Source: a virus
Strand: one strand, 5' to 3'
IMG/VR virus record: IMGVR_UViG_3300032677_000081
Span: 1 to 37,752 of that record
DNA length: 37,752 nucleotides
Positions 1-37,752 of the stretch are shown piece after piece. Under the pieces are notes generated by a model. It was given only the letters and a program-made list of their open reading frames with translations, was not told the origin of the DNA and searched no databases. Numbering within the stretch: position 1 is the first letter of the stretch; the number at the start of each line of letters is the position of its first letter. Made by a program: the position numbers and the translations under genes.

Positions 1-2429
1 TCGCCTGGCAATGGATAGTTTGAATCAGGTTGACTATTGGTTCTTAAAACATTGATATAGTCGCGAATCACAGTGCCAGAGTAACTGTCGTAGATGCGTT
101 GATTGGAGTAAAAGAAAAATCTTGTACTCAATACACTGCCAAAACTATACTGTAGACTTCTTGAGGTTACTGTGTACTGATATCCGTCAGTAGTACACTG
201 TATAAACCAACTGGCATCTAACTGTTGTCCAGAAGTATTGCCGGCATACTGTGCGCTGAATGGAGCATCTTGAGCCAAGTTAGTAGAAGTGATCACATAC
301 CAAGTATATGGTGTGCCTGTGATACGGCCAGTGTTATCATATCCTAGGCCAAAGTTTTGTCCTAGCACAATTTGATTTTTAATTGTCTGGGTAACGGTTG
401 TACCAAAATTATTTACAAACAACGGAATAACCTGTGTAGGTATTGCACCGGTAGGCACAAATACATTGAGTACTACAGGGCCGGTTCCGTCTGACAAATT
501 ACCTAGGCCTTGATTAGTACCATCTAAATAAACGGCACTAGGACTGGCCCAGATGTAAGTAGATTGATTACCAGAGGTAGGAACACCGGCAGCCAACTGA
601 TTGTATTCATCAAAATAATAACCAGTTGGTGCAACAAATTTAACCAAACTGCCTACACGAATGTATTTGGCATTGTTACTGGCATAGGTGCCAACTGCCT
701 GAGGAACACCTGCAGAGTTTTGGAAGTAACCTGTGGTTTCACCTACAATGGTAGTACTTTGATGCCAGGTGAATCCTAACGCTGTCAAGTCAGGGCGAGT
801 AAAGTTGTAGTTGTAGTTTGGAGCCGTGCCTGGGTTCAAACTGTTCAGTGATGAATAGTAAAACTGCAATGATTCATCTTTCAACACCACTGGTTGAATT
901 CTATTTTGAATAGTATCAGCAATATCGTTATTGGTTAACCAGGTGAAGTTAAATGCTGGAGACAAGGTTGATTCCCAGAGTGCGCCGTCAGCATTAAAAA
1001 TATTTGTACTAGAATATTTTCCTGTAGGATCTAACAAGTCAAGATAACGACTTGATCCAATACTGACACGGTTAACCGCCTGACTCTTTAGAATACTAGG
1101 ATACTGTGTGTATGGAAAATTACTGTAGTCTTCTCCGTTGACCATACGATTTTGTGTATAGTATTGTGCTGGAGCATTTTGTTTAATTTGGTCAATAGTT
1201 TCACGAGCCTGTGCATTTGATACTGTTTCTTGTAATGCACAAGTAAAAATAATAGTTTCAATACTGCCAGTGCGACTAACATAGCTGATAGGAATCTGTA
1301 TGTTCTGCATTTCTTCTGGATTGATAATATATTGTAATCCATTACTTGCACGAACATAACAACGGAAAGTGCCAACTGGAATTGCAGAGAATACACCGTC
1401 ACCAAAGTTCAAAGTGATCTGATCGTTAGCACGACTAGTTACAGAAAATAAATTTCTTTGGTTAGGACTCAACTGTTCAATGGCGGCGCCGTAGACATTT
1501 TGAACATACTGCCAAATTGTAGAAATGTTGCCGGTGTTATCTAGTTGATATAACCAAGGAGCATCATTGTTGACTCCGTCGATGTTGATATTCACAGCAC
1601 GGTTACTGATCTGTTCTGGAATATTAAAGTCTTGATTTTGTAGTACGCCTTGCTTAAAGTAGAAAAAGAATCCAGTGTTAGCAGAACTATAGCCTAGCTG
1701 ATCATTGCGGAACAATACATTAAATTGTCCTGTTGGTAGCGGAGGTGGTTCGTAGATATAATTTTCACCACTGCTGGTAGCGTTAACTGCTTCAAATGGC
1801 ATGTTGATACCATCGATAGTAGCAGTGTAAGGAACTACCGGCAAGTAGCCAGGAACTAAATTTATGGTATATTCTTGTGTGTCTACTCCAAGAATAACTT
1901 GATCATTACCAGGACGGCCAATGCGTTGTGTGTCAACCAAGGCAGCATTAAGGATCACAGTCATCTGTTCTAGCCAATCAAAGTTGCTAGGATCTGCCCA
2001 GTTTACTGTAACATTAGTAAGGTTAACACCGTTATAATCTGTAAGATTTTCTGTAGTTTGTACAGAAATAACTTTGATAAATCCGCTAGCTTCTGTGTTA
2101 CGCTGTGGAGTATATGAAACTAATTGTGCTAATTTTACTACTGAATCACGGCGTTCTGCTGTGTCAATATAGTTTTCGCGTGTGTTTAAATCTGTACGGA
2201 AAGCAAGACTTTGCCCCATAAACGCAATAACATCCAACAGAGCAATAAACTCGCTAGATTCGATATAATCGTTAAATGTTTCTGGGTAGTAAAGACGAAG
2301 ATAATCTACAAAACTTTTGCGTAGGGTTTCAAAATCATACGATTGGAAGTCAGCTTCTCTATATGTTTCATAGATTACTTTCCAATCTTCAACGCCAAAT
2401 AGTACTGTTTGTCTTGTGGTTGTTGCCAT
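1..2429 (-). CDS. 6: Baseplate wedge protein gp6 (3' end outside window)
   Basis: This frame stays open from an ATG at 2429 to the left edge, giving about 809 residues without a stop. The N-terminal part carries a T4-like gp6 signature: a conserved stretch at about residues 50-100 (ESSEFIALLDVIAFMGQSLA, then FRTDLNTRENYIDTAERR) matches the region in gp6 that reads LxDxxAYxGxxLAFRxDLNxxENF. gp6 forms the inner ring of the baseplate wedges and holds the baseplate together during the hexagon-to-star change. It is the most downstream visible gene of the minus-strand baseplate operon, lying just after gp25, as in many T4-like phages. A TATAAATA box on the same strand ends 18 nt before the start. 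The N-terminal match is what identifies it; the rest is only consistent. The C-terminus is not seen. Confidence 0.9.
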   Translation of the reverse strand, partial: MATTTRQTVLFGVEDWKVIYETYREADFQSYDFETLRKSFVDYLRLYYPETFNDYIESSEFIALLDVIAFMGQSLAFRTDLNTRENYIDTAERRDSVVKLAQLVSYTPQRNTEASGFIKVISVQTTENLTDYNGVNLTNVTVNWADPSNFDWLEQMTVILNAALVDTQRIGRPGNDQVILGVDTQEYTINLVPGYLPVVPYTATIDGINMPFEAVNATSSGENYIYEPPPLPTGQFNVLFRNDQLGYSSANTGFFFYFKQGVLQNQDFNIPEQISNRAVNINIDGVNNDAPWLYQLDNTGNISTIWQYVQNVYGAAIEQLSPNQRNLFSVTSRANDQITLNFGDGVFSAIPVGTFRCYVRASNGLQYIINPEEMQNIQIPISYVSRTGSIETIIFTCALQETVSNAQARETIDQIKQNAPAQYYTQNRMVNGEDYSNFPYTQYPSILKSQAVNRVSIGSSRYLDLLDPTGKYSSTNIFNADGALWESTLSPAFNFTWLTNNDIADTIQNRIQPVVLKDESLQFYYSSLNSLNPGTAPNYNYNFTRPDLTALGFTWHQSTTIVGETTGYFQNSAGVPQAVGTYASNNAKYIRVGSLVKFVAPTGYYFDEYNQLAAGVPTSGNQSTYIWASPSAVYLDGTNQGLGNLSDGTGPVVLNVFVPTGAIPTQVIPLFVNNFGTTVTQTIKNQIVLGQNFGLGYDNTGRITGTPYTWYVITSTNLAQDAPFSAQYAGNTSGQQLDASWFIQCTTDGYQYTVTSRSLQYSFGSVLSTRFFFYSNQRIYDSYSGTVIRDYINVLRTNSQPDSNYPLPG

Positions 2430-2447
2430 GTCTATTCCAATTTCTAG

Positions 2448-2455
2448 TATTTATA
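2448..2455 (-). promoter_or_regulatory. T4-type late promoter box TATAAATA before gp6
   Basis: On the minus strand this reads TATAAATA, identical to the T4 late promoter -10 consensus used by gp55-RNA polymerase. It lies 18 nt before the gp6 ATG, so the leader would be very short. A gp55 homologue is encoded at 11025, so the cognate sigma factor is present. Confidence 0.6.
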
Positions 2456-2474
2456 CTCACTAAAAACCGGTCAT

Positions 2475-2849
2475 TTAAACATAGCTTGCTGTACGAGTTT
2501 CCTGGTCAAAAAATATTGCCAATCTTTGTGCATCAGTGCTAGGAACTACCCTAACAAAAAACTGTATTAGTAGTCCGTTTTGCTGTGGATATACTTCGGT
2601 GTTGCTGATGTAAACTCTAGGATCTCCCCCGGCTACTCGTTGTACTTCGGTGATAATTGCATTTACAGTATCAGTAGTTTGGTTTTCAAATATAAAATTC
2701 CAAAGTACTGTTCCGTATCCAGGACGGCCAACCAGCTCGCCCTGACGAATATTAAACGCATTTAGTAGGTCGCGCTTGACTAACTCGTAGTCTACTAGAG
2801 TAAATTTTTTGTATTGATTAATAGTGCTAAATCCGACGAATGTGGCCAT
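2475..2849 (-). CDS. 25: Baseplate wedge protein gp25
   Basis: A 124-residue protein of the gp25/GPW family (T4 gp25 is about 132 aa). The core GELVGRPGYGTVLWNFIFE (about residues 37-55) corresponds to the conserved G(E)R...G(T/S)xLWxxxFE segment of this family. It is followed by DPRVYI and hydrophobic strands typical of the fold. gp25 is the universal wedge protein that joins sheath initiation to the baseplate; despite its lysozyme-like label in databases, it is structural. It lies between gp6 and the 625-aa protein on the same strand. A TGTAAATA near-late box is directly upstream (2854-2861). Confidence 0.9.
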   Translation of the reverse strand: MATFVGFSTINQYKKFTLVDYELVKRDLLNAFNIRQGELVGRPGYGTVLWNFIFENQTTDTVNAIITEVQRVAGGDPRVYISNTEVYPQQNGLLIQFFVRVVPSTDAQRLAIFFDQETRTASYV

Positions 2850-2853
2850 AATG

Positions 2854-2861
2854 TATTTACA
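2854..2861 (-). promoter_or_regulatory. Late-promoter-like box TGTAAATA before gp25
   Basis: The minus strand reads TGTAAATA in the 12-bp gap between the stop of the upstream gene and the gp25 start. It differs from TATAAATA at one base. The leader would be only a few bases long, so this is a weak call based on the recurring motif. Confidence 0.3.
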
Positions 2862-4739
2862 CTATCCAAAAAGTTTGCTGACAGCGGCACTGTTTGTACT
2901 CAACTGAGTTGTTGCATTATTAACTACATTTGTAGCGGTTCTTAGGGCAGTGGCCGCGCTGCCGCCTAGCAGTTGACTAGCAGTTCCTTTGATACTGTTT
3001 AGGATATTTTGTGCTTGGGTAATGTCTGCGCTGGCGCCCAAACTAACTCCAGATGGAAAGTCAAACTGCGGAACAGGCACTAACGGATTTCCGATAATTC
3101 TAGTTAAAGCGGCATCTACTGTGGCACGATTTACTGTGTTACTATATCCAGGTGCAGGCTGTGTTGATGATACTAAACTATCACTGCTCAGTAATGAAAA
3201 ATTCACACTAAACTGACTCATACTACCAAACACATCTAAACTACTGCCCAAGCTACCTAAAGCACCACTGGCAAGATCTTGTAAATTACCCAATGATCCT
3301 TCAACAAGATTTGTAGCATCGCTTAATGCACCAGAAGCTAGATCATTAAGATTGCCAGCCAAATCAAGTGCTCCTCCAGAGAACGATCCTGTTATGCCAG
3401 TAAGACTAGTACCAATACTACCAAGGCTATTGGTCAGTCCGCCTGTGAGTGTGTTCAATCCGTTGGTAGTTAGACTATTTAAACTACCGGTTAATCCTGT
3501 TGTCAATGTGCCTAGCCCTAGACTGTCAGTCAACGAAGAGATGCTGGGTATATTAAGGCTGCTAAGAGTACTGGTCAATTGAGTAGATAGACCGCTGAGA
3601 TTACTACCATTGGCCCAAAGGCTTGTAACCGCTGTACCAAACTGACTGGCATTGGTAACTAATGCGCCAACATCTCCAGCTATGGTAGTGGTTAACCCGC
3701 TGGCGGCTTGTGTAATAGTAGAACCAAGGCTGTCAAGTGAAGTAGAGGCCAATGTACTGATATCACCAATAGTATTTCCTACACTAGATAGTGTATTACC
3801 GACCGATGTTACAGCGCCGTTGATAAGACTGGTTACATTTACATTAGACAAACTAGAAACAAGATTGCTGGCGCTGATATTGCTCAACGAGTTGCCAATG
3901 ATTCCGCTGAGTCCTCCACTCAAGGCAATTTCTCCGGCAAACAATGCTATGCTACTAGCGTTTTGTAGCACACCATTTCCGTTGCTGTCTGTTGTGTAGA
4001 CTTGTCCTGTGTTTAGACTTGGTGGGTTAGGTTGTGTACTCTGTATTACTCCAGCCGCTGTAAGAGAATCATAGCTGTTCTGCATGATTTCAGTTTGTAT
4101 CTGTGTTTGCAACAAAGGATCGTTTAGTACATCCTGAACACTGTTTACACCATTCTGTCCAGTCCATACCCCGGGCGCACTCATTACACTGACAAACTGA
4201 TCTGGATTATTAGCTAGGTAAGTGTCATAAGTTCCGGGTACAACATATCCTGCTCGTTCCAGCTGTGGACAATTAAGACCGTATTGACCAATGCCCACCT
4301 GTGCGGTGATTACATTAGCTGGTTGATTTACTAGGTTTGAAATTTGTGCTACCAATGCTTGCACCTGTGCAGGCTGTAGTGGTCCTACTGTGTTAGTTCC
4401 CAACGGCGGATTAACTAGGGCATAGTCAGCACCGTTGATTGGACTGGTTAATGGAACATTGGTTAATTTGGGTACAGGAGCAACAATAGGAGAACCTGAC
4501 ACAATGGCTAATATAGTACTGTTAGGAACGCCGGCAGTGTCTCGATCTTGTCGACTCAGTGCAAAATTTGCCAACTTGGTAGATGGTGCAGACAGTGTTT
4601 GTCCTGCTGTATATCCTACCAAACTACCAGCGGCAACTTGACTGTAAAATACATAGTCAGCCTGCGCCTGTGTAGTTCCTGCTGGAGCATACATTACAAA
4701 ACGATTGCCACTAGGAAGTGTGTAGGTAAATTGTGACAC
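2862..4739 (-). CDS. Ser/Leu/Gly-rich baseplate-associated structural protein
   Basis: A 625-residue protein starting at GTG, 2 bp after the gp5 stop, with a GGGGGA Shine-Dalgarno sequence inside the gp5 end. No named family is recognised with certainty. Residues 1-60 form a compact start (FTYTLPSGNRFVMYAPAGTT). Residues about 145-235 form a globular helical segment containing GIGQYGLNCPQLERAGYVVP and APGVWTGQNGV, the style of hub-associated proteins of large aquatic myoviruses. Residues about 265-510 are a low-complexity array of short Leu-spaced units (SLGN, SLTG, LASGAL). The C-terminal 100 residues are again globular. The position between gp5 and gp25 argues for a baseplate or spike accessory role, possibly a needle sleeve or cell-wall contact protein. 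The function is inferred from position only. Confidence 0.55.
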   Translation of the reverse strand: MSQFTYTLPSGNRFVMYAPAGTTQAQADYVFYSQVAAGSLVGYTAGQTLSAPSTKLANFALSRQDRDTAGVPNSTILAIVSGSPIVAPVPKLTNVPLTSPINGADYALVNPPLGTNTVGPLQPAQVQALVAQISNLVNQPANVITAQVGIGQYGLNCPQLERAGYVVPGTYDTYLANNPDQFVSVMSAPGVWTGQNGVNSVQDVLNDPLLQTQIQTEIMQNSYDSLTAAGVIQSTQPNPPSLNTGQVYTTDSNGNGVLQNASSIALFAGEIALSGGLSGIIGNSLSNISASNLVSSLSNVNVTSLINGAVTSVGNTLSSVGNTIGDISTLASTSLDSLGSTITQAASGLTTTIAGDVGALVTNASQFGTAVTSLWANGSNLSGLSTQLTSTLSSLNIPSISSLTDSLGLGTLTTGLTGSLNSLTTNGLNTLTGGLTNSLGSIGTSLTGITGSFSGGALDLAGNLNDLASGALSDATNLVEGSLGNLQDLASGALGSLGSSLDVFGSMSQFSVNFSLLSSDSLVSSTQPAPGYSNTVNRATVDAALTRIIGNPLVPVPQFDFPSGVSLGASADITQAQNILNSIKGTASQLLGGSAATALRTATNVVNNATTQLSTNSAAVSKLFG

Positions 4740-4741
4740 GG

Positions 4742-6304
4742 TTAGAAAAGTCCCCCGGCCGTACTGGCCGCTTCACTTACTAGGCCACTGGCCGTAGAGC
4801 CTAAACTAGTAATACTAAATCCACTAGGCATTGCAGGAGCTCCTGGACTTGGAGTAGTCTGCCCTTGACTTAGATCTGTTGTTACTCCAACGCCTTGATT
4901 ATGATAGGGCCAAGGCTCGTGTGTAGGAGCGCGAGTACAGATACTTTCTGTACCGGTAGGGCTTACTTGCCAACCTGTAGTGTTGTTAAATTCTGTGTTA
5001 GGCATGATATAATTTGTCAGGCCTTTGGGAGTAGTAACTGGTAGTCCAGGGCCGCCATTTAAGCTAACTAATAGACCCTTAAGACTTAGTGCGGCTCCGC
5101 CATCAATGGTGGCCAACTTAGATTTAATGGCTAACATGCCGCTGGCACTGACTCCAATTTCTTCTTGACTGAATAGAGTTAAGTTCTTTTTACAAGCAAT
5201 TTGTAGTTCTTCATCACTTTGTAAATTCATCGCCTGTTTACTCTTGACATTAAACTTGCCGCCAGCAAACATATTAATATCGCCATCAGAATGGAAGTTT
5301 AGGGTACCTTCGGTACGCATATTAATTGAGTTAGTAGTGTAGACATCTAGGGTGCCTTCTTGTCCTAGTTCAACCCAGGCCTGTCCGTTAGCGTGGCAAA
5401 TGTATAAACAGTTACCATCATCACTCATAGTAATTTGATGTCCTTTGCTGGTACGAATACGAATTAAATTATCAGATCCATCTACAGCACCGTCATCCAT
5501 AACAAAAGTATGTCCGCCGCGGCGACCTACTACATTGACTGCATTTACATTAGTACTAGCAGAATCTGCCTGTTGCAAAATTGTAGCGTCTGTAGCGCCA
5601 CCTTGATAGATAGCGCGACCCGGTGTACTCATTCCATAGCAGTTACTAGGTGATTCTCTTTGGCTACTACTTGCAATTGGACCGCGAATAGTATCATTGT
5701 TCAATCCCTGTTGAAACAAGACCGCGGCACTATAACTATGCACCGGTTTAGGTTGGTTGAATGGTTGCGGGCTTTCACTAATAGCGGTGTTTGATGGAGC
5801 CGCATTTATTTCTGTTACTGGCAATCTTGGTGACTTGGCAAAATATGTGGATTGATTTGCATTTTGAACAACATAGTTAGTGACAGCACCAACAGCAGGG
5901 ATCATTTGATTTAATCCTTGGTCTGGAATACAGCCAACATAATAACCCTGGCTAGGATCACCGCCTACAAAGAAACACAGCACACTGACTCCTAAGTCTG
6001 GTGGTGTAGCCCAAAAACCATAACTTTGTCGATTTCCTACGAATGTACCTGTACCCTGTGTTGTACCCGACTGTTGTGTGGCTCCATAGAATGGAGGACA
6101 GTAACTAACAGTTCGCCACAAGTTTTGATTTTCTCTATCTGGTCCAGCAAACTGCTCAATATAAACTTGTAGTCGTCCTTGGCGGGTATTATCAATGTTG
6201 TTCATAACAATGCCGATGAAAGGACCAAAATCGTTAGGAGTACCCCCACGATCGAATTTATATTCTTTTGGTTGCCCTTTACCTCTCGGTGTATTCATTG
6301 CCAT
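4742..6304 (-). CDS. 5: Baseplate hub/central spike protein gp5 without lysozyme domain
   Basis: A 520-residue gp5/VgrG-type spike. Residues about 25-140 match the gp5 N-terminal OB-fold (FGPFIGIVMNNIDNTRQGRL, later NLWRTVSYCPPFYG and LGVSVLCFFVGGDPSQGYYV). Residues about 260-410 form a triple-stranded beta-helix: HTFVMDDG, GHQITMSDDG, then many alternating polar/hydrophobic repeats such as NSINMRTEGTLNFHSDGDINM. T4 gp5 carries a lysozyme domain of roughly 160 residues between these parts; here the linker (about 145-255) shows no lysozyme-like catalytic motif. The protein would sit at the tail tip and puncture the outer membrane, with peptidoglycan cutting supplied elsewhere. The start is an ATG with GGAATAACACT before it. 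Confidence 0.85.
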   Translation of the reverse strand: MAMNTPRGKGQPKEYKFDRGGTPNDFGPFIGIVMNNIDNTRQGRLQVYIEQFAGPDRENQNLWRTVSYCPPFYGATQQSGTTQGTGTFVGNRQSYGFWATPPDLGVSVLCFFVGGDPSQGYYVGCIPDQGLNQMIPAVGAVTNYVVQNANQSTYFAKSPRLPVTEINAAPSNTAISESPQPFNQPKPVHSYSAAVLFQQGLNNDTIRGPIASSSQRESPSNCYGMSTPGRAIYQGGATDATILQQADSASTNVNAVNVVGRRGGHTFVMDDGAVDGSDNLIRIRTSKGHQITMSDDGNCLYICHANGQAWVELGQEGTLDVYTTNSINMRTEGTLNFHSDGDINMFAGGKFNVKSKQAMNLQSDEELQIACKKNLTLFSQEEIGVSASGMLAIKSKLATIDGGAALSLKGLLVSLNGGPGLPVTTPKGLTNYIMPNTEFNNTTGWQVSPTGTESICTRAPTHEPWPYHNQGVGVTTDLSQGQTTPSPGAPAMPSGFSITSLGSTASGLVSEAASTAGGLF

Positions 6305-6315
6305 AGTGTTATTCC

Positions 6316-8232
6316 TTAACCGTTTTCTTTAGCCATTATTTGTGTTGTGCTTGGGTTCAGCGTACCTCTAAATGGGTTAGACAGTTGTGCCTGTGCCTGT
6401 GCAATTTGACCTTGTAATGCTTGAACTGCCCCATAGATAGGTGATGCCGGAGTTATGCTAGACAAACTTTGCCCTGCTAACAGTCCATTAAGTTGTGTTT
6501 GCAGTTCACCTAACTGTGAAACATTAGTAAGCCCAACTGCGTTATTTAAGGTAGTGCCAATTTGATTTATAAATTGTGGGGCCGGAACATTTCCTGGATT
6601 AGCAACAACCCCATTAGTTGTAACTGGATCTGGAGGACCTGCTGGAGTAACCGCAGGACTACTAGCAGTAGAGGTAGTACTTTGAATACCGGGGGTTGGA
6701 TTTGTAGATCCAGACAGTAAGGTATTTAGATTTGTATTAAACTGACCAATGCCAGTTCTTGCAATATTTGTAATTCCTGCCAATGGATTTTGTAACAAAG
6801 AGTTAAGTTGTGCTGTTGTGTTGCTGACATTATTAGCAACTCCAACTCCTTGAGCACTAGCAGTGGCAGCGGCCGGTACAGTAGGAGTTAATGGGGTTTT
6901 ATCAACTACGGGTCCTTCTATTGGAACAGAAGTTAATAGTGTTCCTTCTAAATCTTGTTCGAAACGACCTTTAAAAAATCTACTAACTACCTGTGTAGCC
7001 AGATAAGTTGCATTTTGACCAATGGATGTTGGATTTCCTGCGGTAGATGATGCACCAGTGGCATTGACATCCATAATACCTGTGCCAAGATTAAAATCAC
7101 TAGGAGTTTTAAAATTCACATCAAATAAAACTTCACCTGATTCAAAATTAATAGTACCGTCGTTGTAGAATCCACTAAAATTAAAGTTTTTAGCAGAAGT
7201 AGTACCGGTGGTATCGCCTTGTGGTATCCAAGCAGGATCACCTACAATGGTTAAATTAATTTTAGCAAAATCAACCGCATTAACTAAAGAATCTTGAGCA
7301 TTGGCCATTGGCTCATTGACACCGTTTGCGCCGCCTTTATCACTGGTTCCACTGCGTGTGGCATAAAATTGTTTATAAAGTATTTTGCTGTCTGTCTGCG
7401 GTTGTTGCACTACGGTACCAGAAGCATCGGTCAACGGCATCCAAAAATTATTGTCAATGACCTGTTCATATTTTAATATTTCTGTATTTTCTCCAGTGAA
7501 CCAATAGTTATAACTTTTAGACACACCTTTAAACGATGGTTGATTTACATAAGGACTTCTAGTTTGATTTATATTATATGTACTAACAATGTAGGTCATA
7601 TCCATGGCCCAGTCATTGCGCTTAGGATCTTGAGTGTCACCTAGTGGTACAGCCTGGCAGGTAATATTATACCAGGCTGTATCTTTGTTAGCCGGAGTTG
7701 AAGGAGTAGAATTGCCAGTTAGTTCGTTAGTAGTCGCTTTGAGTTGATTGCTTATATAACTACTGCCTTTCATCACTTCGTCAATTAATTGTATAATTGA
7801 TTTACCTTGCTCAACCATTAACGATCTGTTGTTAGTATTTCTTGAATTGGTTGCTGGATCAATAATTTGTTTAGCAGTACTAGGGTTTTGCATACCTGTA
7901 GTTGTATCATCCGTTGATCCAGGTTTTTTTAATGTAGCGGCTCCAAGCTCAGGAGGAACAAACACAATATTATACCTATCGGCAGTAGTATACACTCCTG
8001 ATTTTACTAATCCTTGCTGCCAATCGTTTAATATATCGCACAATCCTTTTATTATAGTGCCATTGGCTGCCGTAGGTGCCGCAGTAGCTTTTGGCGGTGC
8101 AGAATTAGCGGGTGCAGTTGTAGGCGAAGCCGCACTAGTGGAAGTACGAGAACCAACTAAATTGGTTATTCCTGCTAGTGGATTTTGTAATAACGACCCG
8201 ATTGAAGCAGTTGTTGATCCGTTGTTTGCCAT
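6316..8232 (-). CDS. Baseplate hub-like structural protein (second of a pair)
   Basis: A 638-residue virion protein. Residues about 55-330 are globular, with strands such as DMTYIVSTYNINQTRSPYV and SYNYWFTGENTEILKYEQVI. Residues about 330-450 continue in the same style (FEQDLEGTLLTSVPIEGPV). The ends are Ala/Pro/Thr/Gln-rich and flexible. An exact 12-residue motif, SLLQNPLAGITN, occurs twice, at residues 13-24 and 478-489. The gene sits between gp5 and another hub-like gene, with 1-bp spacing to the latter, so co-translation is likely. By position and style it may supply part of the gp27 torus (tail tube to spike adaptor), but I cannot show gp27 homology by eye. Confidence 0.55.
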   Translation of the reverse strand: MANNGSTTASIGSLLQNPLAGITNLVGSRTSTSAASPTTAPANSAPPKATAAPTAANGTIIKGLCDILNDWQQGLVKSGVYTTADRYNIVFVPPELGAATLKKPGSTDDTTTGMQNPSTAKQIIDPATNSRNTNNRSLMVEQGKSIIQLIDEVMKGSSYISNQLKATTNELTGNSTPSTPANKDTAWYNITCQAVPLGDTQDPKRNDWAMDMTYIVSTYNINQTRSPYVNQPSFKGVSKSYNYWFTGENTEILKYEQVIDNNFWMPLTDASGTVVQQPQTDSKILYKQFYATRSGTSDKGGANGVNEPMANAQDSLVNAVDFAKINLTIVGDPAWIPQGDTTGTTSAKNFNFSGFYNDGTINFESGEVLFDVNFKTPSDFNLGTGIMDVNATGASSTAGNPTSIGQNATYLATQVVSRFFKGRFEQDLEGTLLTSVPIEGPVVDKTPLTPTVPAAATASAQGVGVANNVSNTTAQLNSLLQNPLAGITNIARTGIGQFNTNLNTLLSGSTNPTPGIQSTTSTASSPAVTPAGPPDPVTTNGVVANPGNVPAPQFINQIGTTLNNAVGLTNVSQLGELQTQLNGLLAGQSLSSITPASPIYGAVQALQGQIAQAQAQLSNPFRGTLNPSTTQIMAKENG

Positions 8233-8233
8233 C

Positions 8234-9622
8234 TTAAGTTCCTACGCTTTCGCCAAGAGGACTATTATATCCAGATGCTACAGAATTCAAATATGTAACT
8301 GTTTGTGCAGATGTAGTTCCTGTCACCTGACTAGCTGTAGCTGGAGTATTTTGTGGAGTCGATTGACGGCCATCGTTGCCAGTAGCTACAGTATTGCCGG
8401 AACCTGAACTCCCCGACAACACATCACTAACAGTTACACCCGACACTTCAATTGGGAATGGTATAGTTCCTCTAGCACTACTCATTGGAGCAATAGTTCC
8501 TAATGAAGCACATTCAATATGATATTCAATTTGTTTGTTGGCTATTGTGGCTTTAATTGCAGTAATCTGAAAAGGTATGTATTTGACTAATATAGCTTTT
8601 GGGTCGCTGTTGTTTGCCGAGCCTAGGCTTCCAGATCTTCCCGGATTGGTAATTAAATTTCCGTGCTCGTCGTACCCATAAAATTTTATGACCATACAGT
8701 ACATAGCATTTTGCCAACTAGCTGGATTTGTTTTATCACCATCTGTTCCTGCGTTAGGATAAATGCTGGTTACCGCAGTGTATAGATTATTATACAAAGT
8801 AATGCCGTTTGGCTCTGTTACCATAAAATCCATTGCACTGGTTTGATAAGGTCCGCCGGTGCCCCCTTGTGATACTACTTGAGTGATGTTTAGATTATCC
8901 ATGTAATAATCTAAACTAAATCCAGGGGCACGACCTGTAACACTGGTGTTTATAGATTGTGTGGCGGCCGTGCCGGCAGGTTCAGATGGTTGTCCATTAT
9001 TACCAGGAGATATGTTTTGTCCAGATGTATTTGTTGCCGGTGCTCCACCGCTACGAGCAATTAGATACCAAGTATTAGGATTTGGAGAACCACCTGATTG
9101 TAAATTCCTTACTTGTTCAGCCGTTAACAAATACCATCCTAAATTATAAGTGTAACTAGCATACTGGTCTAAGACATTTGCCTGAGGAGTAATAATTGTA
9201 GTCGCAGATGTTGCATTTATAGTTGTCTGTGCAGTTGAAGTGTTTCCATAGCCGCTGTCCTCAATAGCACCAACACCTAAGCTGGTTGTGGCGGTTGTGG
9301 CCTGTGCAGTACCTGCATTAATACCTATTCCAGATGTTACTAAGGGGCTAAATCCAATTGGTCCGTTATTTGCATTTAACCCAATGGCAGTTCCTGCTGG
9401 AGGAATACTAACACCTTGTGTTTGCTGAATACTTACAGTTGGAGGATTTGTGCCGTACTCAATATTACTAGGTGCGGCTTCCACTGTCACCGTCGCTTTA
9501 GGTATGACTGTGGCTCCTGTAGAGGCTGCAATGTCACCGGCGCTGGCCACAGGCAAAATTTGATTTACCTGCGATGCTGAATAAACTAGGACATTACCTA
9601 CATTAGAGCTACTGGTAGTCAT
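8234..9622 (-). CDS. Baseplate hub-like structural protein (first of a pair)
   Basis: A 462-residue protein with a disordered, Thr/Ala/Gly-rich first half and a folded part at about residues 225-400: DYYMDNLNITQVVSQGG, then MDFMVTEPNGITLYNNLYTA, AMYCMVIKFYGYDEHGN and KYIPFQITAIKATIANKQIE. This series resembles the N-terminal tube-domain part of gp27-like hub proteins: displacement of strands around 'F.I.EP.G..L...L', then a 'v..I.FyGyd..G' strand pair. It is followed after 1 bp by another hub-like gene, and AGGAATATAAT precedes its ATG. My reading is that a gp27-type hub is divided over two genes here; this is inference from order and strand pattern. Confidence 0.55.
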   Translation of the reverse strand: MTTSSSNVGNVLVYSASQVNQILPVASAGDIAASTGATVIPKATVTVEAAPSNIEYGTNPPTVSIQQTQGVSIPPAGTAIGLNANNGPIGFSPLVTSGIGINAGTAQATTATTSLGVGAIEDSGYGNTSTAQTTINATSATTIITPQANVLDQYASYTYNLGWYLLTAEQVRNLQSGGSPNPNTWYLIARSGGAPATNTSGQNISPGNNGQPSEPAGTAATQSINTSVTGRAPGFSLDYYMDNLNITQVVSQGGTGGPYQTSAMDFMVTEPNGITLYNNLYTAVTSIYPNAGTDGDKTNPASWQNAMYCMVIKFYGYDEHGNLITNPGRSGSLGSANNSDPKAILVKYIPFQITAIKATIANKQIEYHIECASLGTIAPMSSARGTIPFPIEVSGVTVSDVLSGSSGSGNTVATGNDGRQSTPQNTPATASQVTGTTSAQTVTYLNSVASGYNSPLGESVGT

Positions 9623-9623
9623 A

Positions 9624-9923
9624 TTATATTCCTAATACGCTTTGGAGAGTAGTAATCTTTGGTAGGTAAATTAGTGTTCCAGATTTAAAATCCAATGGCG
9701 GTGCTGTCAATGTATTAGGATTTCGTTGATAGAATACCCACCAAAGACCTGAGTTATTATATAAGTCGTGGGCCAACAAGTCAGGACGGTATTGATATGT
9801 TAAATTTATTTGCCAGTATTGATCGTCCGGTAACTTTGGAATAGGTCTATTGACCATGGTATCCAAAAAGAATTGACTAAACTGTGTAGAATAGTAAGGA
9901 CTTGAAGTATCGTATGTAGCCAT
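9624..9923 (-). CDS. 53: Baseplate wedge protein gp53-like
   Basis: A 99-residue protein. The central segment (QINLTYQYRPDLLAHDLYNN, then SGLWWVFYQRNPN) and the LysM-like tail (DFKSGTLIYLPKI) match the gp53/LysM type of baseplate protein, where YRPD..A..LYG...LWW....N is typical. gp53 joins wedges into the closed baseplate. T4 gp53 is about twice as long, so this may be the short form seen in other T4-like and P2-like phages. It is spaced 3 bp after the upstream gp48/54-type gene on the same strand. Confidence 0.65.
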   Translation of the reverse strand: MATYDTSSPYYSTQFSQFFLDTMVNRPIPKLPDDQYWQINLTYQYRPDLLAHDLYNNSGLWWVFYQRNPNTLTAPPLDFKSGTLIYLPKITTLQSVLGI

Positions 9924-9926
9924 GGA

Positions 9927-10910
9927 TTACCAAAAGCCTCCTCTAAGAAGATCGCCGTTAGCAAATTTTCCAAAACTGAATTGTTGACTGACCTGGGCGC
10001 GACTCTGTACAGGCAACAAGGTTAAGTTGATATCTATCTTTGTTGGAACATAAGTCGGTGTTGCTGTGCCGGTTGTGGTTGATCCAAGAGTATTTGGACT
10101 GGCCGCCGGGTTCAATGCACCTTTGGTAGTAAAGGCTGCTGCCAATCTACTTAGACTAGCTGAAATAGGGTTGGCCGCTGTGGTAGTACTTTGAACTGCT
10201 CTTAAACTGTTTAGGTTAACATTGAGCTGACTAGAACTGCGAGCACGGATGTAGTCTACATCTGCCGGCAAGGTATAGTTAAACTGTGTAACCAACAACG
10301 GGTGATTGTTAAATTGGAAATTTCCATAACCAGACAAAAATACTATAGGTGGTGGTGCGCCAGCGTTGGTATCTTGACCATAAAACATTTTAGTTACAGA
10401 TCTAAAAAAGTGTATCACTGCCAATAGGTAGTTGGCTTCTTCGGTACTTTGTGCTGTGAAAGTTCCTTTGATATTCACTGTATCAGTGTAACTGTTTTGA
10501 TAAAAGTAGCCACGATAGTTGCTGTGCGTAAGATCATATTCACTGTACTTGGCTCTGTAGGCTGTTGAAATTTCTGGAGTATACGGAAATATAACACCAT
10601 TGGTAGCCTGCAAAGGATACAGAATACCTGTGGCCGCATCGCTGGACTTGTACAGATAATTTGCGTTAGGTGCTAGACTCAGCTTGACACGCCAGTCAAA
10701 GTTGTTACTTTGATTTAACTGTGTAGACCTGTTTTGCTGTTGTTGAGCACTTTTAGTTTTGACTGTAATACCAGTGTTTGGATTAACTGGTGGAGTAACA
10801 ATTTCACTATCGCTAACGATTGTTTCGCCAGCACTTAGGCTTGCCTGTGGATCAACCTCTGGGCTAACCGGTGCTGGTGATGTATCTATTTGGCTTGCTG
10901 GAACCGTCAT
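9927..10910 (-). CDS. Baseplate tail-tube cap/initiator protein (gp48/gp54 type)
   Basis: A 327-residue protein and the first gene of the leftward baseplate operon. After a disordered first 65 residues, the core (about 70-250) reads FPYTPEISTAYRAKYSEYDL, then SNYRGYFYQNS, IKGTFTAQSTEEANYLLAVI and HFFRSVTKMFYG, with LPADVDYIRAR near its end. This pattern (a 'T.ED/EA.YLLAVI.FLR...KMFYG' helix preceded by 'I.G.F') is typical of the tail-tube initiator proteins of many T4-like aquatic phages and parallels the helix of T4 gp48 (STEDLMAIINIYQYF). It would sit on the hub and start tube polymerisation. The choice between gp48 and gp54 is open. Confidence 0.55.
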   Translation of the reverse strand: MTVPASQIDTSPAPVSPEVDPQASLSAGETIVSDSEIVTPPVNPNTGITVKTKSAQQQQNRSTQLNQSNNFDWRVKLSLAPNANYLYKSSDAATGILYPLQATNGVIFPYTPEISTAYRAKYSEYDLTHSNYRGYFYQNSYTDTVNIKGTFTAQSTEEANYLLAVIHFFRSVTKMFYGQDTNAGAPPPIVFLSGYGNFQFNNHPLLVTQFNYTLPADVDYIRARSSSQLNVNLNSLRAVQSTTTAANPISASLSRLAAAFTTKGALNPAASPNTLGSTTTGTATPTYVPTKIDINLTLLPVQSRAQVSQQFSFGKFANGDLLRGGFW

Positions 10911-10928
10911 TATTGTTTTCCTATACTA

Positions 10929-10936
10929 TATTTACC
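10929..10936 (-). promoter_or_regulatory. Late-promoter-like box GGTAAATA before the baseplate operon
   Basis: The minus strand reads GGTAAATA, ending 18 nt before the ATG of the gp48/54-type gene. The same GGTAAATA occurs before the portal gene at 22284. It differs from NATAAATA at one base. Confidence 0.4.
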
Positions 10937-10970
10937 GTCAAGAAAATAGGCTAATTTAATGATTAAAAGG

Positions 10971-10998
10971 TTGACAACTGTGGTTTTTATGCTACAAT
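10971..10998 (+). promoter_or_regulatory. Sigma70-type promoter with extended -10 before gp55
   Basis: TTGACA (10971-10976) and TACAAT (10993-10998) are separated by 16 bp, and TG at 10990-10991 gives an extended -10. This is the best host-type promoter in the window. It reads into the gp55-gp47-gp46 cluster, which fits expression by host polymerase before late transcription begins. Confidence 0.75.
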
Positions 10999-11003
10999 AA
11001 ATA
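10996..11003 (+). promoter_or_regulatory. Late-promoter-like box AATAAATA before gp55
   Basis: AATAAATA fits the NATAAATA late motif described for T4-like cyanophages. It overlaps the -10 element of the sigma70-type promoter. If both are used, the late sigma factor could maintain its own transcription. AGGAG at 11011-11015 follows as the ribosome binding site. Confidence 0.4.
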
Positions 11004-11024
11004 ACAAATTAGGAGATTCAACTA

Positions 11025-11936
11025 GTGGCTAATTCCCCCGTTGTTAAAACACCATCAAAAGTAAATTATCTCAATAACAGAGATATCCTGAAGCAGATAC
11101 ACCTTAGCAAAAATACATATTGTTCATATTTGGATCCAGTAAACGATCATCAATACGATATTATTTTGCCTACTACACTAAAGATCAATCAGCGTACCAT
11201 TGCAGAAGCACGCCGTAATCGTGCAGATCGCATTAAACGCGAAACTGGTGTAGTAGTTGATCCTAAAAAGATTCCAAATACTGACTTAGTTTTCCGTGTT
11301 ACCTGCTGGGATCACATACCTATGGCACCAAAAAAAGTGCCAAAGACCACAGCTAAAAAGAAGAAAATTGAAGATATTTTCGAGCTAGAGCTAGAGCCAG
11401 AAGACCCGTTAGCGGACTTAATTGACGAGCCTGTGCTGGATCCTAAGCACATTAGATTGCCTTTTCCGCCGTTCTATCACTATCGTTTAACCGAAAATAA
11501 AGAGCTAGTACAGGTAGGAAAAAGTCATTGGATTGGTGATTTTGAACACGGAGAGTTTTCAAAAGATCACGGTCAAATGACACGCACATTAGCTACAATG
11601 TTTATGAAATTGTGTGAAAGATACGCTACTCGTAGCAACTGGCGTGGTTATACTTACAATGAAGAAATGCGTGGACAAGCCTTATTACAGTTAAGTCAGA
11701 TTGGCCTACAGTTTGATGAAAGCAAGAGTCAGAACCCGTTTGCTTACTATACAGCGGCTATCACTAATTCGTTCACTCGTATTCTTAATTTAGAAAAGAA
11801 AAATCAAAACATTCGTGACGACATGTTAGAGCAGGCCGGCCTGAATCCATCCTGGACTCGTCAGAACGCAGGAAAGAAAGATCCTAATTTTGGCGTAGAA
11901 GTCATTGTAACATCAGGTGATGATATAGTACAATAA
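11025..11936 (+). CDS. 55: Late transcription sigma factor gp55
   Basis: A 303-residue protein starting at GTG, 9 nt after AGGAG. Residues about 165-270 match gp55: a helical region with RTLATMFMKLCERYATRSNW, RGYTYNEEMRGQALLQL and the diagnostic KSQNPFAYYTAAITNSFTRI followed by LNLEKKN, equivalent to sigma region 2 (core binding and -10 recognition). T4 gp55 is only 185 aa. Here about 160 extra residues lie in front, with a Lys-rich then Asp/Glu-rich linker (about 103-140) and an aromatic segment (LPFPPFYHYRLTE). The role would be directing RNA polymerase to the TAAATA-type late boxes in this window. It heads a plus-strand cluster with gp47 and gp46. Confidence 0.88.
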   Translation: MANSPVVKTPSKVNYLNNRDILKQIHLSKNTYCSYLDPVNDHQYDIILPTTLKINQRTIAEARRNRADRIKRETGVVVDPKKIPNTDLVFRVTCWDHIPMAPKKVPKTTAKKKKIEDIFELELEPEDPLADLIDEPVLDPKHIRLPFPPFYHYRLTENKELVQVGKSHWIGDFEHGEFSKDHGQMTRTLATMFMKLCERYATRSNWRGYTYNEEMRGQALLQLSQIGLQFDESKSQNPFAYYTAAITNSFTRILNLEKKNQNIRDDMLEQAGLNPSWTRQNAGKKDPNFGVEVIVTSGDDIVQ

Positions 11937-11940
11937 CTAG

Positions 11941-12957
11941 ATGACAAATCTATTCAAGAAGGCTGCGGTTTTTACCGATATACATTGGGGACTCAAATCA
12001 AACAGTTTGGTCCACAATCGTGACTGTGAAGCATTTGTGGATTGGGCCATCGCCAAAGCCAAAGAAGAAGGTTGTGAAACTGGATTCTTTCTAGGCGATT
12101 GGCACAACCATCGTGCTAGTATCAACTTACAAACCTTACAGTTTAGTGTACAAGCACTGGAAAAGTTGTCCAGGGCCTTTGATAAGTTTTACTTTATTCC
12201 TGGCAATCACGATTTATATTATCGTGACAAACGAGACATTCACGGCGCTGAATGGGCTAAACACATTCCTAACATCATAATTGTCAACGATTGGTTTCAT
12301 GAAGGCGATGTAGTTATTGCGCCTTGGCTAGTCGGAGACGATCATAAACGATTGCCCAAACTGTCTGGCAAATATATGTTTGGACACTTTGAGCTTCCGC
12401 ATTTTAAGATGAATGCCATGGTAGAAATGCCAGATCACGGCGAAGTCAAGGTCGAAAGCTTTCACGGATTTGAATCGGTATATTCTGGGCATTTTCATCT
12501 TAGACAAAGTAAGAAAAATATCAATTATATCGGAAACTGCTTCCCTCATAACTTTGCTGATGCCGGCGATGATCAGCGTGGCATGATGATTTTAGAGTGG
12601 GGAGAAAAAGAAAAATACTATGCTTGGCCAGGACAACCCTTGTATCGAGTTATGAAATTGAGTACGGCTATTGATCAAGGTTCCAAAATACTTGCGCCCA
12701 ACATGCATGTTCGTGTAGAATTAGACATTGACATCAGCTACGAAGAAGCTAACTTTATCAAAGAAACATTTATTAGAGATCATAACTTGCGAGAAATGGC
12801 CCTGATTCCTGTTAAGAACACTGGAGTTGAAGTAGATTTAGCTCCTGGAGAAGTGCATTTTGAAAGTGTTGATCAAATTGTAACAGATCAAATTACCAAT
12901 ATCGAGTCTGAGTTTTACGATAATAAGTTGCTGTTACAAATTTACCGAAGCCTATGA
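11941..12957 (+). CDS. 47: Recombination nuclease subunit gp47 (SbcD/Mre11-like)
   Basis: A 338-residue calcineurin-type phosphoesterase. All metal-binding motifs are visible: D13-I-H15, GDWH (52-55), GNHD (88-91), GHFE (148-151) and SGHFH (182-186). It is the nuclease half of the gp46/47 complex that resects DNA ends for recombination-dependent replication and takes part in host DNA degradation. It starts 4 bp after the gp55 stop and overlaps the gp46 start by 4 bp (ATGA), so translation is coupled. Confidence 0.95.
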   Translation: MTNLFKKAAVFTDIHWGLKSNSLVHNRDCEAFVDWAIAKAKEEGCETGFFLGDWHNHRASINLQTLQFSVQALEKLSRAFDKFYFIPGNHDLYYRDKRDIHGAEWAKHIPNIIIVNDWFHEGDVVIAPWLVGDDHKRLPKLSGKYMFGHFELPHFKMNAMVEMPDHGEVKVESFHGFESVYSGHFHLRQSKKNINYIGNCFPHNFADAGDDQRGMMILEWGEKEKYYAWPGQPLYRVMKLSTAIDQGSKILAPNMHVRVELDIDISYEEANFIKETFIRDHNLREMALIPVKNTGVEVDLAPGEVHFESVDQIVTDQITNIESEFYDNKLLLQIYRSL

Positions 12958-14717
12958 TACAAATTAAAAATTTAACCGTTCGTAATTTTATGAGCGTAGG
13001 TAATGCCACACAAGGTATTGACTTTGACCGTAGCGACTTGACCTTGGTATTAGGTGAAAATCTTGACCTAGGTGGAGACGGATCGCGTAATGGTACAGGC
13101 AAAACTACCATCATCAATGCTCTCAGCTATGCTTTATACGGCAATGCACTGAGCAATATTCGCAAAGATAACCTGGTCAACAAAACCAACGGCAAGAACA
13201 TGCTGGTATCCTTAGACTTTAGTGTCAACGGAAAACAGTATAAAATTGAGCGTGGTCGTAAACCAAATGTCTTAAAGTTCTTTGTAAACGACGAAGAACA
13301 GTCTGCAGAGGACAATGCACAGGGTGACTCAAGAGAAACACAGGATGCTATTGAACGCACTTTGGGTTTATCGCATGATATGTTCAAACATATTCTAGCA
13401 CTCAACACTTATACAGAACCATTTTTAAGTCTTAAAGCCAACGATCAACGCACTATCATTGAACAGCTACTGGGTATCACTATGCTGTCAGAACGAGCTG
13501 ATCGTATCAAAGAAATTAACAAAGAAACCAAAGACGCTATTACACAAGAAGAATTTCGTATTCGTGCTGTGCAGGAGGCCAATAAGCGCATTGAAGAGCA
13601 AATTGAGTCGCTAAAACGCAGACAAGGACTGTGGGTAACTAAACATGAAGAAGAGACAACTAAAATTGAGGCCGCGCTTTCGAGCCTCAAGGAGATCGAC
13701 ATTGAAGCGGAGATTGATGCACACAGAGCGCATACTGCTTGGGATCAAAAACGCAAAGATATCAATGAACTATCGGGCGCTATTAGCCGAGCTAAAATTG
13801 ACGCCGACAGGGAAACTAAAGCCATTGTCAAACTGGAGAAAGAGATTGCGTCGCTTGAGTCTCACACCTGTCACACATGCGGTCAAGCGTTCCACGACTC
13901 GAAGCACCAACAGGTCCTGGAAGGTAAGCAGAAAGATCTGGCAACATCGAGAGCGGCAAGCCAAGAGCATACACAACTCTTATCAGACCTACAGACTGCC
14001 CTCGAAACCCTGGGCGTGTTAGGTAAACCGCCTCGAATGTTCTACGATAAAGAAGAAGATGCTATTAAACATCAGGCTAACTTGGCAAACTTGCAAACAC
14101 AATTATCTGCCAAAATAGCCGAAGTAGATCCTTATGTAGAACAAATTGAGGACATGAAGAATCAAGCCTTGCAGGAAGTAAACTATGACACACTCAATGA
14201 ACTTACTCGCTTGCAAGAACACCAAGATTTCTTGCTCAAATTGCTGACTAGCAAAGATTCGTTTATCCGTAAGAAGATTATTGAGCAAAATTTATCCTAT
14301 CTTAATGCTAGACTAACACACTATTTAGATCGTGTAGGCTTGCCACATACAGTGGTATTCCAAAACGACTTAACTGTCAGCATTGAAGAGCTGGGTCGTG
14401 AATTAGATTTTGATAACTTGAGTCGTGGTGAGCGTAATCGACTAATATTATCAATGAGTTGGGCCTTTAGAGATGTATTCGAAAGTCTCTATCAGCCAAT
14501 CAATCTGTTGTTTATAGACGAAATGATTGACAACGGGCTAGACACACAAGGTGTTGAATCTAGTTTGGCCTTGTTAAAACAAATGAGTAGAGAACGACAC
14601 AAGAGTATTTGGTTAGTAAGTCATAGAGATGAACTAGCAGGCCGTGTCGAGAACATACTCAAGGTAGTCAAAGAAAACGGTTTTACCAGTTATAATACGG
14701 ATGTAGAAATTGCGTAG
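12954..14717 (+). CDS. 46: Recombination ATPase subunit gp46 (SbcC/Rad50-like)
   Basis: A 587-residue SMC-like ATPase. It has Walker A at residues 43-52 (GSRNGTGKTT), long coiled coils from about 170 to 460 broken by a Rad50 zinc hook (C306-H-T-C309), an ABC signature at 489-493 (LSRGE) and Walker B ending in D522-E523 (LLFIDE). Length and layout match T4 gp46 (560 aa). With gp47 it forms the DNA-end processing complex. It overlaps gp47 by 4 bp and the next gene by 8 bp. Confidence 0.95.
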   Translation: MIQIKNLTVRNFMSVGNATQGIDFDRSDLTLVLGENLDLGGDGSRNGTGKTTIINALSYALYGNALSNIRKDNLVNKTNGKNMLVSLDFSVNGKQYKIERGRKPNVLKFFVNDEEQSAEDNAQGDSRETQDAIERTLGLSHDMFKHILALNTYTEPFLSLKANDQRTIIEQLLGITMLSERADRIKEINKETKDAITQEEFRIRAVQEANKRIEEQIESLKRRQGLWVTKHEEETTKIEAALSSLKEIDIEAEIDAHRAHTAWDQKRKDINELSGAISRAKIDADRETKAIVKLEKEIASLESHTCHTCGQAFHDSKHQQVLEGKQKDLATSRAASQEHTQLLSDLQTALETLGVLGKPPRMFYDKEEDAIKHQANLANLQTQLSAKIAEVDPYVEQIEDMKNQALQEVNYDTLNELTRLQEHQDFLLKLLTSKDSFIRKKIIEQNLSYLNARLTHYLDRVGLPHTVVFQNDLTVSIEELGRELDFDNLSRGERNRLILSMSWAFRDVFESLYQPINLLFIDEMIDNGLDTQGVESSLALLKQMSRERHKSIWLVSHRDELAGRVENILKVVKENGFTSYNTDVEIA

Positions 14718-15579
14718 AGTTAAAGTACTTCACATAGAACCCACAGATGTTTGTCAGTTGGCCTGCCCGTTATGCGCTCGCGAAACTGATCCTAACTTCA
14801 ATAAATCTAACAAGCATCAGCTTAAGATTGAACACATACAGAGAAAATTTTCAGATCGTGTGATCAAAGGGCTGGACAAAATGTTCATGTGCGGAGACTA
14901 TGGAGATCCTGCCGCTGGCTACTATACTTTAGAGATTTATCGTTATTTTAGAACAGTAAATCCAGATATTGTGCTAGGCATGAATTCAAATGGTGCCTTA
15001 CAAAGCACATTTTGGTGGTACGAGCTAGGCAAATTGTTTAACCAGCCCAAAGATTACTGTGTATTCAGCATAGACGGCCTAGAAGATACTAATGCAATAT
15101 ATCGTAAAAATAGTAATTGGGCCAAGCTGATGAGCAATGTAGAATCTTTTATTGCCGCTGGGGGTAAAGCACACTGGGACATGTTGGTATATCGTCACAA
15201 CGAACATCAAGTAGATGCCTGCGAACAACTAGCTCGTGAAATGGGTTTCAAGTGGTTCCGTGCCAAAGTTAGTAAGCGTCCGTTGGTGGATCGTTTAGAA
15301 GCACCGGTACATTGGCAACTGCCTGTGGTTGAAACTACGGGTAAAATTGAATGTCACGCCCTGGCTGAAAAAAGTATGTACATGGATGCTCAGGGGCGTC
15401 TTAGTCCTTGCTGTTGGTTAGGCAGTAGGCAAACGGATTTTATCACAGATGATTTGGCCACAGTAAAAGAAACTTGGCGTACAGATAATCCAAATCCAGT
15501 CTGTGCTAGAAATTGTAGCAAACAACTAAGTAAAACGGCATTTGAAACACAGTGGCAACGAGAAATTCAACTCAGCTGA
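14710..15579 (+). CDS. Radical SAM protein with SPASM-type C-terminus
   Basis: A 289-residue protein. C15-x3-C19-x2-C22 (CQLACPLC) is the radical SAM iron-sulfur motif. A C-terminal Cys set (C215, C234, C235, C265, C269) looks like a SPASM or twitch auxiliary cluster. Such enzymes make a 5'-deoxyadenosyl radical to modify peptides or small molecules; the substrate here is unknown. A TAG at 14704-14706 blocks any earlier start, so the first codon is TTG at 14710, which overlaps the gp46 end by 8 bp and suggests translational coupling. Relatives are known in marine T4-like phages. No substrate peptide gene is obvious next door. Confidence 0.85.
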   Translation: MRRVKVLHIEPTDVCQLACPLCARETDPNFNKSNKHQLKIEHIQRKFSDRVIKGLDKMFMCGDYGDPAAGYYTLEIYRYFRTVNPDIVLGMNSNGALQSTFWWYELGKLFNQPKDYCVFSIDGLEDTNAIYRKNSNWAKLMSNVESFIAAGGKAHWDMLVYRHNEHQVDACEQLAREMGFKWFRAKVSKRPLVDRLEAPVHWQLPVVETTGKIECHALAEKSMYMDAQGRLSPCCWLGSRQTDFITDDLATVKETWRTDNPNPVCARNCSKQLSKTAFETQWQREIQLS

Positions 15580-15603
15580 TGGTAGTGTGATAACTAATAG
15601 TCC

Positions 15604-16038
15604 ATGACATGGCTATTCGAAAATCAAACTGTAGAAGCATTACCAGAAGATTGCGTTGGGTTTGTTTATTTGATAACAAATAATCAAACCGGTAGAAAAT
15701 ACATTGGAAAAAAATTAGCAAAATTTAGTAAAACAACATACAAAACAGTAAAACTCAAGAACGGCAACAAAAAACGCAAAAAAATTCGTAGCAAAATAGA
15801 CAGTGATTGGCAACTTTATTACGGCAGCAACATAGAACTTAATCAAGACATAGAACGCTTAGGCGCAGGCAACTTCACAAGAGAAATATTATTTTATTGC
15901 AAATCAAAGGCAGAATGCAGTTATATTGAAGCTAGAGAACAATTTAATCATAGAGTACTAGAGTCAGACGACTACTACAATGGGCAGATAGTTTGCCGTA
16001 TACATGGTAGTCACATAAAAAACAAAATACAAACTTAG
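15604..16038 (+). CDS. GIY-YIG endonuclease (T4-like cyanophage type)
   Basis: A 144-residue protein with a complete GIY-YIG fold: GFVYLITNN and KYIGKK form the paired motifs, followed by SDWQLYYGSN, the catalytic Arg in NFTREI and the catalytic Glu in YIEAREQF. A Lys/Arg-rich insertion (about 44-62) probably contacts DNA. The family is common in T4-like aquatic phages as freestanding endonucleases. It lies after the radical SAM gene with a 24-bp gap and no strong ribosome binding site. Immediately downstream is the gene-free structured region 16040-16445, which raises the possibility that the two move together. Confidence 0.85.
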   Translation: MTWLFENQTVEALPEDCVGFVYLITNNQTGRKYIGKKLAKFSKTTYKTVKLKNGNKKRKKIRSKIDSDWQLYYGSNIELNQDIERLGAGNFTREILFYCKSKAECSYIEAREQFNHRVLESDDYYNGQIVCRIHGSHIKNKIQT

Positions 16039-16039
16039 A

Positions 16040-16445
16040 CAGGCAACAACACACTCTGTTTGGTCGAGGTAGCTCGACTCGCAAGGAGGAACGGTTAGAT
16101 CCCCGGTCCGGAATAGCTTGCGTGTGAAAGGCAATTGCTAACTTAAGGCAACAAATGGTTCGGGCTCTGATGAAAAAGATACAACCCGTGCTTATAGGAC
16201 TTGGATCGATTTCGGGTTACTAGGGTTCCGTTGATATGTGAAGCTTGAGTAGGGGGTACCGGTCAACCGCCTCCGTGTATGGTGTACATACAATCTCATT
16301 AGAATCGATGACAGCTACACTCGGATAATGTAGAGTCAGTTCACCGTTATACGGTGAATTGTGACCGCGTAATCTGGATAATGCGTAAGAAAAACAATCA
16401 TGTCTGAGCTTTAGCGAAAGACATAGATCTCAGTGAGATCTCGAA
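16040..16445 (+). ncRNA. Candidate structured RNA, about 400 nt, no ORF
   Basis: No convincing coding frame exists on either strand, yet inverted repeats are dense. They include 16063-16068/16073-16078 (GTCGAG/CTCGAC), 16276-16281/16287-16292 (TGTATG/CATACA), 16315-16319/16329-16333 (CTACA/TGTAG), 16340-16347/16351-16358 (TTCACCGT/ACGGTGAA) enclosed by GTCA/TGAC, 16366-16370/16381-16385 (CGCGT/ATGCG), TGTCT/AGACA at 16401-16423 and 16425-16431/16435-16441 (AGATCTC/GAGATCT). A CGGG...CCCG helix closes the 16160-16188 segment. GC content is higher than in the neighbouring gene ends. The strand is unproven: plus is preferred because the region follows the plus-strand GIY-YIG gene. It could be a group I intron-like RNA, an unnamed phage ncRNA, or an elaborate convergent terminator region. 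Confidence 0.5.
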
Positions 16446-16448
16446 CAG

Positions 16449-17351
16449 TTAGTTAAATCTAATACCCATTTTAGATAAATGTTTTAAAACATTTGATTCT
16501 ATTGTTTGCCATTTAGTAAGATAGTCAGAAAGAAATAATTGCTTTGCTGATTCATAGTTGATAATAAAATCTTCGTGTCTGTAAGGAATGGCTAGATGTG
16601 TTGCCTGTTGGTTACAAACACTAGTTTCAAAACGATACAGTTCAACTGTATGATTAGGATAAATCATTCTGATATTGCACCAAAGATTAAATGTTCGTTT
16701 AAGAACAGACTCTAGCTGATCTAAATCGTTTTTGGTAATTTCTATTGGAGTCAGCTGATCAAAATTCACTGGAGAATCATAGTGCAGTGCGGTATGATCA
16801 TCCAACATGTTTCTAGCTGTAATCAGCTTGCTACAGGCCCAACGCCACCAGTCTTGACGATACATAAAGCAAATCAAAGTGTTTGGATCACTGCACTGCT
16901 GTACTACATCAGTGTTGCTGGGTACAGCATGATGATCAGCAATAGCTGTATAAGTTTTCTGTAGTATTTCTTCCTGTAGTACCGTGGCGCACCTAGTCAT
17001 GGTAAACATCATATACTGTGATATGCCGCTAGTACTGGTGCTAAATCTTATGCTAGGATGTATAATTAAATCTTCGGTTTCAGTCCATAGATTGTCGCCA
17101 ATTAAAAAATCATAAGGCAAGTCTTGTGTAAAAACGGTTTTGATTGAGTAGGAATTGTCTAACAACCTGTGGAGATCTTGATAACTGTGATCGATATAAG
17201 GAGTTTCCCAAATGGTATTAGAGTCTGCAGGCAACTGCCATTGGCCGCTAGATTTAGTTTCCACATTTTTATAAGTTGGAAATAGCTGACTGATCCAATC
17301 TCGTTCGCCCGGTTGATCCTGGGTACAAAGAATAATATTCTTTGGATACAT
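16449..17351 (-). CDS. Sulfotransferase-like protein (tentative)
   Basis: A 300-residue protein without a certain family. The segment SQYMMFTMTRCATVLQEEIL (about residues 110-129) resembles the 5'-phosphosulfate loop of sulfotransferases (hydrophobic strand, T-x-R-x-x-T, helix). FMYRQDWWRWACSKL (about 167-181) resembles the 3'-phosphate region. If correct, it would transfer sulfate from PAPS, perhaps to a host surface sugar or small molecule. It starts in a TAATG overlap with the upstream DUF6614-like gene, so the two are co-translated. It ends 4 bp from the structured region. The P-loop is not canonical (Cys replaces the usual Ser/Gly), so activity is uncertain. Confidence 0.5.
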   Translation of the reverse strand: MYPKNIILCTQDQPGERDWISQLFPTYKNVETKSSGQWQLPADSNTIWETPYIDHSYQDLHRLLDNSYSIKTVFTQDLPYDFLIGDNLWTETEDLIIHPSIRFSTSTSGISQYMMFTMTRCATVLQEEILQKTYTAIADHHAVPSNTDVVQQCSDPNTLICFMYRQDWWRWACSKLITARNMLDDHTALHYDSPVNFDQLTPIEITKNDLDQLESVLKRTFNLWCNIRMIYPNHTVELYRFETSVCNQQATHLAIPYRHEDFIINYESAKQLFLSDYLTKWQTIESNVLKHLSKMGIRFN

Positions 17352-17686
17352 TAGAACTGATCAGGCCAATCACGGAACAGTGCGTGTTGTATGTCACCGG
17401 CAACAAATTGATTGAAGCTTTTGTGTTTGACTTCTAGTTCGCCTTCTAAAGGAGCCACGCGGCGAAACGCCGAATCCATCTGTGCCATGTCTTGGAACTC
17501 CATCAAGATCATCCACTCGGGCATGTCAGTAATACTACGGAAGCCCATTTTGCAACGAGTGATGCGATAGCTTTCCATCTTGCCTTCGGCGATCAAATGA
17601 TCAAAGAAACTTTTCATTCCGTTGACCCAGTCCAAGTCCGAGATGTCGCCTTCTTTGTTTGCCCAAATTGTGTACAAGTCTGCCAT
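17351..17686 (-). CDS. DUF6614-like small protein
   Basis: A 111-residue protein (MADLYTIWANKEGDISDLDW..., with RITRCKMGFRS, then EWMILMEFQDMAQMDSAFRR and HALFRDWPDQF). This pattern matches a small family of unknown function found in marine alphaproteobacteria, which I recall as DUF6614, with a ferredoxin-like alpha/beta layout similar to dimeric barrel proteins. AAGGAAAAATA precedes the ATG. It forms a two-gene unit with the sulfotransferase-like gene through a TAATG overlap. Presence in a phage suggests capture from a marine bacterium. The molecular function is unknown, and the family name is from memory. Confidence 0.6.
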   Translation of the reverse strand: MADLYTIWANKEGDISDLDWVNGMKSFFDHLIAEGKMESYRITRCKMGFRSITDMPEWMILMEFQDMAQMDSAFRRVAPLEGELEVKHKSFNQFVAGDIQHALFRDWPDQF

Positions 17687-17723
17687 TATTTTTCCTTAAC
17701 TTTTAATATACATATATAATTAT

Positions 17724-18404
17724 ATGAAAATACAGTTCGCACATAATTTTGGCCACCAAGAACAGGGTGAGTTTTTTCACTTTGGTTGTGAGTTAGTTGA
17801 TGTAGCTCCAGAAGAATACAATGCCGCGTTAGACTTTGGATTTTTACAATCGATACGCAACAACAAAGTAGTATGGTATCAAAGTCGCAGTACTCGTGTT
17901 GCTGTGGCCAACACCGATTATGAGTTATTGCCAGATGCCTGTATTATTGAAAATCCTACGCCGGCTCAGTTTACAGAAATGGATCATATCTATACTGCCT
18001 ACTGCTACTATAAAAAGTTCAAAAAGTATTTTGAAATTGGACAACACTTGCCGTCGGATCGCTTTATGGCCTATTACCAGAGTGATGTATTTGTGGCCTG
18101 GGCCAAACTAAGACACTATTCTGATCAGGCCATAGAAACCAGTTTGTTTGCCTGGGATTATAGTCAGCCACACACCAGATTAGGCAGTCGTAGTCTAGAG
18201 CACGAAATAGCCTGGGCCAAACGCGAAGGCTATGAATATGTTTATCTAGGACCCGGCTACGAGCGATCCAGTCTGTACAAGGCTGATATACAAGGATTTG
18301 AGTGGTGGACTGGGCAAGAGTGGAGTCAGGACACTGATCAATATCGTCAGCTGTGCAAGCGTGACAGTAAGATCAAGTTGCCCGTGGATCTTTACGGTGT
18401 TTGA
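17724..18404 (+). CDS. ATE-like GNAT-fold acyltransferase
   Basis: A 226-residue protein. Its C-terminal half resembles arginyl/leucyl-tRNA-protein transferases of the ATE/BPT family: a Tyr-rich helix (HIYTAYCYYKKFKKYFEIG) that parallels the F..Y..Y segment, then RSLEHEIAWAKREGYEYVYL and GPGYERSSLYKADIQGFEWW, ending in GQEW, close to the family's YLGYWI...M.YK..F.P.E.L....W. Such enzymes add an amino acid to protein N-termini and mark them for degradation. It may instead be a GNAT relative with another acyl donor. It is divergent from the DUF6614-like gene across a 37-bp A/T-rich gap and overlaps the convergent 18373-18882 gene by 32 bp. Confidence 0.5.
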   Translation: MKIQFAHNFGHQEQGEFFHFGCELVDVAPEEYNAALDFGFLQSIRNNKVVWYQSRSTRVAVANTDYELLPDACIIENPTPAQFTEMDHIYTAYCYYKKFKKYFEIGQHLPSDRFMAYYQSDVFVAWAKLRHYSDQAIETSLFAWDYSQPHTRLGSRSLEHEIAWAKREGYEYVYLGPGYERSSLYKADIQGFEWWTGQEWSQDTDQYRQLCKRDSKIKLPVDLYGV

Positions 18405-18882
18405 ACAAGACTTCTAAATAGTCCGCAGGCCAAGTGTCATAAAAGCCCTTCTTGGCAACAAGCTGGGCTTTTTCATTTAGATCGCTGAGATCTTGAACCA
18501 GTGCCAGTGCATAGGTACCTTGATTCATTGAAACACCGTTGACAATTTCAGGATCGCCAGGATGATCTTCCAACGCTATGAAACCTTTGGGCAGTAAAGC
18601 TTCTTCGTTGGCAGCCGTAACATCACTTGCAAATTGTTCATAAGAAAACTCATCAGGATTGTAGGCAAGAATTAACACACTCTTGCCACCTATACCATCA
18701 CGGGCAACATTGACCAGATCAAAATAAGGATTGACACCTACTCTAACGGTAAAGTCACGATCCAGTCTGGCCTTGCGAGCATATGGACAAGGAGCCCAGC
18801 CGCCTAGTGCTGGGTGCGGAACTTCTACAAAAGTTTCTATCCAGTGCTCTATATCTGATTGTACAGTGGCTAAGTCTAACAT
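18373..18882 (-). CDS. Unrecognised 169-aa protein
   Basis: I do not recognise the family. The protein begins LDLATVQSDIEHWIETFVEV and has a WAPCPYARKARLD motif at about residues 29-41. An alternating alpha/beta body follows, with SVLILAYNPDEFS and a C-terminal YDTWPADYLEVLFKHRKDP. The CPYA segment resembles the CPFA-type motif of several small bacterial proteins, but no catalytic set is clear. Its start overlaps the stop of the 93-codon frame (TAATG), so it is co-transcribed with gp26. Its 3' end overlaps the plus-strand ATE-like gene by 32 bp. Confidence 0.7.
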   Translation of the reverse strand: MLDLATVQSDIEHWIETFVEVPHPALGGWAPCPYARKARLDRDFTVRVGVNPYFDLVNVARDGIGGKSVLILAYNPDEFSYEQFASDVTAANEEALLPKGFIALEDHPGDPEIVNGVSMNQGTYALALVQDLSDLNEKAQLVAKKGFYDTWPADYLEVLFKHRKDPRAT

Positions 18883-19163
18883 TAGAAAAATGGCAATCCA
18901 GATTTTTTAGTAGTATCCAAGTTTTCTTTGATGAGATCACTGATTAAAGTACGCTCGTCTGAACTTAGATGTAAAGCCTGATCGTATGATATTCCACCAC
19001 GCATGTACCAGGCCATTTTTAACGCCTCCTCCTTGATTGTAGCAGACTCTTTTTTCATTTCCTCAATCAGCTCGGAAATTTTTTCAGGAGGTAAGGTCAG
19101 GAGGCGCGATCGAAAAAACTTGTCATATCCAAGGTAAGCTGTTGCTCGTATTTGAATTGGCAC
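18882..19163 (-). CDS. Overlapping gp26-downstream frame (gp51 position), probably reached by -1 frameshift
   Basis: An open frame of 93 codons from a GTG at 19163, overlapping the gp26 end by 67 bp in the -1 frame. The conserved-looking part is IKEEALKMAWYMRGGISYDQ followed by LIKENLDTTKKSGLPFF, a pattern familiar from small T4-like proteins next to gp26. T4 has gene 51 (hub assembly) directly after 26, so gp51 is the positional equivalent, but the length is much shorter. The GTG has no Shine-Dalgarno sequence, and upstream the frame is closed by TGA. A slippery T TTT TTC in the overlap offers entry by -1 frameshifting, giving a gp26 extension of 76 residues. Independent initiation cannot be excluded. 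Confidence 0.65.
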   Translation of the reverse strand: MPIQIRATAYLGYDKFFRSRLLTLPPEKISELIEEMKKESATIKEEALKMAWYMRGGISYDQALHLSSDERTLISDLIKENLDTTKKSGLPFF

Positions 19164-19945
19164 TCTGGACAGGTTAAATCAACTGGTTGTAGTTCTGAAT
19201 CAGATTTAATTTTTACCAAGTGATCTCGGATATCGTTAAACAGCGAACGATCGCAGTTCTTAAAAAATTCTTGTATAAATTCGGGCTGGTTGACCATGGC
19301 ATTGGGAGTTCTAATCAATGACACACTCTGGGCGATTGTGCGTACAGTAATTTCAGTTAATTTTTTGAGTGCATGACTCAATGCCATAACTTTTTCTTGG
19401 TTAGCTTCGCCGTTGTCATTGAGATCTGGCAACATCTGTAGTGCTCGCTGTTCTTCAAACTGTACTTGATTGTTGCTGTTAACTTCTTTGTAGCTGAGTG
19501 GTTTAAAGAAAATTTCAATATCGCCATGCTTGATGCTGTGTTCAAAATCTGGAGTTTTCATCTTAGCCAATACAGTACGCAGATCCAAAGCCAGTTCAGT
19601 AATGGTCTGACACTGTGGACATTCGGTAGAAAAATCCATATTTTGCCCGTAACTGGCAATTCTAATACCAACAAGAATAGCATCAATGTCAATACTAGGC
19701 ACTGACCAGCCGTCTTTGATATTAGGAACACAACTTTCAATAACACTGACCACTGCCTGACCGTTGAACAATGCATCTGGAGTACGATAGGTAATTTCAT
19801 CAATGGCCGTCATGGGCAACACCGGCAATTCACCGTTCTGCGGCATCGCTAGTGTGCCTTCTGGATAAAAATTACCCTGACTAGGTAGTCGAATGTACAG
19901 CGCAGGCTGTCTAAAATACTGTGATAAAGGGTTGTTTGGATTCAT
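19097..19945 (-). CDS. 26: Baseplate hub subunit gp26 (T4_baseplate family)
   Basis: A 282-residue protein. The N-terminus (ALYIRLPSQGNFYPEG, then LPVLPMTAIDEITYRTPDAL, FNGQAVVSVIESCVPNIKD) and two CxxC pairs (CPQC at about residue 130 and CPEC near 260) match the T4 gp26 hub family, PF12322 as I remember it. T4 gp26 is 208 aa. It acts in hub assembly together with the tape measure protein. AAGGAAAAACCC precedes its ATG, and it is divergent from the tape measure gene with only 26 bp between starts. Four sense codons before its TGA lies a T TTT TTC heptamer in the right frame to shift into the overlapping 93-codon frame. Confidence 0.82.
   Translation of the reverse strand: MNPNNPLSQYFRQPALYIRLPSQGNFYPEGTLAMPQNGELPVLPMTAIDEITYRTPDALFNGQAVVSVIESCVPNIKDGWSVPSIDIDAILVGIRIASYGQNMDFSTECPQCQTITELALDLRTVLAKMKTPDFEHSIKHGDIEIFFKPLSYKEVNSNNQVQFEEQRALQMLPDLNDNGEANQEKVMALSHALKKLTEITVRTIAQSVSLIRTPNAMVNQPEFIQEFFKNCDRSLFNDIRDHLVKIKSDSELQPVDLTCPECQFKYEQQLTLDMTSFFDRAS
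19112..19118 (-). other. Candidate -1 ribosomal frameshift site T TTT TTC
   Basis: On the minus strand the gp26 codons AGT TTT TTC contain a canonical X XXY YYZ heptamer (T TTT TTC) in the zero frame. A -1 slip would decode Phe-Phe and then continue with CGA in the frame of the 93-codon ORF, giving a product of about 354 residues alongside the 282-residue gp26. No strong stem-loop was found just downstream, so the efficiency is unknown. Confidence 0.55.
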
Positions 19946-19971
19946 GGGTTTTTCCTTGGATAAGTATAATT

Positions 19972-22278
19972 ATGGCTGATATCAATGACGATCAAATTAA
20001 TGCGCTGAACGATAGCATTCGCGAACTAATCGAAATTAACAAAGGATTAGCCGCGGCCCTGGGTGTTGATGTCAAAACTAAAAAGACTGATAATAGCGAG
20101 TTTGGCAAAAAAATGGCCGAAGCTAACAAGTCGTTAGATGCCATGAAAAATACAGTAAATGCTGTTACTGGCACACTGGGATCTTTGAGAAATGAATCTG
20201 GCGCACAAGCATATAACAAGGCCATTGATTCAACAGCGGCTGGAATCAATAAACTTGGCAATTATCTAAGTGTACTTTTTCCAGAATTTTCATTATTAAT
20301 TAAAACTGTACAATTTGCTACCCTGTCGCTGGCAGAGTATGGTAAAGCAGTAAGCAAGCAGGCAGATGCTCTATATAAAAGCTATCAAGATTTAAGTGCC
20401 ATTGGTGCTACAACTATCTCTGGTGGTTTAGATGAAGTTTTTACTAACCTACAACAGTTTGGTTATACAGTAAAACAAATTGGCAATTTAGGCGCACTGG
20501 TTAAAGACAGTGCTGACAATCTAGCAGTATTGGGTGGTACGGTAGCAGACGGTACAGCGCAGTTTGCTGAAATGAGTCAGGCAGTTCGTGAAAGTGCCTT
20601 TGGCGATCATTTGCGTATGATGGGCTTTACTATTGATAGTCTTAACAAAGGTACAGCAAATTATCTAAGACTACAAGCGGCACAAGGCGAGCTAGGAAAT
20701 AAAACTCAAGAGCAACTGACCGAAGGTGCTGAACAATATCTAGTTCAGCAAGATAGACTCACTAAACTTACTGGCGCCAGTGCCGATGAGCAGGCTAAAC
20801 TTAAAGAGTCTGCTCTGTCAGAAGAACGATTTGGAGCTTCAATTCGTCTGCGCGAACGACAAGCCAAAGAAGCAGACATACGCGGCGACCACGAATTGGC
20901 TTCAAAATTACGAAAACAAAACGAAGACATTCAAAATGTCAGTGTTCAAGTATTAAAAGCTGGGGGTAAAAATCTAGCACAAGGTATGCGTGACATATCC
21001 ACTGGATTTGTTACTAGCCCGGCTGCCCGTCAATTTCAAATTGGTTTTCCTAGAACTGCTGAACTGATAAGAAAAGGTGCCGATCAGATAACCATTGCCA
21101 ACAGCATGAGAGAAGAAGCTGTAGCCAATGAACAAAAGTTTGATCGACTAAGAGCAGTAGGAGCCGCAGATGCAGTAGCAGGTATTGGTGCAGAAGTTGC
21201 CGCAATGGCCAACTTAAAGGATCAAACAGAAGCCAATGCTAAAATTACGCATTATCAAAATGATCAAGCTGAAGCTGCCGCAAAAAACATGACATTGATG
21301 CAGGTTAAACAACAGCATTATCAACAGGCATTGGATCGTTTGGTTGAGATAGGTATAGGCCCAGTAACTGCCGCAATGAATATATTAGCTGGTGCTATAG
21401 AAACGATTGGTGATCTAGTAGAAGATATTCTACACCCACTGGATTTCCTAGCAGGCAAAACTACACACCAACTTGAATCAAAATTAAGAGATGCTACTGC
21501 CGCGGGAGATACAGCTAGAGCTAAAGCCATTAGAGAAGAAATGGCCAAAGGCGGTGGTGCCACATCATTTGACACAGCCAAATCCGGCGGCGGTGGGTAC
21601 ACTACCGGTGCTAGAGGAATGCAAAACGCCAGCGATGTTGATAAGATTTTATCCACAATTCGTGCCAAAGAATCCGGCGGCAATTATGGTGCACAGGCCA
21701 AAGGCAGTTCTGCATCAGGTGCATATCAATATATCGACAGCACATGGCAGTCTTTAACCAAGAAATTTAGTATTGGTGCTGAATTTAAAAAAGCCAAAGA
21801 TGCTCCTAAAGAAATACAAGATTTAATTGCTCGCAAAAATGTTGAAGAAATTCTAGCCAAAAATAATGGCAGTTTGTCTGCGGTTGCCAACACCTGGTAC
21901 ACAGGCAATGCACAAGGCAAAATGAGTGCTCAAGCACTGGCAGCCAATAACGGTTTGACAGCAGAAAAATATGCATCCGGTTGGATGAACATGTTTAATA
22001 AAATGGGTGGGCCAGCTGTACAAACAGCATCTACTACACCGCAAGCGCCAATAGCGGCACCTACAGGCAGTTATAGTTCCAGTGTAAGTAAACCCACGGA
22101 TCTAACAGTTCCCAAAGACAAAACAGCATCCACCGGAGAAACTGCAATGGCAGCCAATGATCCTAGCATGTTGCATGAAAATCTGATCGGCGCATTAAAA
22201 TCTGGATTTGCCGAAATGTTGCGTGTACAGACTGCACAGTTATCAGTACAGAAACAACAATTAAAAGCTACTAGCTAA
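19972..22278 (+). CDS. Tape measure protein with C-terminal lytic domain (gp29 position)
   Basis: A 768-residue protein from the ATG at 19972 (an upstream in-frame GTG at 19921 lies inside the divergent gp26 gene and is unlikely). Residues 1-550 are mostly helical, with hydrophobic segments around 95-120 and 455-490 (GIGPVTAAMNILAGAIETIG), as in tape measure proteins. Residues about 555-675 form a transglycosylase/resuscitation-factor-like domain: IRAKESGGNYGAQAKG with the likely catalytic E567, SGAYQYIDSTWQ, then SAVANTWYTGN. It would set tail length and cut peptidoglycan during entry, compensating for the lysozyme-less gp5. The position between gp26 and gp20, and the protein's length, support the role. 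By length, a tail of roughly 85-115 nm is expected (inference). Confidence 0.82.
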   Translation: MADINDDQINALNDSIRELIEINKGLAAALGVDVKTKKTDNSEFGKKMAEANKSLDAMKNTVNAVTGTLGSLRNESGAQAYNKAIDSTAAGINKLGNYLSVLFPEFSLLIKTVQFATLSLAEYGKAVSKQADALYKSYQDLSAIGATTISGGLDEVFTNLQQFGYTVKQIGNLGALVKDSADNLAVLGGTVADGTAQFAEMSQAVRESAFGDHLRMMGFTIDSLNKGTANYLRLQAAQGELGNKTQEQLTEGAEQYLVQQDRLTKLTGASADEQAKLKESALSEERFGASIRLRERQAKEADIRGDHELASKLRKQNEDIQNVSVQVLKAGGKNLAQGMRDISTGFVTSPAARQFQIGFPRTAELIRKGADQITIANSMREEAVANEQKFDRLRAVGAADAVAGIGAEVAAMANLKDQTEANAKITHYQNDQAEAAAKNMTLMQVKQQHYQQALDRLVEIGIGPVTAAMNILAGAIETIGDLVEDILHPLDFLAGKTTHQLESKLRDATAAGDTARAKAIREEMAKGGGATSFDTAKSGGGGYTTGARGMQNASDVDKILSTIRAKESGGNYGAQAKGSSASGAYQYIDSTWQSLTKKFSIGAEFKKAKDAPKEIQDLIARKNVEEILAKNNGSLSAVANTWYTGNAQGKMSAQALAANNGLTAEKYASGWMNMFNKMGGPAVQTASTTPQAPIAAPTGSYSSSVSKPTDLTVPKDKTASTGETAMAANDPSMLHENLIGALKSGFAEMLRVQTAQLSVQKQQLKATS

Positions 22279-22283
22279 ACTGC

Positions 22284-22291
22284 GGTAAATA
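22284..22291 (+). promoter_or_regulatory. Late-promoter-like box GGTAAATA before portal gene
   Basis: GGTAAATA lies 7 nt before the gp20 ATG, identical to the minus-strand box at 10929-10936. It is so close to the start that it may instead be a chance or degenerate match. Confidence 0.3.
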
Positions 22292-22298
22292 ACTTACT

Positions 22299-24140
22299 AT
22301 GGCAGATAATAACCGCAGAGGCCCTAATGGTGGGTGGCGCAAGTATTTTAAGGTTGCAACACCTGGTGGACAACTAAGTCCAATTTCCGGATCAAATCAA
22401 TTTGGATTACCGGGCTATAACCGTAATACTGGTGGTGGCGAAGGTATTAATACTCCTAATGATTTTGCATTTCGCAACTATGCCAGTAGACTACCAGAAG
22501 TATACACAGGACATCCTAATCGTGTTGAACGCTATAATCAATACGAAAATATGGATATGGATTCTGAGATTAATGCCTGTTTAGACATTATTGCTGAATT
22601 CTCAACACAGATCAACGAAGATAACGAAACTCCGTTTGATATACACTTCAAAGATAAACCAACTGATCACGAAGTAGAAATTATTAAGAAACAGCTACAA
22701 CAGTGGACAAAACTTAATAAACTAGATCAGCGCATATTCAAATTATTCCGTAACACTATCAAGTACGGCGATCAAGTATTTGTTCGTGACCCAGAAACAT
22801 TTGAAATGATGTGGGTTGATATGACCAAAGTAGCTCGCGTTATTGTTAACGAAAGCCAAGGCAAGCGTCCAGAACAGTATGTGATTCGCGATATTAATCC
22901 TAATTTCCAAAACATGACTGTGGCATCAAAAACCACACAGGACTATTATGTTAGTCGTCCAACTGGCACTATTGGTCAAGGCGCAGGTAATTCAGCCTTT
23001 GGCGGCGGAGCTGGTGGCGGAGCTGGAGTAAGCGGCGGCGGAGTAGGTAACAATCGTTTTGTGCAGGCCATGAACGAATCCTGTTTAGATGCTCGTCATA
23101 TTGTGCATTTGAGCCTAAACGAAGGTCTTGATTTTTTCTGGCCATTTGGACAAAGTATTCTAGAAAACATCTACAAAGTTTACAAACAAAAAGAATTATT
23201 AGAAGATGCGGTATTGATCTATCGTATTCAACGAGCTCCAGAACGCCGCTTGTTCAAGATTGATGTGGGCAACATGCCTAGTCATATGGCCATGGCCTTT
23301 GTTGAGCGTGTTAAAAATGAAATGCATCAACGCCGTATTCCTACTGTAACAGGTGGCGGACAAAACATGATGGATGCTAGTTATAATCCATTAAGTATCA
23401 ACGAAGACTACTTTTTCCCACAGACAGCAGACGGTCGTGGATCCAGTATTGATGTATTGCCAGGCGGTCAGAACCTAGGCGAAATTGATGACTTAAAATA
23501 TTTTAATAACAAGATGGCTCGTGGCTTGCGTGTGCCTAGTAGCTACTTGCCAACAGGCCCAGACGACTCAAATTTAGCTATGAATGACGGTCGTGTAGGC
23601 ACAGCATTGATACAAGAATACCGTTTTAACCAGTACTGCATACGCTTACAAAAGCTGATTATGCAGAAATTAGATGACGAATTCAAGATGTTTTTACGCT
23701 GGAGAGGCTTCAATCTTGACAGCAGTCTGTTTAATATTGCACTTTGCGAGCCACAAAACTTTGCAAGTTATCGCCAAAGTGAGTTAGATAACAGCAAAAT
23801 TCAAGCATTTGCACAGCTAGAACCCTTGCCATATATGAGTAAACGATTCTTAATGAAGCGTTATTTGGGCTTGACCGAAGAAGAATTACTTGAAAATGAG
23901 CAGATGTGGAAAGAAGAGCGCGACGAGCCTGAGCTTCAAACCACACAAGGACAAGACTTGCGTAGCGTGGGCGTAACCCCAGCTGGCATTGAATCTGACC
24001 TACAAAACGCTGAATTATCACAGGCACCTCCAGGTGGTGAAGCTCCTGAAGGCGCTATGCCAGCAGTACCTAACACAGCAGGCCCTGGTGGCCAAGGTGC
24101 CGTAGCGGCTCCAGCTGGCGCTTCTGGCGCAGGCTTATAA
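22299..24140 (+). CDS. 20: Portal vertex protein gp20
   Basis: A 613-residue portal (T4 gp20 is 524 aa). Conserved gp20 segments are clear: NRVERYNQYENMDMDSEINA with CLDIIAEFSTQ, LFRNTIKYGDQVFVRD, HIVHLSLNEGLDFFWPFGQS, DAVLIYRIQRAPERRLFKID, and the YFNNKMARGLRVPSSYLPTG crown/stem segment with NLAMNDGRVGTALIQEYRF. Residues about 224-251 hold a Gly/Ala-rich insertion. The C-terminal 60 residues are Gly/Ala/Pro-rich and probably disordered. The dodecamer forms the DNA gate and docks the terminase. It is the first gene of the head operon 20-(74 aa)-67-21-22-23. Confidence 0.95.
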   Translation: MADNNRRGPNGGWRKYFKVATPGGQLSPISGSNQFGLPGYNRNTGGGEGINTPNDFAFRNYASRLPEVYTGHPNRVERYNQYENMDMDSEINACLDIIAEFSTQINEDNETPFDIHFKDKPTDHEVEIIKKQLQQWTKLNKLDQRIFKLFRNTIKYGDQVFVRDPETFEMMWVDMTKVARVIVNESQGKRPEQYVIRDINPNFQNMTVASKTTQDYYVSRPTGTIGQGAGNSAFGGGAGGGAGVSGGGVGNNRFVQAMNESCLDARHIVHLSLNEGLDFFWPFGQSILENIYKVYKQKELLEDAVLIYRIQRAPERRLFKIDVGNMPSHMAMAFVERVKNEMHQRRIPTVTGGGQNMMDASYNPLSINEDYFFPQTADGRGSSIDVLPGGQNLGEIDDLKYFNNKMARGLRVPSSYLPTGPDDSNLAMNDGRVGTALIQEYRFNQYCIRLQKLIMQKLDDEFKMFLRWRGFNLDSSLFNIALCEPQNFASYRQSELDNSKIQAFAQLEPLPYMSKRFLMKRYLGLTEEELLENEQMWKEERDEPELQTTQGQDLRSVGVTPAGIESDLQNAELSQAPPGGEAPEGAMPAVPNTAGPGGQGAVAAPAGASGAGL

Positions 24141-24143
24141 ATA
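24136..24143 (+). promoter_or_regulatory. Late promoter box TATAAATA overlapping the gp20 stop
   Basis: This is an exact TATAAATA, the T4 late -10 consensus, spanning the gp20 TAA stop and lying just before the 74-aa gene. It may start a second head-gene transcript. Confidence 0.55.
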
Positions 24144-24148
24144 CTAGC

Positions 24149-24373
24149 ATGATCTTAAATGAATTATATGACCGCAGTCCTGAAGCTTATCAGGACCTAA
24201 GTCAAGACAATACTCAACCGCGGTTAAGCGATACTCGCAAAACCCGTTTGACTCTGCGCCAGCTTAATAAACTGCGCCAAATGAACGATATCAGGTCCGT
24301 GGAATACAGAGAAAAACTAAAAGATATAAAACGCCAATACGCACCTGCACCTGAGCCTCCTACAGGCCTGTAA
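24149..24373 (+). CDS. Small basic protein between gp20 and gp67-like gene
   Basis: A 74-residue protein rich in Arg/Lys and Gln (KTRLTLRQLNKLRQMNDI, then VEYREKLKDIKRQYAPAP), with two predicted helices and a Pro-rich end. The family is not recognised with certainty, but proteins of this style are regularly found between the portal and prohead core genes of T4-like phages. By position it may be a prohead core component: T4 has gp67 and the basic gp68 here, but no direct similarity to gp68 is visible. It starts 8 bp after the portal stop and is followed by a small hairpin. Confidence 0.7.
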   Translation: MILNELYDRSPEAYQDLSQDNTQPRLSDTRKTRLTLRQLNKLRQMNDIRSVEYREKLKDIKRQYAPAPEPPTGL

Positions 24374-24378
24374 AAAAA

Positions 24379-24398
24379 CTGTCATTTCTGACAGAAAA
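24379..24398 (+). terminator. Weak hairpin after the 74-aa gene
   Basis: CTGTCA (24379-24384), loop TTTC and TGACAG (24389-24394) form a perfect 6-bp stem preceded by a run of A and followed by AAAATC. On the minus strand the A-run gives a U-tract, but no minus-strand gene ends here. On the plus strand the U-tract is missing, so this is a weak terminator, pause or mRNA-processing site. Confidence 0.35.
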
Positions 24399-24422
24399 TC
24401 ACCGTTAAAGTACCTAGATTAT

Positions 24423-24444
24423 GTAATATATGTAAATATATTAC
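24423..24444 (+). promoter_or_regulatory. Perfect 8-bp inverted repeat around TGTAAATA
   Basis: GTAATATA (24423-24430) and TATATTAC (24437-24444) form an inverted repeat with a 6-bp centre, and TGTAAATA (24431-24438) lies within it. It is located 25 bp before the gp67-like gene. It could combine a late-type box and a regulator site; AAGGAG follows as a strong ribosome binding site. Confidence 0.35.
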
Positions 24445-24468
24445 CGAGCCATACCTTAAGGAGAAAAT

Positions 24469-25413
24469 ATGACTAATAAATTTGAACAATTAATCGAATA
24501 TGTGATTAATGATGAAGAACAAAAAGCCCGTGAGCTTTTCCATGATATCGTTGTTGAGAAATCACGCGAAATCTACGAGAGTCTTATGGAAGAAGAAGAC
24601 GAAGAGTCTAGTGCTGAGCGCGACGACAAAGCTGAAAAAGCTGGTAAAAAAGTTGCTAAAGACATCGAGTACGACGAGAAGAAAAACAAGTTGGACGAAG
24701 ATGAAGAAGAAGATGACGAAGAAGATCTTGAAGAAGATATGACTTCTGATGCCGCTCCTGATCTTATTGACGACGTCGAAATGGACGAAGAAGGTATGAC
24801 CATGGAAAATGATGCTGAGTTTGACGACGAAGCTGAAGAAGAAGGCGAAGAAATGACTCATGATATGGAAAACGATCATGATGAAGAAGGCGACATTGAA
24901 GATCGCGTAGTTGACTTGGAAGACAAGTTAGACGAATTAATGGCTGAATTTGAAGCTATTATGGGCGGCGAGCACGGCGAAGAAGATGAATTTGATGCTG
25001 AGCGCAATGATGTAGGCAACCACGATATGCAAGGCGACGAGCTAGAAATGGACGACACAGCTGAATTTGCTGACATGCCATTGGGCGAAAACATCAGTTT
25101 GCCATCAGCACCAAAGCCAGTTACTACTGAGCCAGCTGGAACAAACACAAAGTCTACAACAGCATTTAATTCAGGTGCAGCCGGTATGGCAAGTAAGCCA
25201 GTAGGCGGTAGCCCAGATGAGAAGAACCCAGACGGCACAGCCGCTTACAAGAAGCCATCAAACGCTTACAGTAAGGGCGAAGGCAATTTGCCAGGCGCAG
25301 GTACTTTTAAAAACACTCCAGCTAAAGACGGTAGTAAATTGGCACCAGCACCAAAGCCAGTAACTGCACAAGCAGCCGGTGTTAATACAAAGACACCTTT
25401 TCCAAGAGGTTAA
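24469..25413 (+). CDS. 67: Acidic prohead core protein, gp67-like
   Basis: A 314-residue protein. The N-terminal 40 residues (FEQLIEYVINDEEQKARELF) resemble the helix of T4 gp67 (prohead inner core, 80 aa), which reads like a short helix with x-x-A-R-x-x-F. Residues about 40-200 are extremely Glu/Asp-rich and charged like other core proteins that are cut to small acidic peptides. Residues about 205-314 are Pro/Lys/Gly-rich and contain a repeated element (APKPVT-x4-AG-x-NTK) at about 214-228 and 294-308. AAGGAG precedes the ATG. Together with gp22 it would form the scaffold that gp21 degrades. The assignment rests on position, charge and the N-terminal helix. Confidence 0.72.
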   Translation: MTNKFEQLIEYVINDEEQKARELFHDIVVEKSREIYESLMEEEDEESSAERDDKAEKAGKKVAKDIEYDEKKNKLDEDEEEDDEEDLEEDMTSDAAPDLIDDVEMDEEGMTMENDAEFDDEAEEEGEEMTHDMENDHDEEGDIEDRVVDLEDKLDELMAEFEAIMGGEHGEEDEFDAERNDVGNHDMQGDELEMDDTAEFADMPLGENISLPSAPKPVTTEPAGTNTKSTTAFNSGAAGMASKPVGGSPDEKNPDGTAAYKKPSNAYSKGEGNLPGAGTFKNTPAKDGSKLAPAPKPVTAQAAGVNTKTPFPRG

Positions 25414-25422
25414 TAGGTAGAT

Positions 25423-26076
25423 ATGGCTCGCTATACATATCTTAAAGAACATCTAAGCTTCACTCAGGCCAGGGCAGAAATCCTGACTGAGGAAGCCGCG
25501 GATGGTTCTGGCAAGAACTTGTACCTCAAAGGCATTTGTATTGAGGGCGGAGTTCGCAATGCCAACGAGCGAGTATATCCTGTAAACGAAATTGCCAAGG
25601 CAGTAGACACTATCAACGAACAGATTAAAACTGGTCATTCAGTTTTAGGTGAAGTAGATCACCCAGATGATTTAAAGATCAACTTGGATCGTGTAAGTCA
25701 CATGATTGAAAAAATGTGGATGGATGGCCCTGCAGGCTATGGAAAACTAAAGATATTACCAACACCGATGGGAACATTAGTAAAAACAATGTTAGAATCC
25801 GGTGTTAAACTAGGTGTTAGCAGTCGTGGATCTGGAAATGTCAACGACGCAAACGGACATGTCAGTGACTTTGAAATAGTCACTGTTGATGTGGTTGCTC
25901 AACCAAGTGCTCCTAATGCATATCCAACAGCAATTTATGAAGGCCTACTGAATCATCGTGGCGGTCAGCAGTTGCTAGATATGTTTAAGGACCCTGCTAA
26001 AGGCAACAAAGCACAGAGATTTGTAAAGAGCGAAGTTCTTCGTTTGATACAAGGTCTCAAGATTGAAGGGAAATAA
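25423..26076 (+). CDS. 21: Prohead core protease gp21
   Basis: A 217-residue protein (T4 gp21 is 212 aa). The hallmarks of the gp21 serine protease family (Peptidase_S77) are present: LKGICIEGGVRNANERVYP, the His-containing GEVDHPDD, then GVKLGVSSRGSG with the likely nucleophile Ser, and DFEIVTVDVVAQPSAPNA. It cleaves gp22, gp67, gp23 and itself at [L/I]-x-E sites during head maturation. It begins 9 bp after the gp67-like gene and is followed by the gp22 start 1 bp after its stop. Confidence 0.95.
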   Translation: MARYTYLKEHLSFTQARAEILTEEAADGSGKNLYLKGICIEGGVRNANERVYPVNEIAKAVDTINEQIKTGHSVLGEVDHPDDLKINLDRVSHMIEKMWMDGPAGYGKLKILPTPMGTLVKTMLESGVKLGVSSRGSGNVNDANGHVSDFEIVTVDVVAQPSAPNAYPTAIYEGLLNHRGGQQLLDMFKDPAKGNKAQRFVKSEVLRLIQGLKIEGK

Positions 26077-26077
26077 T

Positions 26078-27172
26078 ATGCTAGATGCTATTAAACCGTT
26101 ATTAGATAGCGAGCTAATTTCTGAGGATGCGAAAGCAGAAATCAATGAAGCTTGGGAATCCAAGTTAGTTGAAGCCAAAGAACAAGCCCGTGCAGAACTC
26201 CGCGAAGAGTTTGCACAACGCTATGAGCATGATAAACAAGTAATGGTAGAAGCCCTGGATCGCATGATAACAGATGGTCTTACTGATGAACTACAACAAG
26301 TACAAGCTGAAAAAGCTCAACTTGCTGAAGATCGCGTTCGTTTCCAAGCTAAGATGAAAGAAAATTCCACAAAGTTTAACGACTTTATGGTAACCAAATT
26401 AGCAGAAGAAATTGGCGAATTGCGTAAAGATCGTAAAATGCACAACGAAGGTCTCCAGAAATTGGAAGGCTTTATCGTACATGCATTAGCTAAAGAGATT
26501 CAAGAATTTGCACAAGACAAACAAGATGTAGTTAATACAAAAGTTCGTTTAGTGCGTGAAGCTCGTAGCAAACTTGAAACATTGAAGACACGATTTGTAA
26601 AAGAATCTGCCGCCAAGATGAGTCAAGCTGTTGGCAAGCATCTCAAGGCCGAACTCAGTCAGTTGCAAGAAGACATCAAAGTTGCTCGCGAGAACAATTT
26701 TGGTCGTCGTATTTTTGAAGCGTATGCCGCAGAATTTGGCGCTACTCACTTAAATGAGAAGCAAGAAGTTCGCAAATTACACGATGCATTAGCTCAGAAA
26801 GATGCAAAACTGGCCGAAGCCATCCAACTCACACAAAAGGCGAAAGTACTTGTGGAGTCCAAAGAACGCGAAATCCGTATGATCAAGGAATCCAATGAAC
26901 GCGAAAGCGCCATGGAAGAATTGCTCGCTCCTCTAAACAATGAGAAGCGTGAAATCATGCGTAATTTGCTCGAAAGCGTACAGACTAAGCGTTTGTCTGC
27001 CGCATTCGAAAAGTATCTACCAGCTGTTTTGGAAGATCGTTCCGTGAAAGCCACAAAAGTGATCACAGAATCATTGTCCGAAGTAACTGGCGATAAATCT
27101 GCCCGTGTCCAAGATGCTGATGAGCAAAGCGAAAGCAATGTCATTAATCTGAAGCGGTTGGCAGGGCTGTAA
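26078..27172 (+). CDS. 22: Prohead scaffold core protein gp22
   Basis: A 364-residue protein from the ATG at 26078, with AAGGG 7 nt upstream. A TTG at 26063 in the same frame lies inside gp21 and is unlikely. The sequence is highly helical, Glu/Lys/Ala/Gln-rich and coiled-coil throughout (for example KEQARAELREEFAQRYEHDK). This fits the T4 major scaffold gp22 (269 aa) in composition and place between gp21 and gp23. Many L/I-x-E sites would let gp21 cut it into small peptides. Confidence 0.88.
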   Translation: MLDAIKPLLDSELISEDAKAEINEAWESKLVEAKEQARAELREEFAQRYEHDKQVMVEALDRMITDGLTDELQQVQAEKAQLAEDRVRFQAKMKENSTKFNDFMVTKLAEEIGELRKDRKMHNEGLQKLEGFIVHALAKEIQEFAQDKQDVVNTKVRLVREARSKLETLKTRFVKESAAKMSQAVGKHLKAELSQLQEDIKVARENNFGRRIFEAYAAEFGATHLNEKQEVRKLHDALAQKDAKLAEAIQLTQKAKVLVESKEREIRMIKESNERESAMEELLAPLNNEKREIMRNLLESVQTKRLSAAFEKYLPAVLEDRSVKATKVITESLSEVTGDKSARVQDADEQSESNVINLKRLAGL

Positions 27173-27199
27173 TTTAAAGATATCAAAAAGGAGACTTAA

Positions 27200-28396
27200 A
27201 TGTCACAAGAATTAATCGAAAGTCGTTGGGACGAAACTAAGGAAGCGTTGCTTGAAGGCCTACAAGGTTCTAAGCGTTCTTCCATGAGTGTAATCCTTGA
27301 GAACACAAAGAAGTACTTGAAAGAGAACGCAAGTTCTGGTTCAACTGCATCTGGTAACATTGCTACATTAAACCGTGTAATTCTGCCAGTAATCCGTCGT
27401 GTTATGCCAACTGTTATTGCTAACGAGTTGGTTGGTGTTCAGCCTATGACAGGCCCAGTTGGTCAAATCCACACATTGCGTGTTCGCTATGCTCAGTCTT
27501 TAACAGACAACAGCTTGGCACAAACAAGTGTAACAGCTGGCCAAGAAGCTTTGTCACCATTTACCATTGCAACTGCATACTCCACACAGCCACAAAGTTC
27601 TAGTACAGCTACTGGCTATACTGGTAACAACACAGCTACAATGGAAGGTACAGGCGGTAAGCAAATTTCCGTACAGATCTTGAAGCAAGCTGTTGAAGCT
27701 AAGACACGCAAACTCCAAGCTCGTTGGACATTTGAATCTGCACAAGATGCTCAAGCTATGCATGGCATCGATGTTGAAGCTGAAATCATGGCTGCTCTTG
27801 CACAAGAGATCACAGCTGAGATTGACCAAGAGATCCTCTTGAGTCTACAAACATTGGCTACAACAGAGTACACATACAACCAAGCTACTGTATCTGGTAC
27901 AGCAACATTCGTTGGTGATGAGCATGCCGCTTTGGCAGTGTTGATCAACCGCGTTGCTAACTTGATCGCTCAGCGTACACGCCGTGGCGCAGGTAACTGG
28001 GCTGTTGTATCTCCAGCTAGTTTGACAGTATTGCAATCTGCAACCACTTCTGCTTTTGCTCGCACAACAGAAGGCACATTTGAAGCTCCTACAAACACCA
28101 AGTTTGTTGGTACATTGAATGGTGCTATGCGTGTGTTTGTAAACAGCTACGCACAAGATACACAAGCTGTGTTAGTTGGTTACAAAGGCTCTAGTGAAGC
28201 TGACGCTGCCGCGTTCTACTGCCCATACATTCCGTTGATGAGTAGTGGTGTTGTATTGGATCCAAGTACATTCGAACCAGTAGTTAGCTTTATGACTCGC
28301 TACGGATTTGTCGAGCTCACTAATACTGCGAGCAGTTTTGGAAACGCAGCAGATTATGTTGGGGAAATCGCAGTGCAAAATTTATCGTTCAGCTAA
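27200..28396 (+). CDS. 23: Major capsid protein gp23
   Basis: A 398-residue HK97-fold capsid protein, shorter than T4 gp23 (521 aa) but similar to those of other compact T4-like phages. Visible family segments include RVILPVIRRVMPTVIANELV, VGVQPMTGPVGQIHTLRVRY, the long ALAQEITAEIDQEILLSL helix, and RRGAGNWAVVSPASLTVLQS. The N-terminal delta region contains [L/I]-x-E sites (ILE at 32-34, LKE at 40-42); cleavage after E42 by gp21 is plausible. AAAGGAG gives a strong ribosome binding site. The gene ends the head operon and is followed by a strong terminator. Confidence 0.96.
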   Translation: MSQELIESRWDETKEALLEGLQGSKRSSMSVILENTKKYLKENASSGSTASGNIATLNRVILPVIRRVMPTVIANELVGVQPMTGPVGQIHTLRVRYAQSLTDNSLAQTSVTAGQEALSPFTIATAYSTQPQSSSTATGYTGNNTATMEGTGGKQISVQILKQAVEAKTRKLQARWTFESAQDAQAMHGIDVEAEIMAALAQEITAEIDQEILLSLQTLATTEYTYNQATVSGTATFVGDEHAALAVLINRVANLIAQRTRRGAGNWAVVSPASLTVLQSATTSAFARTTEGTFEAPTNTKFVGTLNGAMRVFVNSYAQDTQAVLVGYKGSSEADAAAFYCPYIPLMSSGVVLDPSTFEPVVSFMTRYGFVELTNTASSFGNAADYVGEIAVQNLSFS

Positions 28397-28447
28397 TCAA
28401 ACAGCAACAACGAAAAGTTTATTCAACCCAGGGATGGGAAGAAGCAG

Positions 28448-28471
28448 AAAAGCGCCGCAAGGCGCTTTTTT
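28448..28471 (+). terminator. Strong intrinsic terminator after gp23
   Basis: AAAAGCGCC (28448-28456), loop GCAA and GGCGCTTTT (28461-28469) form a 9-bp stem with a GNRA loop, followed by more T. It lies 52 bp after the gp23 stop and ends the head operon. Confidence 0.9.
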
Positions 28472-28485
28472 GTTGGCCAAATTAT

Positions 28486-28515
28486 TTGACAAACATTATG
28501 TTTTGAGTGTATTAT
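28486..28515 (+). promoter_or_regulatory. Sigma70-type promoter after the gp23 terminator
   Basis: TTGACA (28486-28491) and TATTAT (28510-28515) are separated by 18 bp. The promoter is directly downstream of the gp23 terminator and upstream of the GIY-YIG gene, giving that gene its own transcription start. Confidence 0.55.
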
Positions 28516-28537
28516 TCTTAGTAATGCTACGGACTAT

Positions 28538-28545
28538 GATAAATA
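28538..28545 (+). promoter_or_regulatory. Late-promoter-like box GATAAATA before GIY-YIG gene
   Basis: GATAAATA fits NATAAATA and lies 5 nt before the ATG at 28551. Late T4 homing endonuclease genes often carry their own late promoter. The short leader is a concern. Confidence 0.35.
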
Positions 28546-28550
28546 AAAGC

Positions 28551-29369
28551 ATGAAACACTTTATATACAAAACAACTCACATAAACGGCAAATACTATAT
28601 TGGAAGACATAGTACAGAAAACATCAACGATGGCTACATTGGGTCCGGTCTTTGGCCTAGTTCTATAAAAGATAAATCCACACTAACTCGAGAAATACTT
28701 GAATATGCTGATTCGGTTGAACAGGTAACAAGACTCGAAGGGCAGTATCTAGCAGAACATTATGGCAAACCGGGTTGCATGAATCAAACTGTAGACCCTA
28801 TTGGGTTTGATACAGATAATAATCCAATGAAAAATCCAATTATAGCAGAAAAAATTGCCGGCGATAATCACTATATGAGGAAAAATCCGCAAGCAAGAGA
28901 AAATAGTAGACAAAAGCAAAATAAATTAGTTCAGGAAGGTAAGCATAATTTACAAGGCGATCGCAATCCAAACAAGGATGGCCGTAACGCTAAAAAAGCA
29001 TATGAGAATGGCAATCACGTCTGGCTTAAGAATAATCCAAGTATATGGCGTAGCGAAGCAGGTATACACCACTGGCAAAATGGCAACAGTCCTAACGCTG
29101 GCGGCAAATTAAACAAAAAACTTGTAGAAGCCGGAACACACAATTTACTTGGGCCCGAGCACAATGCCAAACGAATCAAAGAAGGTACACATAACCTGCT
29201 CGGTCCAAGTTCGAATCTAGACAGGCTCAAAGCCGGTAATCATCCAAGTCAAATAAAAAAAACTTGCGAGCACTGTGGAAAAACTGCAAGCGTGAGCATG
29301 TATACACGATGGCATGCTGACCGTTGTAAACAATCCCCCAACAACACCCCCAAGAAAGAAACAAAATGA
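28551..29369 (+). CDS. GIY-YIG homing endonuclease with NUMOD-like repeats and zinc finger
   Basis: A 272-residue protein from the ATG at 28551. The frame extends upstream through the terminator and into gp23, so earlier starts are ruled out. Residues 1-80 hold the GIY-YIG nuclease: HFIYKTTHINGKYYIGRH, catalytic Arg in STLTREILEY and catalytic Glu in RLEGQYLAEH. Residues about 115-240 carry DNA-binding repeats of the type EAGTHNLLGPEHNAKRIK / EGTHNLLGPSSNLDRLK / AGNHPSQ. The C-terminus has CEHC...H..RC, a zinc finger. It is freestanding after the major capsid gene, a typical Seg-like insertion. It overlaps the next gene by 4 bp (ATGA). Confidence 0.9.
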   Translation: MKHFIYKTTHINGKYYIGRHSTENINDGYIGSGLWPSSIKDKSTLTREILEYADSVEQVTRLEGQYLAEHYGKPGCMNQTVDPIGFDTDNNPMKNPIIAEKIAGDNHYMRKNPQARENSRQKQNKLVQEGKHNLQGDRNPNKDGRNAKKAYENGNHVWLKNNPSIWRSEAGIHHWQNGNSPNAGGKLNKKLVEAGTHNLLGPEHNAKRIKEGTHNLLGPSSNLDRLKAGNHPSQIKKTCEHCGKTASVSMYTRWHADRCKQSPNNTPKKETK

Positions 29370-29647
29370 AAGACACTGAAATTGTAGAAGTACTAGCCGA
29401 TGGCACCATCAACCATTTTGATTTGGATGTATGCAATGCCGCTGCTGACGAGGCCTTAGAGCTATTGTGGGCCAAAGAAAATACCGTGCTGTCGTTTGAC
29501 TACACAGCCGCGGTTTTTAGCCTGTTCGTAGACTCTATCAATATCTTGAGTAATTCTGGATGGACCACACAGGAACTACTACAGGAAGTACTTGATCACT
29601 CCGAAGCCAACGACAACATCGGCGACCCAGATTGTGAGGACGACTAA
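29366..29647 (+). CDS. Small acidic protein of unknown function
   Basis: A 93-residue acidic protein (EIVEVLADGTINHFDLDVCN, with a helical middle AADEALELLWAK and a DCEDD end). The family is not recognised. Its ATG overlaps the endonuclease stop (ATGA), which implies translational coupling. The compact helical composition and low repeat content support a real gene. Confidence 0.65.
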   Translation: MKDTEIVEVLADGTINHFDLDVCNAAADEALELLWAKENTVLSFDYTAAVFSLFVDSINILSNSGWTTQELLQEVLDHSEANDNIGDPDCEDD

Positions 29648-29712
29648 CCGCGCCCGCTGGCACGGTGCTAACTGCAAATACCACCTGTGACATGGCGTAA
29701 ACCCTTGGATCT

Positions 29713-29720
29713 GCTAAATA
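29713..29720 (+). promoter_or_regulatory. Late-promoter-like box GCTAAATA
   Basis: GCTAAATA lies 23 bp before the ATG of the beta-rich protein gene, a good position for a leader. It mismatches NATAAATA at one base. The rest of the 96-bp gap shows nothing else. Confidence 0.3.
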
Positions 29721-29743
29721 GGTTATCAGATAAGGAATAGATC

Positions 29744-30283
29744 ATGGTAGCACCATTACAAATAGGCGGTGGCATTTCAATAGGCGGTAGCATTAATATC
29801 GGAAATTTTGCAGAGGTACCTAGTTTTACCATAAATTCATTTGAGTTTGCGTCAGGCGAATCTTACGGCGGCGGATTACAGCCACAAGGTACCAATGGCA
29901 CTGGCGGATTTATTAATCCGGCTACTGGATCGTTAGAAGCAAGCGGATACGCATTTATTACGCCAACAAGCGAACTTATAACTATTTTAGATACAGCATT
30001 TGCAGCCGCCGGAATACCAACAGACGGTTCTACTTATGCGTGGAATGTTACTTGGGGAGCAGGTAGTACAACTTCTTCTGGTATAGTTCGTTTAGGTTGG
30101 AACAACGGAGGACAGACATTGATTATGTCAGTAATGAACCCTAGCGACAATAGCTGGCAAAATCCTCCAACCGGCTCTAATTATGAATATGCCGCAAGTT
30201 TGATTGGCACTTTTTTACTGCCAGCAACCTTCACAGCTTATACTCCATTAAATCAAGTTGGCTCTGCTAACGAATGGTGCTAA
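29744..30283 (+). CDS. Small virion protein, beta-rich
   Basis: A 179-residue Gly/Ser/Thr/Asn-rich protein with a glycine-rich beta start (IGGGISIGGSINIGNF) and strand-like segments (STYAWNVTWGAGSTTSSGIV, then RLGWNNGGQTLIMSVMN). The composition is that of fibre, whisker or decoration proteins of this phage. AAGGAA lies before the ATG and GCTAAATA about 24 bp upstream. No named family is recognised; a virion role is inferred from composition. Confidence 0.6.
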   Translation: MVAPLQIGGGISIGGSINIGNFAEVPSFTINSFEFASGESYGGGLQPQGTNGTGGFINPATGSLEASGYAFITPTSELITILDTAFAAAGIPTDGSTYAWNVTWGAGSTTSSGIVRLGWNNGGQTLIMSVMNPSDNSWQNPPTGSNYEYAASLIGTFLLPATFTAYTPLNQVGSANEWC

Positions 30284-30293
30284 ACTATAACTG

Positions 30294-30965
30294 ATGATAA
30301 CACTAAGACCCGCTAACACTCGCGGCAATCCTAGAGCACCATTTATCAACAGTTATCGTACATTTAGTTTTCCGGCTTACTACGATAGTCGCTATATGAA
30401 CTATAGCAATCTACAAACCATAAACGATGACCGTGTACAGTATGCCTGGCAGGTGCCTTGGCACGAACACAAAAACATGGAAATCTTTGGCTATGTAGTC
30501 GAAGGGTCAAGTCATCATGTAGACAGCTTAGGTAATGATGTAGAAGTGCCTGCCGGTGCTGTTCAACGCATGAGTGCCGGTAGAGGTATTAGTCACACAG
30601 AAGGCAACACAGCAGACCGACCTAATCGCTATCTACAGTTATGGATACAACCTAACATACTGGACACAGAACCCGAACATGCCTGGCATCAGTTTACTCG
30701 CGAAAATAAACTAAATCAGTTTTGCAATATCACTGAACGGCTACCTATTAAACAGGATGCCCGTTTACTAGCTGGTATTTTTACTGAAAACTATACCTAT
30801 GCTATTGACACTACTCGTCATTACTATCTGTATGTGGTGTCGGGCACAGCTACCATAAACGGCCAACCTGTTATAGAAGGCGATGGTTTAAGTTTTGAAA
30901 ATGAAAACAGGATTGAGATCGTCAATCCTGTAGAGTCTGAAATTATTGTTTTTGATTTAGTTTAA
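30294..30965 (+). CDS. Pirin family (bicupin) protein
   Basis: A 223-residue pirin. The first cupin holds PWHEHKNMEIFGYVVEG and GAVQRMSAGRGISHTEGN. The metal ligands of human pirin (His56, His58, His101, Glu103) are all present here as H57, H59, H101 and E103. The second cupin (about 130-223) is conserved in shape (YYLYVVSGTATINGQPVIEG) without metal ligands, as usual. Bacterial pirins act as quercetin 2,3-dioxygenases or regulators of central metabolism, for example by binding pyruvate dehydrogenase. In a phage it is an unusual auxiliary gene. It follows the beta-rich virion gene by 10 bp and overlaps the convergent TPR gene by 4 bp. Confidence 0.93.
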   Translation: MITLRPANTRGNPRAPFINSYRTFSFPAYYDSRYMNYSNLQTINDDRVQYAWQVPWHEHKNMEIFGYVVEGSSHHVDSLGNDVEVPAGAVQRMSAGRGISHTEGNTADRPNRYLQLWIQPNILDTEPEHAWHQFTRENKLNQFCNITERLPIKQDARLLAGIFTENYTYAIDTTRHYYLYVVSGTATINGQPVIEGDGLSFENENRIEIVNPVESEIIVFDLV

Positions 30966-32116
30966 ATCTTAAACAATTTTAAATGATTATGAATTCTATC
31001 AACGGGCGAGGACCAATCGCCTATTTGTTCTTGTCTGAACAATCTAGCACTAGGATACCAAGGACTGCTATCTCTCTTTAGTAACCAACGCCAGTCAAGG
31101 CCAAACTGATTTAGAGGAATCCAAGTAGGACGACCCAGTGCGCCAGCTAGGTGTGCCATGGCAGTGTCTACACTGACAACCACATCTAAATGAGCAACCA
31201 AGGCTGCGGTATCAGAGAAACTGTTGATTTCACCTGGGAAACAGCGCACACCTAATTCACCTAACTTGGCATCCTGCTCGGCAGAGCAGTCATACTGTAA
31301 ATTGAACCATTCATAGTCACTGTTTCTGGTAATAAGATCAATAGCATTGTCAAACTTCATGGCCTTGTGTTGATTGATCCAGGAGTCAGGACGACCTGAC
31401 CAGCAGATACCTACACGCAGTTTTTTCTTTAGGCCCAAACGAATCTGCCAGTCTTTGACCTTTTGTGCATTGGGCATAATGTATTGTAGTTCATGGGCCA
31501 TGTTATCAAGGTTGACTTTTAGTATGCCCGGAATACTCATAATAGGAGTCCAGTAGTCAAACTGTTCTGGTACTTCGTTAAGGCGTATAATTGTGCCGAC
31601 CTGTTGTTCTTGAAATAGCGGAATTAATGGGTCAGCTACCTGCATAAACACATTAGCACCTTGGCCTCGCAAAATTTTCAAATATCTAAAAAATTGCAAA
31701 TTGTCACCGTGCCCCTGTTCGCCCATGATCAAAATAGTTTTGTCTTTTAGATCCTGACCAGACCAACGAGGTTGTGTGTATTTTGGCAACTGTCCTGCTA
31801 AATGTTCGTACTGCCATCGCCATTCGTATTCAGGCCAACCGCGGTCATAATCACCCATCAGCAAATAGGCCACTGCTAGGTTAAAATGTCCGGTTACAAA
31901 GTCTGGTGCCATAGCAATGGCATTTTGTAAAAACGGAACGGCCCGTTCTGGGAATCCGCACTCGCGAATCACATTACCGTAGTTGTTAAATGCCGATACA
32001 GAATTTGGATCTTCGATCAGTGCTGTAGCATAGCATTTTAAAGCATCCGCTGGCTGATGATTAGCCCGATACTCATTACCTTTTTCGATTAAATCTGCAA
32101 TAGTTGTCATGAACAT
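30962..32116 (-). CDS. TPR protein with GT-B glycosyltransferase-like domain
   Basis: A protein of about 384 residues. Residues 1-100 are TPR repeats (ADALKCYATALIEDPNSVSA, FNNYGNVIRECGFPERAVPF). The C-terminal domain shows the motif set of TPR-linked glycosyltransferases: ILIMGEQGHGDNLQFFRYL, then VVSVDTAMAHLAGALGRP, and GLDWRWLL..SPWYPSARLFRQ. Such proteins may glycosylate proteins or surface polysaccharide. The frame extends to an ATG at 32173, but TPR homology begins after MFMTTIADL, so ATG 32116 (or 32110) is preferred; no start has a good ribosome binding site. It stands alone on the minus strand between two plus-strand blocks. Confidence 0.75.
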   Translation of the reverse strand: MFMTTIADLIEKGNEYRANHQPADALKCYATALIEDPNSVSAFNNYGNVIRECGFPERAVPFLQNAIAMAPDFVTGHFNLAVAYLLMGDYDRGWPEYEWRWQYEHLAGQLPKYTQPRWSGQDLKDKTILIMGEQGHGDNLQFFRYLKILRGQGANVFMQVADPLIPLFQEQQVGTIIRLNEVPEQFDYWTPIMSIPGILKVNLDNMAHELQYIMPNAQKVKDWQIRLGLKKKLRVGICWSGRPDSWINQHKAMKFDNAIDLITRNSDYEWFNLQYDCSAEQDAKLGELGVRCFPGEINSFSDTAALVAHLDVVVSVDTAMAHLAGALGRPTWIPLNQFGLDWRWLLKRDSSPWYPSARLFRQEQIGDWSSPVDRIHNHLKLFKI

Positions 32117-32156
32117 ATTTAATTCAGCCTGCAACGACCAAAATATTTGTTTTACC

Positions 32157-32164
32157 CATAAATA
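32157..32164 (+). promoter_or_regulatory. Late promoter box CATAAATA before MGRPLK gene 1
   Basis: CATAAATA matches NATAAATA. It starts a leader of about 90 nt before the ATG at 32260, ending in the strong ribosome binding site TTAAGGAG. This is among the best-placed late boxes in the window. Confidence 0.55.
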
Positions 32165-32171
32165 CTTGATC

Positions 32172-32232
32172 AACGCAATCCTGCGTTTTATGCTGATGAT
32201 TAATACCCAACAGCGTAGCGGCTAGAACCCGC
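32172..32232 (+). promoter_or_regulatory. Structured 5' leader of MGRPLK gene 1
   Basis: AACGCA/TGCGTT (32172-32177/32182-32187, loop ATCC) would sit at the very 5' end of a transcript started at the CATAAATA box. A second hairpin, GCGG/CCGC (32218-32221/32229-32232), lies in the middle of the leader. A 5'-terminal stem could protect an abundant mRNA from decay; this is inference. Confidence 0.35.
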
Positions 32233-32259
32233 ATCGGACTTCTTTAAGGAGAAAACAAA

Positions 32260-33294
32260 ATGGGTCGTCCACTTAAAATACAAAAATATTCCGCCGGTTC
32301 CGGTGATACAAGCAAAAATGGTGTAGGTGTTGCCATTGACCAAGGCTTCCCACAGTTTGCCAATGTAGAAGTGCCTGTAGTTCCTACTGGCATGACCAGC
32401 TCAGAGTTCTTGGGTGTAGTCGGCGGTGCTAATGCACTTAACGGAACCAGTATTGCTAGTTCTGCATTTCCTGTAGTTAAAATTATAGCTAATGTTAATG
32501 GACAGCAAGGCAATGCATACATTATTACACAAAAAGGTCAGACCAAGTATTTGGTTTCTGGTGAAGACAGTGTGTATGCTAACAACCTTACAACAGGTTA
32601 TTCATATCAAATTACTAATCTAGGTACAGGCACAAACTGGACACAGTTAGGCGCTGGTGTTAATCCACAGCCTGGACAAGTGTTTACTTGCCAATTACCA
32701 CTAGGTTCTGGTACTGGTAATGGTACAGCCAGTGACGCAGGTCAATGCACTTTGGTAACTAGTAATGTGCTAACAACCGGACAGATGAATATGACATTCC
32801 AGTCAGGTGGTAATTTAGTTTATGCAAGTCGCTTGACTAACAAGTACATTTTTGACGGATCAACTCCTCCAAATCGTTACGCTGTTAACTTCTTTGCTCC
32901 TGAATCTGCTGCCGCTATTGCCAATGTTAATATTACAGGCAATGCTGGTACATTTACAAGTAATGCATACTCTACCTACACAGTCGGTAGTACAATTACT
33001 ATTAGTGGCAATCTTTCAAATGTGGCAACTGGTAATATCTCAGGATACACCAGTCCAAGTACATACTACATTACTGCTACCAATGGAACTACAACATTTA
33101 CATTGAGTACAACTGCAGGTGGTGCTAATATTGTTACTACCGCTGGTAATACCACTGGTTGGACATTCACAGCTGAAGGCGCCGCTACAACTGTAGTTAA
33201 ATCTGGTGCAGACAATGCAACTTGGGTAGGTACAAGTGGACCTGCTAACACAGGTAATATTTCGTTAGCACAAGTTTCTAACTATACATCTTAA
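32260..33294 (+). CDS. MGRPLK-type structural protein 1
   Basis: A 344-residue protein starting MGRPLKIQK and sharing its layout with the next gene. Common features are a GFPQFANVEVP segment, SSEFLGVVGG, QKGQTKYLVSGE, a YQITNLGTGTNWTQLGAG segment followed by PGQVFTCQ...GSGTGNGTA, and ANTGNISLAQVSNYTS at the end. The SLGTTxWTxxGA..xxGxxFTATGxGTGTGTA pattern is widespread in tail and decoration proteins of aquatic phages. Compared with its paralogue it has an extra Thr/Asn/Gly-rich block at about 220-300. A strong ribosome binding site and a long leader suggest high expression, so a major virion component is likely. The exact location is unknown. Confidence 0.7.
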   Translation: MGRPLKIQKYSAGSGDTSKNGVGVAIDQGFPQFANVEVPVVPTGMTSSEFLGVVGGANALNGTSIASSAFPVVKIIANVNGQQGNAYIITQKGQTKYLVSGEDSVYANNLTTGYSYQITNLGTGTNWTQLGAGVNPQPGQVFTCQLPLGSGTGNGTASDAGQCTLVTSNVLTTGQMNMTFQSGGNLVYASRLTNKYIFDGSTPPNRYAVNFFAPESAAAIANVNITGNAGTFTSNAYSTYTVGSTITISGNLSNVATGNISGYTSPSTYYITATNGTTTFTLSTTAGGANIVTTAGNTTGWTFTAEGAATTVVKSGADNATWVGTSGPANTGNISLAQVSNYTS

Positions 33295-33309
33295 TAGGAA
33301 AAAACTAAT

Positions 33310-34014
33310 ATGGGTCGTCCATTAAAAATAAAGAAAACCAGTATTGTAAATGCTGGTTACCCACAGTATGGTAATATCTCAGACGGAACTCCTCCAGCTA
33401 GTCCTTGGACTAGCCAGGACTTCGTTGGTGTAGTTGGAGGTATGGAACAAGTTGCTACAGCAACATTTCCTGTGGCCAATGTTACAGTTTATCTTACAGG
33501 TAGTAGTGAGCAAAATGGAGTTATTCTGCGCCAAAAAGGCCAGAGTACATTCTTAGTTGCTCAAAATACCACGGTATATGCTAATGCATTAGTAGCAGGT
33601 CGTAGCTATGTGATCAACACTGTTGGTACTACTAACTGGGGAACAGTTGGTGCTGGTGGCCTAAGTAAAGGTAATAATCCTAGTGTTACCACTGGCGATA
33701 TCTTTACAGCCACGGGTGCTGGTACCGGCACAGGCACAGCGCAACTAGCAGGTCGTTGTGTTTTGGCCAATGTTTCCGCAGGCAATTTAACACCTGGTAC
33801 AATGACAGCTACAGTTACAACCGCTGGTAATACTTCTGTATTACTTAATCGTATTACAGACCACTGGGGTATAGGGTTTGATGGTACTCAGTACTTGCTC
33901 AACTTCTTTGAAGCCAGTGCAAATACAGCAGTCAAAGCTGGTATTGATACACCTACTAGTACCACAGGTGATGATACAGTACCAATGGTTGTGCTTAATA
34001 ATTACACTTCGTAA
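33310..34014 (+). CDS. MGRPLK-type structural protein 2 (paralogue)
   Basis: A 234-residue protein, 15 bp after its paralogue. Shared blocks are MGRPLKIKK, AGYPQYGNIS, SQDFVGVVGGMEQ, LRQKGQSTFLVAQ, SYVINTVGTTNWGTVGAGG, FTATGAGTGTGTAQLAGRC and the closing VPMVVLNNYTS. It lacks the Thr/Asn/Gly-rich block of the first copy. Tandem duplication followed by divergence is the simplest history. It is the last gene before a strong terminator, so both copies form one transcription unit. Confidence 0.7.
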   Translation: MGRPLKIKKTSIVNAGYPQYGNISDGTPPASPWTSQDFVGVVGGMEQVATATFPVANVTVYLTGSSEQNGVILRQKGQSTFLVAQNTTVYANALVAGRSYVINTVGTTNWGTVGAGGLSKGNNPSVTTGDIFTATGAGTGTGTAQLAGRCVLANVSAGNLTPGTMTATVTTAGNTSVLLNRITDHWGIGFDGTQYLLNFFEASANTAVKAGIDTPTSTTGDDTVPMVVLNNYTS

Positions 34015-34032
34015 TCCTAAAGTTTTACCACC

Positions 34033-34058
34033 AAAATCCCGCTTCGGCGGGATTTTTT
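34033..34058 (+). terminator. Strong intrinsic terminator after the MGRPLK pair
   Basis: AAAATCCCGC (34033-34042), loop TTCG and GCGGGATTTT (34047-34056) make a perfect 10-bp stem with a UUCG tetraloop and extra T, a textbook rho-independent terminator, 19 bp after the stop. Confidence 0.93.
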
Positions 34059-34084
34059 ATGATTTATCCTAGCTGTTAAAAACA

Positions 34085-34092
34085 CATAAATA
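34085..34092 (+). promoter_or_regulatory. Late promoter box CATAAATA before the fibre cluster
   Basis: CATAAATA, identical to the box at 32157, lies 18 bp before the ATG at 34111 and directly after a terminator. Together these define a new transcription unit for the fibre genes. Confidence 0.55.
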
Positions 34093-34110
34093 ACAAAAAG
34101 GATTCTATAG

Positions 34111-34713
34111 ATGACCACATACAAAAATACCAGCGGTGACTTTACTTTAACTTGCCAAAACGGCAATGGTATTTTCACAATTAATGCTCAGACAAACTTC
34201 CTTGGAAATGTAACCTATAATGTACCGGCTACTACCAGTACTCCGTTTATTACAGTAGCTGCCAATAATACTGGTACTATCCAGGACATGGGTCTTATTG
34301 CACAAATTAATCCGTCTAGTTTTGCAGGACTGAGATTTGATGTTGCCGCAAATACCTGGCAAATCAGTTCCAGTGTTAGAGCAAACGGTGCTCCTATTGC
34401 GGCCTATACCGACATTGGTGGCAGTACCGGAAACGCCGCAGGTGGTAATACACAGATTCAGTTTAATCAAGCAGGTGCATTTGGTGCCAGCGGAAATTTA
34501 ACTTACGACTATGCTAACAATGCATTGACACTACAAGGTTACGAAGTGTTAGGCAACATTGGAGCCACCCCTGGTACTACTCCAACAAATGCTGTGGCAA
34601 TTTACAACAGCACAGTAGGCGGTGGCGGCACTGGTGTATATGTATTGTCAACCGAAGTCAATGACGAATTGATTAGTAAAACACAAGCTATTGTTTATAG
34701 TTTAATATTTTAA
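34111..34713 (+). CDS. Virion structural/fibre-associated protein (200 aa)
   Basis: A 200-residue Asn/Thr/Gly/Ala-rich protein. The part TQIQFNQAGAFGASGNLTYD followed by YANNALTLQGYEVLGN is the beta-repeat that often precedes trimeric fibre segments in tail fibre proteins. AAAAGGA precedes the ATG. It is the first gene of a fibre cluster with short spacing. It may be a connector or a short fibre. Confidence 0.65.
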   Translation: MTTYKNTSGDFTLTCQNGNGIFTINAQTNFLGNVTYNVPATTSTPFITVAANNTGTIQDMGLIAQINPSSFAGLRFDVAANTWQISSSVRANGAPIAAYTDIGGSTGNAAGGNTQIQFNQAGAFGASGNLTYDYANNALTLQGYEVLGNIGATPGTTPTNAVAIYNSTVGGGGTGVYVLSTEVNDELISKTQAIVYSLIF

Positions 34714-34722
34714 GGAATAATT

Positions 34723-35040
34723 ATGACCCTATCAGTAACAGGAAACATAACAACATCAGCTGGTAATGTTTATGTAAGTAGCGGAAATACCGCAATTACT
34801 TGGTTAAGTATCTGCAACACATCTGCTGGTAATGTTTTGGCAAATGTGTTTGTTGTGCCAAGCGGATTTTCTTCTGGATCTACTACACAGGTATACCAAG
34901 ATTTGTTAATGGTACCTGGAGAAACTTATCAAATTTATGCTGCCGCAGAAAAATTGATCTTGGCTGATCAAGATTCTGTGCAGATTCAATGCAACACAAG
35001 TAGCGCACTAAACGCAGTCACTTCATATACATCAATTTAA
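34723..35040 (+). CDS. Small beta-rich virion protein (105 aa)
   Basis: A 105-residue protein (VTGNITTSAGNVYVSSGNTA, then WLSICNTSAGNVLANVFVVP and MVPGETYQIYAAAEKLILAD). It looks like a single beta-sandwich domain with the 'N.S...v...l.vp' layout of small phage accessory or fibre-base domains. TAAGGAATAATT precedes the ATG. Its stop overlaps the next start (TAATG), so it is coupled to the 133-aa gene. Confidence 0.65.
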   Translation: MTLSVTGNITTSAGNVYVSSGNTAITWLSICNTSAGNVLANVFVVPSGFSSGSTTQVYQDLLMVPGETYQIYAAAEKLILADQDSVQIQCNTSSALNAVTSYTSI

Positions 35041-35441
35041 TGGGTTACTTTGTAAAGAATCGCCGACTGCAATCTGGTAGCACTGGGGTCATCTTGCCCA
35101 CAGGCTCTACAATTCAACGACCAGAGTTTCCTGCATTTGGCCTTATAAGATACAACACCGACAGTGGCATGGTGGAGTATTTTGACGGAACAATGTTTCA
35201 AAGTTTATTGACCGGTGCTAACTTTACCTATGTGGTAGATAACTTTACCGGTGATGGCGTTTCTACCACATTTGGACCAATGAGTCAAGCAGTAGCGAAT
35301 GCCTCTAATATTATTGTTTTCATTGGTGGTATCTATCAGATACCTGTTACCAATTACACGGTTAACGGCACAGTTGATATTACATTTACATCGGCTCCTC
35401 CATTAAATGCAACAATTAATGTGATACACACTCAAGGATAA
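35040..35441 (+). CDS. Fibre-associated protein (133 aa)
   Basis: A 133-residue protein starting in a TAATG overlap. FPAFGLIRYNTDSGMVEYFD followed by GTMFQSL is the common fibre motif in which a Trp/Phe-rich loop packs a short trimeric domain. The second half (FTYVVDNFTGDGVSTTFGPM, then IIVFIGGIYQIPVTNYTVNG) is a domain repeatedly found at the base of fibres in T4-like aquatic phages. It is probably a fibre attachment or hinge protein. Confidence 0.7.
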   Translation: MGYFVKNRRLQSGSTGVILPTGSTIQRPEFPAFGLIRYNTDSGMVEYFDGTMFQSLLTGANFTYVVDNFTGDGVSTTFGPMSQAVANASNIIVFIGGIYQIPVTNYTVNGTVDITFTSAPPLNATINVIHTQG

Positions 35442-35444
35442 TAT

Positions 35445-37574
35445 ATGGGAATTAGTCGTGTAGCCGGTCAGATGTTACAGTCCACTCTGGAAAGAGATGG
35501 AGTCAACTTATCAGTCACTGATCTTGCCAATAGCACACCTGTGCTTTTTCTTGATGTCAACAATGGTCGCGTTGGTGTTAACACTGCGTCACCTGGTACT
35601 GAGCTGGTAGTAGTTGGAAATATTTCAGCCACAGGCAATATTATCAGCAACACAAATTTTGTTGGCAATGGATACTATCTTACTGATATCAATGCCGGCA
35701 ACATTCTTAACAGCTACGGCAATGCCAATGTAGCTGCCTACTTGCCAGTCTATGGCGGCAACATTGCTGTAGCCACTATTTCCAGCAACGCCAATGTTAA
35801 CATTGCAATCTCACCTGGCGCCAATGGCATTGTCACTATTGCCAATACCGCAGGCGGAGCAAGTGGTATACAGTTAGGACCTAATACTCTAGGACAATTT
35901 GTCAGTAATGCTCTTACTTTGACCAGTAACACCAGCGTTACCAACGGCATTGCTGAATTGAATCAAATTTTAGGTAAATTGGTTCCACCAGCACCACCAG
36001 CATTTCCAAATTCTACTGCCTTGTCTATCACCAGCGCAACCACTACAGCTAGAATGGCCAACGGCTTTACACAAACTGATAACACAACCACTGGCAACAA
36101 AGCAGTGGCCGCCGGCACAGTAGTTTCGGCTGTAAGATCAAGCACTTATGCAACCAACACAATCAGTACCACAGGCCCAGGCGATTCGGGTACACTTGCA
36201 GTGTATCTCAATAGTGTTTCGTCAGGCAATGTCACATTTAATCCCTTGGCAACTCCGACTGCCAACGGCGTCTATAGTAACTTGGTAGTAACCAATAACC
36301 AAGACTATCATGCATCAAACGCCAGTATTCCTCCTGGATTCTGGTATGTGTTTAGCTCCAGTGCCACAGGTACAGTACCACAAGGGTGGAACGAAGTTTA
36401 CATCTCAGATACTGCCGCTGGCAATACCAACACTCCGGTCTGGTACTATGATTCCAGTACAGCAGCCGCTCCAGTGTTTAGTTCAACCACCTTTACAGCC
36501 TGTGCTAGTCCTAGTCTAGCCTATTCCAGTACTGTACCACACTACACTGGCAACACCTATTTCAATCTTGGATTTAATGTAAATCGTCTAAGTGCCAACA
36601 TGTATCCTAACAACGGAAACCTGTTGACCAATTCTACCACAGCCGGCGGAGCATTCCTGGCACCGGCTACAGTCAGTTATGCGTCTGCCAATATTGCAGT
36701 TCCTCTGGTCCAGAATTTATATGTTGCAAGTGGCAATGCCACAGCTAATACCACAGCCTACATTGTCAACACTGGATTTGGTAACAGTACCGCAGGTCCT
36801 ACTGTAACAGTGACAAACAGCTACAACACCACTACAAATACCTTTACACCGGCTGGCGTAGTATTATACAAAAATGGTAACACCACAGCCATAGATGAAG
36901 GCAATATTGTGATTGGCAGTAACATTGGTAGTGGGTCAGGCAGTGCTTATCGTATTGTTAATCCTAGCGGCAATACTGTGGCAGACTATCCGGTTTACAC
37001 CGGCTCAGAAGCCACCTTCAACAGCCAAACTGGCCCATTTTACACCACAGATGCTACAGTGACTGGAGTAGGATCTCAAGGTGTGTTACGCTTTGATAAA
37101 ACAAATTACAGCACTGGATATTTGCCAGCGGGTCCTAATCTAAGTGCTCAACAAAATACCCAGTATTTTACATTTAAGTTTGTACGCACCTCAGTCAGTA
37201 AGTTCAATATTCAGTATGTTGGCACTGTGGCCGGCATGTGGGTAGCCTTGCCTGGATCAGTATTTGACACCGCATCGGGCAATGTTGGTCCTACATCAGG
37301 ACTCAACGGTTGGCTCAACATGTGTGTGCCCTACGGCGGAGCTGGTATTCCAGGATCCAACGGCCACGGCGGTAACGGCAGTGATGGCTGTGCCCTGGGC
37401 GGAGCAGTAATTCCAAATACACTACAGTCTAACGCTTCTACTGCATTTGGTTATACTTGTACATTTGGAACAGTTAATAGTTCTAGTACAGCTACTAATG
37501 AAATTTATGTAAGAATTAAACTGACCTCAGGGCAGTCAGTGACAGCATTAAGTTTACAAACGGCGAGTAATTAA
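35445..37574 (+). CDS. Long tail fibre/adhesin-like protein
   Basis: A 709-residue Asn/Thr/Ser/Ala/Gly-rich fibre. The N-terminus (MGISRVAGQMLQSTLERDGV...LFLDVNNGRVGVNTASPGTE) is a well-known virion attachment head of fibres in aquatic myoviruses, followed by short beta repeats (VVGNISATGNIISNTNFVGN). The middle is a long beta-rich shaft. The C-terminal 130 residues (about 575-709) form a compact domain with MWVALPGSVFD, a Gly-rich PYGGAGIPGSNGHGGNGSDG turn and EIYVRIKLTSGQSVTALSLQ, probably the receptor-binding or trimerisation tip. It starts 3 bp after the previous gene. Confidence 0.75.
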   Translation: MGISRVAGQMLQSTLERDGVNLSVTDLANSTPVLFLDVNNGRVGVNTASPGTELVVVGNISATGNIISNTNFVGNGYYLTDINAGNILNSYGNANVAAYLPVYGGNIAVATISSNANVNIAISPGANGIVTIANTAGGASGIQLGPNTLGQFVSNALTLTSNTSVTNGIAELNQILGKLVPPAPPAFPNSTALSITSATTTARMANGFTQTDNTTTGNKAVAAGTVVSAVRSSTYATNTISTTGPGDSGTLAVYLNSVSSGNVTFNPLATPTANGVYSNLVVTNNQDYHASNASIPPGFWYVFSSSATGTVPQGWNEVYISDTAAGNTNTPVWYYDSSTAAAPVFSSTTFTACASPSLAYSSTVPHYTGNTYFNLGFNVNRLSANMYPNNGNLLTNSTTAGGAFLAPATVSYASANIAVPLVQNLYVASGNATANTTAYIVNTGFGNSTAGPTVTVTNSYNTTTNTFTPAGVVLYKNGNTTAIDEGNIVIGSNIGSGSGSAYRIVNPSGNTVADYPVYTGSEATFNSQTGPFYTTDATVTGVGSQGVLRFDKTNYSTGYLPAGPNLSAQQNTQYFTFKFVRTSVSKFNIQYVGTVAGMWVALPGSVFDTASGNVGPTSGLNGWLNMCVPYGGAGIPGSNGHGGNGSDGCALGGAVIPNTLQSNASTAFGYTCTFGTVNSSSTATNEIYVRIKLTSGQSVTALSLQTASN

Positions 37575-37576
37575 CA

Positions 37577-37752
37577 ATGACCATTAGCGAATCACAATAT
37601 GTAGACCTACTGGTTAAGAAACTGTATGGCGTAGCCAAGACAGATACGCCACAGAACAAAAGTCCTACCAACGAGCCAATTCCTAGTCCAGAACTAAATC
37701 GTGGCGATACTCTATGGACACAGGCCAATCAGATACCTGCAACACCGGCTCA
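37577..37752 (+). CDS. Start of another fibre/virion protein (cut by window end)
   Basis: An ATG at 37577, 2 bp after the fibre stop, opens a frame that stays open to the right edge (58 codons). It begins TISESQYVDLLVKKLYGVAK, followed by a Pro/Asn-rich stretch (PTNEPIPSPELNRGDTLW). This start resembles the attachment region of other structural proteins of T4-like aquatic phages. The spacing and strand fit the fibre operon. Nothing more can be said from the fragment. Confidence 0.7.
   Translation, partial: MTISESQYVDLLVKKLYGVAKTDTPQNKSPTNEPIPSPELNRGDTLWTQANQIPATPA

Follow-up and report, generated by a model that had tools for sequence, protein, structure and literature searches.

A probable programmed -1 frameshift in gp26 homologues of T4-like phages and its likely relation to T4 gp26 and gp51

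The gpG/gpGT pair of phage lambda, like E/E' of P2, is encoded by two overlapping ORFs; the second has no start of its own, and ribosomes reach it by slipping -1 shortly before the first one ends. The pair adjoins the tape-measure gene, and the slip adds a small helical C-terminal extension. In chaperones of this type, the tape measure is bound by the short form and tail tube protein is recruited by the extension, and the two forms are required in a fixed ratio. In a 2016 review of recoding, this G-T frameshifting was described as conserved 'except T4' (PMC5009743). T4 gp26 and gp51 are classed among the chaperones of hub assembly; the particle itself lacks gp51 (PMC3004832). In cyanophages and vibriophages, gp51 lacks the first ~200 residues and was taken for a shortened gene by Sullivan et al. 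(2010); a gp26 fusion by frameshift is not described there (PMC3037559). In Bacillus phage 0305phi8-36, the G/GT relation of gp143/gp144 comes from two paralogous genes with no frameshift, the arrangement that we propose below for T4, but that pair belongs to another protein family and no frameshifting relatives of it were shown (PMC2147016).

We analysed the gp26 region of a 37,752-nucleotide stretch of viral DNA (IMG/VR record IMGVR_UViG_3300032677_000081, positions 1 to 37,752), the whole of which is called the window. The features of the region are:

19953-19957, minus strand: Shine-Dalgarno sequence AAGGA of gp26 (-5.4 kcal/mol).
19945-19097, minus strand: gp26 homologue, zero-frame product of 282 aa (PF12322 T4_baseplate; phrog_150 baseplate hub).
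19118-19112, minus strand: slippery heptamer T_TTT_TTC, zero-frame codons Phe277-Phe278.
19097-19099, minus strand: zero-frame TGA ending the short product.
18882-19112, minus strand: predicted -1-frame extension past the slip, 76 aa from Arg279, stop codon at 18882-18884.
18882-19163, minus strand: GTG-started small ORF, not a real gene start; no Shine-Dalgarno sequence (-0.7 kcal/mol), start unconserved in relatives.
19972-22278, plus strand: probable tape-measure protein, 768 aa from ATG 19972, assigned from position, size and neighbours.

The functional unit is 19945 to 18882 on the minus strand; the coordinates 18882-19163, under which the locus was first reported, cover the GTG-started small ORF only. 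The zero-frame product matched PF12322 (3.3e-15) with 56.8 bits, against a curated Pfam cut-off of 24.5, and is thus a member of the family. It also matched phrog_150 'baseplate hub' (6.4e-17) and contains two CxxC pairs (C109/C112 and C259/C262). Its gene ends ATG ACA AGT TTT TTC GAT CGC GCC TCC TGA, with the heptamer in the phase for a -1 slip and four sense codons before the TGA. The -1 frame is open from directly after a TGA at 19181..19179 to 18882, and GTG 19163 is the sole usual start codon upstream of the slip in this frame. The predicted fusion has 354 aa (278 shared zero-frame residues and 76 in the -1 frame), and the extension is helical, with the motif FFRxRLL...WYMRGG..Y..A..LS..ER.... 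The preliminary description had reported the heptamer at 19112-19118 and its distance from the TGA, a 354-aa slip product with 76 new residues, the TGA that closes the small frame upstream, and a GTG start without a Shine-Dalgarno sequence; all were confirmed in the sequence and its translation.

The layout is that of lambda and P2: overlapping ORFs, no proper start for the second, and a candidate -1 slip near the end of the first. The differences from lambda are that gp26 is larger (about 280 aa), belongs to PF12322 with CxxC pairs, had no detected fold match among solved structures and, in the group of the window, is transcribed divergently to its neighbour, the probable tape-measure gene. 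We propose that the majority of ribosomes would end at the TGA and release the 282-aa short form, and that a minority would slip by -1 on T_TTT_TTC, where tRNA-Phe would re-pair in both ribosomal sites (P and A), and would continue to the 354-aa long form. The heptamer alone is at chance level in the window (TTTTTTC, 11 observed vs. 10.9 expected). Consequently, its presence in the window was dropped as evidence and the case is comparative.

The first set of relatives consisted of 14 from IMG/VR, followed by jumbo phages and two cyanophages from GenBank. Heptamer and -1 frame were found in 14/14 of the IMG/VR relatives and in the GenBank phages Atu_ph07, Phosso, PA5oct, RaK2, 121Q, GAP32, CBB, XbC2, Munch, BF, Hallingskeid, Kaldavass, SCTP-2, Vibrio 2.275.O, S-CAM8 and P-SSM3; XacN1 and RAS14 have TTTTTTT in place of TTTTTTC, again with the -1 frame. 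A joined gene of gp26 plus extension was absent from the GenBank annotation tables examined. Three wider scans, after removal of identical genes, gave 203 distinct genes: 79 window-like (group A), 43 from jumbo and related phages (group B) and 81 cyanophage-like (group C). The slip site was at the homologous place in 203/203 of them (200 TTTTTTC, 3 TTTTTTT) with the zero-frame phase kept, many of these genes being closely related and hence not independent events (19 clusters at 50% identity, 9 at 35%). The extension behind it measured 56-74 aa across the 203 genes, and the four shorter ones leave their contig. Alignment of relatives was the check suggested in the preliminary description, and heptamer, frame relation and small frame were all kept in 203/203 genes; relatives of this type offered no example of the contrary case named there, a well-initiated small gene that lacks a slip site.

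Only 1 of 905 other ORFs of at least 150 codons from the same loci had both the heptamer and a long -1 frame. Four codon pairs can encode Phe-Phe, and the preceding base is free. At other Phe-Phe pairs within the gp26 genes, T_TTT_TTC occurred in 2/140, while codon usage predicts 10-13%. The residue preceding the Phe-Phe of the slip site is variable (S, N, T, H, R, D, A, Y or G), yet the codon before TTT TTC ends in T without exception, against a codon usage expectation of 44-63%. TTTTTTC with the -1 extension was also present in KVP40, Moby and AsFcp_2; Rhizobium phage RL2RES (position 3642) has TTTTTTG instead of TTTTTTC, with the extension, and in HTVC008M the slip position is occupied by a T8 run. 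The site thus ranges over KVP40, cyanophages, and Pelagibacter, Aeromonas, Stenotrophomonas and Rhizobium phages. In Serratia phage 2050H1 (Ackermannviridae, 3663-3866), the -1 extension is kept and gp26 ends CAG GTT TTC ATC TGA, which contains no canonical heptamer.

Homopolymer errors are frequent in metagenome assemblies, and the frame break could in principle be a sequencing or assembly error in the T6 run, gp26 being really one long ORF. The relatives refute this, since the same run and frame relation recur in 203 distinct genes, and the finished isolate genomes of 121Q, P-SSM3, RaK2 and CBB, as well as KVP40, show T6C with the same frame relation; we regard the chance of such an error as negligible.

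The -1 frame appears constrained from the slip onwards. Its first codon past the slip was CGN (Arg) in 192/197 aligned relatives, and Arg was the first -1 residue in 74/74 genes of group A, 39/43 of group B and 79/80 of group C. The zero-frame reading at the same codon varies (E, A, G, D or V). A constant Arg in the -1 frame over a variable zero-frame residue indicates that selection acts on the -1 frame beginning with the codon directly behind the heptamer. Moreover, 177/203 genes have no ATG, GTG or TTG between the upstream stop and the heptamer in the -1 frame. The first start codons downstream of the slip are scattered, with a mean Shine-Dalgarno energy of about -1.5 kcal/mol, and were preceded by a good Shine-Dalgarno sequence (-5 kcal/mol or better) in 10/202 genes. 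The absence of a start before the slip, the scattered starts with weak Shine-Dalgarno sequences and the Arg constraint together argue that the extension is not an independent gene.

These data bear on the reading of the small frame as a stand-alone gp51, an overlapping gene that either has a functional start codon or is translated through stop-start coupling to gp26. Databases do annotate small ORFs here in 121Q, GAP32, CBB and KVP40, the extension is annotated 'gp51' in P-SSM3 and HTVC008M, and the seventh codon past the slip is ATG in roughly half of the cyanophage-type genes. However, the annotated starts disagree among relatives, the start and Shine-Dalgarno counts given above run against it, Arg and other conserved -1 residues lie upstream of any start, and an invariant T_TTT_TTC would be unexplained. 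We therefore consider a separate gene very unlikely. An internal ATG in the -1 frame at window position 19016 (minus strand) has a very strong Shine-Dalgarno sequence (GGAGGAGG, -12 kcal/mol) and could yield a 44-aa C-terminal fragment; conservation of this start is not evident. In T4, an internal start, 26', is annotated.

Profile comparison of the window-type and jumbo-type extensions was significant (4e-39). The window-type and cyanophage-type profiles did not match significantly (probability 2.3%); for these two, the case for homology is their position and the FFR with which both begin.

We searched for elements that might stimulate the slip, computing folding z-scores in 50-nt windows along the gene. 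The z-score was lowest or near-lowest at +6 to +18 past the heptamer in every group; at +6 it was -1.74 in group C, -0.93 in group B and -0.55 in group A (-0.63 at +18 in the latter). A Shine-Dalgarno-like GA[G/A]GG stood 14-10 nt upstream of the heptamer in 81/81 cyanophage-like genes, compared to 4.4% in the control. This is the spacing of the dnaX stimulator. The codons within it are biased (GAG 72% vs. 31% usage, GGG 27% vs. 5%), and the element, with its biased Glu and Gly codons, is probably a frameshift stimulator. In the cyanophage relatives, then, the slip would probably be aided by GA[G/A]GG 10-14 nt upstream and by a stem-loop from about 6 nt downstream, and in the group of the window such helper elements would be weak or absent. 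The signals stand out clearly in group C, are less marked in group B and weak in group A, and fall short of significance in the window itself. There, the Shine-Dalgarno-like position holds only a weak GGA, and no significant structure was detected downstream of the heptamer (z -0.12), which leaves a strong hairpin unsupported. The slip efficiency in the window may accordingly be low, or its stimulator may be of another kind.

The long form could also be produced by slippage of RNA polymerase, rather than of the ribosome, on the T6 run, which is present and retained in all of the genes. RNA polymerase slippage usually requires longer A/T runs than T6C. The run, short and closed by C, is held in the exact X_XXY_YYZ phase, and the downstream structure and upstream Shine-Dalgarno signals of the relatives are stimulators of ribosomes; transcriptional slippage is for these reasons very unlikely. 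Ribosomal slippage agrees with a conserved, in-phase X_XXY_YYZ heptamer and a -1 frame that is open and constrained directly after it, and gp26 is very probably a programmed -1 frameshift gene. That the slip occurs, and in a minority of ribosomes, is inferred. In the open-access literature, to which the search was confined, no earlier description of a frameshift in gp26/gp51 was found.

The T4 proteins can be placed in this scheme. T4 gp26 (208 aa) and gp51 (249 aa) each span the whole PF12322 model (8.8e-64 and 3.9e-52 respectively) and matched each other in BLASTP (2e-6). T4 gp26, whose last residues are ...GLKEFFELL, stops at the same point as the short form. In gp51, a further C-terminal part (residues 147-246) matched phrog_634 (1.2e-23), the family matched by the cyanophage -1 extensions at about 1e-30. 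Profile alignment, with modest support, placed the start of the KVP40- and cyanophage-type extensions at gp51 residue 200. By contrast with the frameshift genes, T4 genes 26 and 51 are separate, on opposite strands, and neither contains a slippery heptamer or a frameshift. T4 gp26 and gp51 are paralogues, and they look like the counterparts of the short and the long product made from two genes. Their paralogy and the short/long correspondence are a point that the preliminary description had missed.

The cyanophage 'gp51' is the predicted -1 extension of gp26, and the short gp51 of vibriophages equals it likewise. This would explain why cyanophage and vibriophage gp51 has no counterpart to the N-terminal part of the T4 protein. 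As the frameshift layout is kept in KVP40, AsFcp_2, cyanophages and jumbo phages, the split T4 form is most simply the derived one. We think it reasonably likely that in the T4 lineage the gene was duplicated and split, each copy becoming frozen in one form with loss of the frameshift, a direction of change read from the distribution of the layout. By the same reasoning, the -1 frameshift in gp26 is on balance likely to be general, probably ancestral, in the T4 superfamily, with T4 26/51 as its frozen duplicated products. If true, a single answer would cover both the relation of 26 to 51 and the question of why T4 seemed to break the rule of tail-gene frameshifting, and T4 would conform to the rule of paired tail chaperones. 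The gp26/gp51 annotation would also be corrected in many genomes of jumbo phages, cyanophages and Pelagibacter phages, in which the long form is missing and the extension fragment is currently annotated as a hypothetical protein or a truncated gp51.

The neighbourhood of gp26 relates to the function of the two products. The surrounding genes in the window are T4-like (baseplate wedge, hub/lysozyme, late sigma, gp46-like, portal and major head protein), and the order portal, large protein, gp26 is common to the window, 121Q, RaK2, GAP32 and CBB. In HTVC008M, the order is tail tube, gp26, 'gp51', small ORF and tape measure. A large ORF adjoins gp26 in the relatives too. In the window, this gene, the probable tape-measure gene, is divergent from gp26 with 26 bp between the start codons (window 19943-19974). 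Because the starts are back to back, the upstream signals of each gene must overlap the coding sequence of the other. The overlapping ORF pair thus adjoins what is probably the tape-measure gene. Its product has a transglycosylase-like domain near the C-terminal end (PF06737, 2.8e-4, below the cut-off).

The preliminary description had compared the pair with lambda G/GT; the position beside the probable tape-measure gene agrees with this, and a match in fold was absent. AlphaFold2 modelled gp26 with a mean pLDDT of 92 and the helical extension with 85. No PDB entry matched the gp26 profile by sequence, and no solved structure matched the gp26 or extension models by fold at E <= 0.001. The gp26 model matched only other gp26-like and uncharacterised viral proteins, e.g. 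Aeromonas phage 25 gp26. With no fold or sequence match to indicate gpG-like homology, descent of gp26 from the lambda gpG-type chaperone family is unsupported.

Short and long products would assist tail assembly as a chaperone pair that serves the tape-measure protein encoded next to them, as lambda gpG/gpGT do, and such a G/GT-like role is probably the correct one. Under the duplication proposed for T4, gp51, the unexplained catalyst of hub assembly, would then act as a tape-measure chaperone of the GT type. The frameshift might instead be real and its products hub components or catalysts of baseplate assembly, as suggested by the hub assembly names of T4 gp26 and gp51 and by some T4 genetics, which put gp26 in the hub (PMC3004832). 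We consider this unlikely, though clearly worth weighing: gp26 neighbours the probable tape-measure gene in every group, and two nested products of a single gene are the arrangement seen in lambda G/GT. Moreover, the printed virion list of CBB includes the neighbours 247 and 251 but leaves out the small ORF and the gp26 homologue (249 and 250; PMC5259590). The GenBank label of the CBB gp26 homologue is 'structural protein'. In PA5oct, the gp26 homologue has no mass spectrometry note, while the two genes upstream (portal and structural protein) have one. T4 gp29 is both hub protein and tape measure, so the hub and the chaperone readings may merge.

The cell-wall hydrolase-like domains near the C-terminal end of the probable tape-measure proteins differ among relatives, being transglycosylase-like in the window (19921-22278, plus strand) and endolysin-like in relative L005 (752-2977, minus strand). 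A 169-aa gene (window 18373-18882, minus strand; phrog_28122, weak DUF6875), whose start overlaps the stop of the -1 extension, is also found downstream of gp26 in several group A relatives. The distant gp26-like genes of uncultured phage LR756508, immuto, BRock, SP-15 and GXN1 have no T6 heptamer, and their downstream extension lies in the +1 frame, a layout suggestive of a shift by +1 or -2; several of them sit between the tail tube and tape-measure genes.
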